A program made the translations under genes and the position numbers. From Clostridia bacterium (GTDB lineage: Bacteria > Bacillota > Clostridia > Christensenellales > Borkfalkiaceae), in assembly GCA_029055875.1 (NCBI GenBank), contig JAIDCJ010000020.1, forward strand, positions 1 through 64,000: DNA of 64,000 bases. Direction: 5' to 3'. Shown one piece after another: positions 1 to 64,000 of the stretch (position 1 is its first letter; every line of letters starts with the position of its first letter). The notes beneath the pieces were generated by a model. That model was not told where the DNA came from. It did not search any database and worked only from the letters and a program-made list of their open reading frames with translations.

Positions 1-77
1 CGAACACAGAAGTTAAGCTCTCTTACGCCCAAAGTACTTGCCCTAACAGGCCGGGAGGATAGGTAGTTGCCACCTTT
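1..77 (+). rRNA. rrf: 5S ribosomal RNA, 3' part
   Basis: The first bases (cgaacacagaagttaagctc) match the conserved core of bacterial 5S rRNA, and the 3' arm follows. The 5' portion lies outside the window. The tRNA-Asn gene begins four bases later, so this is the distal end of an rRNA operon read rightwards. The exact 3' end is approximate because its pairing partner is not in view. Confidence 0.9.
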
Positions 78-80
78 TAT

Positions 81-156
81 TGCCCCTTAGCTCAGTCGGT
101 AGAGCATGCGGCTGTTAACCGCAGTGTCGACAGTTCGAGTCTGCCAGGGGCAGCCA
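81..156 (+). tRNA. tRNA-Asn(GTT)
   Basis: Full cloverleaf: acceptor arms TGCCCCT and AGGGGCA, D-arm GCTCAGTCGGTAGAGC, anticodon loop CTGTTAA (anticodon GTT), T-loop TTCGAGT, discriminator G and encoded CCA. It follows 5S rRNA by a few bases and is probably cotranscribed with the rRNA operon. Confidence 0.95.
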
Positions 157-158
157 AA

Positions 159-187
159 AATAACACTCCGTCGGAGTGTTATTTTTT
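159..187 (+). terminator. Terminator of the rRNA/tRNA operon
   Basis: Perfect inverted repeat AATAACACTCCG / CGGAGTGTTATT with a one-base centre, running into a T-rich tract. It ends the 5S-tRNA-Asn transcript. Confidence 0.85.
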
Positions 188-225
188 ATATGTTTTATTT
201 AAAACAAACGATTTCCCAAGAATTG

Positions 226-234
226 TGATATAAT
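226..234 (+). promoter_or_regulatory. Extended -10 promoter, start codon 6 nt downstream
   Basis: TGA-TATAAT forms an extended -10 element (TGn at 226-228, hexamer 229-234). No good -35 is visible. The ATG at 241 lies six bases after the hexamer, so transcription should start at or next to the start codon. Confidence 0.6.
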
Positions 235-240
235 AAAATT

Positions 241-1065
241 ATGAAGAATAAAGTAAAAGCCGTATTGAAACAAGAACTCGTCTGGGCCTACGTCGGCATA
301 TTTGTTTGTTTCGTGTTTACAGCCTGCGGTGTGGGTTTCATTATAACCGGAATTCGCGGTGGTGCGTTTGACGCGATTGGTCCGGCAATTTGCCTATGCG
401 TGTTGGTTTTAGCTTTTTGGGGTTTTGCAATCTTCCTGTTTGTTCAGTGCATGAAAAGACTTGTACCGTACTATCAAAGTCTGAAAGCATTAAAATGCGG
501 AATAGAAGATACAGCAACGATATGTGATTATTCGTCGAGGGCAATCAAGCATCACGGCAAGAGCAATTTGGCGTGGAATTATCACACTTTTTATTCCTTA
601 AAATTGCGATTTTTTGATGATGACGGAAAAGAAGTGCTGTATAAAACGGCATATAATTATAATCAGGAACAATTCAAGCAACTTCAAACCATGACAGAAA
701 TTAAGATTAAAAGATATAAAAAGACGGCAGTCATTCTTGAAGAATTTGAAGATCCGCTGGACTATGATTTTTCTGAATTGCCTAAAAAACTGAGAATCAA
801 GTCAATTTTAGTCGTTATTTTGGCGTACGTTTCTCTTGCGCTCATGATTGCCGGCATAACTTGTCTTTGTATTTTTGAATATACAAAGTGGGCGCTCGGT
901 ATATTCATAAGCGGAATTGTATTGATACTGATTAGCGCGATATTGAAGACCTTTATTTATTACGAAACGGAAAAGTTTGTTAAAAATGTACTTCCAAATA
1001 TTCGCAAAGCGCATAAAAAACAAAGATGGAAGGAAAAAGAAGAGCACAGAAAAAATAATCGTTAG
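241..1065 (+). CDS. Membrane protein of unknown function, possibly DUF3592-like
   Basis: 274 residues. Two hydrophobic segments (about 14-36 and 44-68) come first, then a soluble middle domain (about 75-180) with a DDDGKEVLY stretch. Two more hydrophobic segments (about 190-213 and 218-240) and a strongly basic tail follow. The 'membrane pair, beta-rich domain, membrane pair' layout resembles DUF3592-type proteins, and the protein at 8951 looks similar; this is inference only. No Shine-Dalgarno precedes the ATG, which sits right after a -10 box. The gene is A+T-richer than most of the window. It stands alone between two terminators. Confidence 0.75.
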   Translation: MKNKVKAVLKQELVWAYVGIFVCFVFTACGVGFIITGIRGGAFDAIGPAICLCVLVLAFWGFAIFLFVQCMKRLVPYYQSLKALKCGIEDTATICDYSSRAIKHHGKSNLAWNYHTFYSLKLRFFDDDGKEVLYKTAYNYNQEQFKQLQTMTEIKIKRYKKTAVILEEFEDPLDYDFSELPKKLRIKSILVVILAYVSLALMIAGITCLCIFEYTKWALGIFISGIVLILISAILKTFIYYETEKFVKNVLPNIRKAHKKQRWKEKEEHRKNNR

Positions 1066-1077
1066 CAACGGGTTGAG

Positions 1078-1112
1078 GCACGGATACCAAAAATGGTAAC
1101 CGTGCTTTTTAC
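1078..1112 (+). terminator. Intrinsic terminator
   Basis: GCACGG-a-TACC / GGTA-a-CCGTGC hairpin followed by a T tract, just after the membrane protein gene. Confidence 0.75.
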
Positions 1113-1127
1113 TTTTTTATTGTTTTA

Positions 1128-1136
1128 TGTTATAAT
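1128..1136 (+). promoter_or_regulatory. Extended -10 promoter of comFC
   Basis: TGT-TATAAT with the hexamer at 1131-1136. The ATG at 1149 is 12 nt downstream, leaving at most a few bases of leader and no Shine-Dalgarno. Confidence 0.6.
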
Positions 1137-1148
1137 CGGATTATTCTT

Positions 1149-1949
1149 ATGAACAAATTCGTGGATACAATTAAAAAGTTTTTCAAGAAGATTGCCGATT
1201 TTATAAACGGATATGACGATACGCATAATTTCACCTGCGATATTTGCGGACGCGAAGTATTTGAGAATGAGCGCGTATGCGATAAATGCAAAAAAGAGCT
1301 GCCGTATATCGGAGATAAACGCTGTCCGCTGTGCGGGAGAAAAGTAAGCGAAGCAGGCGTTTGCCTCGAATGCAAGCAAAAGCCGCTCAGTGTGGAAAAG
1401 GTGCGTTCCGTATTTACGCACGAGGGCGAGGCGGCGCGGCTTGTCGTCCGCTATAAAAAGGGAAACCGCTATTTGTACCGAACCTTGGCGGAGCTTTCCG
1501 AGCCGCTTTTGATAAAAGAGTTCCCCGATTGCGATTTGGTTACCTGCGTGCCCATGACGGACAAAGCGCGGAAGAAACGAGGATACAATCAGTCGAAACT
1601 GCTTGCCGAGGAGCTTGCAATGCGGAGCGGAAAACTCTACCAAGATACGGCGGTCAAACAGCACGAAACGAACGCGCAGAAAACGCTTGGGCGGGATGAG
1701 CGCGAGAAGAATCTGAAAGGGTGCTTTCATATCGTTGACCGCAAGGCGGTGAAAGGGAAAACCGTGCTTATTGTGGACGATACGCTCACCACGGGTTCCA
1801 CCGTTTCCGAGCTCGCAAACGCATTGAAGCGGGCGGGCGCAAAGACCGTTTATGCGCTCACCGTAACGAGCGTGGAATACAAAGACGCGTTCGGTAAACC
1901 GCCGAAAAAAGGAAAACCCCCACACCATGTCCGCGAAAAACGCTTATAA
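1149..1949 (+). CDS. comFC: ComF-family phosphoribosyltransferase-like protein
   Basis: 266 residues. The N-terminal zinc-ribbon region has four CxxC pairs (CDICG, CDKC, CPLCG, CLEC; about residues 28-80). A phosphoribosyltransferase-fold domain follows, with the PRPP-binding loop VLIVDDTLTTGST near residue 210. ComFC/GntX proteins are associated with DNA uptake and the recycling of imported DNA. Here the helicase partner comFA is absent, so a role in transformation is only inferred. Length and motif order are normal for the family. The gene is monocistronic and flanked by terminators. Confidence 0.9.
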   Translation: MNKFVDTIKKFFKKIADFINGYDDTHNFTCDICGREVFENERVCDKCKKELPYIGDKRCPLCGRKVSEAGVCLECKQKPLSVEKVRSVFTHEGEAARLVVRYKKGNRYLYRTLAELSEPLLIKEFPDCDLVTCVPMTDKARKKRGYNQSKLLAEELAMRSGKLYQDTAVKQHETNAQKTLGRDEREKNLKGCFHIVDRKAVKGKTVLIVDDTLTTGSTVSELANALKRAGAKTVYALTVTSVEYKDAFGKPPKKGKPPHHVREKRL

Positions 1950-1957
1950 ACATGAAA

Positions 1958-1990
1958 AAAGCCCCGCCGTTTCAAACGGCGGGGCTGATA
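1958..1990. terminator. Bidirectional terminator between comFC and the ABC exporter
   Basis: AGCCCCGCCGTTT / AAACGGCGGGGCT with a run of A on the left and T-rich sequence on the right. It can serve comFC (+) and the ABC gene ending at 2002 (-). Confidence 0.85.
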
Positions 1991-2001
1991 TTTTATTTGC
2001 T

Positions 2002-3795
2002 TCAAGCGGCGAACTGACTGTTGTAAAGTTCGGCGTAGAAGCCCTTCTTGGCAAGTAGCTCCTTATGGTTGCCCTGTTCGATAATGTCGCCGTCCTTCAT
2101 GACGAGAATGACGTCGGCATTGCGAATGGTGGAAAGGCGGTGCGCAATCACGAATGACGTTCTGCCCTCGGTCAGGCGATCCATTGCCGATTGAATGACG
2201 AGCTCCGTTCGCGTATCGACGGAAGAGGTCGCCTCGTCGAGAATGAGAAGGGGCGCGTCCTTGATCATGGCGCGGGCAATCGTAAGCTGTTGCTTCTGCC
2301 CTTCCGAAAGGTTGAGCGAGTCGTCGAGCCGCGTATCGTAGCCCTGCGGAAGCGTTTCGATAAAGTGCTTCAAGCCGACCGCCTCGCACGCGCGCGCGAG
2401 CTCTGCGTCGGTGACGCCCTCTTTGTTATAAATCAGATTTTCACGAATGGTGCCGTTGAACAGCCAGGTGTCCTGCAAAATCATGTCGAACAGATCGTGA
2501 ACGTCTTCCCGCTTCATGTCCTTGGTGGATACGCCGTCGATGAGAATTTCGCCGTCGTCCACCTCGTAGAAGCGCATGAGTAGATTGACGATCGTCGTTT
2601 TTCCCGCGCCCGTGGGGCCGACGATTGCCACTTTTTGTCCTTTCTCTAAGCGAGCCGAGAAATCGTGAATAATCGTCTTGTCGGGCAAATAGCCGAATTT
2701 TACGTTTCTGAATTCCACGTCGCCGCGCACGGTATCGAGCTTCGCGGTTTTGCCATCTTCGGCATCCATTTCCTTTGCGTCGAGGATTTCAAACACGCGC
2801 TTGCTTGCCGCGGACGCCTGTTGTAGAGAGGTCATAGACTGCGCGAAGGTGGAGAGGGGCTGCGAGAACAGCTTTGCGTAAATGACGAACGCCATAATGG
2901 TGCCGAGCGTGACGGCGGCGCTTCCGCCGATAACGAGGGACACGCCGACGACGAAAATTAAAACGTAGGTGAGATTTCCGACAAAGGTCATAATGGGCAT
3001 CATGAGCCCCGAAAGACATTGCGATTTCCAGTTGCTGTCGTAAAGCTTTTTGTTGGTATCTTCAAACTTTTGCGTTTCGTTGTTTTTTGCGCCGAACGCA
3101 CGCACGATATTGTGATTGGTGTAAACCTCTTCGATATGTCCGTTGATGTAGCCAAGATCGCGCTGTTTGCGGTTGAAGTACTTTTGCGAAACCTTGAGAA
3201 CGAGGAACATGAACAGGAATCCGACGACGGAAGTGCCGATAGTGACCGCCGCAAGAACGGCGTTCACCATGAACATTTTTACAATCACGCCGAGGAAGAG
3301 CACGAGCGCACTCAGAAGGTTTGCGATACTCGAAGAAAGCGTCTGGCTGATCGTGTCCACGTCGTTCGTTACGCGGGAGAGGGTATCGCCCTTGGTCGTC
3401 ATATCGAAGAACCGCAGGGGCAGCTTGTTGATTTTTTGGGAGATATCACCGCGGAGGCGTTTGGAGGTGTGCTGGGTGAGGGTGGCGGTAATAAACTGCT
3501 GTGCATAGCTGAGCACCGCGCCCGCTCCGTAGAGAATAACGAGCGTGATGCCGATATCGAACACGGCGTCCATGTCCACGCCCGTGATGAGTCCGCCGCT
3601 GATTTCGTCCGTCATTTTATTGATGTACTCGGGGCCGATAATCGTCGTTACCGCACCGCCTGCCGCAAAGAGGAGCGCAACCAATATCGCGGGCAGGTAA
3701 CGCTTACAGTAGACGATAATCTTTTTCAGCGCGCCGAAATCCGCTTTTTCTCTTTTGCCTGATGCGTTCATCATTCTATTCATAGGTCCGGGCAT
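2002..3795 (-). CDS. ABC exporter half-transporter, canonical ATPase subunit
   Basis: 597 residues from the ATG at 3795, chosen because an AGGAGG lies just upstream. An N-terminal six-helix exporter membrane domain (about 25-320) precedes an ATPase domain. The ATPase has Walker A GPTGAGKTT, signature LSEGQ, Walker B LLILDEATSSVD with the catalytic Glu, and an H-loop histidine (IAHRLS). The signature departs from LSGGQ. The neighbour at 3797 ends one base before this start, so the two are cotranscribed and probably form a heterodimeric multidrug-type exporter. The substrate cannot be read from sequence. Confidence 0.93.
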   Translation of the reverse strand: MPGPMNRMMNASGKREKADFGALKKIIVYCKRYLPAILVALLFAAGGAVTTIIGPEYINKMTDEISGGLITGVDMDAVFDIGITLVILYGAGAVLSYAQQFITATLTQHTSKRLRGDISQKINKLPLRFFDMTTKGDTLSRVTNDVDTISQTLSSSIANLLSALVLFLGVIVKMFMVNAVLAAVTIGTSVVGFLFMFLVLKVSQKYFNRKQRDLGYINGHIEEVYTNHNIVRAFGAKNNETQKFEDTNKKLYDSNWKSQCLSGLMMPIMTFVGNLTYVLIFVVGVSLVIGGSAAVTLGTIMAFVIYAKLFSQPLSTFAQSMTSLQQASAASKRVFEILDAKEMDAEDGKTAKLDTVRGDVEFRNVKFGYLPDKTIIHDFSARLEKGQKVAIVGPTGAGKTTIVNLLMRFYEVDDGEILIDGVSTKDMKREDVHDLFDMILQDTWLFNGTIRENLIYNKEGVTDAELARACEAVGLKHFIETLPQGYDTRLDDSLNLSEGQKQQLTIARAMIKDAPLLILDEATSSVDTRTELVIQSAMDRLTEGRTSFVIAHRLSTIRNADVILVMKDGDIIEQGNHKELLAKKGFYAELYNSQFAA

Positions 3796-3796
3796 A

Positions 3797-5608
3797 TTAC
3801 AGTTCCTCCTTTGAAAGCTGCGAGAGCGCAATTTCCCGATAGACGGGACAGGTTTCGAGCAGTTCTTCATGCTTTCCGATTCCCGCGATACCGCCGCCGT
3901 CGAGCACTAAAATTTGGTCGGCGTTCTTGATGGTACCGATACGCTGTGCTACGATAATCTTCGTCGTGTCCTTGAGGTTTTCGCTGAGCGCCTTGCGCAC
4001 GAGCATATCCGTCTTATAGTCGAGCGCGGAGAAGGTATCGTCGAAAATCATAATTTCCGAATTCTTATACACCGCACGCGCGATGGAAAGGCGTTGTTTC
4101 TGCCCGCCCGAGAAGTTCGTTCCGCCCTGCGCAACCTTGGAGTGAATGCCCTCTTCGAGGTCGTTCACGAACTCCGCCTGCGCAATGGAGAGCGCGCGTT
4201 GGACTTGTTCCTCGTCCGCTTCCTCGCTTCCGTACGCGACGTTCGATTGAATGTCGCCGGAGAATAGAATCGCTTTCTGCGGCGCAACGGAGACCATTTT
4301 TTCAAGCTGCGCTTCGGGATATTCCTTCACGTTCACGCCGTCAATGAGCACCTCGCCGTCGCCCGCGTCATAGAAGCGGGGAATGAGGTTAATGAGCGAG
4401 GTTTTGCCCGTACCCGTTGCGCCGATAATGGCGAACGTCTGCCCCTTTTCAATCGTGAAATTCAAGTGGTTCAGGCACGGCGTACCCTCGTTGGAATAGC
4501 CGAACGAAACGTCTTTGAACTCGATTCTTCCCGACTCCTGTTTTTCCACGGGTTGGTCTTTATAGAGAATGCTCGGTTTGGTATTGAGCACCTCGCTCAC
4601 GCGCCGCGCCGAAACCATAGCGCGCGGCAGGATTGCGAAGATCATGACGAGAAGAATAAACGCCATAACTACCTGCATTGCGTACTGCGCGAACGCGGTC
4701 ATGTTGCCTATCGTCTGCGCCCGCGCAAGATACTCTGCATTCGCTTGCAAAAGAGCGGGGTCGAATGCACCGTCCGCACCGATAAACGTTGTAGGGTCGG
4801 GCGCGGGAAGATTGTTAATGAGAATGGCACCGATCCAGAAAATGGCGAGCGTCAGCGCGTTCATGCACAGGGAAATGAGCGGCATCATCATGCCCATGGT
4901 GCGCGAAGTCATTAAATGGTTTTTGGTGATTTGCCGATTGACTTGATCGAACTTTTCTTCCTGATACGCTTCCGCGTTGAACGCGCGCACCACGCGCACG
5001 CCTGATAGGTTTTCGCGCGTGACGTCGTTTAAGTTATCCGTGAGAAGCTGAATCTTTTTGAATCTCGGCATACAGGTGCCCACTAAAACCGCCATGACGA
5101 TAATCATCGCGCATACGGTAATGAGCGTCGCCGCAGTCCATTCGATGCTCGTCACGGAAATTTTGCACAGCGCCCAAATAGCAAGAATGGGTGCTTTAAT
5201 GATTACCTGCAAGCCCATTGCAATGAGCGTTTGGATTTGCGTTAAGTCGTTGGTCGTTCTTGTGATAAGGCTCGGTGTGGAGAACTTGTCAATCTCCGCA
5301 TTCGAGAAGCCGAGAATGGTATCGAACAGCTTGGAACGCAGCGTTTTTACGAGGTTTGCCGCAACCTGTGCGCCGAAGAAGCTGCACACGAGCGAAGCGG
5401 CAAGACTTCCGAACGCGCACGCAAGCATCATGCCGCCGTTCTTCCATACCGCGGACATGGTAGGCGCGCCGCCCGTCACCGCCTCTGCAAGCTTGGCGGT
5501 ATAGTCGGGCATGGTGAGGTCTAACCATACCTGCAACACGATAAGCCCCAAGCAGAGAACGATATAACACCAGTCTCTCTTTTTTAGATTTTTGAATACC
5601 GTAATCAA
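3797..5608 (-). CDS. ABC exporter half-transporter, degenerate ATPase subunit
   Basis: 603 residues from a TTG start at 5608 with GAGGAG upstream. It has the six-helix exporter membrane domain and an ATPase domain with Walker A GATGTGKTS and intact signature FSGGQ. Walker B reads IMIFDDTFSALD, so Asp replaces the catalytic Glu, and the H-loop reads VAQRIG, so Gln replaces His. These are the hallmarks of the degenerate-site subunit in heterodimeric exporters of the TM287/288 or LmrCD type. It is the first gene of a two-gene operon behind a consensus promoter. Confidence 0.93.
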   Translation of the reverse strand: MITVFKNLKKRDWCYIVLCLGLIVLQVWLDLTMPDYTAKLAEAVTGGAPTMSAVWKNGGMMLACAFGSLAASLVCSFFGAQVAANLVKTLRSKLFDTILGFSNAEIDKFSTPSLITRTTNDLTQIQTLIAMGLQVIIKAPILAIWALCKISVTSIEWTAATLITVCAMIIVMAVLVGTCMPRFKKIQLLTDNLNDVTRENLSGVRVVRAFNAEAYQEEKFDQVNRQITKNHLMTSRTMGMMMPLISLCMNALTLAIFWIGAILINNLPAPDPTTFIGADGAFDPALLQANAEYLARAQTIGNMTAFAQYAMQVVMAFILLVMIFAILPRAMVSARRVSEVLNTKPSILYKDQPVEKQESGRIEFKDVSFGYSNEGTPCLNHLNFTIEKGQTFAIIGATGTGKTSLINLIPRFYDAGDGEVLIDGVNVKEYPEAQLEKMVSVAPQKAILFSGDIQSNVAYGSEEADEEQVQRALSIAQAEFVNDLEEGIHSKVAQGGTNFSGGQKQRLSIARAVYKNSEIMIFDDTFSALDYKTDMLVRKALSENLKDTTKIIVAQRIGTIKNADQILVLDGGGIAGIGKHEELLETCPVYREIALSQLSKEEL

Positions 5609-5636
5609 TGTTTTTGTACTCCTCTATACCGTTAGA

Positions 5637-5665
5637 TTATATGGCGGCGGCGGAAATTTTGTCAA
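5637..5665 (-). promoter_or_regulatory. Sigma-A promoter of the ABC exporter operon
   Basis: On the minus strand, TTGACA (5660-5665), a 17-base spacer, then TATAAT (5637-5642). This is a perfect consensus match pointing at the TTG start at 5608. Confidence 0.85.
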
Positions 5666-5711
5666 AGAATTGAGCGGGGTAATTTATCTTTTCACAAGAT
5701 TTTCATTCATC

Positions 5712-5740
5712 TTGACGGGCGGCGGCATTTTTGCTACAAT
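5712..5740 (+). promoter_or_regulatory. Sigma-A promoter of the choloylglycine hydrolase gene
   Basis: TTGACG (5712-5717), a 17-base spacer, TACAAT (5735-5740), then AGAGGTG ahead of the ATG at 5759. It is divergent from the ABC operon promoter, with about 46 bp between the two -35 boxes. Confidence 0.8.
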
Positions 5741-5758
5741 AGAAAAAGAGGTGAAAAA

Positions 5759-6733
5759 ATGTGTACGGCAGCAACTTACAGCACGAAAGACTTTTATTTC
5801 GGGCGCACGCTCGACTATGAATTTTCCTATCAAGAAGAAGTGACGGTTATGCCGCGGAATTTCCCGCTTCCGCTCCGCGACGGGGAAGCTCTGAAAAACC
5901 ACTATGCCATAATCGGCATGGCGTTCGTGCAGGAGATTCCGCTGTATTACGACGCAGTCAACGAAAAAGGGCTCTGCATGGCGGGGCTCAACTTCGTGGG
6001 GAACGCGCATTATAACGACGCGGTTCCCGATAAAATTAATATTGCGCAGTTCGAGCTCATTCCGTATATCCTTGGCAAGTGCGCGTCGGTCGACGAGGCG
6101 GTGAAGCTGCTTGCGAACATGAATATTACGAACCGTCCGTATAGCGACAAGCTGCCCGTAGCGCAGCTGCATTGGATCATTGCCGATAAAAATCGGGCGG
6201 TAGTTTTGGAAAACGTGAGAGGCGGCATGAAGATTTACGAAAACCCCGCGGGCGTGCTCACCAACAACCCGCCCTTTGACGAGCAGATGTTTCACTTGAA
6301 TAATTATATGGGCTTATCACCCCGCCAGCCGAAGAATACGTTCTCGGAAAAGCTTCCGCTCTCGGCGTACAGCCGCGGCATGGGTGCCTTGGGACTGCCC
6401 GGAGATCTTTCTTCGCAGTCGCGTTTCGTAAGGGTTGCATTTACGAAAATGAACGCCGTTTCGGGGGAATCGGAAGAGGAGAGCGTCAACCAGTTTTTCC
6501 ATATCCTCGGCTCGGTGGAGCAACAACGCGGGTGCTGTATCGTGGGCGAATCGGAATACGAAATTACGATATATACCTCCTGCTGTAATGCCGATAAGGG
6601 AATCTATTACTACACGACTTACGAAAACCACAGCATTACGGCGGTAGACATGCACGCGGAAAATCTCGACGGAAACGCACTTGCGCGGTATCCGATCGTC
6701 CGCAGCGAACGGATAACGTTCTGTAACCGCTGA
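5759..6733 (+). CDS. Choloylglycine hydrolase family protein (bile salt hydrolase / penicillin V acylase type)
   Basis: 324 residues, the normal family length. Cys2 directly after the initiator Met is the N-terminal nucleophile exposed by Met removal. Other expected active-site residues are visible: Arg16 and Asp19 in FGRTLDY, Asn82 in the GLNFVGNAHY block, Asn169/170 in VLTNNP, and Arg222/225 in SRFVRV. The family hydrolyses conjugated bile salts or penicillin V, and the sequence alone does not settle which. No signal peptide is seen, so it should be cytoplasmic. It has its own promoter and terminator and is divergent from a multidrug-type ABC exporter. Confidence 0.9.
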   Translation: MCTAATYSTKDFYFGRTLDYEFSYQEEVTVMPRNFPLPLRDGEALKNHYAIIGMAFVQEIPLYYDAVNEKGLCMAGLNFVGNAHYNDAVPDKINIAQFELIPYILGKCASVDEAVKLLANMNITNRPYSDKLPVAQLHWIIADKNRAVVLENVRGGMKIYENPAGVLTNNPPFDEQMFHLNNYMGLSPRQPKNTFSEKLPLSAYSRGMGALGLPGDLSSQSRFVRVAFTKMNAVSGESEEESVNQFFHILGSVEQQRGCCIVGESEYEITIYTSCCNADKGIYYYTTYENHSITAVDMHAENLDGNALARYPIVRSERITFCNR

Positions 6734-6748
6734 AAAAGAAATCAAAAA

Positions 6749-6775
6749 GCCCCGCAAATAAGCGGGACTTTTTTC
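6749..6775 (+). terminator. Intrinsic terminator
   Basis: CCCGC / GCGGG hairpin followed by a T-rich tract after the hydrolase gene. Confidence 0.75.
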
Positions 6776-6811
6776 TTTGGTGTATCTTGTGTATGCTGAT
6801 TGATTACAAAG

Positions 6812-7420
6812 TTAAAATTCGTTATATTCTTCGAGATTCAACATTGCAAGTTTGCCATAGGCGTTTCCAATATGCGGGTTGCAATATAGTCTATTCTTGT
6901 CTGAGTCTACCGTCCAATCTTCGCTACAAATTGTTAACATGATTGCATTTTTTGGGTCTTTGGAATTATTGCGCATAAATTTCCGCAAACCTATTTGCTC
7001 TACAAACTTATTAAATTTATTTATAGTAAAATATTTGGGCAAGTCCTTTAATTTTGCTTCATATTCTTTGACTTGTTCTTCTGTGATATTCAAAAAATAA
7101 TTGTGCGGATAACACGGATATAGTGGTGGAAGATTATCGAACTTTTGCTTTTTGTCCGGATTTTCTGCAAAAAAATTTTCTATTTCCAAAAGTTTTTCTT
7201 CGCTTACTTTTTTGCACCATCCTACGTGACACATCTTAGTGTCTACCATAAACTTCATTTTAGGTGTAAAACCCTTTCTTAAAAAAAGTTGGTAGCCAAT
7301 AGGGTTCCTTTCACGGTAACATTCTTTTATATAGTCGACTCTAAAATAGCCCTTAAAATATTCGCTTTCAATCCAGTTGCCGACCTCTATTCCTTTCAAA
7401 TCAAAAACGTCAATTTCCAT
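6812..7420 (-). CDS. Hypothetical protein, A+T-rich orphan
   Basis: 202 residues (MEIDVFDLKG...). No family is recognised. The protein is rich in Lys, Glu, Phe and Tyr, lacks signal or membrane segments, and should be cytoplasmic. Base use is clearly more A+T-rich than its neighbours, and it sits between the bsh terminator and a repeat/tRNA region, which suggests acquisition. The start at 7420 is chosen because a TTGACA-17-TATACT promoter ends six bases before this ATG and no Shine-Dalgarno is present. An upstream in-frame start would lie inside the promoter. Confidence 0.7.
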   Translation of the reverse strand: MEIDVFDLKGIEVGNWIESEYFKGYFRVDYIKECYRERNPIGYQLFLRKGFTPKMKFMVDTKMCHVGWCKKVSEEKLLEIENFFAENPDKKQKFDNLPPLYPCYPHNYFLNITEEQVKEYEAKLKDLPKYFTINKFNKFVEQIGLRKFMRNNSKDPKNAIMLTICSEDWTVDSDKNRLYCNPHIGNAYGKLAMLNLEEYNEF

Positions 7421-7426
7421 AGATTT

Positions 7427-7455
7427 AGTATATATTAAAAATAAAAAAATGTCAA
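7427..7455 (-). promoter_or_regulatory. Promoter of the A+T-rich orphan gene, leaderless geometry
   Basis: Minus strand: TTGACA (7450-7455), a 17-base spacer, TATACT (7427-7432). The ATG at 7420-7418 is six bases after the -10 box, so the predicted RNA starts at the start codon. Confidence 0.75.
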
Positions 7456-7527
7456 ACGGCACCGTGGCGAGGCCGCTTCGCGGCAAGCCGCTACTTTGCA
7501 CTTTGTGCTCGTGCCGACAAGTCGGGG

Positions 7528-7552
7528 TGTGCCGCCTATGGCGGGGCGAACT
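7528..7552. repeat. G+C-rich hairpin repeat, copy 1
   Basis: A 25-base unit containing the palindrome CCGCCtatGGCGG. An identical unit lies at 7653-7677 and a related one at about 17552-17572. It is preceded by GCACTTTGTGCTCGTGCCG, a second small hairpin also found (one base different) at 17540-17558. The units look like a short dispersed noncoding repeat. Confidence 0.7.
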
Positions 7553-7576
7553 GTGAGTTCGACTTCTAACAAGTTT

Positions 7577-7619
7577 ACCAAAAGGAAAAAGCCCGTAAAG
7601 GGCTTTTTTCCTTTTGGTG
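7577..7619. terminator. Long bidirectional terminator between the repeat copies
   Basis: ACCAAAAGGAAAAAGCCC / GGGCTTTTTTCCTTTTGGT, a near-perfect 18-bp stem with T runs usable on both strands. It probably ends the tRNA-Arg transcript coming from the right. Confidence 0.75.
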
Positions 7620-7652
7620 CACTCGGCGAGGCAACTGCGCCCCTACGGGGCT

Positions 7653-7677
7653 TGTGCCGCCTATGGCGGGGCGAACT
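7653..7677. repeat. G+C-rich hairpin repeat, copy 2
   Basis: Exact 25-base copy of 7528-7552. It ends about six bases from the CCA end of the tRNA-Arg gene. Confidence 0.7.
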
Positions 7678-7682
7678 ATTTT

Positions 7683-7758
7683 TGGTGTGTCCGCCGGGGC
7701 TCGAACCCGGACCGGGAGCGTCGGAGGCTCTAATGGTATCCAATTCCACCACGGGCAC
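7683..7758 (-). tRNA. tRNA-Arg(CCG)
   Basis: Minus-strand cloverleaf of 76 nt with encoded CCA. Acceptor arms are GTGCCCG and CGGACAC, the anticodon loop CTCCGAC gives anticodon CCG (Arg), and the T-arm is CCGGG-TTCGAGC-CCCGG. Two pairs are imperfect: C4 opposite A69 in the acceptor stem and A27 opposite C43 in the anticodon stem. The variable loop has four bases. It is probably functional, but the mismatches are unusual. Confidence 0.8.
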
Positions 7759-7804
7759 ATATTTTCTAACGCAGTTCATTATAACATAAACTCATAGAAA
7801 ATGC

Positions 7805-8949
<1,145 letters not shown>

Positions 8950-8950
8950 C

Positions 8951-10012
8951 GTGGAAGAGAAATCGCATAAAATCAACTTCATAACGGTGTTCTTTTCCGT
9001 CTTTATTGCGGCGGGGCTTGCGCTTCTCATTTGGGGGCTCGTGCGCACGTTCGACTTTCTCCTCGCAACGGAAACGCCCGCAACGGTAATTTCGACGGAA
9101 TACAACCATGAGAGCAGGGAAGCGGAAATCGTCTTTTCGTACGAAGAGGACGGCGCAATCAAAACGGCGAAATTAAAAATAGACGAATTCAAATACAATC
9201 AAGAGGGGCGGCTGCCCTATTACGAGGGCGACGAAACGGTGATTCGCCTGAGCGGCGCGGGCGAGGTCGTGCAGTTTACGACGGCGACCATTCTGCTGCT
9301 TGTCGGCGGCGGCGCGTTCACGCTTGCGGGCGGCGGATTTTTATATTTTTGCTGTATCCGCAAGCACGGTATTTTCGACGCCGTTTATGATTACGAGCTT
9401 GCCATGATTCCGCCCGAAGAGGCTCTGGACGAAACGGGGAAGACGGAAGCGTATGCAGACGAGCTTGCAAAGCTCCCGCAGTCCTCTTGGGAAAACAAAG
9501 CCGGACTTGCGCGGGTTTGGAAGCGGCGTCTTGGCGATAGGTTGAAAACGTTCACCGTTTGGCAGCATATTTTATTCGTGTTGTATTTCCTGCTGTGCGC
9601 TGCCGCGTTCGTGGTTTGGACGGCGCTCAGCGTGCGGAAATACACCGTGGGTATGGCGTTTCTCGATTTATCCTGCGGATTCTTTGCGGGTGTGCTACTC
9701 GGCGCAATCGGGAAAGCGGTTTATTCGCTTTATTTCAAAATCCTGTTCAAGTGCGGAAAGTTTTGCGAAAAGCAAATTGCAACCGTCGAGTGCTGTGCGT
9801 TCGAGTCGGAGTCGTCCGTCATGGGCAGCGAGCTGGGGCGCAAGTATATTGCAAACAAAAAGTTCCGCGTGGTTGCAAGGGTGAACGGCAAGCGTTCGGT
9901 GGGGTACGTGTACGGAAACGTGCCACCTCCGCAGGGTGCAAAGCTCCGCGTGCTCGTGCGAAAAAAACACTACGGTCGGTTCGTTTTGGATATTAGTGAA
10001 CAACCCGCATAA
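8951..10012 (+). CDS. Membrane protein with DUF3592-like domain
   Basis: 353 residues from a GTG start one base after mnmA. An N-terminal membrane segment (about 12-34) is followed by a beta-rich domain (about 38-100; ATVISTEYN, IVFSYEEDG, GDETVIRL) and a second segment (about 103-128). This part matches the DUF3592 pattern. A charged linker, two further membrane segments (about 200-222 and 232-255) and a second soluble domain follow. The function is unknown, and nothing ties it to tRNA thiolation beyond position. Confidence 0.75.
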   Translation: MEEKSHKINFITVFFSVFIAAGLALLIWGLVRTFDFLLATETPATVISTEYNHESREAEIVFSYEEDGAIKTAKLKIDEFKYNQEGRLPYYEGDETVIRLSGAGEVVQFTTATILLLVGGGAFTLAGGGFLYFCCIRKHGIFDAVYDYELAMIPPEEALDETGKTEAYADELAKLPQSSWENKAGLARVWKRRLGDRLKTFTVWQHILFVLYFLLCAAAFVVWTALSVRKYTVGMAFLDLSCGFFAGVLLGAIGKAVYSLYFKILFKCGKFCEKQIATVECCAFESESSVMGSELGRKYIANKKFRVVARVNGKRSVGYVYGNVPPPQGAKLRVLVRKKHYGRFVLDISEQPA

Positions 10013-10035
10013 AAAAAGCCTCTGCATGAGAGGCT
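10012..10035 (-). terminator. Terminator of the small minus-strand gene
   Basis: AGCCTCT / AGAGGCT hairpin whose minus-strand 3' side is a run of Ts. It overlaps the stop codon at 10034-10036. Confidence 0.7.
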
Positions 10036-10291
10036 ACAAAATATTCTCTAAAATAAGTTTATCGAATGCGGGCAGTTCCATGAAGTCGCTTTGTCGGAAA
10101 ATCACGTGGTTGAATTTCGCATAGTTGAAGATATGTGGCTTCAACAAAACGGGCGTAGGAATATCGAGCTCGCCGCAGATGTCGGTGAGGTAATCGAAAA
10201 ACTTCGCGTAGGCAAACGGCTCTTCGCGGGTATATACGAATTGTTTTGCAATGTGGTCTTCCTGCATGACCTTTGCCCAGATACGGAACAT
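10034..10291 (-). CDS. Small conserved protein of unknown function (85 aa)
   Basis: 85 residues, beginning MFRIWAKV and containing ELDIPTPVLLKPHIFNYAKF and FRQSDFMELPAFDKL. Short proteins of this general appearance occur in Clostridia (from memory, unchecked); no function is known to me. Supported by a TTGCTT-16-TATAAT promoter ending six bases before this ATG and by an abutting terminator. There is no Shine-Dalgarno, so it is another candidate leaderless mRNA. It is divergent from the Lrp gene. Confidence 0.75.
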   Translation of the reverse strand: MFRIWAKVMQEDHIAKQFVYTREEPFAYAKFFDYLTDICGELDIPTPVLLKPHIFNYAKFNHVIFRQSDFMELPAFDKLILENIL

Positions 10292-10297
10292 ACTTTC

Positions 10298-10325
10298 ATT
10301 ATACAAAAAATTTTGAAAAAAGCAA
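10298..10325 (-). promoter_or_regulatory. Promoter of the 85-residue gene
   Basis: Minus strand: TTGCTT (10320-10325), 16 bases, TATAAT (10298-10303), then six bases to the ATG. The -35 lies inside the palindrome at 10319-10350. Confidence 0.65.
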
Positions 10326-10350
10326 ACGTATTTGACGGTGCGTTTGCTTT
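10319..10350. promoter_or_regulatory. Palindrome between divergent promoters, candidate Lrp operator
   Basis: AAAGCAAACG (10319-10328) and CGTTTGCTTT (10341-10350) form a 10-bp inverted repeat around a 12-base centre. It overlaps the -35 of the minus-strand gene and contains the TTGACG -35 of the Lrp gene. This position suits an autoregulatory operator. Confidence 0.45.
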
Positions 10351-10360
10351 GAAATATCAT
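10332..10360 (+). promoter_or_regulatory. Promoter of the Lrp-aminotransferase operon
   Basis: TTGACG (10332-10337), a 17-base spacer, TATCAT (10355-10360). A GCGGAGG Shine-Dalgarno precedes the ATG at 10386. Confidence 0.6.
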
Positions 10361-10385
10361 AGAATAAAATGTAGCGGAGGCGCAT

Positions 10386-10874
10386 ATGGAAAATTTAGAA
10401 CGGGATATTCTCGGAATTTTGAGTGAGGACTGCCGCGTGAGCGCGGAAAAGGTTGCAACCATGCTCGGAAAAGATAAGACGGCGGTGGAGGATGCAATCC
10501 GCAATTTGGAAAAACGCGGGGCAATCGTGAAATACACTGCAATTTCCAATCTCGACGAGGAAGAGGACGAGTGCGTGCAGGCGCTTATCGAAGTAAAAGT
10601 TACGCCGCAGAGCGGTTCGGGCTTCGACGGCATTGCCGACGAAATCGCACAGCACAGCGAGGTGAAGAATTTGTATCTCATGAGCGGCGCGTACGACTTT
10701 GCCGTGATCGTTGAATCGGGTTCGGTAAAGGCGGTTTCCCGTTTTATTTCCGAGTGCATTTCCACGTTCGATTGCGTGCTCTCCACGGCAACGCACTTTA
10801 TACTCAAAAAATATAAAATCGAGGGCGCGCTGACGGGCAAGCAAAAGGGCAGGAGGATTCCCGTACAGGCATGA
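10386..10874 (+). CDS. Lrp/AsnC-family transcriptional regulator
   Basis: 162 residues. The N-terminal winged helix-turn-helix (about 1-55; ERDILGILSEDCRVSAEKVATML) is followed by an AsnC/RAM ligand-binding alpha-beta domain (about 65-150). Lrp-type proteins bind amino acids and regulate their metabolism. The stop overlaps the aminotransferase start by four bases (ATGA), so the two are translationally coupled and the regulator probably responds to a substrate or product of that enzyme. An inverted repeat in its promoter is a candidate site of self-regulation. Confidence 0.9.
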   Translation: MENLERDILGILSEDCRVSAEKVATMLGKDKTAVEDAIRNLEKRGAIVKYTAISNLDEEEDECVQALIEVKVTPQSGSGFDGIADEIAQHSEVKNLYLMSGAYDFAVIVESGSVKAVSRFISECISTFDCVLSTATHFILKKYKIEGALTGKQKGRRIPVQA

Positions 10875-12046
10875 GGGACTTTCTCACAAAACGTGCCAAA
10901 GAATTGAAGCCGAGCGGAATCCGCAAGTATTTCGACGTGGTGGAATCTCTTCCCGACGCAATCTCTCTCGGGGTGGGCGAACCCGATTTTGCTACCCCGT
11001 GGGACGTAAGAAGCGCGGCAATCCGATCGCTTCAAAAGGGCTACACGCAGTACACGAGTAACCGCGGACTCAAAGAGTTGCGCGCTCTTATCTCGCGCTA
11101 TCTTATGGAGCGGTTCGCGGTGGAAAGCTCCCCCGAGCAAATCATTATCACCGTGGGCGCAAGCGAGGGAATCGACTTGGCGCTCCGCGCGACCTGCGAC
11201 ATAGGCGACGAAATACTCATTCCCGATCCCGCGTACGTTTCCTATTCGCCTATCGTGAATCTTTGCGGCGGGGTACCCGTGTCCGTGGAATGCACCGCGG
11301 AAAACGGATTTATCCTCACGCCCGAGGCGATTGAAAAGGCGGTCACGAAAAAAACGAAAGCGATTATAATTGCCTATCCCAACAACCCGACGGGCGGCAT
11401 TATGACGAAAGAGCAATTAGAAAAAATCGTGCCCGTTATTAAAAAGCACGACCTTCTCGTCATCTCCGACGAAATCTATGCGGAGCTTACGTACTGCGGA
11501 CGGCATACCTCGATTGCGTCCCTCGAAGGTATGCGCGAGCGCACGGTGGTGCTGGGCGGGTTCTCCAAATCGTTTGCCATGACGGGCTGGCGCATCGGCT
11601 TTGCGAGCGCACCCAAAGAGATAGACGCGGCAATGCTGAAAATCCATCAATACACCGCGCTGTGCGCACCCCGCGCTTCGCAGCACGCGGCGGTTGCCGC
11701 GCTCTCGGGCGGGTTCGAGGACGGCTTCGCTTCGGTGGAGAGTATGCGCACGGAGTACGATAGACGCCGCCGCTTTTTGGTGAAGGAGTTCAACGACATG
11801 GGGCTTTCCTGCTTCGAGCCGCGCGGCGCGTTTTACGCGTTCCCCTCGGTGGAAAGAACGGGGCTCACGGGCGAGGAGTTCGCAGGCACGCTTCTAAGAG
11901 AGGAGCAAGTTGCGGTTGTCCCCGGAGAAGCGTTCGGCGCGTGCGGAACTTACCACGTGCGCTGCTCGTACGCAACCGCTATGTCGGAGCTCACCGAGGC
12001 GGTAAAGCGCATTCAACGATTCGTCAAAAATCGCGTGAAAAATTGA
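10871..12046 (+). CDS. Class I/II PLP-dependent aminotransferase
   Basis: 391 residues, the normal length. Fold-type I features are present: GVGEPDFATP near the N-terminus, NNPTGG, SDEIY, and the PLP lysine in GGFSKSFAMTGWRIGF. The C-terminal arginine region is intact (YHVRCSYA). It transfers an amino group between an amino acid (aspartate-, alanine- or aromatic-type) and a 2-oxo acid. The exact substrate cannot be assigned. It is coupled to the Lrp regulator upstream, an arrangement common in Clostridia. Confidence 0.92.
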   Translation: MRDFLTKRAKELKPSGIRKYFDVVESLPDAISLGVGEPDFATPWDVRSAAIRSLQKGYTQYTSNRGLKELRALISRYLMERFAVESSPEQIIITVGASEGIDLALRATCDIGDEILIPDPAYVSYSPIVNLCGGVPVSVECTAENGFILTPEAIEKAVTKKTKAIIIAYPNNPTGGIMTKEQLEKIVPVIKKHDLLVISDEIYAELTYCGRHTSIASLEGMRERTVVLGGFSKSFAMTGWRIGFASAPKEIDAAMLKIHQYTALCAPRASQHAAVAALSGGFEDGFASVESMRTEYDRRRRFLVKEFNDMGLSCFEPRGAFYAFPSVERTGLTGEEFAGTLLREEQVAVVPGEAFGACGTYHVRCSYATAMSELTEAVKRIQRFVKNRVKN

Positions 12047-12065
12047 GGCGAATGCGAAAAGTGAG

Positions 12066-12094
12066 TTGACATTCCTTTTCAAATGGGATATAAT
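12066..12094 (+). promoter_or_regulatory. Consensus promoter of greA
   Basis: TTGACA (12066-12071), a 17-base spacer, TATAAT (12089-12094). The predicted start is near 12101, giving a leader of about 90 nt. Confidence 0.85.
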
Positions 12095-12108
12095 AGAAGA
12101 GTAGAACG

Positions 12109-12171
12109 CCGTGATTTTCCGAAACGCATCGGGAAGTCACGGTCGTCTTTATTAAATCGCGCGGTACGCGC
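12109..12171 (+). promoter_or_regulatory. Structured 5' leader of greA
   Basis: A 13-bp stem (12109-12121 with 12130-12142, two wobble pairs, loop of eight) is followed by a U-rich stretch, then a second hairpin GCGCG-gta-CGCGC (12159-12171). Both lie between the promoter and the greA start. This could be an attenuator or a stabilising element; no known riboswitch class is recognised. Confidence 0.5.
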
Positions 12172-12189
12172 ATACAAAGAGGACTTGAT

Positions 12190-12654
12190 ATGGACAAATT
12201 TTTCATGACGCAGAAGGGATATGACGAGGCGGTGAAGCAGCTCGAGTATCTCCAAAAAGTGAAACGCGCGGAAATCGTAGAGCGCATTCAGGAGGCGCGC
12301 AGTCACGGCGATCTTTCCGAAAATGCAGAGTACGACGCGGCGCGGAACGAACAGGCGTCCAACGAGGGCGAGATTATCGAACTCGACTATAAAATCAAAA
12401 ACGCAGTCATCATAGAGGAGTCGGCAGACACCTCCGTTGTGCATATCGGTTCGGAAGTCACCGTCTACGACGACGACTTGGAAGAGGAAACCGTCTATAC
12501 CATTATGGGCACCACCGAGGCGGACGCAATGAAGAATATCGTTTCCAACGAAAGCCCCGTGGGCAAGGCGCTCCTCGGCCACAAAGAGGGCGAAAAGGTG
12601 ACCGTAAAGGCGCCCGATATGGAATACGAACTCAAAATTGTAAAAATCAAATAA
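12190..12654 (+). CDS. greA: Transcription elongation factor GreA
   Basis: 154 residues, the usual GreA size. The N-terminal coiled coil (about 1-75) has the conserved acidic tip region LSENAEYDAARNEQ. The C-terminal FKBP-like domain ends with GKALLGHKEGEKVTV. GreA stimulates RNA cleavage by backtracked RNA polymerase. It lies 12 bases before lysS and is probably cotranscribed with it, a common neighbourhood in Firmicutes. Confidence 0.97.
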   Translation: MDKFFMTQKGYDEAVKQLEYLQKVKRAEIVERIQEARSHGDLSENAEYDAARNEQASNEGEIIELDYKIKNAVIIEESADTSVVHIGSEVTVYDDDLEEETVYTIMGTTEADAMKNIVSNESPVGKALLGHKEGEKVTVKAPDMEYELKIVKIK

Positions 12655-12666
12655 TCGGAAAATATT

Positions 12667-14151
12667 ATGGAAGAGAATACGAACCAGACGGAAGAGCTCA
12701 TTGAACAGGCCCGTATCCGCCGTGAAAAATTAGCGAAAATTACCGAGGAAGGGAATAACCCCTACCTCAAAACCAAGTACACCGTCACCGCGCACTCTGC
12801 CGAGGTAAAGGCGAACTTTGAAGCCTTCGAGGGCAAAGAGGTTTCCGTGGCGGGTAGATTGATGTCCCGCCGCATTATGGGCAAGGCGTCTTTTTCTCAT
12901 ATCTCGGATAACGACGGACAGCTTCAGGTTTACATTACCCGTCAGGACGTCGGCGAGGACGTATACGCGGCGTACAAAAAAGATTACGACATCGGCGATA
13001 TCGTAGGCATTAAGGGCACGGTGTTCAAGACGCAGACGGGCGAAGTGACCGTCCACGCAACACACCTTGAAATGCTCACCAAGTCGCTCCTGCCCCTGCC
13101 CGAAAAGCACAACGGGCTTGTGAACGTGGATATGAAGTACCGCCTCCGCCACGTCGATTTAATCATGAACGAGGACGTGCGCGAAACCTTCAACCGCCGT
13201 GCGAAAATCATCGGTGAGATCCGCGCCTACCTCAATGAGAAAGGCTGCTTGGAAGCGGACACGCCCATCCTTTTGCCCATTGAAATCGGTGCGGACGCGC
13301 GTCCCTTCAAAACGCATCACAACGCACTTGATTTGGACATGTACCTGCGCATTGAGACGGAATTGTACTTAAAACGGCTTATCGTAGGCGGATTTGAAAA
13401 GGTTTACGAGCTGGGCAGAATCTTCCGTAACGAGGGCATGGACGCCTCGCACAACCCCGAGTTTACCACGGTGGAAGTGTATCAGGCATACATGGACTAC
13501 TTTGAAATTATGGACTTCGTCGAGGAGCTCTACAAGCGCGTTGCGCTCAAAACGTGCGGCACGCTTCAAGTTCCGTTCCGCGGCGATACGATTGATTTAA
13601 GCAAATGGGAACGCCTCACCATGACGGAAGCGGTCAAGAAATATTCGGGCGTTGACTTCAAAAAAGTCAAGAACGACAAAGAGGCGCAGAAGCTCGCCGC
13701 CGAGCACCATATCGAGCTTGAAAAGGGAAAGGATACGAAAGGGCATATCCTTGCGGAGTTCTTCGATAAATACGTTGAGGACAAGCTCATTCAGCCTACG
13801 TTTATTTACGATTACCCCGTGGAGATTTCTCCGCTTGCGAAGCGCAAGCCGGACGATCCTACCATGACGGAGCGTTTCGAGTACTTCATTTCGGGCATGG
13901 AGATGGGCAACGCGTTCTCCGAGCTTAACGATCCCATCGACCAGCGCGAGAGAATGGTAAAGCAGGTGGAAAAGAAGCGCGCACTCGGCTTGAACGCCGA
14001 AGTGGACGAGGACTTCTTAAACGCGCTCGAATACGGTATGCCCCCCACGGGCGGGCTCGGCTTCGGCGTAGACCGTCTCGTTATGCTCCTCACGAATAAC
14101 GATAGCATTCGTGACGTACTCTTATTCCCTACCATGAAACCCAAGAAATAA
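12667..14151 (+). CDS. lysS: Lysyl-tRNA synthetase, class II
   Basis: 494 residues. The N-terminal OB-fold anticodon-binding domain (about 55-150; [18 protein letters not shown]) precedes the class II catalytic core. Motif 2 is seen around [18 protein letters not shown] and motif 3 in [14 protein letters not shown]. It charges tRNA(Lys) in the cytoplasm. Full length. The Shine-Dalgarno is weak, which fits coupling to greA. Confidence 0.98.
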
Positions 14152-14161
14152 AAAAACGAGC

Positions 14162-14182
14162 GGCACGGAATTTTTCCGTGCC
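14162..14182 (+). terminator. Intergenic hairpin after lysS
   Basis: GGCACGGAA / TTCCGTGCC, a perfect 9-bp stem with a 3-base loop. Only a weak U tract follows (CUUAUC), so termination may be partial between lysS and yaaO. Confidence 0.45.
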
Positions 14183-14203
14183 CTTATCAAAACGAAGGGA
14201 ACT

Positions 14204-15445
14204 ATGAAAAAAAATATCGACTGCAAAATTCAGAGAATGCTCGATTCGCAGAAAAAGCATATCTCCTTTCATACGCCGGGGCACAAGCGCGCGGGCGCGG
14301 ACATTACCGAGCTTTCCTATTCGGATAATTTGTATTCGCCGAGCGGCGTGATTGCGCGTGCGGAGCGGGACGTTGCCGAAATTCTCGGCGCGAACCGCAG
14401 CTTCCTTTTAACGGACGGCAGTACCTCGGGCGTGTACGCTATGTTCGCGGCGGTCAAAAAAGCGGGCGCAACCCGCATTGCCGCACCCGCCTATTCGCAC
14501 GTCTGCGTGAAGAACGCGTGCGAGGTTTTGGGACTTGAAATTATCGAAATTCCCGAAGTCATTCGCGACGGCATTCCCCAGCAGCCCTCGACCGGCGACA
14601 TTGAAACGGCGTTGAACTTTGCCGACGCACTCCTTCTCACTTCGCCCGACTACTACGGGAACGTTGCGCCTTTGCAGGAGGCGAAATCCATTTGCGTAAG
14701 AGCGGATAAACCTTTCTTAGTTGACGGCGCACACGGTAGTCATTTGCACTTTACGCGGGAACACGCGGGCAGATACGCGGATATGTGGGTGGACGGCGTG
14801 CACAAATCACTTCCCGCACTCACGCAGGGCGCAGTCGTTTCGGCGGCAAGCGCGGTTTGGGCGGAAAGGCTTGCAAAGAGCGTTCGGCTCTTCCGCACGA
14901 CGTCGCCCTCCTATCCCATTCTTGCGAGCGTGGAATACGCCGTCAAATATCCGAGGAACGAGCAGCTGGAGCAAACGGCAACCGTGCTCAAGCGCGCGCT
15001 CGGCGCATACCCCAACGGCGACTGGTCAAAGCTCGTCATTCCCTTCGGCAAGCACGCGGACGAAGCGCAGACCTATCTCGAAAAACACGGCGTCTACGCC
15101 GAGTTCAACGACGGCAATTATCTCATGTTCTACCTCTCGCCCGCAACCACTTTGAAGGAGCTTGAAAAGCTTTGCAAGCTGCTTGAAAAGCTCCCGCGCG
15201 AGGAAGTGTTCCTCGGCACGGTGAAAACCAAGGGACACGGAAAAAAGCAGACGGTCACGACGTGGTTACCCTTAAAAGAGGCAATCGGGCGCACCTGTGC
15301 GGAGGACGCGGGTCTCTTCCCGCCCTGTATGCCGCTCGTGAAAAAGGGTGAAATTATTACGGAACGCATCGCCTCGCGGCTCATGCTTGCAAGCAGTACC
15401 TACGGCTTGCAGGACGGAAAAATCGCCGTGGTGGAAGAGGAATAA
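14204..15445 (+). CDS. Orn/Lys/Arg decarboxylase-family PLP enzyme (YaaO-like)
   Basis: 413 residues, somewhat shorter than typical YaaO/SpeA-type proteins. FHTPGHKRG-like SFHTPGHKRAG lies at the N-terminus, DGAHGSHLHF carries the PLP aspartate, and the PLP lysine is in DGVHKSLPALTQGAVV. The family decarboxylates basic amino acids (arginine or lysine) to polyamine precursors; the substrate is not resolvable here. It stands at the head of the yaaO-holB-ricT-trmN6-rsmI block known from Bacillus and other Firmicutes, and holB starts immediately after its stop. Confidence 0.88.
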   Translation: MKKNIDCKIQRMLDSQKKHISFHTPGHKRAGADITELSYSDNLYSPSGVIARAERDVAEILGANRSFLLTDGSTSGVYAMFAAVKKAGATRIAAPAYSHVCVKNACEVLGLEIIEIPEVIRDGIPQQPSTGDIETALNFADALLLTSPDYYGNVAPLQEAKSICVRADKPFLVDGAHGSHLHFTREHAGRYADMWVDGVHKSLPALTQGAVVSAASAVWAERLAKSVRLFRTTSPSYPILASVEYAVKYPRNEQLEQTATVLKRALGAYPNGDWSKLVIPFGKHADEAQTYLEKHGVYAEFNDGNYLMFYLSPATTLKELEKLCKLLEKLPREEVFLGTVKTKGHGKKQTVTTWLPLKEAIGRTCAEDAGLFPPCMPLVKKGEIITERIASRLMLASSTYGLQDGKIAVVEEE

Positions 15446-16381
15446 ATGATTGAGCTCCTTCGCGCAAGCAGCGCGTACAAACGAATGAAAACGGAGAGCG
15501 CCGCAGGGAAAACAGCGCACGCAACGCTTGTAATTTTTCCCGACGAAGCGTATCTTCGCGCCATGCTTAAAGAATGCGCCAAGGCGTTTTTCGGCGCGGA
15601 GGACGGCGGCCGCATTGCGGGGCTTATCGATAGCGAGAGCTTTTCGGACTGCTCTTTCTTCCCCCCTGCGGGCGAGAAGCTCACGGCGGAAACGGCGGGA
15701 AGACTTTTGGACGAGAGCAATCTGAAACCCGTAGAGGGGGGCAAAAAGCTCTTCGTGCTCGACGGATTCCATACCGTTACGCCGCTCGTGCAGAACAAAC
15801 TTTTGAAGCTTTTGGAAGAGCCCGCCGAGGGCGTGTACTTCCTACTCGGCGCGTGTGCGGAGCATTCGGTGCTGCCCACCGTGCTCTCGCGTGTGAACAA
15901 GATTGCGGTTGCGCCCTTTTCCGAAGAACAGATACTCGGCGCACTCCGTCGTGGTCATCCCGAAGAGGACGGCAGACAGGCGGCGGCCGCGAGCGGGGGC
16001 GTCTACTCGGTTGCGGAGAGCTTACTCGGCGGCGGCGAGGTGTTCCGCTTGGCGGAAGAATTCCTTGCGGGCGAGAACGCTAAATTATGCCGTGAGATCG
16101 GCGAGCGGAAGGATAAACGCGCGTTCCTTTCTGCGGTCAGGCTCCTGCTTCGGGATATGCTCTTCTACCGCACGGGGCGGGAAAAGTACGCCGCGCTCAA
16201 ATCGGAAACTACCGCGCGGCTTGCGGAAAGCTACAGCGAGGGCGCAATTTTAGAGAGTATCCGTCTTACCGACGAGGCGGAAAAGCAAATACAGTTTAAT
16301 GCCAACTTCGCGCAGGCGCTTCTCGTGCTTGCAATCGGCATTCAAAAGGAGAAAGCAAAATGGCAAAAGTTGTCGTTGTAA
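15446..16381 (+). CDS. holB: DNA polymerase III delta-prime subunit-like protein
   Basis: 311 residues starting right after the yaaO stop. It is divergent, but contains the clamp-loader-type block KLFVLDGFHTVTPLVQNKLLKLLEEP and the following VLPTVLSRV (SRC-like) motif. No Walker A is seen, as expected for delta-prime subunits, which do not hydrolyse ATP. It would act in the clamp loader at the replication fork. Assignment rests on these motifs and on position between yaaO and ricT. Its end overlaps ricT by 22 bases. Confidence 0.82.
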   Translation: MIELLRASSAYKRMKTESAAGKTAHATLVIFPDEAYLRAMLKECAKAFFGAEDGGRIAGLIDSESFSDCSFFPPAGEKLTAETAGRLLDESNLKPVEGGKKLFVLDGFHTVTPLVQNKLLKLLEEPAEGVYFLLGACAEHSVLPTVLSRVNKIAVAPFSEEQILGALRRGHPEEDGRQAAAASGGVYSVAESLLGGGEVFRLAEEFLAGENAKLCREIGERKDKRAFLSAVRLLLRDMLFYRTGREKYAALKSETTARLAESYSEGAILESIRLTDEAEKQIQFNANFAQALLVLAIGIQKEKAKWQKLSL

Positions 16382-17208
16382 AATTCAAGGGCGGGTGCAA
16401 GCCCTACTATTTCAGCCCCAACGGTTTGGAATTCAAACGCGGGCAGGGCGTCATTGTGGAAACGACGCGCGGGCTCGAATACGCTACGGTCGTCATTCCC
16501 GAAAAGGAAGCGAACGAAAAGGAGCTGGTAGCCCCCTTGAAGCCTATCGTGAGAATTGCGACGCAGGCAGACGAGGACACCATGCGCCGCAACGAGGAGA
16601 GAAAGAGCGAAGCAATCAGAATCGCCAAAGAGCGTATCCGCAAGCATAATTTGGAGATGAAGCTCATCGACTGCGAGTTCACGCTCGACGGAACGAAGGT
16701 CATTTTCACGTTCACGGCGGAGGGGCGCGTCGATTTCAGAGAGCTTGTCAAAGACTTAGCATCCGTGTTCCATATCCGTATCGAGCTCAAACAGGTGGGT
16801 ATCCGCGACGAATCGCGTATCCTCGGTGGCATTGCGCCCTGCGGCAGAGAGTGCTGCTGCGCAGGCTGTATGCCCGACTTCAAGAAGGTCAGCATCAAGA
16901 TGGCGAAGAATCAGGGCTTGTCGCTCAACCCCGGAAAAATCAGCGGACTGTGCGGGCGGCTCATGTGCTGTCTTGCCTACGAGAACGATTACTATGCGGC
17001 GGCGTATAAGAAAATGCCCAAGGTGGGGGGCACGGTTTCCTCACCCGAGGGCAAGGGCACGGTAATTGCCGTGAACATGCTGAAAATGACGGCGCGCGTG
17101 AAAATCGAAAAGGACAACGCCTTCTTCTACCGTGATTTTCCCGTGGAGGATTTGGGGTATAAGCGTAGCGAAGAAGAGCCCGCTGAGGACGAAAAGGAAG
17201 AAGAATAA
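16360..17208 (+). CDS. ricT: PSP1-domain protein RicT (YaaT)
   Basis: 282 residues. The PSP1 C-terminal domain is recognised by the cysteine-rich block APCGRECCCAGC followed by NPGKISGLCGRLMCCLAYE (about 165-215). In Bacillus, YaaT/RicT acts with RicA and RicF to modulate RNase Y and the phosphorelay, and the complex carries Fe-S clusters. The acidic tail is poorly conserved. AAAAGGAG sits before the ATG inside the 3' end of holB, so translation is coupled. Confidence 0.92.
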   Translation: MAKVVVVKFKGGCKPYYFSPNGLEFKRGQGVIVETTRGLEYATVVIPEKEANEKELVAPLKPIVRIATQADEDTMRRNEERKSEAIRIAKERIRKHNLEMKLIDCEFTLDGTKVIFTFTAEGRVDFRELVKDLASVFHIRIELKQVGIRDESRILGGIAPCGRECCCAGCMPDFKKVSIKMAKNQGLSLNPGKISGLCGRLMCCLAYENDYYAAAYKKMPKVGGTVSSPEGKGTVIAVNMLKMTARVKIEKDNAFFYRDFPVEDLGYKRSEEEPAEDEKEEE

Positions 17209-17226
17209 AAAATATCCGAAAAAAAC

Positions 17227-17255
17227 TTTACGAATGCGAAAATTTGTGCTATAAT
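17227..17255 (+). promoter_or_regulatory. Promoter of the ferredoxin gene
   Basis: TTTACG (17227-17232), a 17-base spacer, TATAAT (17250-17255). It gives the ferredoxin its own transcript inside the ricT-trmN6 block. Confidence 0.65.
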
Positions 17256-17285
17256 AAATAAAGATTTTTTATGGAGGTAAAACTC

Positions 17286-17456
17286 ATGGCTCATGTAATC
17301 AGTGACGCTTGCGTATCTTGCGGCGCGTGTGCCGATACTTGCCCCGTAAGCGCAATTGCTCCCGGTGATTCGACCTACGTTGTTGATCCCGATACCTGCA
17401 TCGATTGCGGCGCGTGCGAGGACGGATGCCCCGTAGGAGCTATTACGGCGGAATAA
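17286..17456 (+). CDS. 2[4Fe-4S] ferredoxin
   Basis: 56 residues with two CxxCxxCxxxCP motifs (CVSCGACADTCP and CIDCGACEDGCP), the classic clostridial-type low-potential electron carrier. The start at 17286 is chosen because GGAGG lies seven bases upstream; an in-frame ATG at 17271 overlaps that ribosome-binding site. It would carry electrons between oxidoreductases in the cytoplasm; none of its partners are nearby. It interrupts the otherwise conserved ricT-trmN6-rsmI order. Confidence 0.96.
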   Translation: MAHVISDACVSCGACADTCPVSAIAPGDSTYVVDPDTCIDCGACEDGCPVGAITAE

Positions 17457-17469
17457 TTTTGGCAAAGAG

Positions 17470-17496
17470 AAGGGCGCGGGAGACCGCGCCTCTTTT
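17470..17496 (+). terminator. Terminator of the ferredoxin gene
   Basis: GGCGCGG / CCGCGCC stem with a four-base loop followed by TCTTTT. Confidence 0.75.
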
Positions 17497-17535
17497 CATA
17501 TGTGCCGCTTTCTCTAAACGGCGCAATACTGTGTA

Positions 17536-17592
17536 CTTCGCACTTCGTGCTCGTGCCGCCTGCGGCGGGGCGCGCTCCTCGTTCTACTCGTT
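17536..17592. repeat. G+C-rich dispersed hairpin repeat, third copy
   Basis: Contains GCACTTCGTGC and CCGCCtgcGGCGGGGCG, matching the modules at 7497-7552 and 7653-7677 with few changes. It lies in the gap between ferredoxin and trmN6 and shows no coding potential. Confidence 0.6.
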
Positions 17593-17623
17593 TATCTAAA
17601 ACGGCGTCTATTCTTAAAAAATC

Positions 17624-18292
17624 ATGGAAGTTATCGAAGAACTCTTAATAGGAAACTATAAAATCATACAGGACAGCGAACGCTACCGTTTTACTTCCGA
17701 TTCCGTTTTGCTCTCCAAATTCTTGCGTGCCAAGCGCGGGGAAGTCGTTGCCGACTTCTGTTCGGGGAGCGGCATTATCGGCTTGCATTTCTTTGCGGAA
17801 AACACGGGCGTGCAGTCCGTTACGCTCTTTGAAATGCAAAAGGAGCTTGCCGAAATGAGTAGAAAGACGGTTTTGCTCAACGGCTTAGAGAATGCGTTCA
17901 CGGTGGAAAACGTGCGCTTGCAGGAAATTCCCGCTTGCTACACGGAAAAGTTTTCGCTCATTCTCTGTAACCCGCCCTACGAGCGCGGCGGGTTTGAAAA
18001 CGCCGTAGCGCAAAAGGCAGTATGCAGAAAGGAGCTTACGCTCACCTTGGAAGAGCTCTGCCTTGCCGCAAAGCGGTGCTTAAAGTTCGGCGGCAGGTTT
18101 GCGCTCATTCACCGCGCCGACCGCGTGAGCGAGGTGCTGTGCTCTCTTCACGCCGCTTCGCTCGAACCCAAGAAGCTGCAATTCATTGCGGGCAAGGAAG
18201 GTGACAAGCCCTACGCCGTGATGGTCGCCGCCGTGAAGGGCGGCAAGGCGGGCGTGGAAGTACTGCCTACGCTCATCAATCAAAAAGGATAA
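17624..18292 (+). CDS. tRNA1(Val) (adenine-N6)-methyltransferase family protein
   Basis: 222 residues. Rossmann-fold methyltransferase with SAM motif VADFCSGSGIIGLHF (about 43-57) and the N6-adenine signature ILCNPPYERGG (about 112-122). The Bacillus counterpart is yabB, in the same order before rsmI; the E. coli counterpart is TrmN6, which methylates A37 of tRNA(Val). No clear Shine-Dalgarno precedes the ATG. It lies four bases before rsmI. Confidence 0.88.
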   Translation: MEVIEELLIGNYKIIQDSERYRFTSDSVLLSKFLRAKRGEVVADFCSGSGIIGLHFFAENTGVQSVTLFEMQKELAEMSRKTVLLNGLENAFTVENVRLQEIPACYTEKFSLILCNPPYERGGFENAVAQKAVCRKELTLTLEELCLAAKRCLKFGGRFALIHRADRVSEVLCSLHAASLEPKKLQFIAGKEGDKPYAVMVAAVKGGKAGVEVLPTLINQKG

Positions 18293-18295
18293 ATT

Positions 18296-19099
18296 ATGAT
18301 TTATTTCGTTGCAACCCCCATCGGGAATCTGAAAGATATTACGCTCCGCGCCCTCGAAACACTCAAAGAGGCGGACGTCATTTTTTGCGAGGACACGCGC
18401 CATACCTTAAAGCTATTAAACGCCTACGAAATTAAGAAGCCATTAAAGTCCTGTCACAAGTTCAACGAGCGGGCGGCGGCGGAACAAATCGTCGCGCTCT
18501 CGCGCGAGGGCAAAACCGTTTGCGTCGTTTCGGACGCGGGCATGCCCGTGGTGTCCGACCCCGGGCGCGAGGTCACGCGCATTCTGCACGAGGCGGGCGA
18601 GCCGTACACGGTGCTCCCCGGCGCGAACGCGTTTTTGTGCGCCCTCGTGCTCTCACCGCTCCCTGCCGATAAATTCACCTTCCTCGGCTTTCTGCCCGAT
18701 AAGAAGAGCGAGCGCGAGAAGGTGCTCGGCGCATACGCCAATGCCCGCGAAACGCTTATCTTCCACTGCGCCCCGCAGGACGTGGACGATTACGTTGCCG
18801 CCATGTACAAGGTATTCGGCGAGCGGAACGCCGCGGCGGTGCGCGAAATCACGAAGATACACGAAGAGAGCATACCCTTTCTTCTTTCCGAGGGACTCAA
18901 GGGCGAGAAGCGCGGGGAGTACGTTCTCGTTGTAGAGGGGGCGGCGGAGCAAGAGAATCCGCTGTGCAACCTCTCTGCCCGCGAGCACGTTTTGGCGCTC
19001 ATGCAGTCGGGGCTCGATAAGAAAGAAGCGCTCAAGGTTGCCGCCAAAGAGAGGGGCGTTCCCAAGAGCGAGCTGTATAAAGAAACGCTCGATTTATAA
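18296..19099 (+). CDS. rsmI: 16S rRNA (cytidine-1402-2'-O)-methyltransferase
   Basis: 267 residues. Tetrapyrrole-methylase fold with the N-terminal signature YFVATPIGNLKDITLRAL, EDTRHTLKLL, and the glycine-rich VVSDAGMPVVSDPG. It modifies C1402 of 16S rRNA together with RsmH. Full length, with AAGGAT upstream of the start. It ends the yaaO-rsmI block. Confidence 0.96.
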   Translation: MIYFVATPIGNLKDITLRALETLKEADVIFCEDTRHTLKLLNAYEIKKPLKSCHKFNERAAAEQIVALSREGKTVCVVSDAGMPVVSDPGREVTRILHEAGEPYTVLPGANAFLCALVLSPLPADKFTFLGFLPDKKSEREKVLGAYANARETLIFHCAPQDVDDYVAAMYKVFGERNAAAVREITKIHEESIPFLLSEGLKGEKRGEYVLVVEGAAEQENPLCNLSAREHVLALMQSGLDKKEALKVAAKERGVPKSELYKETLDL

Positions 19100-19136
19100 C
19101 GGCGATAAATTTGACGGATTTTTATTCACTTACCCG

Positions 19137-19165
19137 TTGCAATTCGGAAAAAGAACTGGTATAAT
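19137..19165 (+). promoter_or_regulatory. Promoter of the O-antigen-ligase-like gene, leaderless geometry
   Basis: TTGCAA (19137-19142), a 17-base spacer, TATAAT (19160-19165). The ATG at 19173 is seven bases downstream with no Shine-Dalgarno. Confidence 0.7.
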
Positions 19166-19172
19166 AAAATTC

Positions 19173-20642
19173 ATGTTTGTAGAGGCATTTCCAAAATTTA
19201 ACAATGCGAAAATCGTTCGCGCGCTTCGGGCCTATTTCGGCTCGGTTTGGCACGTGATCGTCGTCGCGTTGATTATGACGCTGTCCGCGGTTTTCAGTTT
19301 AGAAATTGCCGCGGCATATTGCTATCTTGCAATCGCCGTTTTGGTATGCCTTTTCTGCGAGGACGTGCGCGCACTCGTGTCCGTCATTATCTGCGTGCCC
19401 ATGTCGCTCTCTATTCCGAATAATCTTTCAAACCCGTCCGCGGTATTTGCCGAAACCATTTTTGCCGATAACGCCGCCATGCTCCAAATCGGGTTCTGTG
19501 TTGCGGTAGCGGCTGTTCTGCTCGTGGGGCGGCTTGTGGCCATGCTCATTACGGGGCGCGGCGGACGCGGTATGCCAAGACTTACAATCGGCTTTTTACT
19601 GCTGTTTGCCGCCTATCTCCTCGGCGGACTTCTCAGCCCCTATTACTCCGCCAGCACCGTTTTGTTCGGCGCTTTGCAATGCCTCATGATCGGCCTTGCT
19701 TATTTCTATTTCTATTACACGGTAGACTGGAAAAAAACGCCGAAGGGGTATATTGCAAGCGTGTTTGCGGTGATCGGGTTTGCGCTCGTCATTCAAGTGC
19801 TCAATATGTATTTCCGCAACAGCGTCGTGGTGGACGGCGTTATCGAGCGCGGCTATCTCTACCCCGGGTGGGGCACCTATAACAACATCGGCTGTGTAAC
19901 GGCCATGTGTATTCCCGCCATTTGCTATTTTGCCGTAACGCAGAAGCACGGCTGGATTTTCACGCTGCTTGCCGCAACCGTCATGGCGGGCGTTATTTTA
20001 ACGCAGAGCCGCGGGTCTATCCTGTTCGGCGGAATCGTTTACGTTGCGGGCATGATTATCGTTCTCGTCAAATCCAAAAGTCGGGAAAGACTTCTGCACT
20101 GCATCGTCATTGCGGTTATCGTAATTGCGATTGCAATTTGCGTCTTCGTCTTCCGTGAAAAACTGCAAAATCTTTTCAATGCGCTTCTGCGGGTTAAGAC
20201 GGACGACGCCGGCAGGAAAGAGCTTTTCATACAGGCGTGGGATTATTTCCGCAAGTATCCCGTATTCGGCGTGGGCTGGGGCGGAGAGCGCTGGATCCAA
20301 AACGGCAACAACTTCCTGCTGTTTTTCATGGCGCATAATACCTTCTTGCAGGTGCTCGGCAGCCTCGGCGTGGTCGGTATGATAGCGTATCTCTTCCACC
20401 GCTTCCAAACGCTGAAAATGGTATTCCGCAAATTCAGCATTGAAAAATGCTTTACCGCACTCATTGCGTTCGACGTACTTTTCATGAGCATGATGGACGT
20501 GCACGTTTTTATCGTGGAAACCGCAATGTTTTATTCCATCGTGCTCGTATTCTTAGAGGGAATCGATAAGCGCGAAGGGAACGAGCCGCCTAAAAAACGG
20601 TGGCGCAGAAAAAATAAGAAAGCAGAGAAAACCGAAGCCTGA
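19173..20642 (+). CDS. O-antigen ligase/polymerase-family (Wzy-like) membrane protein
   Basis: 489 residues with about eleven or twelve hydrophobic segments. A Wzy/WaaL-type loop in the C-terminal half (FGVGWGGERW ... MAHNTFLQVLGSLGVVG, about residues 365-405) is characteristic of the O-antigen ligase family. Such proteins polymerise or ligate cell-surface glycans; in a monoderm the likely role is in exopolysaccharide or teichoic-type polymer assembly, but this is inferred. No glycan cluster adjoins it. The basic tail lies in the cytoplasm. The start is set by the -10 box seven bases upstream. Confidence 0.82.
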   Translation: MFVEAFPKFNNAKIVRALRAYFGSVWHVIVVALIMTLSAVFSLEIAAAYCYLAIAVLVCLFCEDVRALVSVIICVPMSLSIPNNLSNPSAVFAETIFADNAAMLQIGFCVAVAAVLLVGRLVAMLITGRGGRGMPRLTIGFLLLFAAYLLGGLLSPYYSASTVLFGALQCLMIGLAYFYFYYTVDWKKTPKGYIASVFAVIGFALVIQVLNMYFRNSVVVDGVIERGYLYPGWGTYNNIGCVTAMCIPAICYFAVTQKHGWIFTLLAATVMAGVILTQSRGSILFGGIVYVAGMIIVLVKSKSRERLLHCIVIAVIVIAIAICVFVFREKLQNLFNALLRVKTDDAGRKELFIQAWDYFRKYPVFGVGWGGERWIQNGNNFLLFFMAHNTFLQVLGSLGVVGMIAYLFHRFQTLKMVFRKFSIEKCFTALIAFDVLFMSMMDVHVFIVETAMFYSIVLVFLEGIDKREGNEPPKKRWRRKNKKAEKTEA

Positions 20643-20653
20643 TTTCAAAAAAG

Positions 20654-20668
20654 GTGCGCGGAGCAAAG
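20654..20668. repeat. 15-base repeat shared with 31860-31874
   Basis: GTGCGCGGAGCAAAG occurs here and at 31860-31874, both times in an intergenic gap next to a terminator. It is probably part of a second family of short dispersed elements. Confidence 0.5.
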
Positions 20669-20677
20669 CCGCATAGT

Positions 20678-20712
20678 AAAACCCCCCGGAACACAGTTCC
20701 GAGGGGTTTCAC
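20678..20712 (+). terminator. Terminator of the O-antigen-ligase-like gene
   Basis: AAACCCC-CGGAAC / GTTCCG-AGGGGTTT stem followed by a short T-rich run. From here to 20857 I see only A-rich noncoding sequence. Confidence 0.75.
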
Positions 20713-20857
20713 TTTATGATAAGGGGGAAAATTATGAGCTGTTTTTGATGGTCTTATTATAGTACATGCCCCTGCAAAATGCAAAAAAATAGAAGAAAAA
20801 TTTCAAAAAATTTTTTTCTGAGAGGTTTCTTGCAAGTTTTGTAACAATTTATCACTT

Positions 20858-21370
20858 TTACAAAAAGCGACATAAAAAGCAGCCGAATACCACCGTCACG
20901 AAATTTGCAAATAGCGCAATGAGTACGGGCTTCACGAGCTTCTTGTTTTTCACGCCCGCGAAATACACGGCGGAAATATAGAACACCGTTTCGCTCGAAC
21001 CGTAGGAAACGCACGCGCACCGCGCAATATAGCTGTCCGCGCCGTAGGTAGAGAGGATTTCCGAAAGAAGCGCGGTGGAACCGCTTCCCGAAAAGGGCTT
21101 CATAATCACGAGCTTGGAAATTTCGGGCGGAATGCCGAGGAACTTGAATGCGGGCGATAAAAAGGAAGTCAGCCCCGCCGAAAGCCCGCTCCGCTCGAAC
21201 AGCTCCGAGAGCATGAGAATTGCGGCAAGATAGGGAAAGAGCGAGAGTACGAGCGGCGCCGCCTCCTTCACGCCGTCCGTAAAACAGTCGTACAGCTTCA
21301 CCCGCCGAACGAGCGCATAGACGAACAGCGCGAGAAAGAGCGCGGGGATAACGAGGGCAACGTACTTCAT
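20858..21370 (-). CDS. spmB: Spore maturation protein B
   Basis: 170 residues, mostly hydrophobic. The nucleoside-recognition (Gate) domain pattern is seen in MKPFSGSGSTALLSEIL and CVSYGSSETVFYISAVYFAG. SpmB acts with SpmA in dehydrating the spore core and in heat resistance in Bacillus and Clostridium. Its start overlaps the spmA stop by four bases, so the pair is coupled. Length is close to the family norm. It implies a sporulating lineage. Confidence 0.92.
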   Translation of the reverse strand: MKYVALVIPALFLALFVYALVRRVKLYDCFTDGVKEAAPLVLSLFPYLAAILMLSELFERSGLSAGLTSFLSPAFKFLGIPPEISKLVIMKPFSGSGSTALLSEILSTYGADSYIARCACVSYGSSETVFYISAVYFAGVKNKKLVKPVLIALFANFVTVVFGCFLCRFL

Positions 21371-21927
21371 TTGCGTGCTTTCCTCTTACGGCAGAAAATC
21401 ATAACGAGCAAAACGCCGAGCACGGTAGAAAACAGCGTTGCCAAAAGGGTGGGCAGAAAGATATCCGAGGGCGAAGAGGAGCCCGCGGCAAGGCGGAGCG
21501 CAATCACGGTAGTGGGCAAAAGCTGCAAGCTGGTTGCGTTGAGTACGAACAGCATGTCCGCGGCGTAGTGGTTTTTCGCCGCGCAGAACTTTTCCACCGC
21601 CTTCACGCCGAGCGGCGTAGGCGCACCGGGCAGCCCTAAAAAGTTTGCGGAAAGATTACAGCTTGCAAGATACACGGCGTCTTTATCGTCCGTCTTGAAC
21701 AGCCGCCGCGCAAGCGGCGTTGCGGCGCGTGAGAGCTTCCCCGCAAGCCCGCTCCGCTCTAATACCTTAAAGAATCCGAGCCACACGCAGTACACGGCAA
21801 GCAAAGACAGCGAGAGCGTCGCGGCCTTTTCCCCGCCCGACAAAAGCGCGGGCAAAAACCCCTCGGGGTCGAAAATCAAAAACATGGCGGCGGAAAGAAG
21901 AAACACCGCCGCAAAAATTCCGTTCAC
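21367..21927 (-). CDS. spmA: Spore maturation protein A
   Basis: 186 residues from a GTG start. Membrane protein with the Gate-domain pattern VYLASCNLSANFLGLPGAPTPLGVKAVEKF (about 85-115). It partners SpmB in spore-core dehydration. A sequence resembling a sigma-E promoter ends five bases before the GTG, so mother-cell expression is plausible. No Shine-Dalgarno is apparent. Confidence 0.92.
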   Translation of the reverse strand: MNGIFAAVFLLSAAMFLIFDPEGFLPALLSGGEKAATLSLSLLAVYCVWLGFFKVLERSGLAGKLSRAATPLARRLFKTDDKDAVYLASCNLSANFLGLPGAPTPLGVKAVEKFCAAKNHYAADMLFVLNATSLQLLPTTVIALRLAAGSSSPSDIFLPTLLATLFSTVLGVLLVMIFCRKRKARK

Positions 21928-21932
21928 GTTTC

Positions 21933-21959
21933 ATTCTATGTATAACTTGTCCGCGTTAT
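21933..21959 (-). promoter_or_regulatory. Possible sigma-E promoter of spmAB
   Basis: Minus strand: ATA (21957-21959), a 16-base spacer, CATAGAAT (21933-21940), fitting the ATA-N16-CATAnnnT pattern of the mother-cell sigma factor. There is no TTGACA/TATAAT pair. It lies directly after the terminator of the neighbouring minus-strand gene. Confidence 0.45.
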
Positions 21960-21960
21960 G

Positions 21961-21990
21961 AAAAAAAGCGGAGCCCGAAGGCTCCGCTTT
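21961..21990 (-). terminator. Terminator of the leucine-rich-repeat lipoprotein gene
   Basis: AGCGGAGCC / GGCTCCGCT hairpin with a minus-strand T run on its lower-coordinate side. Confidence 0.85.
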
Positions 21991-22005
21991 TCGTTCCAAT
22001 AGGAA

Positions 22006-23712
22006 TTAGTCGAAAATCTGATAATACTCATAACCGGGGGAGGAAGACTGCAAGATTTGCGCGTTCTGCACGGGGTCGGTTACGTCGATTTCCACTGCCG
22101 GCGAACTGCTTCCCATATAACGGAACCAGTTTGCCGTATCGGCAAACGTGATTTTTTCAAGCGAACCGCCGCGGAACGCATTGGCGTAAATCATGTATTT
22201 ATTTCCGTTCACTTCGGCGGGCAGGGTGATTTCCGTAGCGTTACCCGCATACAGCATCAGGTTGTACGAACCGTTTTCTTCTACAAAGAACACGAAGTCG
22301 CCGATTTTCTTCACCTCGGTTTTGTCGGGTGCGGTAATAATTTCAAGATCACTCGAAGCGTTGCGCGCGGCTTTTTCAATCGTTTCGCTATCCACTTCAG
22401 ACTTGTTGATAATGCGTACGAGTCTTCTGTTTTGCTCGAACGCAAAACTGCCGAGGTCGGTAAGGCTTTCGGGCAGCGTAACTTGTACGAGCGCGCAGTC
22501 CGAGAACGCACATATGCCGATTTCCGTCATGCCCTCGGGAAGCTGAGCGGAGTACAGGCGGGTGTTGTGTGCGAATGCGTATTGCCCGATTTCCGTTGCA
22601 CCCAGAATTTCAAGCTCGCGAATATCCGTGTATTTATAGAACGCGTAGCCGCCCACCTTTTCAACCTCTGCGGGAATGGTCAGCTTGCCTTCAACTGCGT
22701 TTCCGTCGATGGTGAGCTGCGCCTTTCCGCTGTTCAAGGGGTTGGACCAGGTATTTTTGAATTCTACCGCGCACCACTCGGCAATTGTACCCTCGAATAC
22801 GACTTCCGTCAGTTTCGAGGAGTCGTAGAACACGTTCGTTCCGACGCTTTTGAGCGTGGCGGGCAGAGTTACGGAAACGGGCTTGCCTATCTTGTGCGAG
22901 GAAATCTCCTCGTCGGGGAATTCCTCCGTGCGCAGGAACACTAGCTCGCTCGGGAACTCCGTACGCATGGTGCCTTCAAAATTGCTCTTGTAAATGGTCT
23001 CGAGCGTCGCCGCGTACCGTTTGAACTTGCAGTTCATAAAGGTTGTGTCTTCAAGCGTTACGGAATCGGCGCTGAGCGTTACGCTTTCGAGCGCGGTGCA
23101 ATCACTGAATACCGACCGGCCGAGCGTCAAGCTCTCTTCGCCGAGGAACTCCACCGTTTTGAGTGCAGTACAGTCTTCAAACACCATATTTTCCGTTTCC
23201 ACGTTGCCCTTCACGGTAATTGCCGTAAGGAGCTCGTTGTCCTCGAATGCCTGCGTGCCGATTTTCGTGACGGTAGCGGGAATTTCAATCGTTTCCAAGC
23301 CGGTGGAAGAAAATGCAAAATGCTCGATTTCCGTAACGCCGCTGCCAAACTTGACGGTTTTCAGATTTTTGCAATCTTCAAATGCGCCGTAGCGAATGAC
23401 CTTTATACTGTCGGGCAGGGTAATGCTTTTAATGCCGCTTTCCGCGAATCCCTTCCCGCCGACCTCGGTCACGGGCTTGCCCTTGTAGCTTGCGGGAACA
23501 ACGATATCCGCGTTATCCCAGTCGCCCTTCGTGTCGGACGAAAGCTCTACGCCGTACGAGAGATCGTCTTCCGTAAGACGGTAATAAAGTCCCTTCGTGC
23601 CGTCCGTCTTATCGTCGCCACCTCCGCCGAAGAGGTCGCAGCCGACGCACGCCCCCAGCGCGGCGCACCCGATTGCAGCCGCAGAGAGAACGAACAAAGA
23701 TTTTCTTTTCAT
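22006..23712 (-). CDS. BspA-type leucine-rich-repeat surface lipoprotein
   Basis: 568 residues. A signal peptide ends in a lipobox (LGAC, Cys22), then comes a short Gly/Asp-rich linker. From about residue 70 to 560 there are LRR_5 repeats (for example GFAESGIKSITLPDSIKVIRYGAFEDC and the AFSDCALVQVTLPESLTDLGSFAF stretch). Such proteins are anchored outside the cytoplasmic membrane and in other bacteria bind host or bacterial surfaces; the ligand here is unknown. AAGGAG precedes the ATG. Its promoter has a nine-G tract in the spacer, which suggests ON/OFF switching. Confidence 0.92.
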   Translation of the reverse strand: MKRKSLFVLSAAAIGCAALGACVGCDLFGGGGDDKTDGTKGLYYRLTEDDLSYGVELSSDTKGDWDNADIVVPASYKGKPVTEVGGKGFAESGIKSITLPDSIKVIRYGAFEDCKNLKTVKFGSGVTEIEHFAFSSTGLETIEIPATVTKIGTQAFEDNELLTAITVKGNVETENMVFEDCTALKTVEFLGEESLTLGRSVFSDCTALESVTLSADSVTLEDTTFMNCKFKRYAATLETIYKSNFEGTMRTEFPSELVFLRTEEFPDEEISSHKIGKPVSVTLPATLKSVGTNVFYDSSKLTEVVFEGTIAEWCAVEFKNTWSNPLNSGKAQLTIDGNAVEGKLTIPAEVEKVGGYAFYKYTDIRELEILGATEIGQYAFAHNTRLYSAQLPEGMTEIGICAFSDCALVQVTLPESLTDLGSFAFEQNRRLVRIINKSEVDSETIEKAARNASSDLEIITAPDKTEVKKIGDFVFFVEENGSYNLMLYAGNATEITLPAEVNGNKYMIYANAFRGGSLEKITFADTANWFRYMGSSSPAVEIDVTDPVQNAQILQSSSPGYEYYQIFD

Positions 23713-23746
23713 ATTTCAACTCCTTAATATCGATTTCGTTTTAGAT

Positions 23747-23775
23747 ATTATCACACGGGGGGGGGTGCTTGTCAA
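23747..23775 (-). promoter_or_regulatory. Promoter with poly-G tract in its spacer
   Basis: Minus strand: TTGACA (23770-23775), spacer of exactly 17, GATAAT (23747-23752). On the plus strand, nine consecutive Gs occupy 23757-23765, inside the spacer. Gain or loss of a G would move the spacer away from the optimum. Confidence 0.75.
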
Positions 23776-23872
23776 CAGCTTTTTGCGGGAGGTAAAAAAT
23801 TGCATTCGACAAAATACGACAAACAAAGACTTTTTACTACAAAATAAGACTGTCGAAAAAGGGGGGATAAAC

Positions 23873-23901
23873 TTGATTCGCGTCTAATTGCGTTGTATAA
23901 T
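23873..23901 (+). promoter_or_regulatory. Promoter of the 57-residue gene
   Basis: TTGATT (23873-23878), a 17-base spacer, TATAAT (23896-23901), with a leader of about 43 nt. Confidence 0.75.
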
Positions 23902-23950
23902 ATTTTCATACAAACGAAGCACGGCTTTGTTAACCTCAAGGAGAATTATC

Positions 23951-24124
23951 ATGGAAGCACTTTTGGAAAAAACAAGAGAAAAAGTAGAAGCAAAGGAACT
24001 TGCGTCGGAAATCGCGTTGGCATTGAAAGATTACTTCGTAGCGAAAGTCGCACAGCAAGGGAACGCAATAAAAATGCAGTTAGAGGGCGGGCAGGAGTTT
24101 TATCTGACCGTGAGAGAAATTTGA
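23951..24124 (+). CDS. Small protein of unknown function (57 aa)
   Basis: 57 residues: a charged amphipathic helix (LLEKTREKVEAKELASEIALAL) and then a short strand-turn-strand (AIKMQLEGGQEFYLTV). AAGGAG lies nine bases before the ATG and a near-consensus promoter lies upstream, so it is a real gene. A 44-residue protein at 57651 has the same helix-hairpin layout (IIVIFSNGTKRTVSV); homology is possible but not proven. No function is recognised. Confidence 0.75.
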   Translation: MEALLEKTREKVEAKELASEIALALKDYFVAKVAQQGNAIKMQLEGGQEFYLTVREI

Positions 24125-24137
24125 CGGAAAAGTTTTC

Positions 24138-24166
24138 TTGACAAGCAAAATAAGAACGGCTATAAT
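24138..24166 (+). promoter_or_regulatory. Perfect consensus promoter ahead of the acetyltransferase
   Basis: TTGACA (24138-24143), 17 bases, TATAAT (24161-24166). The predicted start (about 24173) falls at the foot of the terminator hairpin at 24174-24198. Confidence 0.85.
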
Positions 24167-24173
24167 AAAAACA

Positions 24174-24198
24174 GCTTCCTGCGGGAAGCCGTTTTTTT
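24174..24198 (+). terminator. Terminator hairpin between promoter and acetyltransferase
   Basis: GCTTCC-tgcg-GGAAGC followed by CG and seven Ts. It may end the upstream 57-residue gene, or act as an early attenuator of the acetyltransferase transcript. Confidence 0.7.
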
Positions 24199-24212
24199 AT
24201 CGGGAGAAAGCA

Positions 24213-24773
24213 ATGAATCACAAAGGCAGTAAAATTTTGAAAACGGAACGGCTCGTGCTTCGTCCCTTCCGCGTGAGCGACGCGGAGGAAATGTACGCAA
24301 ACTGGGCGAGCGATCCCGAAGTCACCAAATTCTTAACGTGGCCGCCCCACAACGGTGTGGAAGATACCCGCGCCATTTTAACGCTTTGGGAAGAGGAGAG
24401 CAAACAGCCGAACGTCTACCATTGGGCAATCACGCTTGAAGGCGAGGTTATCGGCGATATCGCCCTGCATGCCGTGAATGAAAGTAGCGAGCGCGCCGTC
24501 GTCGGATACTGCCTTTCCAAAAAGCATTGGCGCAAGGGCATCATGCCCGAGGCACTTGGCTGTGTTTTGCGCTACCTCTTCGAGGAAGTCGGCTTTCACC
24601 GTATCGAAGCTGCGCATTCGGTAGAGAATCCCGCCTCGGGGCGCGTGATGGAAAAGTGCGGACTTTTATACGAGGGCACGGCGCGGGGAGAACACCGTCT
24701 TCTCTCTACGGGCGGGTGGACGGATATCATTCACCGCGCGATACTAAGGGAAGATTATTTCGCCCGAAAATAA
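24213..24773 (+). CDS. GNAT-family N-acetyltransferase (RimJ/RimL type)
   Basis: 186 residues from the ATG at 24213, with GGGAGAAAG upstream. It has the family opening LKTERLVLRPF, then VIGDIALHAV, the acetyl-CoA-binding region VGYCLSKKHWRKGIMPEAL, and the closing ENPASGRVMEKCGLLYEG. It is likely to acetylate an amine on a protein N-terminus or small molecule; the substrate is unknown. The transcript may pass through a terminator in its leader. Confidence 0.9.
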   Translation: MNHKGSKILKTERLVLRPFRVSDAEEMYANWASDPEVTKFLTWPPHNGVEDTRAILTLWEEESKQPNVYHWAITLEGEVIGDIALHAVNESSERAVVGYCLSKKHWRKGIMPEALGCVLRYLFEEVGFHRIEAAHSVENPASGRVMEKCGLLYEGTARGEHRLLSTGGWTDIIHRAILREDYFARK

Positions 24774-24774
24774 A

Positions 24775-24803
24775 TTTACATTTTTGAAGGAATGCGGTAT
24801 AAT
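24775..24803 (+). promoter_or_regulatory. Promoter of metG, leaderless geometry
   Basis: TTTACA (24775-24780), 17 bases, TATAAT (24798-24803). The ATG at 24811 follows after seven bases, and there is no Shine-Dalgarno at a usable distance. Confidence 0.75.
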
Positions 24804-24810
24804 GCAAAGT

Positions 24811-26751
24811 ATGAAAAAGAAAACGTATTACATTACAACACCCATCTACTATCCGAGCGGGAACTGGCATATCGGGCATTGCTATACCACCGTCATTTGC
24901 GACGCGCTTGCCCGCTTCCATAAAATGCTCGGCGAAGAAGTGTTCTTCCTCACGGGTACGGACGAGCACGGCCAGAAAATCGAGAAAGAGGCAAAGAGCC
25001 GCGGCGTCACGCCCATGCAGTTTATCGACCCGCTCGTTGCCGAGCTCAAAGATATGTGGCGGCTTCTCGACGTTTCCTACGACCGCTTTATCCGCACTAC
25101 GGATAAAGACCACGTCGAAGCCGTGCAAAAAATTTATCAGAGATTATACGACAGCGGGGATATCTACAAAGCCGAATACAGCGGCTGGTACTGCACCCCC
25201 TGCGAAAGTATGTGGACGGAGGCGCAGCTCAAGGGCGGCAAGTGCCCCGACTGCGGCAGAGAGGTAACGCTGCAAAAGGAGGAGAGCTATTTCTTCCGCC
25301 TTTCCAAATACGCACCCCGCATTTTGAAACTATACGAGGACAACCCCGAATTTTTACAGCCCAAATCGCGTATCAACGAAATGGTGAACAACTTCTTAAA
25401 ACCGGGACTCAACGATTTGTGCGTATCCCGCACCACGGTGAAGTGGGGTGTTCCGCTTCCGTTCGATAAGAATCATTACGCGTACGTTTGGATCGACGCG
25501 CTGTCTAATTACATTACAGCGCTCGGGTATGCGTCAAAGGACGACAGTCTCTATAAAAAATTCTGGCCTGCGGATTTGCACATGGTCGGTAAAGAGATCG
25601 TGCGCTTCCACGCCATTATCTGGCCCGCAATTTTAATGGCACTCGGCGAGCCCGTTCCGAAGCGCGTGTACGGACACGGTTGGCTTCTAATCGGCGGCGA
25701 CAAGCTCTCGAAGAGCAAGCAGGACGCGGTGAAGTGCGAGCTTACCGATCCCTACGAACTCGTCAAACGCTACGGCGCGGACGCGGTGCGCTACTTCCTG
25801 CTCCGTGAAATTCCCTTCGGTAGCGACGGCGAATACACGAACGAGAAACTACTTACGAGAATTAACGCGGACCTTGCTAACGATTTAGGAAACCTCGTTT
25901 CCCGCACGACGGCGATGATCGGGCAGTACTTCGGCGGAACGCTCCCGAAGCGCGGCAAAGCCGAGGGCGTGGACGCAGAGCTTGTTTCAATGGCGGAAGG
26001 CGCGTTTGAAAAAGTAAAGAGCGCGATGGAGCGGCTCAACGCCCCCGAAGCCTTAGCGGAAATCTTCGCGGTGGTATCGCGCGCGAATAAGTATATCGAC
26101 GAAACGACGCCTTGGATCCTTGCCAAGGACGAGAGTAAAAAGGCGCGCCTCGGCACCGTGCTCTATAACTTAGCGGAAACCGTGCGCATTTCGGCAATTT
26201 TGTTAAAGCCCTTCCTCACCGTTGCGCCTAAGGCAATTTTGAAGAGCCTCGGTTGCAGCGAGGACGCAGGGTTTGATAGCTTGGCGTTCGGCGGCTTGAA
26301 GGCGGGTACGAAAATTGAAAAGCTCCCGCCCATATTCCCGAGAATCGATATTCAAAAAGAGCTTGCCGCGGTGGCGGAGCTTGTGAAGTCCAAACACCCC
26401 GAAAAGAAAGAGGAAAACAAAGTGGAAGAAATTACCATTGACGATTTTGCAAAAATAGAATTAAAAGTGGGCGAAGTCATTGCGTGCGAGCGGGTAGAGA
26501 AGTCCGATAAGCTCCTGCACGAAACGGTGAAAATCGGAAACGAAACGCGCTCCGTCGTTTCGGGCATTGCGAAGTATTACACGCCCGAAGAGATGATCGG
26601 CAAAAAGGTCGTCGTTGTTACGAACCTGAAGCCCGTCAAGCTTCGCGGCGTGCTCTCCGAGGGCATGATTCTCTGCGCCGAGGATAAAGAGGGCAACCTT
26701 GCGCTCGTCACGCCCGAAAAAGCAATGGAAAGCGGCGGACAGGTAAGATGA
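24811..26751 (+). CDS. metG: Methionyl-tRNA synthetase with C-terminal tRNA-binding domain
   Basis: 646 residues. Class I core with the HIGH motif (NWHIGH) and KMSKS variant DKLSKSKQD. The zinc knuckle has four cysteines (CTPCESMWTEA, CPDCG). A C-terminal OB-fold tRNA-binding/dimerisation domain (about 545-646; VGEVIACERVEKSDKLLHETVKIG) is fused. It charges initiator and elongator tRNA(Met). The start is placed at MKKKTYYITT because an ATG nine bases upstream overlaps the -10 box. It overlaps tatD by four bases. Confidence 0.97.
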   Translation: MKKKTYYITTPIYYPSGNWHIGHCYTTVICDALARFHKMLGEEVFFLTGTDEHGQKIEKEAKSRGVTPMQFIDPLVAELKDMWRLLDVSYDRFIRTTDKDHVEAVQKIYQRLYDSGDIYKAEYSGWYCTPCESMWTEAQLKGGKCPDCGREVTLQKEESYFFRLSKYAPRILKLYEDNPEFLQPKSRINEMVNNFLKPGLNDLCVSRTTVKWGVPLPFDKNHYAYVWIDALSNYITALGYASKDDSLYKKFWPADLHMVGKEIVRFHAIIWPAILMALGEPVPKRVYGHGWLLIGGDKLSKSKQDAVKCELTDPYELVKRYGADAVRYFLLREIPFGSDGEYTNEKLLTRINADLANDLGNLVSRTTAMIGQYFGGTLPKRGKAEGVDAELVSMAEGAFEKVKSAMERLNAPEALAEIFAVVSRANKYIDETTPWILAKDESKKARLGTVLYNLAETVRISAILLKPFLTVAPKAILKSLGCSEDAGFDSLAFGGLKAGTKIEKLPPIFPRIDIQKELAAVAELVKSKHPEKKEENKVEEITIDDFAKIELKVGEVIACERVEKSDKLLHETVKIGNETRSVVSGIAKYYTPEEMIGKKVVVVTNLKPVKLRGVLSEGMILCAEDKEGNLALVTPEKAMESGGQVR

Positions 26752-27506
26752 TCGATATTCACGCGCATTTCGCGGACGAGGGCTATACCTTCCCCGAGGA
26801 GTGGGAGAAAATCAAGGCGGCGGGCGTACAAAAGGTCGTGCTCGCAGGCGATACGATTGAACACTCCAAGTGGCACCGCGATTTTTGTAAGGCTCATGAC
26901 GGCGCATACTTCTGCGCGGGCATTCACCCCGAAACAGCGAGGGATTTAACGGAAACGGAGTTCGATGAGCTCTTTGAACTTTGCAAGGACGAAAAGTGCG
27001 TGGCGGTCGGGGAAATCGGGCTTGACTACCATTACCCCGATTTCAATAAGAAAAATCAGCGCGACACGTTCGTGACGCAAATTCTTATGGCCGAAGGTGC
27101 GGGTTTGCCCGTGCAAATTCACTCGCGCGACGCCTGTGCGGACACGCTTGCCATCTTGCACGAAATGAAGGAGCACTTAAAGGGCGGGTTTCTTTTGCAC
27201 TGCTATTCCTACGGACAAGAGGTCATGGACGAGTTTCTAAGCCTCGGCGCGTACTTCTCGTTCGGGGGCGTGACCTGCTTCAAGAACGCAAAAAAGGTGG
27301 TGGAAGCCGTAGCGCATTGCCCGATAGACAGAATTTTATCTGAAACGGACAGCCCCTATTTATCCCCCGTTCGCGGCGAAAAAAATACGCCCGCAAACAT
27401 TCCCGTTATCGTTGAAAAGATTGCCCAAATCAAGGGCATGGAGTTCGCGGAAGTTTACGAGGCAATTCGGGAAAACGCCGCGCGGCTCTTCCCGAAGCTC
27501 AAATAA
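26748..27506 (+). CDS. tatD: TatD-family metal-dependent hydrolase
   Basis: 252 residues. TIM-barrel amidohydrolase with the metal-binding HAHF at the start, GEIGLDYHYP, the histidines in QIHSRDA and LLHCYSYG, and ETDSPYLSP. TatD proteins are 3'-5' DNA exonucleases linked to repair and DNA turnover. The ATGA overlap with metG shows coupling; metG-tatD is a common pair. Confidence 0.96.
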   Translation: MIDIHAHFADEGYTFPEEWEKIKAAGVQKVVLAGDTIEHSKWHRDFCKAHDGAYFCAGIHPETARDLTETEFDELFELCKDEKCVAVGEIGLDYHYPDFNKKNQRDTFVTQILMAEGAGLPVQIHSRDACADTLAILHEMKEHLKGGFLLHCYSYGQEVMDEFLSLGAYFSFGGVTCFKNAKKVVEAVAHCPIDRILSETDSPYLSPVRGEKNTPANIPVIVEKIAQIKGMEFAEVYEAIRENAARLFPKLK

Positions 27507-27508
27507 TT

Positions 27509-28096
27509 ATGGATATTTATACCTACCAAATCGGAAACAACTTATACGTGAATCTCACAAGCCGTTGCACCAACCGCTGCACGTTCTGCGTGCGCGAGGG
27601 GAAAACGGAGTACGAGGGGTATGCGCTTTGGCTAAGTAAGGAGCCGACCGCCGCGCAGGTGATTGCGGGAATCGGCGATCCTAAAAAGTATAACGAAATC
27701 GTGTTCTGCGGCTTCGGCGAGCCGACGCATCGGCTTGATACCATGCTCGAAGTGTGCGAATACGTTCACAGCCGCGGCGGCAAAACGAGGCTCAACACCA
27801 ACGGCCACGGCAGTGTTATCAACGGCAAAAACATTGCGCCGCTTTTGAAGGACAATCTCGACACGGTGAACATCTCGCTCAACGCACCGAGCGAGAAAGA
27901 GTACGAAGCGGTGTGCCGTCCGCAGATTGCGGGGGCATACGGTGCGCTTTTAGACTTCGCACACGCGTGCAGGGAAAGCGGCGTGAACGCACTCTTTTCG
28001 GTGGTGGACTGCATCGGCAAAGAGGCGGTCGAAAAGTGTAAAGTGCTTGCCGAGGAAGTCGGGCTGCCGCTTCGGGTTCGGGAAATGATAGAATAA
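27509..28096 (+). CDS. TatD-associated radical SAM protein
   Basis: 195 residues. Radical SAM cluster motif CTNRCTFC (CxxxCxxC, about residues 20-27), then FCGFGEPTHR and TRLNTNGHG. It is shorter than most radical SAM enzymes but matches a family known for sitting next to tatD. Its reaction is not established. It begins two bases after the tatD stop and ends the metG operon. Confidence 0.88.
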   Translation: MDIYTYQIGNNLYVNLTSRCTNRCTFCVREGKTEYEGYALWLSKEPTAAQVIAGIGDPKKYNEIVFCGFGEPTHRLDTMLEVCEYVHSRGGKTRLNTNGHGSVINGKNIAPLLKDNLDTVNISLNAPSEKEYEAVCRPQIAGAYGALLDFAHACRESGVNALFSVVDCIGKEAVEKCKVLAEEVGLPLRVREMIE

Positions 28097-28103
28097 AAAA
28101 ATC

Positions 28104-28134
28104 AGAGAGCCCGACATAGCAGGCTCTCTTTCTC
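28104..28134 (+). terminator. Terminator of the metG operon
   Basis: AGAGAGCC / GGCTCTCT stem followed by TTCTC, an imperfect U tract. Confidence 0.65.
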
Positions 28135-28167
28135 ATAAGTAAGGAGGGGGATTCCCTCAATAACAGT

Positions 28168-28194
28168 ATGTGCGTCGTGGCATGGCGCATGTGA
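28168..28194 (+). CDS. Possible 8-codon leader peptide before rsmA
   Basis: ATG to TGA reads MCVVAWRM, out of frame with rsmA. Its stop codon overlaps the GAGGA Shine-Dalgarno of rsmA (28193-28197). An AAGGAGG lies upstream, but about 20 bases away and partly inside a small hairpin (GAGGG-CCCTC, 28144-28158). It is weakly supported and may not be translated. Confidence 0.25.
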   Translation: MCVVAWRM

Positions 28195-28202
28195 GGAATT
28201 TT

Positions 28203-29042
28203 ATGGAAGATTTGAAGAGCGTTCTCGGGGAATGCGGGTTCAGCTTCAAAAAGCAGTGGGGGCAGAATTTCCTCACCGATACCAACCTGCTCCGCGCCAT
28301 TGCGCAGGACGCGGGCGTGGACGAGAATACGACGGTGCTCGAAATCGGCGCGGGTGCGGGTGCGCTCACGCGTGCGCTATCGGGGCGCGCGAAAAAGGTG
28401 CTCGCCTATGAAATCGATAGAAGCTTGGAGCCCGTGCTTGCGCGTACGCTTGCGGGCTGCGAAAACGTAGAGGTCGTGTTTCAGGACTTTTCCAAGGCGG
28501 AAATGTCCGAGGTGGAGAAGGAGCTTGGGCCGTTCGTCGTTGCGGCGAATTTGCCGTATTACGTGACTACGCCTATCGTCATGCGGTTCGTGGAAGAGTC
28601 CAAAAATTGCAAGGGGCTCACCGTCATGGTGCAGGAGGAAGTGGCGGAGCGGTTCTGCGCAAAAGAGGGCACGGCGGACTACGGCGCAGTCACGGCGGCT
28701 ATCGCACGGCGGGGGACGTGCAAAATCACGCGCCGCGTGCCGCGGGAAATGTTCACCCCGCGCCCGAACGTCGATTCGGCGGTGGTGAAGATAGATTTCA
28801 CTTCGGGCGGGTTTGAGGTCGCAAGTCCGCGGGCGTACCGCGAGACGGTGCGGTGCGCCTTTTTAAGCCGCAGAAAGACGCTGGAAAATAACCTCATGAG
28901 CGTGTTCCGTTTGGGGCGCGAAGAGGCGAAGGAAATCCTGCGGGCGGCGGGTATAGCAGACGGCGTGCGCGGAGAAACGCTCTCTCCCAAAGACTTTGCT
29001 AGGCTCTCCGACTTGCTCTTTGAAAAAGGAATCGTAAAATAA
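28203..29042 (+). CDS. rsmA: 16S rRNA (A1518/A1519-N6)-dimethyltransferase RsmA (KsgA)
   Basis: 279 residues. KKQWGQNFLTD at the N-terminus, SAM motif LEIGAGAGALTRAL, and the N6-adenine motif AANLPYYVTTPI are all present. It dimethylates two adenosines in helix 45 of 16S rRNA during late 30S assembly. The start at 28203 is chosen for its GAGGA at six bases. It lies downstream of the metG-tatD operon, as in many Firmicutes, but after a terminator; no promoter was recognised. Confidence 0.96.
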   Translation: MEDLKSVLGECGFSFKKQWGQNFLTDTNLLRAIAQDAGVDENTTVLEIGAGAGALTRALSGRAKKVLAYEIDRSLEPVLARTLAGCENVEVVFQDFSKAEMSEVEKELGPFVVAANLPYYVTTPIVMRFVEESKNCKGLTVMVQEEVAERFCAKEGTADYGAVTAAIARRGTCKITRRVPREMFTPRPNVDSAVVKIDFTSGGFEVASPRAYRETVRCAFLSRRKTLENNLMSVFRLGREEAKEILRAAGIADGVRGETLSPKDFARLSDLLFEKGIVK

Positions 29043-29046
29043 ACGC

Positions 29047-29075
29047 TTGACTTTTTCCGCTAAGCCGCGTAAAAT
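29047..29075 (+). promoter_or_regulatory. Promoter of pnuC
   Basis: TTGACT (29047-29052), a 17-base spacer, TAAAAT (29070-29075). The predicted start near 29082 gives a leader of about 109 nt. Confidence 0.7.
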
Positions 29076-29090
29076 CATGAAGAATTGAAT

Positions 29091-29184
29091 AGACTCGCAA
29101 GTGCTACCGAGTACTTGCAAATGCAACGGCATTTTACTTATATCGTCAGGTCTTGGAAGATATAAGCAAAGTGCCGTTTTTTTG
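29091..29184 (+). promoter_or_regulatory. Attenuator-like leader of pnuC, candidate riboswitch
   Basis: Hairpin 1 is GCAAGTGC / GTACTTGC (29097-29104, 29111-29118), and ACTCG...CGAGT offers an alternative pairing within it. Then comes a terminator: AACGGCA (29125-29131) pairs with TGCCGTT (29172-29178), CTTATATC (29137-29144) with GATATAAG (29159-29166), followed by seven Ts (29177-29183). The TGAGGA ribosome-binding site abuts the T run. TPP, FMN, purine and preQ1-I signatures are not recognised. Confidence 0.6.
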
Positions 29185-29190
29185 AGGATT

Positions 29191-29892
29191 ATGAAAAAGT
29201 TTTTAAGAAGTATTACTCTCGTCGAATGGCTGATTTGGAGTATCAGCGTAATATCGATTATCGTATTTTTCTTCGTTTTCAAGAATACGCAGTACCTGTA
29301 TTTGGTCGGCTCCTTGATTGGCGCAACCGCCTTGATATTCGTTTCCAAGGGCAATCCCGCGGGACAGCTTTTAACAATCGTATTCAGCGTGTTTTACGGC
29401 ATCATTTCGTACTCGTTTTCCTACTACGGCGAAATGATAACGTATTTGGGAATGAGCGCGCCCATTGCGCTTTGGGCTCTTATCTCGTGGCTGCGCAATC
29501 CCTATAAGGGCAACAAGAGCGAAGTAAAGGTCAATACACTTTCCCGCAGAGAATGGTGCCTGTTTTTAATTGCGTCCGCCGTGATTACGGTATGCTTTTT
29601 CTTCGTACTGCAAGCGCTTAATACGGCGAACTTGATTATCAGTACCGTATCGGTAGCAACTTCGTTTATGGCGGCGTATTTAACGGCAAGAAGAAATCGG
29701 TTTTATGCAATCGCCTACGGTGCAAACGATATCGTACTCATCGTCATGTGGAGCATGGCAAGCATGGAAGATATCACTTATCTTCCTATGGTAATTTGCT
29801 TCGTATCGTTTTTGGTGACGGATACGTACGGCTTTATTAATTGGACGATAATGAAGAAAAGACAAAAAGCCGAAGAAGAAAAAGAGGTGTGA
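29191..29892 (+). CDS. pnuC: PnuC-family vitamin transporter
   Basis: 233 residues with about seven hydrophobic segments and the family pattern near the C-terminus (RNRFYAIAYGANDIVLIVMW, then DTYGFINW). PnuC proteins move nicotinamide riboside by facilitated diffusion; relatives carry thiamine or riboflavin, so the substrate is not certain. The start at 29191 follows TGAGGA. Expression is probably controlled by premature termination in its leader. nadA at 41198 shows that NAD metabolism genes occur in this region, but they are not adjacent. Confidence 0.88.
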   Translation: MKKFLRSITLVEWLIWSISVISIIVFFFVFKNTQYLYLVGSLIGATALIFVSKGNPAGQLLTIVFSVFYGIISYSFSYYGEMITYLGMSAPIALWALISWLRNPYKGNKSEVKVNTLSRREWCLFLIASAVITVCFFFVLQALNTANLIISTVSVATSFMAAYLTARRNRFYAIAYGANDIVLIVMWSMASMEDITYLPMVICFVSFLVTDTYGFINWTIMKKRQKAEEEKEV

Positions 29893-29910
29893 GCGAACTG
29901 CTCACACCTC
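29884..29910. terminator. Bidirectional terminator between pnuC and the NlpC/P60 gene
   Basis: Perfect 11-bp stem GAGGTGTGAGC / GCTCACACCTC with a five-base loop; T-rich sequence lies on both strands. Confidence 0.8.
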
Positions 29911-29915
29911 TTATA

Positions 29916-30758
29916 TTATAAAACTCTTCTTGCCGTAATGTAGTAGCTCCACCGCGTGGTAGAAATCTGTTCGATCTTCGCGTAGTCCGAAGCGGTGTGC
30001 AGAATGTAGTTATCGCCGAGGTACAAGGCAACGTGCCCGATTCGCTCTAACCCCGTGTTGTTATAACGCGAAGCGTTCGTGAAGAATAAAAGGTCTCCGC
30101 GCTGAATATCTTTTTTGGCAACCTCTTGCCCCTGCGATACCTGCGTGCGCGTGTTCATGTTGAGATTGACGCCCGCACCCCGATAGAACATATATTGCAT
30201 GAGCGAGGAGCAGTCAAACGCCGTATCGGTGAAGTTTTTCAAAAGATTGCCCTTTCCGTCGTGCAAGCGTACTGCGCCGTACACGTACGGCGTGCCGAGC
30301 ACCTTCAAGCCCTCTTGAATCACGCTCTCTATCTTTTCGCTGCCCGCTTCCATTGAGGTGAGCGAGGTATAACGCGCGTCTGCGCTCACGTACGCCGTGC
30401 GCCCTTTGTAGCGCGTTTCGTACCAGCCGTTCGTCTGCCCGACGTATTGCAGGAGTACGCCGTTTTCCACCGTGCCGAGTACTTCGGAAGACATGCCCGC
30501 GCCCGCGCGCACGTTGAGTCCGTTCGTGCGGACGAGAATATATTGCGCCTGCGGAGTTTGCGGCTCCTGCGGGATTTCGGGTTTTTCGGGTTCGGGTATT
30601 TGTATATCTCCGGGAAGGGTTACAACTTCTCCGCCTTCTTCTACTTGTTCAAAGTTTTCTTTATTTGCAGTATCGTCTGAGCGGCCGGAGCACGCGGTGA
30701 GCGGCAAACAGCCGAGCATCAACGCTATTGCGCATACTGCCGTTTTCAACGGTTTCAT
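29916..30758 (-). CDS. SH3-NlpC/P60 cell-wall hydrolase lipoprotein
   Basis: 280 residues. A signal peptide with lipobox LTAC (about residue 23) is followed by a Pro/Glu-rich linker (about 50-70), a bacterial SH3 domain (about 75-130; LNVRAGAGMSSEVLG), and an NlpC/P60 domain. The NlpC/P60 domain carries catalytic Cys in AFDCSSLMQYMF and His in IGHVALYLGDNYILH. It should cleave peptidoglycan stem peptides at the outer face of the membrane. AAAGGAGAA precedes the ATG at 30758. It stands alone. Confidence 0.93.
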   Translation of the reverse strand: MKPLKTAVCAIALMLGCLPLTACSGRSDDTANKENFEQVEEGGEVVTLPGDIQIPEPEKPEIPQEPQTPQAQYILVRTNGLNVRAGAGMSSEVLGTVENGVLLQYVGQTNGWYETRYKGRTAYVSADARYTSLTSMEAGSEKIESVIQEGLKVLGTPYVYGAVRLHDGKGNLLKNFTDTAFDCSSLMQYMFYRGAGVNLNMNTRTQVSQGQEVAKKDIQRGDLLFFTNASRYNNTGLERIGHVALYLGDNYILHTASDYAKIEQISTTRWSYYITARRVL

Positions 30759-30863
30759 ATTTTTTTCTCCTTTGTATTTCAACTTTGATAAAATCATACC
30801 AAAAAACGGGTAAAAAATCAATAGTAGGTTCTTGGCAGCAGAGGAAAAAACCGCCAAAGGCGT

Positions 30864-30891
30864 TTGAAAGCGTATGCGTTTGTGGTATAAT
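30864..30891 (+). promoter_or_regulatory. Promoter of the alpha/beta hydrolase gene
   Basis: TTGAAA (30864-30869), a 16-base spacer, TATAAT (30886-30891), with an extended TGG before the -10. Confidence 0.7.
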
Positions 30892-30923
30892 TATTTTGGA
30901 AATAATTGATAACGGAGGAAATT

Positions 30924-31802
30924 ATGGAACTCACAAGCTTCGACGGAAAGAAAATTTACGTTCACGAATGGAGCTGCCCGCAGATGCCCAAGGGCGTGGT
31001 GCAAATCATACACGGTATGACGGAGCACGCCGCGCGGTACGACAAGTTTGCCAAAATGCTGAACGCGTTCGGCTACTTTGTGGTGGCGGACGACCATCGC
31101 GGCCACGGCAAGACGGATCCCGATACGCTCGGCTACTGCAAGGGGAATATGTTCGCGGACACGGTACGCGACGAATGCGCCATTACCGATTATTATAAAG
31201 CGAAGTTTCCCGATTTGAAATATTTCGTATTCGGCTTTTCGTACGGCTCGTTTATCACGCAGAGCTATATCGGCAAGTACGGTGATAAGATCGACGGCGC
31301 AGTTATCGGCGGCAGTAACATGAAGAAGGATTTCGAGGTGTATCTCGGCTCCTTCGTGGCGGCGTTGAACCCCAAGAAGAAGCCCGCGAAAATGATTGAG
31401 AATCTCTCGTTCGGTGCATACGAAAAGAAGTTTGAAGATAAGGAATGGCTGAGCGCCAACCCCGAAAACAACGCCGCATACCACGCAGACCCGCTTTGCG
31501 GATTTACTTGCTCGTATCGGTTCTATGCCGATTTCTTCAAGGGCTTGAAGAGTCTCTATACCAAAAAATACGCAAAGGCTGTGCCGAGCGATTTACCCAT
31601 TCTGCTTGCCTCGGGCAAGGAAGATCCCGTCGGCGACATGAGCGCGGGCGTGAAAAAGCTTTATTCGTTCTATCAGAATAAGGCAGGCGTCAAGGATATC
31701 GAGTTAAAGCTGTTCGAGGGCTGCCGCCACGAATTTCTCAACGAGAAGACAGGCGAAGAAAACGCACGCGAAATTCTCGAATGGTTTGAAAAACATTGCT
31801 AA
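30924..31802 (+). CDS. Alpha/beta hydrolase, monoacylglycerol lipase/lysophospholipase type
   Basis: 292 residues. Serine hydrolase with oxyanion-region HGMTEHAARYDKFA, DDHRGHGKT, nucleophile elbow GFSYGS (about 95-100), the acid in SGKEDPVGD, and the catalytic His in GCRHEFLNE. The pattern matches the Hydrolase_4 group that cleaves monoacylglycerols or lysophospholipids. There is no signal peptide. GGAGGAAATT precedes the ATG. It has its own promoter and terminator. Confidence 0.9.
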   Translation: MELTSFDGKKIYVHEWSCPQMPKGVVQIIHGMTEHAARYDKFAKMLNAFGYFVVADDHRGHGKTDPDTLGYCKGNMFADTVRDECAITDYYKAKFPDLKYFVFGFSYGSFITQSYIGKYGDKIDGAVIGGSNMKKDFEVYLGSFVAALNPKKKPAKMIENLSFGAYEKKFEDKEWLSANPENNAAYHADPLCGFTCSYRFYADFFKGLKSLYTKKYAKAVPSDLPILLASGKEDPVGDMSAGVKKLYSFYQNKAGVKDIELKLFEGCRHEFLNEKTGEENAREILEWFEKHC

Positions 31803-31820
31803 AACTCAAACAATAGCAAA

Positions 31821-31851
31821 TCCCCGCAAATTTTTGCGGGGATAATTTTTT
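31821..31851 (+). terminator. Terminator of the hydrolase gene
   Basis: TCCCCGCAAA / TTTGCGGGGA hairpin followed by TAATTTTTT. Confidence 0.85.
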
Positions 31852-31859
31852 ATAATTTT

Positions 31860-31920
31860 GTGCGCGGAGCAAAGTCGCGCCTTTGCGGTAGCGCCCCCAA
31901 TTTGCGCAATGCTTTGCGCT
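31860..31920. repeat. Noncoding repeat-like segment
   Basis: Begins with GTGCGCGGAGCAAAG, also present at 20654-20668. Short inverted segments follow (for example TTGCGCAA and TTTGCGC). I see no gene between 31852 and 32018. Confidence 0.45.
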
Positions 31921-32018
31921 TACTGTCTGTTGATGAAACAAGTACAACGCTTCTGCAAGAAAGATAAAACAAAGGGGCTAATAGCTCACGGAATTTTTCA
32001 GAATGAAAAATTCGTGAA

Positions 32019-32468
32019 TTAGTTGACTACCTTCGGATCAACGCTCAGCGTGTAGCCGCTGGGGTTCCGATCGTCGGGGAACAAGGTCGAACCGGGAACG
32101 ACGGGAAGCGTCAAGGGATTGATGAGCGCGTCTGCCGTAAGGTTGGTAACCGCCGCGCGAAGATAGGGGAACATAGTCTCCGTTGCGTTAATGGCAAACG
32201 TGCGCTTGTCCTCGTCCGTTTCCATGTTGTTTACCTCGAACACGCCCACGAAGCGCGCCGTCAAATTGAAGGGCTTGGGGCTATCGTCCTTGTGCTCGAT
32301 TTTGCATTCCAACACCACGATATTGATTTTCGGGTTCTCGTTTGCCTGACGAATCTGGCGGGAGAAGAAGGGCTTGATCTCGAACTTCATATCGGGCGTT
32401 GCCTTAATGGGATTCACCTTAAACGAAAGCTCGTCTGCCGTAAGTGCTTTCAAAGAATAATCAATCAT
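32019..32468 (-). CDS. SecB-like protein
   Basis: 149 residues. The block ETMFPYLRAAVTNLTADALINPLTLPVV (about 100-127) resembles the SecB signature around its peptide-binding groove, and overall length and beta-then-helix layout also fit. SecB is a tetrameric export chaperone in proteobacteria. In Firmicutes, SecB-like proteins are patchy and sometimes linked to toxin-antitoxin modules; no toxin is seen here. GAGGT precedes the ATG. It is monocistronic with a perfect promoter. Confidence 0.6.
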   Translation of the reverse strand: MIDYSLKALTADELSFKVNPIKATPDMKFEIKPFFSRQIRQANENPKINIVVLECKIEHKDDSPKPFNLTARFVGVFEVNNMETDEDKRTFAINATETMFPYLRAAVTNLTADALINPLTLPVVPGSTLFPDDRNPSGYTLSVDPKVVN

Positions 32469-32501
32469 AATTTTACCTCATTTGATAATTTTATCCTGTC
32501 C

Positions 32502-32530
32502 ATTGTAGCACGAAATCATGCGCTTGTCAA
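32502..32530 (-). promoter_or_regulatory. Promoter of the SecB-like gene
   Basis: Minus strand: TTGACA (32525-32530), 17 bases, TACAAT (32502-32507), leader of about 28 nt. Confidence 0.8.
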
Positions 32531-32589
32531 TGCACAATCCGAAAATTTATCTGGGAATGAAGCGGCTCCCCCTTGCACAAACTGCCCCT

Positions 32590-33156
32590 ATGGAAAAGAC
32601 CGCCCGCACGAAAATTATAGCAAGCGAAAAACTGAGGCGCGCGCTTGCCTGCGCTCTTTTGTTTTTTCTGTTCTCTTTTCTCGGCTGGTGCTGGGAGAAG
32701 CTCTATTTTTTCGTCGTCTACCAAATGAACGCCGACCGCGGGTTTTTAACGTTGCCGTTTTGCACCGTCTACGGCTTTGCGCTTATTCTCATTCGGCTTA
32801 CGCTCGGGCTTCCGCGCTTAGACGAAAAATATCCCAAAAGTCTCCTACACTTTTTGGGATACTGCGTGGCCGCCTCGCTTATTGCCACGTTCGTGGAGCT
32901 TTCTACGGGGCTTTTCTTCGAGCAGGTGTTCGGCGTTCGGCTGTGGACGTATCAGGACTTTGCGCATTCCTATCAGGACTATATCTGTCTGAGCGTCAGC
33001 GTTGCCTGGGGCGCGATGATCGGTATTTTCATGGCGGGCGTGTGGGCACCCTTGGAAAAAAGATTTGCCGCCCTGCCCGCGCCCGTGCTCACGTGGGGGA
33101 GCGGACTTTTGACGCTCGCTATCACGCTCGACTTCTTTTTATCGGCTTTTTTGTAG
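32590..33156 (+). CDS. Putative ABC transporter permease-like membrane protein (CmpB family)
   Basis: 188 residues with about five hydrophobic segments. The N-terminal FSFLGWCWEKLYFF ... GFLTLPFCTVYGFALIL pattern is typical of a family annotated as putative ABC transporter permease (PF06541). No ATPase partner is nearby, so the transporter label is tentative. The start is uncertain: ATG at 32590 is used, while 32557 and 32518 are also in frame. No Shine-Dalgarno is clear for any of them. Confidence 0.65.
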   Translation: MEKTARTKIIASEKLRRALACALLFFLFSFLGWCWEKLYFFVVYQMNADRGFLTLPFCTVYGFALILIRLTLGLPRLDEKYPKSLLHFLGYCVAASLIATFVELSTGLFFEQVFGVRLWTYQDFAHSYQDYICLSVSVAWGAMIGIFMAGVWAPLEKRFAALPAPVLTWGSGLLTLAITLDFFLSAFL

Positions 33157-33162
33157 TCGGTC

Positions 33163-33191
33163 TTGACACAGCGGCGGCGGGCGCGTATAAT
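33163..33191 (+). promoter_or_regulatory. Perfect consensus promoter
   Basis: TTGACA (33163-33168), 17 bases, TATAAT (33186-33191). GTAGGAGG precedes the ATG at 33211. Confidence 0.85.
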
Positions 33192-33210
33192 ACGTGGTAG
33201 GAGGCGGCTT

Positions 33211-33747
33211 ATGTTCGAGAATGAAACCAAAATCGATTTAGAAACAAATATGAGGGTGTCAAGAAACGTTTCGCATAGAATGCGAATAACTTCTTGCATA
33301 TTGAACGTATGCCTGATTGTTTTGGGCGTCGTGTTTTTGCTGTTGGAGCTGTATGTATTCAAGGATGGCGACTACTTTCTTCCCGTCTTTTTAATGGTAA
33401 TGGGTGCGGTGCTGTTGCTGTTTATGTTGTTTCTGTATCCGTTCGTTCAAAAGATAACGGGCAAGGCGTTGCAGGGGAAAGAATCTATCATGCATTACGT
33501 TTTCAATGAAGACGGCTACGAAGTCGTCACGAACATGAACGACGGCACCTCGAGCACCACCAGCGAAAATTACTCTGCGTTTACAAAGTGCAACGAGTAC
33601 GTCGATATGTGGATGATGTATCTCAACCAGGCTACGGTGTTTATCGTCCGCAAAGACGGCATGAAATCGCGCACGGCGGAGGAGCTCGCACAGTTTTTAA
33701 TGGGCAAGTTCGGCGCGAAGTACAAGGTTTGTTATAAAAAGAGATAG
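33211..33747 (+). CDS. YcxB-like membrane protein
   Basis: 178 residues. Two adjacent hydrophobic segments (about 28-50 and 55-78) are followed by a soluble C-terminal domain. That domain contains HYVFNEDGYEVVT and a YLNQATVFIVRKDGM stretch like the YcxB C-terminal domain. The function of the family is unknown. It is placed by its strong promoter and AGGAGG. Confidence 0.65.
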   Translation: MFENETKIDLETNMRVSRNVSHRMRITSCILNVCLIVLGVVFLLLELYVFKDGDYFLPVFLMVMGAVLLLFMLFLYPFVQKITGKALQGKESIMHYVFNEDGYEVVTNMNDGTSSTTSENYSAFTKCNEYVDMWMMYLNQATVFIVRKDGMKSRTAEELAQFLMGKFGAKYKVCYKKR

Positions 33748-33760
33748 TTACATATTACGA

Positions 33761-33795
33761 TGCCCCGCGCCCAAATGCGCGGGGCATATTTTTTA
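33761..33795 (+). terminator. Intrinsic terminator
   Basis: TGCCCCGCGC / GCGCGGGGCA with a short loop and a T-rich tail. Confidence 0.85.
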
Positions 33796-33803
33796 TAAAA
33801 CAG

Positions 33804-33832
33804 TTGCAAAAATTTTTGTTTTATGGTATTCT
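33804..33832 (+). promoter_or_regulatory. Promoter of the structured RNA
   Basis: TTGCAA (33804-33809), a 17-base spacer, TATTCT (33827-33832). The expected start is near 33839, the first base of the RNA's closing stem. Confidence 0.65.
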
Positions 33833-33838
33833 AAAAAT

Positions 33839-33980
33839 GCGCTACAAGTTAATAATAAGACTCAGTACAGGTACAGCGGCATCGGTGTATCCTATTTTCC
33901 GTATTGAGTCGGACTTGTAGCGCAAACATGAGGGATACCTTATGCGGGCGCTCCCTTATGGGAGCGCCCTTATTTTATTT
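33839..33980 (+). ncRNA. Structured leader RNA or small RNA of unknown class
   Basis: P1 is 11 perfect pairs, GCGCTACAAGT (33839-33849) with ACTTGTAGCGC (33913-33923). P2 pairs GACTCAGTAC (33859-33868) with GTATTGAGTC (33901-33910). P3 pairs GGTACA (33870-33875) with TGTATCC (33886-33892, one bulge). GGATAC at 33933-33938 can pair with GTATCC of P3 (33887-33892), giving an alternative helix or pseudoknot. A strong terminator follows, GGGCGCTCCC / GGGAGCGCCC (33946-33969) plus T-rich tail. The next gene starts at 33995. I do not recognise a known class. Confidence 0.65.
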
Positions 33981-33994
33981 TACGGAGGTTTTTT

Positions 33995-34861
33995 ATGAAT
34001 TCAAAACAAATGAGAAAAGCATACGGCATTCTTGCACTGATTGCGGCAGGACTTGCATTCGTTTGCGCATTGTACGGTGTAATTCATGGCTTTACTTATT
34101 ATGATTATTATTATCATGAATATCCTATGGTGGGCTTTGGTGGTGCACAAGTATTTTTCCTTATTTTAAGCGTTGCGGCAATCGTGGTCATTTCTATACT
34201 TTTATCTTCCAAAAACTATAAGAACAACAAAGCAATGGTTGCTGTTGGATTGCCAACTGTAATCATCGGGATGGTTCCCGTTATTCTTGCTCTCGTTTCT
34301 TATATGATATCTGATGGTGCTGGAACAGAATTATTTGCGATTTCAATTATCGGTATGATAATTAATCCCTCATGCATGTTTATATATTTTGGTTTGGGCG
34401 TATATAATCTTGATGCACCGCATAGAGAAAAAAGAAAAGAAGAAAAGGAGAAGGATAAAGAACGGCTATATGAAATGGCAAGGGAAGCGGCAGCAGAGAG
34501 TGCGCGAGTAGAAAAAGATGACGCAAAGAATGAAGCTTTCTTTCTCATTTTCAAAGAATATTTCCCTGAAGATAAACTATTTTTGATTCGCAAAGCGTTT
34601 GCGAAAAGAGAGGAAGATATGTATACTTTGACGTCTATGCTTTCGTTAAAAAATCCGCAGACAGTATTACTGTATTCTATTTTTCTCGGCGGTATTGCCA
34701 TGGACCGATTCTATATCGGTGATATCGGAATGGGAGTTGCAAAAATTTTCTTAAATCTCTGTACGTTTGGTATTTTTTCGATAGTTGATATTTTCTTTTG
34801 TTACAAAAAGGCAAAGGAAAAAAATCTTACAGAGTTGCTTAACGCGACGTATCGGGTTTGA
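33995..34861 (+). CDS. TM2-domain membrane protein
   Basis: 288 residues. Four hydrophobic segments in the first 140 residues are followed by a charged, coiled-coil-like stretch (about 147-185; EKRKEEKEKDKERLYEMARE). At the C-terminus is a TM2 domain (about 228-285; LLYSIFLGGIAMDRFYIGDIGMGVAKI). The function is unknown. The gene is A+T-richer than the surrounding DNA. GGAGG precedes the ATG, and a structured RNA with a terminator lies upstream, so read-through probably controls expression. Confidence 0.75.
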   Translation: MNSKQMRKAYGILALIAAGLAFVCALYGVIHGFTYYDYYYHEYPMVGFGGAQVFFLILSVAAIVVISILLSSKNYKNNKAMVAVGLPTVIIGMVPVILALVSYMISDGAGTELFAISIIGMIINPSCMFIYFGLGVYNLDAPHREKRKEEKEKDKERLYEMAREAAAESARVEKDDAKNEAFFLIFKEYFPEDKLFLIRKAFAKREEDMYTLTSMLSLKNPQTVLLYSIFLGGIAMDRFYIGDIGMGVAKIFLNLCTFGIFSIVDIFFCYKKAKEKNLTELLNATYRV

Positions 34862-34872
34862 TGAACTACCAC

Positions 34873-34899
34873 GCCCCGCGCCTTTGGACGCGGGGCATA
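34873..34899 (+). terminator. Hairpin after the TM2 gene
   Basis: GCCCCGCG / CGCGGGGC stem; the U tract is weak. Confidence 0.55.
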
Positions 34900-34929
34900 A
34901 ATATTTTGTAAAAATTTTCCTTAAAACTG

Positions 34930-34958
34930 TTGAAATTTTTATATAATTCGTGTAAAAT
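34930..34958 (+). promoter_or_regulatory. Promoter of ppdK
   Basis: TTGAAA (34930-34935), 17 bases, TAAAAT (34953-34958). AGGAGG precedes the ATG at 35000. Confidence 0.7.
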
Positions 34959-34999
34959 AAAAGTTGGCTAAAAACGCATAAAATTCAGGAGGAACTTCA

Positions 35000-37645
35000 A
35001 TGGCTAAAAAGTATTGTTACCTTTTCACCGAAGGCAACGCATCAATGAGAGAAATTCTCGGCGGCAAGGGCGCGAACCTCGCGGAGATGACCAATATCGG
35101 TCTGCCCGTACCGCAAGGCTTCACGATTTCTACGGAAGCTTGCACGCAGTATTACGAAGACGGCAGACAGATCAATCCGTCCATTCAGAAGGAGATCATG
35201 GAGTACATCGACAAGATGGAAAAGATCACCGGCAAGAAGTTCGGCGATAAAGAGAATCCCCTTCTCGTTTCCGTCCGTTCGGGCGCACGCGCATCCATGC
35301 CCGGCATGATGGATACCATCCTTAACCTCGGCTTGAACGAAACCGTAGTCAACACCATCGCAACCAAATCGGGCAACCCCCGCTGGGCTTGGGACTGCTA
35401 CAGAAGATTCATTCAAATGTTCTCCGACGTCGTTATGGAAGTCGGCAAGAAATACTTCGAGAAACTCATCGACGAGATGAAAGAGAAGAAGGGCGTTACG
35501 CAGGACGTTGAGCTTACTGCGGACGATTTGAAAGAACTCGCAAATCAGTTCAAGAAAGAATACAAGAAACAAATCAAGAAGGACTTCCCCGACGATCCCA
35601 AGGAACAGCTCTTCGAGGCAATCAAGGCAGTGTTCCGTTCGTGGGACAACCCCCGTGCGAACATTTACCGTATGGACCACGATATCCCTTACAGCTGGGG
35701 TACGGCAGTCAACGTTCAGATGATGGCGTTCGGTAACATGGGTGACAACTGCGGTACGGGCGTTGCGTTCACGCGTAACCCTGCTACGGGAGAAAAAGGA
35801 CTCATGGGTGAGTTCCTTACCAACGCACAGGGCGAGGACGTCGTTGCAGGCGTTCGTACGCCTATGCCCATTGCAAAGATGGCGGAAGTGTTCCCCGCAG
35901 TTTACAAGCAGTTCCAGGAAGTTTGCAAAACGCTTGAAAACCACTACCGCGATATGCAGGATATGGAGTTCACCGTTGAGAACGAGAAGCTCTATATGCT
36001 CCAGACCCGTAACGGTAAACGTACCGCGGCGGCGGCTATCAAGATTGCTTGCGACCTCATCGACGAGGGCATGATCACCGAGCAGGAAGCGCTTATGCAG
36101 ATCGACGCGAAGTCGCTCGACATGCTCCTTCACCCTCAGTTCGATCCCAAGGCTTTGAAAGAAGCAGACAAGAAGAACGTAGTAGGCAAGGGTATTGCAG
36201 CTTCCCCCGGCGCGGCGGCAGGCGCAATCGTGTTCACGGCGGAAGACGCAGTTATCGAAGGCAAGAAGGGTAAGAAGGTCGTACTCGTACGCCTTGAAAC
36301 CTCTCCCGAAGATATCGAGGGTATGAAGTACGCGCAGGGTATTCTTACCGTACGCGGCGGTCAGACCTCGCACGCGGCAGTCGTTGCACGCGGCATGGGT
36401 ACCTGCTGCGTATCCGGCTGCGGCGACATTAAGATGGACGAGGAGAACAAACAGTTCACCCTCGCCGGCAAAGTATATCACGAGGGCGACGGCATTTCCC
36501 TCGACGGTTCTACGGGTAACATTTACGACTGCCTGATTCCCACCGTTCCCGCAGACCCCAACAGCGGCTACTTCGGACGCATTATGGAGCTCGCTGATAA
36601 ATACAAGGCACTCGGCGTTCGTACGAATGCAGATACGCCCAAGGACGCAAAGCAGGCGGCGGCGTTCGGCGCGCAGGGTATCGGTCTTTGCCGTACCGAG
36701 CACATGTTCTTCGGCGAGGGCAGAATCGATAAATTCCGTGAAATGATTTGCGCGGAAACCGTTGAAGAGAGAGAGGCTGCGCTCGCGAAAATCGAGCCCA
36801 TGCAGCAGGCAGACTTCGAGGGCTTGTTCGAGGCACTCGGCGGCTACCCCGTAACCATTCGTTTCCTCGATCCCCCGCTTCACGAGTTCGTTCCCACGAC
36901 GGAAGAGGATATCGCGGCGCTTGCAAAAGCACAGAATAAGACGGTTGCACAAATCAAGCAGATCATCTCCGACTTGCACGAGTTCAACCCCATGATGGGC
37001 CACCGCGGCTGCCGTTTGACGGTAACCTATCCCGAAATCGCCGTCATGCAGACCAAGGCGGTTATCAAGGCTGCAATTGCGGTTCAGAAGAAGCACAAGG
37101 GCTGGAAAGTCGTTCCCGAAATCATGATTCCTTTGACGGGCGAAGTGAAAGAGCTTAAATACGTGAAGGATATCGTTGTGGCAACGGCTGACGAAGTCAT
37201 CAAGAAAGCGAAGTCCGATTTGAAGTATGAAGTCGGCACCATGATCGAGATTCCCCGTGCGGCGCTCACGGCGGACGATATCGCAAAGGAAGCGGAGTTC
37301 TTCTGCTTTGGCACGAACGACTTGACGCAGATGACGTTCGGCTTCTCGCGCGACGACGCCGGCAAGTTCCTTCCTTCCTACTATGCAAACAAGATTTACG
37401 AGAGCGATCCGTTCGCACGTCTCGATACGACGGGCGTCGGCAAGCTCATGGATATGGCGGTTACGCTCGGCAAGAAGACCCGTCCCGAAATTCACTGCGG
37501 TATCTGCGGTGAGCACGGCGGCGATCCTTCGTCCATCGAGTTCTGCCATAAGATCGGTTTGAGCTACGTTTCCTGCTCGCCTTACAGAGTTCCTATCGCA
37601 AGATTGGCTGCAGCTCAGGCAAACATCAAGAATCCCCGCAAATAA
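35000..37645 (+). CDS. ppdK: Pyruvate, phosphate dikinase
   Basis: 881 residues, the full family length. The N-terminal ATP-grasp nucleotide domain (GGKGANLAEM near the start) is followed by the swivelling phosphohistidine domain with GGQTSHAAVVARGMGTCCVSG (catalytic His about 455). The PEP/pyruvate TIM barrel ends with the catalytic Cys region GEHGGDPSSIEFC ... SCSPYRVP. It interconverts pyruvate, ATP and phosphate with PEP, AMP and pyrophosphate. In anaerobic Clostridia it often works glycolytically, using pyrophosphate. Codon choice looks more uniform than in neighbours, consistent with high expression. Monocistronic. Confidence 0.98.
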   Translation: MAKKYCYLFTEGNASMREILGGKGANLAEMTNIGLPVPQGFTISTEACTQYYEDGRQINPSIQKEIMEYIDKMEKITGKKFGDKENPLLVSVRSGARASMPGMMDTILNLGLNETVVNTIATKSGNPRWAWDCYRRFIQMFSDVVMEVGKKYFEKLIDEMKEKKGVTQDVELTADDLKELANQFKKEYKKQIKKDFPDDPKEQLFEAIKAVFRSWDNPRANIYRMDHDIPYSWGTAVNVQMMAFGNMGDNCGTGVAFTRNPATGEKGLMGEFLTNAQGEDVVAGVRTPMPIAKMAEVFPAVYKQFQEVCKTLENHYRDMQDMEFTVENEKLYMLQTRNGKRTAAAAIKIACDLIDEGMITEQEALMQIDAKSLDMLLHPQFDPKALKEADKKNVVGKGIAASPGAAAGAIVFTAEDAVIEGKKGKKVVLVRLETSPEDIEGMKYAQGILTVRGGQTSHAAVVARGMGTCCVSGCGDIKMDEENKQFTLAGKVYHEGDGISLDGSTGNIYDCLIPTVPADPNSGYFGRIMELADKYKALGVRTNADTPKDAKQAAAFGAQGIGLCRTEHMFFGEGRIDKFREMICAETVEEREAALAKIEPMQQADFEGLFEALGGYPVTIRFLDPPLHEFVPTTEEDIAALAKAQNKTVAQIKQIISDLHEFNPMMGHRGCRLTVTYPEIAVMQTKAVIKAAIAVQKKHKGWKVVPEIMIPLTGEVKELKYVKDIVVATADEVIKKAKSDLKYEVGTMIEIPRAALTADDIAKEAEFFCFGTNDLTQMTFGFSRDDAGKFLPSYYANKIYESDPFARLDTTGVGKLMDMAVTLGKKTRPEIHCGICGEHGGDPSSIEFCHKIGLSYVSCSPYRVPIARLAAAQANIKNPRK

Positions 37646-37663
37646 GAAAGTAAGATAGTATTT

Positions 37664-37697
37664 AAGGCTTATTCCCAAAAGGAATAAGCCTTAATTA
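37664..37697 (+). terminator. Terminator of ppdK
   Basis: Perfect 12-bp stem AAGGCTTATTCC / GGAATAAGCCTT with a five-base loop, followed by AATTATT. Confidence 0.8.
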
Positions 37698-37719
37698 TTG
37701 TATAAAATCAATTTCGGGC

Positions 37720-37748
37720 TTGACAGAAGTAAAGACAAGTGATAGAAT
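37720..37748 (+). promoter_or_regulatory. Promoter of the zinc-ribbon membrane protein gene
   Basis: TTGACA (37720-37725), 17 bases, TAGAAT (37743-37748). Confidence 0.75.
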
Positions 37749-37812
37749 AACAGTATCATACGCATACAACGATTGTAGCGTATCAAATTTTTGCGAAACG
37801 GAGAAGAATACT

Positions 37813-38268
37813 ATGTTCTGCGCGAAATGCGGTAAAGTAACTTTCGGCAACGAGGAGCTTTGTGAAGAGTGCAAGGCGGCTGCAAATTCCGTCGAAGCTG
37901 TAAAAGCAAGCGAGTCCGATACCAACAAAACGAACGTGACGATGCTCTCTTTCGGGAAAGCGTTAGCTTCTATCATTATGGGCTTCGGCGTGTTCATTAT
38001 TTCAAACGTGCTTAACAGTACGGGTGCACGCATGAATCTTGCCGCTATGATATGTATGTTAATCATAGACGTCGCGGTGACCGTGTTGGCTATCGTGTTC
38101 GGCGCGAAAGCAATTCACACGTACAGCACCTTCAAATCCGGCACCAAGAAACCCTTGCCGGCATTCATTCTCGGAATTATAGGTGTCATTCTGGCAGGAA
38201 TCGCAACGGTAATCATACTCGTCTTCCTGTGTGTGGAACTGCCCGAGATAGCAGCAGCTCTACAATAA
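37813..38268 (+). CDS. Zinc-ribbon membrane protein
   Basis: 151 residues. An N-terminal zinc ribbon (CAKCG and CEEC, about residues 3-20) precedes three hydrophobic segments (about 45-65, 72-97 and 115-143). The function is unknown. GGAGAAG precedes the ATG at 37813; a longer in-frame start would overlap the promoter. Flanked by its own promoter and terminator. Confidence 0.75.
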   Translation: MFCAKCGKVTFGNEELCEECKAAANSVEAVKASESDTNKTNVTMLSFGKALASIIMGFGVFIISNVLNSTGARMNLAAMICMLIIDVAVTVLAIVFGAKAIHTYSTFKSGTKKPLPAFILGIIGVILAGIATVIILVFLCVELPEIAAALQ

Positions 38269-38285
38269 AAAAAGCAAATCAAGGA

Positions 38286-38316
38286 ACCCGTTCGCCAAGC
38301 GAGCGGGTTTTTTACG
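38286..38316 (+). terminator. Intrinsic terminator
   Basis: ACCCGTTCGC / GCGAGCGGGT stem with three-base loop and a run of six Ts. Confidence 0.85.
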
Positions 38317-38338
38317 TTTACAAATTTTACGGGAAATA

Positions 38339-38366
38339 TTGACTTTGTTCAAAAATATGTTAATAT
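38339..38366 (+). promoter_or_regulatory. Probable promoter of the nucleoside kinase operon
   Basis: TTGACT (38339-38344), a 16-base spacer, TAATAT (38361-38366). The -10 is imperfect. Confidence 0.5.
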
Positions 38367-38410
38367 ATATTTTGAACAGATTTCATGTAATACTTGCAAA
38401 GGAGGTCAAA

Positions 38411-40057
38411 ATGTTTACAGTAAATATTTTGAATCAAACCCACAAATTAAACGAGCGCACGCCGGTGATCAAACTCTTGAATAACGACGACAAGCGTTAT
38501 ATGGCGGTTAAGGTAAACAACCGTTTAAGAGAGCTCAATTTCGAGCTGAATTACAACTGCGACGTGATTCCGCTTGACTTGAACTCGTCCGATGCGGTGA
38601 AGGTGTACGAAACGAGTATGCGTTATCTCGTTGCGTTGGCGTTCCATAACCTGTATCCCGACTATCAAATTAAAATCAGTTATGCGATTTCCCGCTCCAT
38701 TATGGTGAGCGTGATCGAGCCCAAAGTCCCCATGGATAAGGCGATGCTGACGGCAGTCCGTGCGGAAATGAACAGACTCGTGGCGGCGGATATTCCGTTT
38801 GAAAAGACGGTGCTCCCCAAGGAAGAAGCGTACGATTACTTCATGAAGAGCAACCAAACGGATAAGGCGGTAACGCTTCAATACCGTCCGGAAAAGATAT
38901 GTCACTTCTATAAATGCGGCGACTATCTCAATTATATGTACGGCTATATGACGCCTTCTACGGGGTATTTGAAGTACTTTAATATTTTCATGTACGACGG
39001 ACATTTTATCGTGCAATACCCGCGCTACGAGGCAAAGGGGGAGATTCCCGCATTCAAGGACGAACCCGCTTTGGCAAAGGTTTTGAAGCGTGCGCATAAA
39101 TGGGCAAAGCTGTGCAATGCGGAGCTGATTGCCAAGATGAACAAGTGCGTGGGGGAGAGCAGCTCGGTAGATTTTATCAATCTGAACGAAACCCTGCACA
39201 ACGATATGCTCCACGAGCTTGGCGGAATGATTGCGGATGATATCGAAAATATCCGTTTGATTTGCATTGCGGGGCCCTCCAGCTCGGGCAAGACGACCTT
39301 TTCCAACCGCTTGAAAATAGAGCTGATGTCCCGCGGAATCAATCCGCTGCGCATCTCTTTGGATATGTACTATAAGGACAAGAAGGATATTCCCATTGAC
39401 GAATACGGCGAGCCCGATTTCGAGGATATCAACGCCTTGGATATCAAGCTGTTCAACGAGCATATGCAAGCGCTTATCGACGGCGAGGAAGTGGAGCTGC
39501 CCGATTACCGTTTCGGGAACGGAAGAGCGGGGAAAGGCATTCCCACCAAAATATCCGCGAATACGCCCATTATCATTGAGGGAATACACGCCCTTAACGA
39601 CGATTTGTCGTTTGGTATCCCTAAGCATCAGAAGTTCAAGATTTACATTGCACCGCAGTTCCAAATCAATATCGACTACCACAACCCGATCAGCTACACG
39701 GATATCCGCCTGCTTCGCAGAATCGTCCGTGATAAAAAGTATCGCGGGGCTTCGGCGGAGAAGACGCTTGAAATGTGGCCGAGCGTGCGCAGGGGCGAAT
39801 TTAAGTGGATATACCCCTATCAGGAGGGCTGTAACTACGTTTACAACTCTGCTTTGACGTACGAGCTGTGCGTATTGAAAAAGTACGCCCTGCCCGCATT
39901 GCAGGAAGTGAAAGCGGATAGCCCTTACTATATCATTGCCAACAGGCTGATTAAGTTCCTCAAATACTTTAACGAATTGGACGAAAAGTGGGTGCCGTGC
40001 AATTCGCTGTTGCGCGAATTTATCGGCGGTTCCTGCTTTGCCGAGGTTGACGAGTAA
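38411..40057 (+). CDS. Nucleoside (uridine) kinase with threonyl-tRNA-synthetase-like N-terminus
   Basis: 548 residues. The first about 60 residues look like a TGS-type domain, followed by a region resembling the second additional domain of ThrRS (about 60-260). A P-loop kinase domain with GPSSSGKTTFSNRL (about 300-313) and SLDMYY follows. This composite kinase is widespread in Firmicutes and Bacteroidetes. It is presumed to phosphorylate uridine or cytidine; the role of the N-terminal part is unknown. AAAGGAGG precedes the ATG at 38411. It leads a probable operon with carbonic anhydrase. Confidence 0.88.
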   Translation: MFTVNILNQTHKLNERTPVIKLLNNDDKRYMAVKVNNRLRELNFELNYNCDVIPLDLNSSDAVKVYETSMRYLVALAFHNLYPDYQIKISYAISRSIMVSVIEPKVPMDKAMLTAVRAEMNRLVAADIPFEKTVLPKEEAYDYFMKSNQTDKAVTLQYRPEKICHFYKCGDYLNYMYGYMTPSTGYLKYFNIFMYDGHFIVQYPRYEAKGEIPAFKDEPALAKVLKRAHKWAKLCNAELIAKMNKCVGESSSVDFINLNETLHNDMLHELGGMIADDIENIRLICIAGPSSSGKTTFSNRLKIELMSRGINPLRISLDMYYKDKKDIPIDEYGEPDFEDINALDIKLFNEHMQALIDGEEVELPDYRFGNGRAGKGIPTKISANTPIIIEGIHALNDDLSFGIPKHQKFKIYIAPQFQINIDYHNPISYTDIRLLRRIVRDKKYRGASAEKTLEMWPSVRRGEFKWIYPYQEGCNYVYNSALTYELCVLKKYALPALQEVKADSPYYIIANRLIKFLKYFNELDEKWVPCNSLLREFIGGSCFAEVDE

Positions 40058-40061
40058 TTAT

Positions 40062-40613
40062 ATGGACAAAAATTCAAATGCGCTGGAACGGTTGAAAGAG
40101 GGGAACAGAATCTATCTCAATTCCGTGAAGGGCGCGGGAGATATCTCACCCGAAAGGCGGCAGTACACCAGCCAACACGGACAAAGCCCCTACGCCGTTA
40201 TCGTGAGCTGTTCGGATTCGAGAGTGATTCCCGAAAGCATTTTCTCGGCGGGCATCGGCGATTTATTCGTCGTGCGCGTTGCGGGCAACGTGATCGATAA
40301 TTACGGGCTCGGAAGCATCGAATACGCGGTCGAACATTTGGGGTGCAAGCTCGTCGTCGTGCTCGGGCATACGGGCTGCGGCGCAGTCGGTGCGGCGTTA
40401 AAGACGGGCGGCGGGTTCGTGAAATTTATTACCGACGAAATACGGCTCGCCATCGGCGGCGAAACGGACGGAACGAAGGCAAGCATTCTGAATATACAGC
40501 GAAGCGTTTCCAAAATTAAAACGCTGTTGCACGGCGCGGAAGATTTATGCGTGACGGGCGCGCTCTACCACACCGACAGCGGCGCGGTGGATTTCGACTT
40601 AGAAAAGGAGTAA
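40062..40613 (+). CDS. Beta-class carbonic anhydrase
   Basis: 183 residues. Zinc ligands are in CSDSRVIPESIF (Cys, with the Asp-Arg dyad) and GHTGCGAV (His and Cys), the beta-class signature. It interconverts carbon dioxide and bicarbonate, supplying carboxylating enzymes or buffering. It starts four bases after the kinase stop, with only a weak ribosome-binding site, so translation is probably coupled. Confidence 0.95.
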   Translation: MDKNSNALERLKEGNRIYLNSVKGAGDISPERRQYTSQHGQSPYAVIVSCSDSRVIPESIFSAGIGDLFVVRVAGNVIDNYGLGSIEYAVEHLGCKLVVVLGHTGCGAVGAALKTGGGFVKFITDEIRLAIGGETDGTKASILNIQRSVSKIKTLLHGAEDLCVTGALYHTDSGAVDFDLEKE

Positions 40614-40616
40614 ATT

Positions 40617-41135
40617 ATGAAAGAAAAGAAAATTGTTTTATCGGTTATTTTGGGCGTATCTTTGGTGGCGTTGATTATCGCGCTCGTTTCGGGACTTGCC
40701 GATAGTATTTCACTGATGATTGACGGCGGAAAAATCAAGAACCTGTATTATGAAGACGAAAAATATCTTTGTCTCGTAGGCGGGCTGGAAATCGGCCTAA
40801 TTATCTTGGGAATCGCGTTTGTTGCAGTACTTATCTTTGTAAAAGGGAAAGGCAAGAAAATTAGTACCATCATTTTGGCGGAGTTATTGACGTGCTATTT
40901 TATTATGACGACGGCGGTACTAAGAGAGATTATGCCGATAGACGGGCATCGTGACCATAATATATATGCTGAGGAGTATGCATTATTTGTCGCATATCTA
41001 TCCTCGGCTATTACAATTACCGTTTCTGGCATACTTGCCTGTGTGTCCTCGCTCCTGCTCGGAAGAGCAAAGAAAGCAGAAGTGGCAAAGCAGAACGAGC
41101 AGGAAATTTCCGTTGACAAAACGGACGAAGCATAA
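40617..41135 (+). CDS. Membrane protein of unknown function
   Basis: 172 residues with four hydrophobic segments (about 8-30, 55-78, 87-107 and 122-150) and a charged C-terminal tail rich in Glu, Lys and Asp. No family recognised. AAAGGAG precedes the ATG, which is three bases after the carbonic anhydrase stop, so it belongs to that operon. Confidence 0.75.
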   Translation: MKEKKIVLSVILGVSLVALIIALVSGLADSISLMIDGGKIKNLYYEDEKYLCLVGGLEIGLIILGIAFVAVLIFVKGKGKKISTIILAELLTCYFIMTTAVLREIMPIDGHRDHNIYAEEYALFVAYLSSAITITVSGILACVSSLLLGRAKKAEVAKQNEQEISVDKTDEA

Positions 41136-41160
41136 TATAATAATTTTACGAAAAACGGAA

Positions 41161-41185
41161 AAAAGGGGCGGTTGCCCCTTTTTAT
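41161..41185 (+). terminator. Intrinsic terminator
   Basis: AAAAGGGGC / GCCCCTTTTT hairpin with a four-base loop. Confidence 0.8.
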
Positions 41186-41197
41186 GTAAGGACGCTT

Positions 41198-42112
41198 ATG
41201 ACCATACGCGAAATGCAGGAAGAGATCCTGCGGCTCAAAAAACAAAAGAATATCGTCATTTTGGCGCATTCCTATCAGCGGCGCGAAATTGTGGAAATTG
41301 CCGACTACACGGGCGATTCCTACGCCTTGGCGCGCTGTGTAGAGAATGGTAAGGCGCAGACCGTTATCATGTGCGGTGTGCGCTTCATGGCGGAAACGGT
41401 GAAGATTCTCTCGCCCGAAAAGCGGGTGTACCTTTCTAACGCCGAGGCGGGTTGTCCTATGGCGGAACAGCTCGATCCCGAGCTTCTTGCCGCGCTCAAA
41501 GAGCAGTATCCGAATGCGGCGGTGGCGGCGTATATCAATACCACGGCGGAGCTGAAAACGCTTTGCGACGTGTGTGTGACTTCTTCGTCCGCCGAGCGCA
41601 TTTTGGCAAAAATTCCCGAAACGGAAATTCTGTTCGTTCCCGATATCAATCTCGGGCGGTATGTCGAGAGTAAGCTGCCGAATAAGAAATTTCACTTCGT
41701 GCAGGGCGGGTGCCCTACGCACGTCCGCGCTACGAAGGAGGACGCCGCCCGCGCCCGCATGGTGCACCCCGAGGCGCTCCTTCTCGTGCACCCCGAATGC
41801 CGCTTCGAGGTAGTGAAAGGGGCGGACTTCGTCGGCTCCACGAGCGGCATTATGGACTTTGCGAAAAAGTCCGCCGCAAAGGAGTTTATTATCGGCACGG
41901 ATAACTCAATCGTGGAGCACCTGCAATACGAATGCCCCGAAAAGAAGTTCTATCCGCTCTCCAAAGATTTGGTATGCCATAACATGAAGCTCACCACGCT
42001 CACGGACGTTTGGAATTGCTGTAAGGGCGAGGGGGAAGAAATCACGCTCCCCGAGGAAACGCGCCTTGCCGCAAAACGCTGTATTGATAAAATGATTGAA
42101 CTTGGCGATTAA
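41198..42112 (+). CDS. nadA: Quinolinate synthase
   Basis: 304 residues. The three cluster-ligand cysteines are in MCGVRFMAETVKIL, in the central block, and near the C-terminus in NCCKGEGEEITL. Also present are LAHSYQRREI and LVHPECRFEVV. NadA condenses iminoaspartate with dihydroxyacetone phosphate to quinolinate on a [4Fe-4S] cluster, in de novo NAD synthesis. The usual partners nadB and nadC are not next to it in this window. Confidence 0.96.
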   Translation: MTIREMQEEILRLKKQKNIVILAHSYQRREIVEIADYTGDSYALARCVENGKAQTVIMCGVRFMAETVKILSPEKRVYLSNAEAGCPMAEQLDPELLAALKEQYPNAAVAAYINTTAELKTLCDVCVTSSSAERILAKIPETEILFVPDINLGRYVESKLPNKKFHFVQGGCPTHVRATKEDAARARMVHPEALLLVHPECRFEVVKGADFVGSTSGIMDFAKKSAAKEFIIGTDNSIVEHLQYECPEKKFYPLSKDLVCHNMKLTTLTDVWNCCKGEGEEITLPEETRLAAKRCIDKMIELGD

Positions 42113-42134
42113 GGAAATATAATTAATCCTTTCA

Positions 42135-42163
42135 TTGTTTTTTTATTACGTTTTTGCTATAAT
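42135..42163 (+). promoter_or_regulatory. Promoter of the small zinc-ribbon gene
   Basis: TTGTTT (42135-42140), 17 bases, TATAAT (42158-42163). Confidence 0.65.
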
Positions 42164-42200
42164 GATTATATGATAAACAGTAATTTAGCGGAGATGTATT

Positions 42201-42569
42201 TTGAAAAAGAAAAAACCAACCCACAAAGGCTTAGTCCTTAAAACGTTCATTGTTATTGTACTTGCGGTCTTAATCGGTTTGAGTATTGCCTTTTGTATAT
42301 TTGAAGCGGTAGACAGACAATGGATTGAATCGGCAATTTGCTTGGTGGTTGCAATAGGGTTGTTTATTATTGCTTGTCCGCTTTATTATCTTGGCAATAC
42401 GTATGAATGTCCTAAATGCGGACATAAGTTCAAAGTAAATCCCTATAAAGTATTTTTTACCAACGGGATATTGGGAATCTTTGATTTTGCAGGCGATGCA
42501 CCTAAATACGCGAAGTTGAAATGTCCGCATTGTCAAAAGAAAGATTGGTGCAAAATAGAACGGAAATAA
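42201..42569 (+). CDS. Small membrane protein with C-terminal zinc ribbon
   Basis: 122 residues from a TTG start preceded by GCGGAGATG. Two hydrophobic segments (about 12-32 and 40-62) are followed by a cytoplasmic zinc ribbon with CPKCGHKF and CPHCQKKDWC. No function known. The gene is A+T-richer than its neighbours. It has its own promoter and a shared terminator. Confidence 0.72.
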   Translation: MKKKKPTHKGLVLKTFIVIVLAVLIGLSIAFCIFEAVDRQWIESAICLVVAIGLFIIACPLYYLGNTYECPKCGHKFKVNPYKVFFTNGILGIFDFAGDAPKYAKLKCPHCQKKDWCKIERK

Positions 42570-42609
42570 ATGTCCGTCATATAAATTTCAATTTATCACT
42601 CTAAACATA

Positions 42610-42653
42610 AAAATAGCCCGCTATACTTCGTTTACGAAGGTAGCGGGCTATTT
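42610..42653. terminator. Bidirectional terminator
   Basis: AAATAGCCCGCTA / TAGCGGGCTATTT plus inner CTTCG...CGAAG pairing, with T runs on both strands. It serves the zinc-ribbon gene and the P-type ATPase gene. Confidence 0.85.
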
Positions 42654-42716
42654 GTTTGTCCACGAGAAAATTCCCTATAACTGACGCCCTTTTACGCGGG
42701 GCTTTTTTATAAGCGG

Positions 42717-45359
42717 TTATTTCCCTTTCTCTTTCTCGGAGGGGTTCATTAAATCGCACAATCGAATGAGCAAATCGGAAATCGGGAACGCCGCAAGCAC
42801 CATACAAATCGTATACAGAATCTGCGAGAAGTTGAAGCTCAGCTCACTCCAATGGTCGAACACGAGGTTTCCGAGCACGGGCACGCACAGCACCACCATG
42901 CTTACTGCCGCAGAGAACACGTACGCAAGCGCTCGGATGATATTGAACGGCTGCATAATGCGGAAGAGCATCACAAGCCCTATCAGCGTAAGCGCGAGCA
43001 TCATTAAGGGGTTAATGACCTTTTCGTCGCCCGCTTCCACGAAGAGCGTGCCGAGGTTATCCGAGAGATACATGGTACCGAGATACACCGCAACGATTCC
43101 GATAAACATCGTGAGCGCACCCGGAATACTTCGCGATAGCACGTACGGAATAAACTTGCCTTTCACGCGCGACTTATTGGGTTGCAGGGTAATGACCGCC
43201 GAGGGAACTGCCGCAATGAACATTTCAAAGAGGAGCATATTGTTCGTCTTGAAGAAATACGAGCTGTTCACCGCGAAGCAGAAAATCGCAAGAATGGTAA
43301 TGAAGAGCGTCTTCATAATGTAGAGGGACGCGCTCGATTTAATGTTGTTGATAACCCGCCTGCCCTCGAATACGACGGAGGGGAGTGTAAGAAAGTTGTT
43401 GTCCGTCAGAACGAGGTGCGAAACGTTACGCGCCGCCTCACTGCCCGAAGCAACCGAAATAGCGCAGTCGGCTTCCTTGAGCGCGAGGATATCGTTTACG
43501 CCGTCGCCCGTCATGGCAACGGTGTTGCCCTGTTTCTTGATTGCCTTTACAAGAATTGCTTTCTGTTCGGGCGTAACTCTGCCGAATACGGTGTACTGGC
43601 TGGCTACGTTCTCGACCTCGATATCGGTGAGCCCGTCGAGGGAAATGTACTGTCCCGCGTGCTTCACGCCAACGCGGCGCGCCACTTCGGATACGGTTAC
43701 GGGGTTATCGCCCGATATAATTTTAATTTCCACGTCGTTTTCGCGGAACCATTTGATGGTGTCGATCGCGTCGTTGCGGACGTTATCTGCAAGCGTGATA
43801 ATCGCTACGGGGCGGAACAAAGAGGGGAGTTTGTCGCCGACGATGGCGTTCTGCGAGTGTGCGAGCAGCAGCACGCGAAGCCCCGCCTGTGCGTATTGTT
43901 TTACGATTTTTTCGATTTTCGGGGGCATGGGACGCACGACGTATTCGGGCGCACCCATCACGTAAGTGCCCGCACTACCGAAGGTTACCGCGGAGAGCTT
44001 ACGCTTACTCGAAAAGGGAATGGTTGCCGTAGGCTGCAATGCGGTGGAGTGCCCGAACCGGTTATACAGCGCAATGGACGTCTGGTTGTTGTCGTCAAGT
44101 GCGGAGAGCATACTCCCCATTATTTCGTCGAGCGTGAACTGTGTGAAGCTGCCGAGGATCATACAGTCGTTCACCGTCATTCTGCCGTCGGTAATCGTAC
44201 CCGTTTTATCGAGGCACAGCACGTTGACGCGTGCGAGCATTTCGAGGGAGTAGAGGTCTTGCACGAGCGTATGCTTCTTGGCAAGCCGCAGTACGCCGAG
44301 CGCCATAGCAAACGAGGTAAGGAGCAGAAGTCCCGAGGGAATCATACCGATTACCACCGCGCCCGTGAGCTGAATAGATTCGGACATATCGTGTCCCGTC
44401 ACCGTCCAGTTGCGCCAGAACATGAGCCCCGCAACCACGGGAATGAGGCATGCAATCACGCGAATGAAGAGGCGAATGGAGTTCATGATCTCCGACTTCG
44501 GCTTCTTGTATTTCTTTGCTTTGGAGGTAAGGCTGTTGATATAGGTTGCCCTGCCTACCTTTTCCACGCGCACGCGGCAGGAGCCGCTGGAGATAAAGGA
44601 GCCTGCATAGAGGAGCTCGCCCTCTGCTTTTTTAATGGGAATGGATTCGCCCGTGAGGAGCGATTCGTTTACTTCCACGTTGCCGTCCGCCAGAGAGCAG
44701 TCGGCGGGAACCTGCTGTCCCGCTTCCAAAATTACGACGTCGTCCACCACGATTTCGCGGACGGGTATTTCCATCTTCACGCCCCCGCGCATGACCTTCG
44801 TCGTTGCGGAAATGAGCACGGAGAGTTTATCGACCTGTTTTTTTGCAAGGATTTCCTGCAAAATACCGATAAAGAGGTTTGCTCCGAAAATGGCAACGAA
44901 CAGGAATTGCGTCACGCCCGCGTGCGCATAGAGGAGCGCACCTGCAACGAGCAGACACAAAAGGTTGAAGAACGTGCAGATATTTCCGATGAAAATACTT
45001 GCGTACGACTTCGAGTATTTCTTATTGACGTCGTTGAAGAGGAACTGATTGAAACGTGTATCGACCTGCGCTTCGGTAAGCCCTTGGTCTAAATCGGGCG
45101 TGAAGCGTTCCACTTCCGATTCGGAAGGAATCTTCTTCGCCTTTTTGAACCGCTTCATCACGCTCTTGCGCGACTGTTTCTCTTTCTGCGCTCCCGCGCC
45201 TTCGAGCACGCGCGAAGAAAAGCTCCGCTTATTTTTCGCAGCTTTTTCCTCGGGCTCGGTTTCGGGAATGAGTTCCGCCTCGGCGGCCGCTTCCGCCGTT
45301 ACGGCGGCTTCCGCTTCGAGCTTTTTCTCCGCTTCGGTTTTTTTAGATTTGGTTCGCAT
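42717..45359 (-). CDS. Cation-transporting P-type ATPase (HAD-IC family)
   Basis: 880 residues from the ATG at 45359, chosen for AAGGTGG upstream. A charged, Ala/Glu-rich N-terminal extension of about 80 residues comes first. The P-type core follows: TGESIPIKK (actuator), phosphorylation motif CLDKTGTITDG, MTGDGVNDILALKEADCAISVASG, and about ten membrane segments. It lacks N-terminal heavy-metal CxxC domains, and the general layout resembles CtpE/YoaB-like Ca/Mg-type pumps; the ion is not determined. Monocistronic. Confidence 0.92.
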   Translation of the reverse strand: MRTKSKKTEAEKKLEAEAAVTAEAAAEAELIPETEPEEKAAKNKRSFSSRVLEGAGAQKEKQSRKSVMKRFKKAKKIPSESEVERFTPDLDQGLTEAQVDTRFNQFLFNDVNKKYSKSYASIFIGNICTFFNLLCLLVAGALLYAHAGVTQFLFVAIFGANLFIGILQEILAKKQVDKLSVLISATTKVMRGGVKMEIPVREIVVDDVVILEAGQQVPADCSLADGNVEVNESLLTGESIPIKKAEGELLYAGSFISSGSCRVRVEKVGRATYINSLTSKAKKYKKPKSEIMNSIRLFIRVIACLIPVVAGLMFWRNWTVTGHDMSESIQLTGAVVIGMIPSGLLLLTSFAMALGVLRLAKKHTLVQDLYSLEMLARVNVLCLDKTGTITDGRMTVNDCMILGSFTQFTLDEIMGSMLSALDDNNQTSIALYNRFGHSTALQPTATIPFSSKRKLSAVTFGSAGTYVMGAPEYVVRPMPPKIEKIVKQYAQAGLRVLLLAHSQNAIVGDKLPSLFRPVAIITLADNVRNDAIDTIKWFRENDVEIKIISGDNPVTVSEVARRVGVKHAGQYISLDGLTDIEVENVASQYTVFGRVTPEQKAILVKAIKKQGNTVAMTGDGVNDILALKEADCAISVASGSEAARNVSHLVLTDNNFLTLPSVVFEGRRVINNIKSSASLYIMKTLFITILAIFCFAVNSSYFFKTNNMLLFEMFIAAVPSAVITLQPNKSRVKGKFIPYVLSRSIPGALTMFIGIVAVYLGTMYLSDNLGTLFVEAGDEKVINPLMMLALTLIGLVMLFRIMQPFNIIRALAYVFSAAVSMVVLCVPVLGNLVFDHWSELSFNFSQILYTICMVLAAFPISDLLIRLCDLMNPSEKEKGK

Positions 45360-45384
45360 AATAACCCACCTTGTTATGGTATAT

Positions 45385-45413
45385 ATTATAAACACTTTAT
45401 ATGCAAAAGTCAA
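45385..45413 (-). promoter_or_regulatory. Promoter of the P-type ATPase gene
   Basis: Minus strand: TTGACT (45408-45413), 17 bases, TATAAT (45385-45390). It is divergent from the serS promoter. Confidence 0.8.
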
Positions 45414-45453
45414 ATTTTTTCTATTGGAATCGGGCTTAACGCCAAGGAATGCG

Positions 45454-45482
45454 TTGCATTTACAGGCAAAAAGTTGTATAAT
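45454..45482 (+). promoter_or_regulatory. Promoter of serS
   Basis: TTGCAT (45454-45459), 17 bases, TATAAT (45477-45482), a short leader and AGAGGT before the ATG. There is no room for a T-box leader. Confidence 0.75.
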
Positions 45483-45510
45483 TGAGAAAATTTAGTGATA
45501 GAGGTATTCT

Positions 45511-46800
45511 ATGATCGATATTGCTTTTCTTCGTAATAATCCCGACGCCGTGCGGGAAAATATCCGCAAAAAATTTCAGGACAAAAAACTTCCCTTGGTA
45601 GACGAGGCAATCGCGCTCGACGCAAAGCGCCGCGCATTGCAAACGGAGGGGGATACGCTCCGCGCTTCCCGCAACGCGCTCTCCAAACAAATCGGGCAGC
45701 TCATGAAAGAGAAGAAGCTCGACGAGGCGGAAAAAGCGAAGGCGCAGGTGAATGCCGACGCGCTTCGTCTTGCGCAAATCGAAAAGGAAACGGAAGAGGC
45801 CTCGAACAAGCTCAACGAAGTGATGATGCGCATTCCGAATATCATTTCGCCCGAAACGCCTATCGGCAAGGACGACAGCGAGAACGTAGAGGGCAAACGC
45901 TATTTAGAGCCCAAGACGCCCGACTTCGAGGTTCCCTATCATTTGGACATTTTGGAGAAGCTCGACGGAATCGATATCGACAGCGCACGCCGCACGAGCG
46001 GACAGGGCTTCTATTATTTGACGGGCGATATTGCGCGTCTGCATTCCGCGGTGCTCACCTATGCCCGCGACTTTATGATAAACAAGGGCTTCACCTATTG
46101 CATTCCCCCTTATATGATTCGCTCCTCCGTCGTATCGGGCGTGATGAGCTTCGAGGAAATGGAAGGCATGATGTACAAAATCGAGGGCGAGGATTTATAC
46201 CTGATCGGCACGAGCGAGCACTCCATGATCGGCAGATTCATGGGCCAGACGCTTGACGAGAAACAGCTCCCCTTAACGCTTACGAGCTATTCGCCCTGCT
46301 TCCGCAAGGAGAAGGGCGCGCACGGCATCGAGGAGCGCGGCATCTACCGCATTCACCAGTTCGAGAAGCAGGAGATGATCGTTATCTGCAAGCCCGAGGA
46401 CAGCGTAGCGTGGTACGAAAAAATGTGGAACTATACCGTGGAGCTCTTCGTATCCATGGGCATTCCCGTGAGAACCTTAGAGTGCTGCTCGGGTGATTTG
46501 GCGGATTTGAAATACCGCAGTGTGGACGTAGAGGCGTGGAGCCCCCGCCAGCAGAAATATTTCGAGGTAGGCTCCTGCTCCAACCTCACGGACGCACAGG
46601 CGCGCCGCCTCGGTATCCGCTATAAATCGGAAAAGGGCAGCGCGTTTGCGCACACGCTCAACAACACGGTGGTTGCGCCCCCGAGAATGCTGATTGCGTT
46701 TATCGAAAACCATCTCCGCGCAGACGGCAGCGTTGAGATTCCCGAAGTACTCCGTCCTTACATGGGCGGCAAAACGGAGATTTCCGTGAAAAAGGCATGA
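45511..46800 (+). CDS. serS: Seryl-tRNA synthetase
   Basis: 429 residues. The N-terminal antiparallel coiled-coil arm (about 30-105) reaches the long variable arm of tRNA(Ser). The class II core shows motif 2 around FRKEKGAHGIEERGIYRIHQFEKQE (split by the loop) and motif 3 near the C-terminus (NNTVVAPPRMLIAFIENH). It charges tRNA(Ser) and tRNA(Sec). Its stop overlaps the next start by four bases. Confidence 0.97.
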   Translation: MIDIAFLRNNPDAVRENIRKKFQDKKLPLVDEAIALDAKRRALQTEGDTLRASRNALSKQIGQLMKEKKLDEAEKAKAQVNADALRLAQIEKETEEASNKLNEVMMRIPNIISPETPIGKDDSENVEGKRYLEPKTPDFEVPYHLDILEKLDGIDIDSARRTSGQGFYYLTGDIARLHSAVLTYARDFMINKGFTYCIPPYMIRSSVVSGVMSFEEMEGMMYKIEGEDLYLIGTSEHSMIGRFMGQTLDEKQLPLTLTSYSPCFRKEKGAHGIEERGIYRIHQFEKQEMIVICKPEDSVAWYEKMWNYTVELFVSMGIPVRTLECCSGDLADLKYRSVDVEAWSPRQQKYFEVGSCSNLTDAQARRLGIRYKSEKGSAFAHTLNNTVVAPPRMLIAFIENHLRADGSVEIPEVLRPYMGGKTEISVKKA

Positions 46801-47744
46801 AGTACGTTTTTTTCGATATCGAGTGCGCGTGCGTGTATAAGAACGTTGCCAAAATGTGCGCGTTCGGGTACGTCGTGTGCGACGAAAAGTTCAACGTGCT
46901 CGCGCGGGAGGATATTCTCCTCAACCCCAAGGGCAAGTTCCACCTCACCGACCGCAAGGGCAAGGAGGGCTTGGTGCTTCCCTACGAGTACGAGGACTTC
47001 AAAAAATATCCCGTGTTCCCCGTGGAGTATCCGCGCATCAAGGCTTTGCTTGAGGATAAGGACGCAATCGTGTTAGGCCACGCGACCATGAACGACGTGA
47101 ACTATCTGAATTTGGAAACGCGGCGGTATAAGCTCCCGCCCCTCAAGTTTTCCTTTTACGATACGCAGTTCTTTTACATGAACGTGACGGGCAACTATGC
47201 GCGGCAGTACGGCTTAGGCGCAATGGCGGAGGAGCTTGGCGTAGAGTTCACGCCCCACCGCGCGGTAGACGACGCATACGCCACCGCTTGCGTATGCAAG
47301 GCGCTCTGCAAAAAAGAAAAAACGGACGTGCACGGGCTTGTTTCCCGCTACGGCATTCGCGCGGGACGCGCGGGCGGCGGCAATATCACGCCTCCCGTAT
47401 CCGCAGGGCAGAGAAAGTATTTTGCACAGCGGGAGAAAGAGAAGCAGGAGCGCGCCAAGGCGCACGAAATCTTTTACCGCGTCGTCAATAAGAATATGCA
47501 CAAGAAAAAGAGCGGGCGGCTCTCGGGCAAGGTGTTCTGCTTTGCCAAGGAAATAGAGGAAGACGTGTCCACGTCCGTCAATCTTCTTACGGCTATCTTC
47601 GAGAGCGGCGGAACGTACACCTCGCACCCCGCGGAGTGTAACGTGTATATCACGCGCGAAGAGGAGGGAACGCGCTACGAAGCCGCAGTCAAGGGCGGGG
47701 CGGCGGTTATCCCCTTAAGTGCCTTAGCGGAGGCGTTGAAATGA
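46797..47744 (+). CDS. DEDDh-type exonuclease domain protein
   Basis: 315 residues. The N-terminal half is an RNase T/DNA polymerase III epsilon-like exonuclease: Exo I FFDIECA, Exo II around GHATMNDVNYL, Exo III HRAVDDAYATA (His-x4-Asp). The C-terminal part (about 200-315) may hold a BRCT-like fold but is not recognised with confidence. It should degrade DNA or RNA from the 3' end. Translationally coupled to serS (ATGA) and to the methyltransferase that follows. Confidence 0.8.
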   Translation: MKYVFFDIECACVYKNVAKMCAFGYVVCDEKFNVLAREDILLNPKGKFHLTDRKGKEGLVLPYEYEDFKKYPVFPVEYPRIKALLEDKDAIVLGHATMNDVNYLNLETRRYKLPPLKFSFYDTQFFYMNVTGNYARQYGLGAMAEELGVEFTPHRAVDDAYATACVCKALCKKEKTDVHGLVSRYGIRAGRAGGGNITPPVSAGQRKYFAQREKEKQERAKAHEIFYRVVNKNMHKKKSGRLSGKVFCFAKEIEEDVSTSVNLLTAIFESGGTYTSHPAECNVYITREEEGTRYEAAVKGGAAVIPLSALAEALK

Positions 47745-49030
47745 ATCTTCCCGCAGAATTTTTAGCGAGAATGAGAGAAAGGCTGGGAGAAACCTTCCCC
47801 GCCTTTTTGTCGTCTTACGAAGTCCCGCCGTGGCGTGCGCTCCGCGTGAATACACTCAAAGTTTCGCGCGAAGAGTTTTTACGCGTTTCGCCTTTCGCAC
47901 TCGAACCCGTGCCTTGGGCGCAGAACGGATTTTATCTCGAAGCGGAGAAGGCGGGGAGCGATCCCTATCATTTTGCGGGGCTGTATTATGTGCAGGAGCC
48001 CTCCGCCATGTGTGTGGGGGAGCTTACCGCGCCTTGCAAGAAGGAACGCGTGCTGGATTTATGCGCCGCTCCCGGCGGAAAAACAACTTTGATCGCCGCG
48101 CAGATGCGGGGCGAGGGGATTTTAATTGCGAACGAAATAGACTTTGGACGCGCGGTGATTTTATCGCAGAACGTGGAGCGGCTTGGAATTAAGAACTGCG
48201 CCGTAGTAAGCACTGATCCCGAAACGCTTGCACAGCAGTTTCCCGAATATTTCGATTTGGTGCTTGTGGACGCGCCCTGTTCGGGCGAGGGCATGTTCAA
48301 GAAAGAGCCCGAGGCCCTCCCGCATTGGAGCCCGAATAACGTTGCGATGTGCGCGGCGCGGCAGAGAGATATTTTAGAGGAAGCCGCAAAAACGGTGGCG
48401 GGCGGCGGGCACCTTATCTATTCCACCTGCACCTTTGCCGAGGAGGAGGACGAATGGCAGATACGCGCGTTTTTGGAGCGGCACCCCGAGTTCGTGTTGG
48501 AACAAGAGGAAAAGCTCTATCCGCATAAATATAAGGGCGAGGGGCACTACTGCGCACGGCTCAAAAAAATCGAGGGTGAACGGCGGAGAGGAAAGTCCTA
48601 CCCCATCGAACGCAGCACGCAGGCGAACAAGGCGTTTTACGCGTTTGCCGAGGATTTTTTTACGGAAGTGCCAAAGAGTGAAATCGCAGCGCCTTGGCCT
48701 TGTCGCGGCAGAATGTACCTCGTACCCGCGGGAATGCCCGCCTTAAATATGATGAGCAGGCTGCGCTTAGGGGTAGAGCTCGGTGAGTTCGACGGCAGGG
48801 TTTTCAAGCCCGCACACGCGCTTGCAATGGCCACGAAGCGCGAGGAGTGCAGGCGGTTCGTATCGCTCACGCGCGAGGAGTGCTTGCGCTATCTTCGGGG
48901 CGAGACGCTGGAGCGCGAAATCGAAAACGGCTGGTGCGTGGTTGGTGTGGAAGACTACCCGCTTGGGCTCGGAAAGGTTGTGAACGGAGTTATGAAAAAC
49001 CACCTGCCCAAGGGGCTTAGAAAACGTTAA
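47741..49030 (+). CDS. rRNA (cytosine-C5)-methyltransferase, RsmF/NOL1-NOP2-Sun family
   Basis: 429 residues. SAM-binding VLDLCAAPGGKTT (about 107-119), the motif IV catalytic region DAPCSGEGMF, and the motif VI nucleophile in STCTFAEEED. A C-terminal PUA-like region (about 330-429) is typical of RsmF/YebU-like proteins of Firmicutes. It probably methylates a cytosine in 16S or 23S rRNA. It overlaps the exonuclease gene by four bases. Confidence 0.93.
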   Translation: MNLPAEFLARMRERLGETFPAFLSSYEVPPWRALRVNTLKVSREEFLRVSPFALEPVPWAQNGFYLEAEKAGSDPYHFAGLYYVQEPSAMCVGELTAPCKKERVLDLCAAPGGKTTLIAAQMRGEGILIANEIDFGRAVILSQNVERLGIKNCAVVSTDPETLAQQFPEYFDLVLVDAPCSGEGMFKKEPEALPHWSPNNVAMCAARQRDILEEAAKTVAGGGHLIYSTCTFAEEEDEWQIRAFLERHPEFVLEQEEKLYPHKYKGEGHYCARLKKIEGERRRGKSYPIERSTQANKAFYAFAEDFFTEVPKSEIAAPWPCRGRMYLVPAGMPALNMMSRLRLGVELGEFDGRVFKPAHALAMATKREECRRFVSLTREECLRYLRGETLEREIENGWCVVGVEDYPLGLGKVVNGVMKNHLPKGLRKR

Positions 49031-49033
49031 GAA

Positions 49034-49072
49034 AAACCCGCTATGCTCAAAATAAAGCATAGCGGGTTTATT
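49034..49072. terminator. Bidirectional terminator
   Basis: Perfect 14-bp stem AAACCCGCTATGCT / AGCATAGCGGGTTT with T-rich flanks on both strands, between converging genes. Confidence 0.9.
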
Positions 49073-49073
49073 T

Positions 49074-49388
49074 TTATTCTCGGTTTTCTTCGTTCTCTTC
49101 TTTGGGTTCCTCTGTCGGGGCTTTCTTTTCTTTCCGTTTTTTGATAATGTACTTAATCAGGAAAACGGCGTGTACCACGAGCAGAGCCGCGTTCATAAAC
49201 GCCGTGGAATACGCGGGCAGTAGAAATCCGTAGACGACGAACACGACGCAGCCCACCGCATTAATCATGCGGGTTATAATCTGGTTGCTGAACAAAAAGG
49301 ATATCAGAATAAATGCCGAGGCAATAATTCCGAGCCATTCATTTTTCAGAATATCAAGAAAAGATACGCCAAGTATCGAGAGCTCCAT
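49074..49388 (-). CDS. YgjV-like small membrane protein
   Basis: 104 residues with three hydrophobic segments (about 18-35, 40-60 and 63-83), then a Lys/Glu-rich cytoplasmic tail. The pattern ISFLFSNQIITRMINAVGCVVFVVYG resembles YgjV/MtN3-like half-sweet-transporter proteins; function unknown. AAGGAG precedes the ATG. Confidence 0.65.
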   Translation of the reverse strand: MELSILGVSFLDILKNEWLGIIASAFILISFLFSNQIITRMINAVGCVVFVVYGFLLPAYSTAFMNAALLVVHAVFLIKYIIKKRKEKKAPTEEPKEENEENRE

Positions 49389-49421
49389 TTTCCATTCTCC
49401 TTATCCCGTTTTCAAACAAAA

Positions 49422-49441
49422 CCCCCGCCCGTAGGCGGGGG
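49422..49441 (-). terminator. Terminator of the 1225-residue surface protein gene
   Basis: CCCCCGCC / GGCGGGGG with a four-base loop; minus-strand T run TTTTGTTT follows. Confidence 0.8.
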
Positions 49442-49457
49442 TAATAGTTTTTAACGA

Positions 49458-52400
49458 TTATTCGTTATAGGGGTTGTTTTCGTCTTCGGGCTCTTCCGCT
49501 TTGGGAGCTTCTTCCGATTTTACAACCTTAAGTTGAGGCTCTTTCTTCTGCTTCGGCTTCTGCTTCTTAGAGGAGCCGCTCTTGCCTCTCTTCTTCATAA
49601 CCTTTCTTACGATTACCGCGCCGATTGCGAACACGATTGCAAGTGCGAAGATAACGGAGGAAACAATGGTAAGAATGTTTGCCGTGTTATCTTTTTTGTT
49701 CGTATCCTCGTCGGTATCGCTGTCCGTGTCGTCGTCCTTCAGCGTTTCCTTGGAAACGGACTGGTCGTTCGCGCTGTAATCTATGAACTGCGCGTAAGCG
49801 GGCATACCCGTAAGAGAACCGTCGCTCACGTAGTTGAACCAAATGAGCTTTTCTTTTTGTTCGGACTGCGTGTAGTTGTAGCCCAGCCAATCCTCGTCAA
49901 CCGTTTCGTCGTAGCGGATGTAGTTAGGCGAATCGTAGAAGGTGAAGGTGTAGTAGTAAGCGTAGGAATCGGGGAGATTGTCGTTCTTGCCGAGATATCC
50001 TTCCTGACCGGGGTTCTTGCCGTTGGTCTTATTCAAGGTATCCTTTACGTCGTCAACGTAGCCTTGAAGCATCGAATCGTAGTCGCCTGCGGAGGAGCTG
50101 CTGTAATCGTCGAAGAATACGTAGCCGCCTGCGGGAATTCCCTTGCCCGTACTCGTGATTTTATAATCGTCATCGATTTGGCAGTCGCGCGAGCCCGCCC
50201 AAATCTCAAGGCGGTAATTTTTCGCCTCGCTTCCTGCACGAATGAAGAAGGATACGTCTACCCAGTTGCCGCCCGTATTTTCAACCTTGATGCACGCGCT
50301 CTTTTCATTGAGATCCGCGGGAGCGGTGTAGCGCACGAAGTCGTAGCTGGTATCGGTGGGAAGCGCGTTGACTTCCGTCGAGTACTCGCCCGTCTTCTTA
50401 TCGTAGTAAGCGTAGTACTTGCCGTCCGCTTCCTTGTAATAGAAGACCGTTTTGCCGTCCGAGGTAACGTAGTTGCCGTCGTCGTCCTTTTCATAGTTCG
50501 CAAGGTTTGCGTAATATTTCTTGTCCGACTTATCGGCACTCGTGTAAAGTCCGTTGGGTTCGAGGTAGTACGCAATGTCGGGCTTCTTCTTGCCGGCAGG
50601 ATCTCCCGCAAGGATATTGCCCTCGTCGTCGTACCAATAGGTGACGCTGGGCATTACGGGCGCGAGCTGGTTCTTGTAGCCTGCCTTTACGTCCGAGGTA
50701 TCGGTGAGGTAGATATACGCCGTTGCATCGCCGCCGACCTTCACGCGCATACTGATTTGCTGCGTGCCGTTTGCCGCAACGGAAGCCGTTGCTTTTGCAA
50801 AATAGCCGTAGGCGGGCTGCTCGGTTGAGCTCGTGTTCATAATTACGAGGGGCTGGTTTGCAACGTAACCCTTGCGGTTGTCGTCATCGAAGATATTCTT
50901 CCACCAGCTCTCCGCGTCGGTACCGCCGATTTTGTTGAGAAGGGTGTTCCAGTCTTCCGTGCCGTTCATGTACTTGCTGACGTATTCGGGATCGGCGTTG
51001 AGAAGGCCGGAGTAAATTCCCATGCTCTCGATTTTATCGGGGTTGGGGGTGCGGGGTTTGTCCAATCCCGCTACTTCCTTGGTGCCGCTCAAATATCCGT
51101 CGAAGTTGGTAGGGGTAGCAAGCTGACCGTCTTTGAAGGAAGTGGAGTTATTGTCAAACTTGGAATCGGTGCCGATCTTGCCCGTAAGCGATACCGTTTG
51201 TGCACGGCTCGACGAAGAGGAAGCGTAGCCGTACTGCGTCTTGGAAAGCTTCATCGTTTCAAAGTTTGCAAATGCGGCATAACCGTCGTCGTAGTCGTCT
51301 ATCGTGGAGTTTGCAATCGAGGTGGGGCCGTAGGTGAGCTTGAGCGTGAATTTACGCGCCTCTTTCGTTTCGTTCTTCACGAAGAAGAAGCACTGTGCCC
51401 AACCGTCGTAAATATCCGTCTGCGTTTCGTCGATGTCCACTGTGGAAAGGGTGGTGGAGTCGAACGCCGCAATCGTGGTTTCGTTCTCGCCGTCTACTAA
51501 GATTGCGCTTGCACCGAGCTTGCCCGAACGGATCTTGCTCGTCTTTACGAAGAAGGATACGAGCATATAATCGTTTGCTTCCAATTCAAACACGTTGTCG
51601 GATCTGCCCGTCACGGACGCGCTGTTCACGTTTGCCGTGTACGCCGCACCGTTGGTCGAAAGCAGCATAATGATGTTGTCTTTGCTGAACTGCGAAGGGA
51701 AATTCTTGAAATCGTTTGCAAAAATATTTTTAAGATATTTGTTGCTTGCGGCTTTCGTTTCAAGCGAATTGTAGTCAAAGATTCCTACGACGCTGCCCGT
51801 TTCGCCGTCGCGGATATCGGGAACGATATTCTTGGAATCGTACGTTGTGGGGCCGTTCGTTTCCGTCGTGGTGCCGAAATCATTTTCTTCGATACCCAAA
51901 TTGAGGGCATCAAAGTCTGCGTGCAGGTCGAGCCCGAACTCGGTCTTGCCCGAGGATGCGCGCGACGCGTCGAAGATTTTTGCGGCTTTATCGGAGTTGA
52001 GGTGGCACTCTACGCCTGCACTGGACAGCGTGTCCTTGTCGTACTCGGATGCGGGGAGAATGGTGCAGGACAAATCGTCGAAGAGGGCGTAGCCGTCAAC
52101 TGCCTCGAAGCGGTTATTGCTGTCGCCCATACCAAGCCCGAGTTCAAGCTTGAAGGTGCTCGTTGCAAAGGTGTTCGCACGGATATAAATCGTGTACTGC
52201 TGCCAGCCGTTGTTTTCCCAAGTGCCGTCTTCCGGCTTCTCGGGCGTGATGATATTTTTAATTTGCATCTGGTCGAGCGTCGAGCCGCCCACCGTATGGG
52301 TTACGCCGATATACGCGCCCGCGTCTTTCGTGACCTTAACGGCGTCGTCACCGGAGTAATAGTGCTTCAAGTTCGCGGTTTTCACCCAAACGGAAACCTG

Positions 52401-53135
52401 TGCCGCAGTACCTGCCTGAAGCGTAATCGTGGTGCTTGAGGTATAGTGCTGCGCGGTACCCAAAACGTCGTATTGCTCGATGCTGTTGTGGATCATGAGG
52501 AGGTTCTCGCTTTCTTCCTCATCTTCCGCAGTAGGGTGCGTTAAGAGCTTATCGCCGAGCTCCTCGCGCAAAGCTTCCACGTCTTCGTAGTCGATGGAAT
52601 ATTTATAGTCTGCAAAGAGCTTCGCCTCGGTAGAATTTTCGCTGAGGTCTTTGATCTCTTTGGAGAAATCGTCGTAGAATTTCAAGCGGTCGTACGCGGT
52701 AACGCTTTCGTCGTTCCAATGTGCGGCAACCTCCGCAATTACGGCGGCAGTGTCAACGCCTTCGCCGTTTTCGGGGAAGCCCTTGCCGTCGTTATAGCCC
52801 GCCTTGGTGAGGTAATCCCATTCCGAGACGCTTATAATGCCCGAAGAGGTTTTGGAAGAGGGCGAGCCGGAGCTGAACGACCAGCTCGCGGGCGAATTGA
52901 TGAGCGCACGCTTCTCGTCGAGCTCCTTGTCCTTTTCGGAATAAAATTCAAAGTTTCCGTTTTTCAGGAGCTGGACGTCCACCTCGGTGGAAGAAGTCCC
53001 GTCATCGTCGTCATCCTCCTTATCGGGGGAGCCGCAGGCGGTAAAAATACCGAGCGAAAAGGTGAGCGACAAAGCCATGGAGAGCGCCGCGATAGAGCGC
53101 TTTTTCCATTTTCCGTTGACAAAAAATTTAGCCAT
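49458..53135 (-). CDS. Giant extracellular protein with repeated jelly-roll-like modules and C-terminal membrane anchor
   Basis: 1225 residues. A basic N-terminus, hydrophobic signal and lipobox (FTAC, Cys34) are followed by an Asp-rich linker. The ectodomain holds at least three similar beta-sandwich-like blocks with the pattern 'VSVWVKT ... WQQYTIYI ... FDDLSC', seen again as 'VSFFVKT ... WAQCFFFV' and 'VDVSFFIRAG ... FFDDYSS'. These resemble galactose-binding/CBM modules. Near 1165-1190 comes a membrane helix, then a Lys-rich cytoplasmic tail. It is Tyr/Asp/Ser-rich. The ligand is unknown, but glycan or adhesion binding is plausible. AAGGAA precedes the ATG. Confidence 0.8.
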   Translation of the reverse strand: MAKFFVNGKWKKRSIAALSMALSLTFSLGIFTACGSPDKEDDDDDGTSSTEVDVQLLKNGNFEFYSEKDKELDEKRALINSPASWSFSSGSPSSKTSSGIISVSEWDYLTKAGYNDGKGFPENGEGVDTAAVIAEVAAHWNDESVTAYDRLKFYDDFSKEIKDLSENSTEAKLFADYKYSIDYEDVEALREELGDKLLTHPTAEDEEESENLLMIHNSIEQYDVLGTAQHYTSSTTITLQAGTAAQVSVWVKTANLKHYYSGDDAVKVTKDAGAYIGVTHTVGGSTLDQMQIKNIITPEKPEDGTWENNGWQQYTIYIRANTFATSTFKLELGLGMGDSNNRFEAVDGYALFDDLSCTILPASEYDKDTLSSAGVECHLNSDKAAKIFDASRASSGKTEFGLDLHADFDALNLGIEENDFGTTTETNGPTTYDSKNIVPDIRDGETGSVVGIFDYNSLETKAASNKYLKNIFANDFKNFPSQFSKDNIIMLLSTNGAAYTANVNSASVTGRSDNVFELEANDYMLVSFFVKTSKIRSGKLGASAILVDGENETTIAAFDSTTLSTVDIDETQTDIYDGWAQCFFFVKNETKEARKFTLKLTYGPTSIANSTIDDYDDGYAAFANFETMKLSKTQYGYASSSSSRAQTVSLTGKIGTDSKFDNNSTSFKDGQLATPTNFDGYLSGTKEVAGLDKPRTPNPDKIESMGIYSGLLNADPEYVSKYMNGTEDWNTLLNKIGGTDAESWWKNIFDDDNRKGYVANQPLVIMNTSSTEQPAYGYFAKATASVAANGTQQISMRVKVGGDATAYIYLTDTSDVKAGYKNQLAPVMPSVTYWYDDEGNILAGDPAGKKKPDIAYYLEPNGLYTSADKSDKKYYANLANYEKDDDGNYVTSDGKTVFYYKEADGKYYAYYDKKTGEYSTEVNALPTDTSYDFVRYTAPADLNEKSACIKVENTGGNWVDVSFFIRAGSEAKNYRLEIWAGSRDCQIDDDYKITSTGKGIPAGGYVFFDDYSSSSAGDYDSMLQGYVDDVKDTLNKTNGKNPGQEGYLGKNDNLPDSYAYYYTFTFYDSPNYIRYDETVDEDWLGYNYTQSEQKEKLIWFNYVSDGSLTGMPAYAQFIDYSANDQSVSKETLKDDDTDSDTDEDTNKKDNTANILTIVSSVIFALAIVFAIGAVIVRKVMKKRGKSGSSKKQKPKQKKEPQLKVVKSEEAPKAEEPEDENNPYNE

Positions 53136-53151
53136 AAAAATTCCTTATTTG

Positions 53152-53182
53152 CGGACGGCGAACCCGGGGGTGACGCCGTCCG
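53152..53182 (-). promoter_or_regulatory. 5'-UTR stem-loop of the surface protein gene
   Basis: CGGACGGCG / CGCCGTCCG, a 9-bp stem just upstream of the ribosome-binding site. A second small palindrome, AGAGAtacTTCTCT-like, lies at about 53201-53214. Possibly mRNA-stabilising. Confidence 0.45.
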
Positions 53183-53213
53183 TTATTTTTCTTATATTTA
53201 GAGATACTTCTCT

Positions 53214-53242
53214 ATTTTAATATAAAACGGGGCGATAGGCAA
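53214..53242 (-). promoter_or_regulatory. Promoter of the surface protein gene
   Basis: Minus strand: TTGCCT (53237-53242), 17 bases, TAAAAT (53214-53219), leader of about 72 nt. Confidence 0.6.
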
Positions 53243-53324
53243 GCAATTCCGCATGAAATCCCGAAAAAAAGGAAAATTTTTTTGCAAGTTCCACAAACTT
53301 TTTTTAAGCCCGAGGGGGATGATT

Positions 53325-53681
53325 ATGAACAAAAAAACGGTAAAGTTTATTGCGGGCGGCGCGCTCACGGGCGCGGCGAACGGACTTTTCGGGGGCGGCG
53401 GCGGAATGATCGTCGTACCCGCTCTTGAGCGTGCGGGAAATATGAACGCGCTCAAAGCGCACGCAACGGCAATTGCGGTCATTTTGCCCGCCTCTATCGT
53501 GAGCGCAATCGTCTATCTTTGGTACGGGCTCGTACCGCTCAAAGTCTTTCTGCCCGTCGCGCTCGGCGTGCTTTTGGGCGGGATTCTGGGTGCAAAATTC
53601 CTGCCCCGCATTTCCGCCCGCACGGTAACGATAATTTTCGCCGCGTTCATGCTGGCGGCGGGGATAAAAATGGTGTTATAG
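53325..53681 (+). CDS. TSUP (TauE/SafE) family half-size transporter, N-terminal-type
   Basis: 118 residues with about four hydrophobic segments. The glycine-rich FIAGGALTGAANGLFGGGGGMIVVPAL is the classic first-repeat signature of TauE/SafE sulfite/sulfonate exporters, which normally run to about 250 residues with two such repeats. Here the repeats are on two genes. The next gene starts two bases after this stop. AGGGGGA precedes the ATG at 53325. Confidence 0.85.
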   Translation: MNKKTVKFIAGGALTGAANGLFGGGGGMIVVPALERAGNMNALKAHATAIAVILPASIVSAIVYLWYGLVPLKVFLPVALGVLLGGILGAKFLPRISARTVTIIFAAFMLAAGIKMVL

Positions 53682-53682
53682 T

Positions 53683-54075
53683 ATGGGATTTCTATTGCTT
53701 TTTCTGTGCGGGATTTTAGGCGGCGTTTTGGGCGGAATGGGCATGGGCGGCGGCACGGCGCTCATTCCGCTTTTAACCATTTTGTGCGGCGTGGAGCAGA
53801 GTGCGGCGCAGGGGATAAACTTGCTCTCTTTTCTGCCCATGGCGGCGTTGGCGCTTAGCATTCACGCCAAAAACGGACTGCTTGAAAAGCAGGGGATTCT
53901 GCCCATGATTTTGCCCGCGCTCCTCTTTTCGGTGCTCGGTTCGCTTCTTGCGGCGTATTTGCCGCAGGAAGCGCTTCGCAAGGGCTTCGGCGTATTTCTT
54001 GTGATTTTATCACTTTTTCAGTTCCAAAAGGCGTTTTCCGCGAAAAAAACGAACAAAACCGCAAATTTACAATGA
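53683..54075 (+). CDS. TSUP (TauE/SafE) family half-size transporter, second half
   Basis: 130 residues, about four hydrophobic segments, opening with GGVLGGMGMGGGTALIPLL, a second TSUP repeat signature. Together with its upstream partner it would make a full transporter as a heterodimer. The substrate (sulfite, sulfonates or other organic anions) is unknown. The start lies two bases after the upstream stop, so translation is coupled. Confidence 0.85.
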   Translation: MGFLLLFLCGILGGVLGGMGMGGGTALIPLLTILCGVEQSAAQGINLLSFLPMAALALSIHAKNGLLEKQGILPMILPALLFSVLGSLLAAYLPQEALRKGFGVFLVILSLFQFQKAFSAKKTNKTANLQ

Positions 54076-54105
54076 AAAAAACGGCAATTTTTTTCAAAAA
54101 GGGTA

Positions 54106-54134
54106 TGGACAAACCCCATATCCTATGTTAAAAT
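54106..54134 (+). promoter_or_regulatory. Promoter of the ppx-maf-mreB operon
   Basis: TGGACA (54106-54111), 17 bases, TAAAAT (54129-54134). The leader of about 105 nt contains a GGGG...CCCC hairpin near 54157-54177, but no class is recognised. Confidence 0.6.
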
Positions 54135-54245
54135 ATAGTCAATATCGTTTAACGTAGGGGGATAGGCTTTGCCCCTCGGGCGGTATCAAGAGGAAAGGTT
54201 CGGTAAATTTAAGGCAGTCATATATTCTAAGGCGGTTAATCGTTT

Positions 54246-55757
54246 ATGGAAAAGATTGGAATTATCGATTTAGGTTCAAATTCGGCGCGTCTCGTAATCG
54301 TGAAAATGTTCGGCGACGGACACTTCATGGTAGAGGACGAGCTCAAGGAGAGCGTGCGTCTCGGTCAGGACATGGACCGCGACGGGTTTTTGAAGCCGCA
54401 GAGAGTGGCGGAAACCATTAAAACGCTGAAAATGTTCCGTCGGCTTTGCGATGCGAACGGCGTAGAGCGCATTATTGCGGTGGCTACGGCGGCGGTTCGT
54501 CGCGCAAAAAATCAACGTTCCTTCCTCGATGAGATTCAGGCAAGCTGCGGACTCAAGGTAACGGTGCTCTCCGAAGAAGAGGAAGCAACCCTCGTTTACC
54601 GCGGCGTCATTAACTCGATGGATATGCCCAAGGGCATTATTCTTGAAATCGGCGGCGGCAGCACGAAGATTATTTACTATAACCGCCGTTCTATTCTCAA
54701 CTATGCAACGCTCGCGTTCGGCGCGGTGACGCTCACCGACCTCTTCAAAAACGACGGCACTCCCAAGGAGCAGACGGCAAAAATCGAAGAGTTCTTCGTG
54801 GAGCAGTTCAAGAAAATCGAATGGCTTTCGGAGGTCGATCCCGAAACGCCGCTCATCGGCGTAGGCGGCTCCTTCCGCAATCTCTACAAAATGAACCGCA
54901 TCGTGCGCAAATACCCGCTCAACGTGGTGCATAACTATACCTTCGCGACCGAGGACTTCCGCTCCATTTACGAAATGGTGCGCGAGCTTGACGTAGAAAA
55001 GCGCAAGCGTATCCGCGGACTTTCTCCCGCGCGTGCGGATATCATGCCCGCCGCGCTTGCAATTATCAAATCTTTTACCGACTATATGCACATCGAGTCC
55101 TTCACGGTCAGCGGCTGCGGACTGAGAGAAGGCATCATGATCAACCAAGCCGTTCCGCTCACGGTGGAACGCCCCATTTCCGACGTCTTGGGCTATTCGC
55201 TCACTTCGCTCGTGAAATACTACGGCTGCAACGAACAGCATATCGAAAACGTGGTGCATTTAAGCATTCAGCTCTTCAAACAGCTCCGCGTACTGCACAA
55301 GTTCCCGCGTTCGTATTTGAAGGTGCTCAAAATTGCGGCGAGCCTGCACGACTGCGGCTACCGCGTGCGCTACTATAACAACCAACAGCACAGCAGATAC
55401 ATTATTCTCAATTCGCCCGTCTACGGTGCAACGCACAGGGAAATCGTGCTTGCGGCGTTCGTTGCGGGCTGCCACAAGAAAGAGGACGTTCCCGCGGCCG
55501 ACTGGGCGAAGTACAAGGACATTGTAAGCGACGAGGACTTGGACGTCGTGAAAAAGCTCGGCGTACTGCTCCGTATCGGCGAAAGCTTAGATAGAAGCGG
55601 GCTGGGCGTGGTGAAGAGTATCAACTGCGACGTGCTCGGCGATTCCGTGATTATGAAGACGGAAATCGCAAGCGACGCGACCTTGGAAATTTCGCAGGCG
55701 CTCGACGCGGGCGGCGAGTTCAAGCGCGCATTCAAGAAAAATCTGGAAATTCTGTAA
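54246..55757 (+). CDS. Exopolyphosphatase/GppA-family phosphatase with HD-like C-terminus
   Basis: 503 residues. The N-terminal ASKHA (actin-like) fold has IGIIDLGSNSARLVIV and the glycine-rich LEIGGGSTKIIYY. The C-terminal helical domain (about 315-503) carries HD-type residues (SLHDCGYRVRY and RIGESLDRS). The family hydrolyses inorganic polyphosphate or pppGpp. Only an AGGCGG-like Shine-Dalgarno is seen. Its stop overlaps the maf start (TAATG). Confidence 0.93.
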   Translation: MEKIGIIDLGSNSARLVIVKMFGDGHFMVEDELKESVRLGQDMDRDGFLKPQRVAETIKTLKMFRRLCDANGVERIIAVATAAVRRAKNQRSFLDEIQASCGLKVTVLSEEEEATLVYRGVINSMDMPKGIILEIGGGSTKIIYYNRRSILNYATLAFGAVTLTDLFKNDGTPKEQTAKIEEFFVEQFKKIEWLSEVDPETPLIGVGGSFRNLYKMNRIVRKYPLNVVHNYTFATEDFRSIYEMVRELDVEKRKRIRGLSPARADIMPAALAIIKSFTDYMHIESFTVSGCGLREGIMINQAVPLTVERPISDVLGYSLTSLVKYYGCNEQHIENVVHLSIQLFKQLRVLHKFPRSYLKVLKIAASLHDCGYRVRYYNNQQHSRYIILNSPVYGATHREIVLAAFVAGCHKKEDVPAADWAKYKDIVSDEDLDVVKKLGVLLRIGESLDRSGLGVVKSINCDVLGDSVIMKTEIASDATLEISQALDAGGEFKRAFKKNLEIL

Positions 55758-56317
55758 TGGATAAGCTCATTCTTGCGAGCGCGTCGCCGCGGCGGCGGGA
55801 ATTGCTCCAAGAGATAACCCCCTTTCGGGTGGAAACGTCCCTGTTCGAGGAACGCGCCTCGGGGCTTTCGGCAAGGGAAACGGCAGAGTATTTTGCGGCG
55901 GGAAAGGCGAAGGAAGTCTTTTCCCGCTTTCCCGATTATTTCGTACTCGGCGCGGATACCGTTGTGGAATACGCGGGCAAAATTCTCGGCAAGCCGAAGG
56001 ACAGAGCGGACGCGAAAAAAACCCTTTCCATGCTGAGCGGAAACACCCATAACGTGTACACGGGTGTGTGCCTTGTGGGAAAGGGGTTTTGCAAAACCAT
56101 ATCTACGAAAACGCTCGTCACCTTTTTTCCGTTGACGGAAGAGCTGATAGAGCGTTACGTTGAGAGCGGGCTCCCGCTCGATAAAGCGGGTTCGTACGGC
56201 ATACAGGACGGCTACCCGCTCGTTGAAAAATACGAAGGCAGTTACACCGGCGTGGTGGGGCTTCCCATAGAGGAAGTGCGCGCTATATTGGAGGAGGCAG
56301 AAATACACAAATGCTAA
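55757..56317 (+). CDS. maf: Maf-family nucleotide pyrophosphatase
   Basis: 186 residues. LILASASPRRRELL at the N-terminus, LGADTVV (about 72-78), and the GKPKDRADAKKTLSMLSGNTHNV region are diagnostic. Maf proteins hydrolyse dTTP/UTP or modified nucleotides and were first linked to septum inhibition. It sits directly before mreB, as in Bacillus, and overlaps both neighbours by a few bases. Confidence 0.95.
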   Translation: MDKLILASASPRRRELLQEITPFRVETSLFEERASGLSARETAEYFAAGKAKEVFSRFPDYFVLGADTVVEYAGKILGKPKDRADAKKTLSMLSGNTHNVYTGVCLVGKGFCKTISTKTLVTFFPLTEELIERYVESGLPLDKAGSYGIQDGYPLVEKYEGSYTGVVGLPIEEVRAILEEAEIHKC

Positions 56318-57294
56318 AACTTGCAATCGACTTTGGTACTTCGATGACGAAGATTTACGAAATCGGGAGCGGGATCGTGCTCGCGGAAGCAACGTGCGTC
56401 AACGTGCAAAAGGATACGGGCGAGATTCGCGCGTTCGGCAACGAGGCGAAGAAGCTGCTCGGAAAGACCGCGGAATCTACAACCGTCAACTTTCCCGTGT
56501 TCGAGGGCGACATTGTAAACGAGCGTCAGGCGGGCGCACTCCTCGAATATTTTTTGCGCAAGGTTACGAAGCGTTCTTCCATAGAGGCAATCTTCTGCGT
56601 ACCCTGCGGAATTAATACGGCGTCGCGCGAAAAGTATTACCGCGTTGCAAAGACGGCGGGCATTTCAAGAATCGGGTTTGTGGAAACGCCCTATCTTGCC
56701 GCACTCGGGGAGGACGTGCCCCTTTCGGAATCCAACCCCGTGTTTGCAATCGACTTCGGCGCAGGCAAGACGAGCATGGCGGCGTTCTCGCTGGACGGCA
56801 TTATTGCGGGACTTTCCATGAACGTGGGCGGCAACAATATGGATATTCACGTTATAGACCATATTGCGGAAACGTTTAACTTAAAAATCGGCTCGCTCAC
56901 GAGCGAGAAGCTGAAAAACACGGTGGGCAGTTTAATTGCGGGCGACAGCCAGAGCATGATTATAAACGGCAGAGATATCGTAAGCGGCAAGCCGCGTTCG
57001 GTATCCGTTTCGTCGGAAGATATTTCCTTCCCCGTGCGCATCTACGTCGATAAAATAATCGAGTACGCAGGACTGCTACTCCAAAAGCTCCCCGCAGAGG
57101 TATCCGCGGCAATGTGCAAAAACGGCGTGTATCTTTCGGGCGGCGTGTGTATGCTTGCGGGCTTCGAGGAATACATTGCGGAAAAACTGCAAATGGAAAC
57201 GCACCTGCCCGAAAACCCGCAAATGGCGGTAATTCTGGGCGGCGGCAGAGCGGTAGGCAATTCGGCAATTCTTCGCCGCATTCAAATGATCTAA
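56311..57294 (+). CDS. MreB-type actin-like protein
   Basis: 327 residues. Actin-fold motifs: phosphate 1 LAIDFGTSMTKIY, phosphate 2 VFAIDFGAGKTSMAAF, adenosine motif VYLSGGVCMLAGFEEYI. It resembles MreB/Mbl, which organise lateral cell-wall synthesis; the position after maf supports this. mreC/mreD do not follow, so it may be a paralogue with a separate task. It overlaps maf by seven bases. Confidence 0.85.
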   Translation: MLKLAIDFGTSMTKIYEIGSGIVLAEATCVNVQKDTGEIRAFGNEAKKLLGKTAESTTVNFPVFEGDIVNERQAGALLEYFLRKVTKRSSIEAIFCVPCGINTASREKYYRVAKTAGISRIGFVETPYLAALGEDVPLSESNPVFAIDFGAGKTSMAAFSLDGIIAGLSMNVGGNNMDIHVIDHIAETFNLKIGSLTSEKLKNTVGSLIAGDSQSMIINGRDIVSGKPRSVSVSSEDISFPVRIYVDKIIEYAGLLLQKLPAEVSAAMCKNGVYLSGGVCMLAGFEEYIAEKLQMETHLPENPQMAVILGGGRAVGNSAILRRIQMI

Positions 57295-57307
57295 ATAAAA
57301 TAAAAAA

Positions 57308-57340
57308 AGACGCGGCGCTTGTTTTCAAGCGCCGCGTTTA
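57308..57340. terminator. Bidirectional terminator
   Basis: ACGCGGCGCTTG / CAAGCGCCGCGT stem with a four-base loop. The A run on the left and T-rich sequence on the right allow use by mreB and by the converging XRE gene. Confidence 0.85.
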
Positions 57341-57341
57341 T

Positions 57342-57563
57342 TTAGTCTTTTTTAATTTCCAAAATATCGTCGGCAGACGCGCCGATAAAGGAACACAGCT
57401 TCGAGAGTGTTGCAAGCGTAGGCTGTGACCTTCCCGAACAATACTGTGAAACAGTCGATTGTCTTACACCGATTGCTTTTGCAATTTCCGTGATTTTCTT
57501 CCCGCTGTTTTTAATTTCAAATCTTAAATTCTCGGTTATCTTCTCATCTAAATTCATTTCCAT
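57342..57563 (-). CDS. XRE-family DNA-binding regulator
   Basis: 73 residues, little more than one helix-turn-helix (about 22-68; ITEIAKAIGVRQSTVSQYCSGRSQPTLATLSKL). It probably acts as a dimeric repressor. It is divergent from a 44-residue gene, and the 87-bp gap holds two related GGC/GCC palindromes. The ATG has no Shine-Dalgarno and lies seven bases after a TATAAA. Confidence 0.88.
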   Translation of the reverse strand: MEMNLDEKITENLRFEIKNSGKKITEIAKAIGVRQSTVSQYCSGRSQPTLATLSKLCSFIGASADDILEIKKD

Positions 57564-57576
57564 AAAAATATTTATA

Positions 57577-57617
57577 AGGCAATGCCTATTATTTTTCTTG
57601 ACATATTCGCAAGGCCT
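57577..57617. promoter_or_regulatory. Two candidate operators of the XRE regulator
   Basis: Site 1, AGGC-aat-GCCT (57577-57587), abuts the minus-strand -10. Site 2, AGGCCT (57612-57617), lies in the spacer of the plus-strand promoter. Both continue as GCCTAT(T/G)AT, so they share more than the core. Confidence 0.5.
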
Positions 57618-57627
57618 ATGATATAAT
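57598..57627 (+). promoter_or_regulatory. Promoter of the 44-residue gene
   Basis: TTGACA (57598-57603), an 18-base spacer, TATAAT (57622-57627). AGGAGG precedes the ATG. Confidence 0.75.
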
Positions 57628-57650
57628 ACAGAAAAACAAAGGAGGAAAAT

Positions 57651-57785
57651 ATGGAAGTAAAAGAACTTTTATCGCTTTTGGTATCTATGCTCAAAGACGA
57701 AGTGATTGGAAGTGTAGAGGAAAAGAACGGAGAAATTATCGTTATCTTTTCAAACGGTACGAAGAGAACGGTTTCCGTTTCGTAA
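57651..57785 (+). CDS. Small protein of unknown function (44 aa)
   Basis: 44 residues: an N-terminal helix (VKELLSLLVSMLKDEVIG) and a strand-turn-strand (GEIIVIFSNGTKRTVSVS). AGGAGG lies ten bases upstream, and a strong promoter probably controlled by the divergent XRE regulator precedes it. The layout parallels the 57-residue protein at 23951. No membrane segment and no recognised family. Its transcript may continue into the structured RNA at 57803-57920. Confidence 0.7.
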   Translation: MEVKELLSLLVSMLKDEVIGSVEEKNGEIIVIFSNGTKRTVSVS

Positions 57786-57802
57786 CAAATTGCCCTTTCG
57801 GG

Positions 57803-57969
57803 AGAGCGCGGCTACCCACTAAGTGCATATCCAAATTTTGGTCCTGCGGAAAATAATTTTCCCGTAGTGTAAACATTACCTCGTATTAATTGCCGTGTGC
57901 GGTAGCCGCATTTACGCTCTATAAAGAACTACCCCGCTCCAAACCAAAGGAGCGGGGTATTGCGTTTTT
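57803..57969 (+). ncRNA. Structured noncoding RNA or 3' UTR
   Basis: Outer stem: AGAGCG (57803-57808) with CGCTCT (57915-57920), and CGGCTACC (57809-57816) with GGTAGCCG (57901-57908). Inner stem CACTA (57817-57821) with TAGTG (57865-57869) encloses hairpins CCAA-TTGG (57831-57841) and GGAAAA-TTTTCC (57848-57862). It ends at the terminator TACCCCGCTCC / GGAGCGGGGTA (57930-57959) plus T tail. No separate promoter is seen; it may be the 3' UTR of the 44-residue mRNA. I do not recognise 6S RNA, tmRNA or a known riboswitch. Confidence 0.5.
57930..57969. terminator. Terminator between the structured RNA and pheT
   Basis: Perfect 11-bp stem TACCCCGCTCC / GGAGCGGGGTA with an eight-base loop, TTGCGTTTTT on the right. 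It may also serve pheT from the other strand. Confidence 0.85.
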
Positions 57970-57973
57970 GTAA

Positions 57974-60373
57974 TTATCTGAGTTGTGCGTCGAGATTGTG
58001 TTTGAGATTGCCGAGAATCTTATTAAAGAATCCGTCAACCGTTTCGGGGCTAAGCGGCTTTTCGGCTTTCTCTTCGGGCACGAAGGTAAGACGGAACGCC
58101 ATGCTCTTTTTGTGCAGTCCGAGGCTCTCGCTGCGGTACACGTCAAACAGCTCCGCCTTCTTCACCGCCTTGCACGCGCGCAAAATGCACGCGGTCAGCT
58201 CGGCGCAGGTCACGTCCTCGTTTACGACCACGGCAAGGTCGCGCTGAACGCTCGGGAACTTGGGCAGGTTGGTATAGGCAATATCCTTTGCAAACTTCTT
58301 GGCAAGAGCGGCGTAGTCAAGCTCGCACAGGTACGCGGGCTTTTCAAGCGCAAGCTCGCCCGCGATGGCGGGGTGCAGTTCGCCGAGATACCCGACCGTC
58401 TTTTCTCCGAGTTTCACGATTGCGGTCTTCCCCGAGTGCAGGAAGGGCTTTTCTCCGCGCTCGAATACAAGGTTCAAATCGAACGCTTCGCCGATTGCTT
58501 CCACCGCGCCCTTCATATCAAAGAAATCACCCTCGCCCCAAAGCCCCAAAACGCAGGTCTTGCGCTCCTCGGGAAGCGTTTCAAGGGGGAGCCTGTCTGC
58601 AAGGTACACGTTCGCAACCTCAAAGAGCCTGCCGCCGTCGTTGCCGCGGCGTACGTTGCGCACGATATTTTGCAGCATGGTAGCCGCTAAGGTGGTGCGC
58701 ATGACGGATAAATCCTCGCCGATAGGGTTGCGGATAGCAACCGCTTTGCGCTCGGGCGCGTTTGCGGGAAGGCGCAGTAAATCAAAATCTTTGGGCGAGC
58801 CGAACGAGTAATTGCACGCTTCCATAAAGCCCTCGGCTTTGAGCGTGTTCTTGAATTTAAGCTCCTGCTTCTGCGCACGGGTAAGCCCGCCGTGGGTGAC
58901 GGTTGCTTTGGAAAGGAAGGTGGGGGTAATGTGCTCGTAGCCGTAGGAACGAATGACTTCTTCGGCAAGGTCGGGGTAGCCGTCTACGTCCTCGCGCCAA
59001 AGCGGAACGGTCACGGTGAGCGTATCTCCCTTTGCCTTTACCGTGAAGCCGAGACGGGTAAGAATGGCGTCCACCTCTTTTTGAGGCACTTCGATGCCGA
59101 GCAGGGAATTGATTTTCGCGAAAGTCGTCGTAATGGTTTTGGGGGTGAGGTCTGCGCTGTTCACGTCCGTGCGGTAGGCGGTGGGGGTGCCGCAACCCAG
59201 CTCTTCCACAAGGTGCAACGCGCGGTTCATGGCAATTTCGGGGGTGTACGCGTCCACGCCCTTTTCAAAGCGGGCAGAGGAATCGCTGCGCTGTCCGAGC
59301 GCGCGGGAGGTTTTGCGCACGCTGTCGCGCGCGAACTTCGCCGCCTCGAAGAATACTTCCTTGGTGTTAGGCTTAATTTCGCTGTTGAGTCCGCCCATCA
59401 CGCCCGCCAGCGCAACGCCGCCCTTCTTATCGCAAATGAGCAGATTTGCAGGGGAGAGGCTGAACTCCTTTTTATCGAGGGTAACGATTTTCTCGCCCTC
59501 TTTCGCACGGCGCACGATTACCTCGCCGCCGCGCAGGAAATTCCGATCGAATGCGTGCATGGGCTGTCCCATTTCAAGCAGAACGAAGTTGGTAATATCA
59601 ACGATATCGGAAACCGAACGCAACCCGCAAAGGGCCAAACGGCGGCGCATCCATTGGGGCGCGGTGCCTATTTTTACGCCCGACACGTAGTGCCCGATAT
59701 AGCGCGGGCAGAGCGCAGGCTCTTTCACCGTAACGGGAATTTTCACGTCGGTGGGCGCGGTCTTGTAATCGAGCGCGGGCGTTTTGAGCGGCTTTTTCAA
59801 GGTTGCGGCAACCTCGCGCGCGATCCCGAAAATGCTCTGGCAGTCGGGGCGGTTGGCGGTAATTGCAATATCGAAAATATAGTCGTCAATTCCGACGATC
59901 GGACGGATATCCTCGCCCGGCTTCGCTTCGTTTCCGAGAATGAGAATCCCGTAAACCTCTGCGCCGTCGTAGAAGTCGTTGTTAATGCCAAGCTCCTCGC
60001 CCGAGCAGAACATACCCTCGGAGAGCACGCCGCGCAGCTTTCCCGTTTTGATTTTCTGAACGCCGCCCTCGTGGAGAACGGTCGCGCCGTCAAGCGCGCA
60101 GGGCACGAGCGCGCCCTCGAACACGTTGGTCGCCGCCGTGCAGATTTGCTTGATACCGTGTGCGCCGCAGTCAACGGTGCATACGGTGAGCCTGTCCGCA
60201 TCGGGGTGCTTCTCACACTTCGTGATTTTTCCCACGACGACGCCCGTCACGTCTTTACCGAGATAGGTAAGCTCTTCAACCTCGAACCCGCAGGAGAAGA
60301 GTTTATCCTGTAACTCCTCTGCCGTGACGTCTATATCTACGTAATCTTTTAACCAACTGAAAGGTACTAACAT
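57974..60373 (-). CDS. pheT: Phenylalanyl-tRNA synthetase beta subunit
   Basis: 799 residues, full length. Domain order: N-terminal tRNA-binding OB domain (about 40-150; VVVGKITKCEKHPDADRL), B3/B4 editing region, B5 DNA-binding-like domain, catalytic-like core, and C-terminal FDX-ACB anticodon-binding domain (about 700-799; FPSVQRDLAVVV). It forms an alpha2-beta2 enzyme with PheS. GGAGGGCG precedes the ATG. Ten bases separate it from pheS. Confidence 0.98.
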   Translation of the reverse strand: MLVPFSWLKDYVDIDVTAEELQDKLFSCGFEVEELTYLGKDVTGVVVGKITKCEKHPDADRLTVCTVDCGAHGIKQICTAATNVFEGALVPCALDGATVLHEGGVQKIKTGKLRGVLSEGMFCSGEELGINNDFYDGAEVYGILILGNEAKPGEDIRPIVGIDDYIFDIAITANRPDCQSIFGIAREVAATLKKPLKTPALDYKTAPTDVKIPVTVKEPALCPRYIGHYVSGVKIGTAPQWMRRRLALCGLRSVSDIVDITNFVLLEMGQPMHAFDRNFLRGGEVIVRRAKEGEKIVTLDKKEFSLSPANLLICDKKGGVALAGVMGGLNSEIKPNTKEVFFEAAKFARDSVRKTSRALGQRSDSSARFEKGVDAYTPEIAMNRALHLVEELGCGTPTAYRTDVNSADLTPKTITTTFAKINSLLGIEVPQKEVDAILTRLGFTVKAKGDTLTVTVPLWREDVDGYPDLAEEVIRSYGYEHITPTFLSKATVTHGGLTRAQKQELKFKNTLKAEGFMEACNYSFGSPKDFDLLRLPANAPERKAVAIRNPIGEDLSVMRTTLAATMLQNIVRNVRRGNDGGRLFEVANVYLADRLPLETLPEERKTCVLGLWGEGDFFDMKGAVEAIGEAFDLNLVFERGEKPFLHSGKTAIVKLGEKTVGYLGELHPAIAGELALEKPAYLCELDYAALAKKFAKDIAYTNLPKFPSVQRDLAVVVNEDVTCAELTACILRACKAVKKAELFDVYRSESLGLHKKSMAFRLTFVPEEKAEKPLSPETVDGFFNKILGNLKHNLDAQLR

Positions 60374-60383
60374 ATCGCCCTCC

Positions 60384-61397
60384 TTAATCCTTGAACTGCT
60401 CTAAGAAACGCACGTCGTTTTCGGTAAGCAGTTTAATGTTGTTAATGCCGTATTTGAGCATAGCAATGCGTTCCACGCCCATGCCGAACGCGAAGCCCGA
60501 ATATTCGTCGGGATCCACGCCGCAGTTTTCGAGCACGCGCCTGTTCACCATGCCCGCGCCGAGCACCTCTATCCAGCCCGTGCCCTTGCACAGCGAACAG
60601 CCCTTGCCGCCGCAGGAAGCGCAGGAGACGTCCACTTCTACCGAGGGTTCGGTGAAGGGGAAGTAAGAGGGGCGGAGCCGCGTCTTGCTCGAATCGGAGA
60701 ACACGCTGCGCGCGAACTCGTCGAGCATACCCTGCAAATCGCAGAGGGTAATGTTTTTATCTACTACAAGCCCTTCCATCTGGTGGAACATGGGGGAGTG
60801 GGTTGCATCGTCGTCCGAACGGAACACCCGCCCCGGCGATAAAATCTTGATGGGCGGTTTCTTCTTTTCCATCACGCGGATCTGCGCCGCGCTCGTCTGC
60901 GTGCGGAGCAGGAACTCGTCCGTCACGTAGAAGGTGTCCTGCATATCGCGTGCGGGGTGGTCGGCGGGGGTGTTGAGCGCGGTAAAGTTATAGTACTCGC
61001 TCTCGATTTCGGGCCCCTCGTAAATCTCGAAGCCCATGCCCGCGAACACGTCAATAAGCTCGTTCTTCACGCGCGTGACGGGGTGAAGTACGCCTTCCTT
61101 TTTGCGCTTGCCCGGCATGGTCACGTCAATGCGCTCGTTTTTGAGCTTGTGCTCTAATTCCTTTTGCTTGATTTTTTCCTCGAGCTTTTCAAAGTGCGCT
61201 TCGAGCTTTTCGCGCAAATCGTTAATTTTCTTGCCGAACGCGGGACGCTCCTCCTGCGCAATCTCCTTCATCTTTTTGAGAAGCAGAGAAATTTTGCCCG
61301 TCCTGCCGAGGTATTTCATTTTCACCTCGTAGAGCGCGCGGCTGTTTTCGGCAGACTCGGCTTCCTGAGAAGCTTCTTCTAAAATGTTCTCTTCCAT
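60384..61397 (-). CDS. pheS: Phenylalanyl-tRNA synthetase alpha subunit
   Basis: 337 residues. N-terminal coiled coil (about 50-100), then the class II core with [10 protein letters not shown], motif 2 [18 protein letters not shown], and motif 3 [22 protein letters not shown] precedes the ATG. It is the first gene of the pheST operon and is controlled by the T-box leader upstream. Confidence 0.98.
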
Positions 61398-61411
61398 AAT
61401 TGCCTCCGATA

Positions 61412-61648
61412 TAAAAAAATCGCCCTATGAAAACCATAGGGCGGAAATTCCGCGGTACCACCTAATTTCGCGCACGAAGAGTGCGCCTCGTTGCCCTTTA
61501 ACGCATGGGATACGGCTCCGCTTAAAGTTCTTTTCGGCGGGCGGCTCGCGGGGGAATACCGCGCTTCTCCCGAAAAAACCCTTTCAGCCTGCGGGGTTTC
61601 TCTCTTTGTTCGGTCGCTTGGGCGCGTCTCTTCCGCTTCAATGCCTTT
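61412..61648 (-). promoter_or_regulatory. T-box riboswitch of pheST
   Basis: The T-box sequence AGGTGGTACCGCGG lies at 61450-61463 (minus strand), followed by a terminator CGCCCTAT / ATAGGGCG (61421-61443) and a T run (61411-61420). The UGGU bulge fits a tRNA with discriminator A, as in tRNA(Phe). About 185 nt upstream would form stem I and the specifier loop; the exact specifier codon was not resolved by eye. Uncharged tRNA(Phe) should stabilise the antiterminator and allow read-through. Confidence 0.92.
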
Positions 61649-61654
61649 TGCAAT

Positions 61655-61683
61655 ATTATAGGCAAAACACGCCTGCTTGTCAA
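61655..61683 (-). promoter_or_regulatory. Promoter of pheST
   Basis: Minus strand: TTGACA (61678-61683), 17 bases, TATAAT (61655-61660), a perfect consensus. Confidence 0.85.
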
Positions 61684-61784
61684 CCGTTTTTTTCGGGAAA
61701 TCGAAATTCCCATATTTTGTGCTCAATATATTTTATAAACACAATATTTAGTATAAATTTCTACAAAATTCCACGGTTATTTCC

Positions 61785-61814
61785 TTGACACGAATATTTC
61801 TGGCGTGTTAGAAT
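61785..61814 (+). promoter_or_regulatory. Promoter of pflA-pflB
   Basis: TTGACA (61785-61790), an 18-base spacer, TAGAAT (61809-61814). The expected start is near 61821. Upstream lie GGGAA-N7-TTCCC (about 61696-61712) and TTGTG...CACAA (61717-61744), possible regulator sites. Confidence 0.7.
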
Positions 61815-61844
61815 AGCCTTACGTTTGAAGACCGTTTCGTCTGT

Positions 61845-61877
61845 GCAGTTTTCTTTTGAGAACTGCTTTGTTTTTTG
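61845..61877 (+). terminator. Terminator hairpin inside the pflA leader
   Basis: GCAGTTTTC (61845-61853) pairs with GAGAACTGC (61858-61866) around a TTTT loop, then TTTGTTTTTT. It lies about 25 nt after the predicted start and before the pflA ribosome-binding site, with no gene in between, so it looks like an attenuator. Confidence 0.65.
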
Positions 61878-61912
61878 CAAAAACGCTCAAAATAAAAAAG
61901 GGGGCAAAGGCA

Positions 61913-62629
61913 TTGCGCGTTCATTCGTTTGAATCGTTCGGCACGGTAGACGGGCCGGGAATCCGTTTCGTCGTATTCGCGCAGGGCTGCGTCATGCGGT
62001 GCAAGTACTGCCACAACCCCGATACTTGGAATGTAGGCGGCGGCAAGGAAATTTCCGTCGAAGAAATCGCAAACGAAGCACTCAAATATAAAAGTTATTT
62101 CGGCAAAAACGGCGGAGTGACCGTCTCGGGCGGCGAACCGCTTTTGCAGATAGACGAGCTGATCAAACTCTTTACGCTGTTAAAACAAAACGGCGTTCAC
62201 ACCTGTGTGGATACTTCGGGCATCTGCTTTCGGGAAACGGACGAACGCTACGAAAAACTGCTTGCCCTTACCGATTTGTTTTTGCTCGATATCAAGCATA
62301 TCGACGAAGAGGGGCACAAGACGCTCACGGGGCACTCGAACGGCGCACCGCTCGCGTTCGCAAAATATTTAAGCGGGCACCAAAAGCCGATGTGGATACG
62401 CCACGTGCTCGTGCCCGATATTACGGATACGGACGAACAGCTTTTAAGGTTGAGAGGTTTTCTCGATACGCTTGAAACGGTGGAAAAGGTGGAAGTGCTG
62501 CCCTATCACACGATGGGGAAAGTGAAATACGACAATCTCGGAATGGCGTACCCGCTCGAAGGGGTGGAGCCGCCGACGAAGGAACGCATACAGAACGCAA
62601 AAAAAATCTTACAGGAGAGAAACATATGA
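61913..62629 (+). CDS. pflA: Pyruvate formate-lyase activating enzyme
   Basis: 238 residues from a TTG start at 61913, chosen because conservation begins there ([21 protein letters not shown]) and AAAGGGGGC lies upstream. The radical SAM motif is [11 protein letters not shown] (CxxxCxxC), followed by [13 protein letters not shown]. It uses SAM to place the glycyl radical on PflB, and is oxygen-sensitive. It precedes pflB with a four-base overlap, the reverse of the common pflB-pflA order. Confidence 0.95.
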
Positions 62630-64000
62630 AAGAAGCATGGCGCAGCTTTGAAGCAGGAAAATGGAGCGAAGAAATTGACGTGCGCGACTTCATTCAGCAC
62701 AACTATACGCCCTACGACGGCGACGGCGCGTTCCTTGCGCCCGCGACCGAAGCTACCAAACGGCTTTGGAATCAAGTGCTTGAGCTCTCCAAAGAGGAGC
62801 GCGCGCGGGGCGGCGTGTACGACGCGGACACGGATATCGTTTCGCGCGTCAACAGCCACAAGGCGGGCTACTTTAATAAAGACCTCGAAAAAATCGTGGG
62901 CATTCAGACGGACGAGCCCTTTAAGCGTGCGCTCATGCCCTTCGGCGGAATCCGCATGGCGGAGGAGTCCCTGCATATGTACGGCTACGAAGTGAGCCCC
63001 CGCGTAAAGGATATTTTCACGCACTACCGCAAGACGCACAACGACGGCGTGTACGACGCGTACACCCCCGAAATGCGCCGCGCAAGAACGGCGCACATTT
63101 TAACGGGTTTGCCCGATACCTACGGCAGAGGCAGGATCGTGGGCGACTACCGCCGCGTCGCGCTCTACGGCGTTGACTTTCTAATTAGCAAAAAAGAGCA
63201 GGACAAGCTCCTCATGGACGGCGATATGACGCCCGATAAAATCCGCGATAGAGAAGAGCTTGCCGAGCAGGTGAAGGCGCTTAAAGCGTTAAAAGAGATG
63301 GCGGCGGAGTACGGGTTCGATATCTCGAAGCCCGCAACGAGCGCGAAGGAAGCAATCCAATGGTTGTACTTCGGCTATCTTGCCGCGGTGAAGGATCAGA
63401 ACGGCGCGGCAATGAGTATCGGCAGAAACTCGACCTTCCTCGATATTTATATCAAGCGCGACTTAGACGAGGGCACGCTCACCGAGGAAGAGGCGCAGGA
63501 GCTTGTAGACCATTTCGTTATGAAGCTGCGCGTCGTCAAATTCATGCGTATCCGCGAATACAACGAGCTGTTCAGCGGCGATCCCACCTGGGTGACTGAA
63601 TCTATCGGCGGCATGGGGATCGACGGCAGACCGCTCGTCACCCAAACGAGCTTCCGCATTCTGCACACGCTCGAAAACTTAGGCCCCGCGCCCGAGCCCA
63701 ACCTCACCGTGCTGTGGTCACAGCATCTTCCCGCAAACTTCAAAAAATTCTGCGCGGAAACTTCCATTAAAACTTCTGCCATTCAGTACGAGAGCGACGA
63801 CTTGCTCCGTCCCGAAATGGGCGACGATTACTGCATTGCGTGCTGCGTTTCGAGTATGCGCGTGGGCAAGGATATGCAGTTCTTCGGCGCGCGCGCCAAC
63901 CTTGCAAAGTGTCTGTTGTACGCAATCAACGGCGGCAAGGACGAGCTTGTGAAGGATAAAAAGACGGGGCTTCCGTTGCAGGTTTCCCCCGAGTTCGCGC
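62626..64000 (+). CDS. pflB: Formate C-acetyltransferase (pyruvate formate-lyase), 5' part
   Basis: The first about 458 residues are present; the gene runs off the window, so the C-terminal glycyl-radical loop is not seen. The N-terminus [20 protein letters not shown] and the catalytic cysteine pair in [19 protein letters not shown] are diagnostic of true PFL rather than diol dehydratase relatives. It splits pyruvate with CoA into acetyl-CoA and formate. Cotranscribed with pflA; GGAGAG precedes the ATG. Confidence 0.97.

Follow-up and report, generated by a model that had tools for sequence, protein, structure and literature searches.

The window (the whole stretch of 64,000 nucleotides analysed here, part of assembly G000 of a Clostridia bacterium) carries a leucine-rich-repeat (LRR) gene on its minus strand, preceded by a putative promoter with a nine-base homopolymer in its spacer. 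The features of this locus, all on the minus strand, are the following.

22006..23712, minus strand: the controlled gene, encoding a 568-aa BspA-type LRR lipoprotein (Pfam match and lipobox-like start)
23720..23725, minus strand: ribosome-binding site AAGGAG, identified by eye
23745..23750, minus strand: possible alternative −10-like hexamer TAATAT, at 19 bp, picked out by eye
23747..23752, minus strand: −10 hexamer GATAAT at 17 bp, with TG at 23754–23755 forming an extended −10
23757..23765, minus strand: nine-base homopolymer in the promoter spacer, the proposed slippage tract (C on the non-template strand, G on the plus strand)
23770..23775, minus strand: −35 hexamer TTGACA, read from the sequence

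The original prediction had described a minus-strand TTGACA-17-GATAAT promoter with nine Gs at plus-strand positions 23757–23765, and this anatomy was confirmed on the sequence: the spacer, AGCACCCCCCCCCGTGT, reads AGCA(C)9GTGT, and the two hexamers match the consensus at 11 of 12 positions. As in porA-type phase-variable promoters, a homopolymer of at least about eight bases thus stands between the −35 and −10 boxes; relative to the LRR gene it is a poly-C tract on the non-template strand. G7 runs were not enriched in the window, where three overlapping matches, all within this one tract, compare with 4.6 expected. No orthologue of the promoter was found among the 40 relatives searched; in G010, the same search also matched 24 bases around a gene's start codon. 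The nature of the target, predicted to be a BspA-type surface lipoprotein, was borne out as well. The product matches LRR_5 (PF13306) with a Pfam E-value of 5.5e-58 (194.8 bits against a cutoff of 27.7) and begins with the lipobox-like MKRKSLFVLSAAAIGCAALGAC, a signal judged by eye, so that LRR_5 repeats follow a secretion or lipoprotein signal, as expected of a BspA-type protein; the promoter would then control a product that is presumably exposed at the cell surface.

The region separating the LRR gene from a 57-aa ORF (23951–24124) contains a block, ATTCGACAAAATACGACAAACAAAGAC..CTACAAAA (window 23804–23844), also present in three more species of the genus (L002, L003 and L004). In L003 it precedes a small ORF similar to the 57-aa one of the window, and in L002 and L004 its neighbour resembles, by eye, a helix-turn-helix regulator. 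The motif TTCGACAAA inside the block is one that we take to resemble a Spo0A box. Beside the LRR gene, positions 20858–21927 of the minus strand encode a pair of neighbouring Gate-domain proteins (PF07670; just below cutoff in the second), which resemble the spore-maturation proteins SpmA/SpmB.

The assembly of the window (1.61 Mb, 25 contigs, 96% complete) has no G/C run longer than nine, and the number of runs of that length is exactly three. Each one separates a perfect TTGACA from a −10-like hexamer, and each precedes a different gene.

C13:23757, the window run: 17 bp, before the LRR lipoprotein gene
C2:7161, second run: TTGACA-AGCA(C)9ATGTGA-TAGAAT, 19 bp, before a zinc-ribbon protein gene
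C25:11040, third run: TTGACA-(G)9TACTCAATGG-TAGAAT, 19 bp, before the gene for a small membrane protein (by eye)

Looking for further promoters with poly-G spacers in the genome, a check suggested together with the original prediction, thus yielded two more, and two of the three copies have 19-bp spacers. The promoter at C2:7149–7179 (about 1509–1539 of L006, minus strand) is nearly the same C9 promoter as that of the window, although it precedes an unrelated zinc-ribbon protein; the two share almost their whole spacer, which may reflect either a shared origin or convergence. This likeness also bears on the predicted ON state of the nine-base tract. The 17-bp spacing and the extended −10 make ON plausible, but the call is uncertain because the better −10 of C2:7161, TAGAAT, stands at 19 bp, where the window has the poorer hexamer TAATAT. 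As a first guess, the window copy is probably ON, unless TAATAT serves as its −10.

Distribution and spacing of G-tract promoters

To describe the promoter class we used a pattern in which TTGACA and TATAAT enclose seven G, with up to 12 bases on either side of the tract. Of the 103 genomes of the genus (G000 included), 74 contain it, whereas the reversed pattern was found in none of the 103. The anchored C form, which has the orientation of the window tract, was rarer (17 of 103 genomes, 20 places). A looser TTGAC..G7 form was present in 94 of 103 genomes, and its noisier C form in 54. Within the order sample, the G form occurred in 61 of 396 genomes and 27 of 142 genera, counts that include 10 of 14 genomes from the genus of the window. 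The G8 form was found in 4 of 398 genomes of a phylum sample; this pattern is stricter, so the figure is not directly comparable with the G7 counts, and the sample lies nearly all outside the taxonomic class, whose members in it are G000, the sole representative of the order, and 16 further genomes. Scanning GTDB genomes for the G9 form gave at least 120 stretches, and 41 of the 80 titled ones were labelled Clostridia or Bacilli bacterium. Among the matches listed were also Saccharibacteria, Ancillula, Treponema ruminis, Streptobacillus and Helicobacter, as well as two from Candidatus Borkfalkia (NCBI order Christensenellales); a Candidatus Borkfalkia locus (L195) matches the promoter region of a locus of the genus (L089) with 74% identity over 137 bases, so that the genus of the window may belong to this group or stand close to it. 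Among the relatives listed, G009 is the richest in long G runs (14 plus 85 overlapping rows of nine G) and has 9 plus 70 rows of TTGAC..G7, yet only two perfect TATAAT forms.

We also started from the runs themselves. In 30 sampled loci, apparently one per genome in listing order rather than at random and including one from G000, 15 of the 31 runs of nine or more lay within a TTGACA/TATAAT spacer with at most one mismatch, and 16 lay outside a good promoter spacer. When the flanks were shuffled base by base (40 bases on each side; a fit being at most one mismatch in 12 and a spacer of 12–22), an equally good fit arose in 0.2% of trials. A chance origin of the association was rejected by the reversed-pattern and shuffled-flank controls.

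Spacer lengths were then compared between tract-bearing and ordinary promoters. The genus set comprised 127 distinct G promoters among the matches listed, with G9 in 70, G8 in 24, G10 in 20, G7 in 10 and G11 in 3; the order set comprised 100 distinct promoters after exclusion of exact repeats and of rows from the genus of the window. The ordinary set was drawn from perfect-hexamer promoters of G015 and G000 (150 of 716), of which five with G/C runs of 6 or more were excluded, leaving 145. Ordinary promoters had a 17-bp spacer in 118 of 145 cases, and spacers with A/T runs of 6 or more had this length in 14 of 14 and those with G/C runs of 4–5 in 13 of 17. By contrast, only 9 of the 127 promoters with seven or more Gs in the genus (among the matches listed), 9 of the 100 from other genera of the order, and 8 of 122 with nine or more from the collection scan (among the matches listed) stood at 17 bp, so that the avoidance of this length was repeated in all three sets. 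The spacers of the G7+ promoters instead peaked at 15–16 and 18–20 bp, with a full span of 11 to 30. When 334 such promoters were pooled, 26 had 17 bp, 65 had 16 bp, 49 had 18 bp and 67 had 19 bp; spacers of 17 bp thus made up 26 of the 140 at 16–18 bp (p = 8e-5). As many as 248 of the 334 lay within two bases of 17 bp, so that one or two slips would reach it. Among the 20 C-tract promoters, too few for a test, the spacer was 16 bp in eight, 17 bp in four, 19 bp in six, and 15 and 18 bp in one each.

Promoters with exactly six Gs (35 distinct of 36, after one of 37 rows was dropped because it held a G9 run) were intermediate: 19 of 35 had 17 bp and six had 19 bp, compared with 82 of 95 ordinary promoters at 17 bp (p = 2.5e-4). 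The shift away from 17 bp therefore has no sharp threshold. Helix geometry as the sole cause of the shift is weakened by the A/T-run and G4–G5 promoters, which stay at 17 bp, and by the G6 promoters, which mostly do. The tract itself stands anywhere in the spacer, at offsets of 0–10 from its left and 0–11 from its right end. The median spacer was 16 bp for G7, 15 for G8, 18 for G9, 19 for G10 and 20 for G11 (rho = 0.46), indicating that the flanks do not compensate for changes in tract length; such a correlation would be expected if the tract gains or loses bases, and would arise equally from any flanks that vary independently.

Target genes and tract change between relatives

The genes downstream of the G promoters were biased towards lipoproteins. 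In the genus, 25 of 50 targets carried a lipobox compared with 3 of 40 genes behind ordinary promoters (p = 1e-5), by a crude motif rule whose three baseline hits include two that seem false by eye; another signal or membrane segment, assigned by a similarly crude hydropathy rule, was found in 8 of 50 and 6 of 40 (G015), respectively. The targets in this comparison come from many genomes, whereas all the ordinary promoters belong to G015 (40 of its 95 listed). Pfam analysis of 47 of the 50 target proteins, three doubtful ORF calls being excluded, together with the window protein identified seven ABC transporters, four collagen-like lipoproteins, three BspA LRR proteins (with that of the window) and two DUF975 proteins, besides a serpin, an O-antigen ligase and others. 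Among the 126 targets in the matches listed for the collection scan, 21 had a lipobox, 61 a signal or membrane segment, 33 neither and 11 no readable ORF. At four loci of that scan (L225, L153, L227 and L258), neighbouring paralogues form small local families of secreted or pilin-like proteins, each member with its own poly-G promoter; at three of the four the paralogues differ by one G.

A striking family was found in G002, which has at least 19 G promoters. We fetched 17 of them (L381–L397), and all 16 with a readable gene precede members of one lipoprotein family, 15 of which begin MNTKKWL and continue variably, while one diverged member begins MKAKK. The tract was G8 in 16 of the 17 and G7 in one, the spacer was 15 bp in 16 and 14 bp in one, and TGn precedes TATAAT in all 17. 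The leaders of these lipoproteins are alike, as are their promoters, which suggests copying or gene conversion of promoter plus leader.

To follow the tract between relatives, we aligned ten homologous promoter pairs; four differ in tract length and six, at 75–99% identity, keep it. The clearest case is L265/L266, from two species of the genus (G001 and G058), in which 364 of 368 columns are identical and the sole indel changes G8 to G9 and the spacer from 16 to 17 bp; a difference in tract length between near-identical promoters, as known for porA-type elements, thus occurs in this class. The pair L267/L268 and the paralogues L271/L272 likewise differ by one G each, and in L261/L262 a substitution lengthens the tract and leaves the spacer unchanged. 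Other pairs keep the tract: L269/L270 (366 of 370 identical) have G9 and a 19-bp spacer in both, and in L263/L264 an extra A beside the tract shifts the spacer from 14 to 15 bp. Homologues of unequal tract length were also present in the collection scan (L187/L227/L239, G8–G10; L157/L205, G9/G11). Finally, we followed one ABC-transporter gene, for which a motif located the start codon at 21 of 30 loci. Five species have a C9 or G10 promoter before it, whereas TTGACA-17-TATAAT takes this place in at least three more, indicating gain or loss of the element at the level of individual genes.

Proposed mechanism and alternative explanations

Considering the promoter anatomy, its enrichment, the spacing pattern with its avoidance of 17 bp, the target bias and the tract change between close relatives, all of which are observed, we think it likely that the tract acts, like those of porA and tp0126, as a simple-sequence contingency element, one that serves many genes and mostly rests off the optimal spacing. 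The phase-variable promoter of the original prediction is thereby well supported for the class, through its enrichment in the genus, spacers off 17 bp, tract change between near-identical promoters and surface targets. Strand slippage during replication would add or remove single bases in the G/C run, and the altered distance between the −35 and −10 boxes (consensus matches, hence putative promoters) would change the strength of a near-consensus housekeeping promoter. Such an element would precede many surface and envelope genes in the genus and in several other families of the order. Since its commonest length, nine, usually places the distance 1–3 bp off 17, expression off 17 bp being presumably weak, most copies would rest in a weak state, from which slippage and switching within a population would bring a minority of cells into expression. 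As one of the few copies at 17 bp, that of the window would be in the expressed state now. Selection may favour the resting state if unexpressed surface proteins escape phages, antibodies or a cost, and rare slipped cells would keep the option open. The uniformity of the G002 tracts (16 of 17 at G8) is a counterpoint, as free slippage would predict more variation unless gene conversion or a strong length equilibrium is at work, and the uniform lengths within families and in some close species would argue against very fast slippage.

The same G002 copies, with their 14–15-bp spacers and TGn before TATAAT, fit a fixed element, in which the G-tract spacer alters DNA shape so that the optimum is not 17 bp, the clusters at 15–16 and 18–20 bp represent two functional arrangements, the short one perhaps aided by an extended −10 (TGnTATAAT), and no switching takes place. 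Repeated copies at 15 bp in G083, the several species pairs that keep their tract length and the somewhat shifted G6 promoters point in the same direction, and an excerpt of PMC7864442 suggests that the poly-G close to the tprL −10 works other than through spacing. We consider a fixed element unlikely, however, because the tract position within the spacer is free, the non-template strand may have either G or C even before one and the same gene, 17 bp is still the preferred length with G6 tracts, and spacers span 11 to 30 bp; moreover, the excerpted sources report 17 bp as optimal for tp0126 and a stepwise fall of porA expression from 11G to 9G.

The free position of the tract also speaks against a binding site for a regulator (or a mark for an alternative sigma factor) that recognises G/C runs between the hexamers, as does the variation of spacer length with tract length. 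The hexamers are plain TTGACA/TATAAT, though the search pattern required them. Even with the A(C)9(A/G)TG motif that recurs, by eye, around several C tracts and the almost wholly shared spacer of the two C9 promoters of G000 in its favour, such a site appears very improbable. If G runs had built up in intergenic DNA by chance or by mutation, or were an artefact of assembly, this would account for the 16 of 31 sampled runs outside a good promoter spacer, and homopolymer lengths in short-read assemblies can be off by one. Neither would yield the absence of the reversed pattern from all 103 genomes of the genus or the 15 of 31 runs in promoter spacers against 0.2% with shuffled flanks, and assembly error has no reason to avoid 17 bp in three sets; we give this explanation hardly any weight.

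Returning to the contingency element, we tentatively propose, with somewhat more doubt than confidence, that it forms part of a system that switches many envelope genes at random and is OFF by default, in the uncultured gut Clostridia of this order. Single genes and paralogous lipoprotein families (at least 16 members in one genome) would each have their own G9-centred slippage promoter tuned off 17 bp, and rare slipped cells would express each antigen, providing an antigenic-variation repertoire without recombinases. If so, genes that rest off would be recognisable in genome sequences from the depletion at 17 bp, a minority tract length in deep metagenomes should restore 17 bp at these promoters, and the presence of a gene would say little about which surface proteins are expressed.

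Comparison with known systems

The best-known slippage promoters are those of pathogens, Neisseria and Treponema among them, whereas here such promoters would be a common wiring of surface genes in an uncultured branch of gut Clostridia. We recognised no description of a G-tract promoter class in gut Clostridia in the open-licence literature searched, which is not proof of absence.

A comparable family is vlp of Mycoplasma hyorhinis, a surface lipoprotein family in which each gene has its own promoter homopolymer and switching has been demonstrated. The likeness lies in a lipoprotein family with one promoter homopolymer per gene; the vlp tract, however, is poly-A with demonstrated switching, whereas the present tracts are G/C and their switching is inferred. 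In promoter layout the class resembles porA of Neisseria meningitidis, where a poly-G tract lies between −35 and −10 and expression falls in steps from 11G to 10G to 9G (excerpt of PMC3639595). Yet porA is one gene of a proteobacterium, and the present class covers many genes of uncultured Clostridia, with lengths usually off 17 bp. The poly-G tract of tp0126 in Treponema pallidum occupies the same position, with an optimum at 17 nt (excerpt of PMC7864442, citing earlier work); tp0126 is a single spirochaete locus, and its likeness to the class is one of promoter layout.

The gut examples that we met, in excerpts of their sources, were mostly DNA inversions, with one case of slippage, in Bifidobacterium. 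In Bifidobacterium breve, a slippage switch controls two pilus clusters (PMC9187656) and, like the present class, would vary a surface structure of a gut commensal; it concerns two clusters of an actinobacterium, however, and the likeness, as far as that excerpt goes, rests on slippage rather than on tract position. Invertible promoters of gut bacteria also switch surface genes of commensals at random (PMC11868660, PMC13343947), but in the excerpted accounts they do so by DNA inversion, whereas here the homopolymer itself is the proposed switch. Compared with the known slippage promoters, what is new in the present class is its scale, over many loci, and the avoidance of 17 bp by its commonest lengths.
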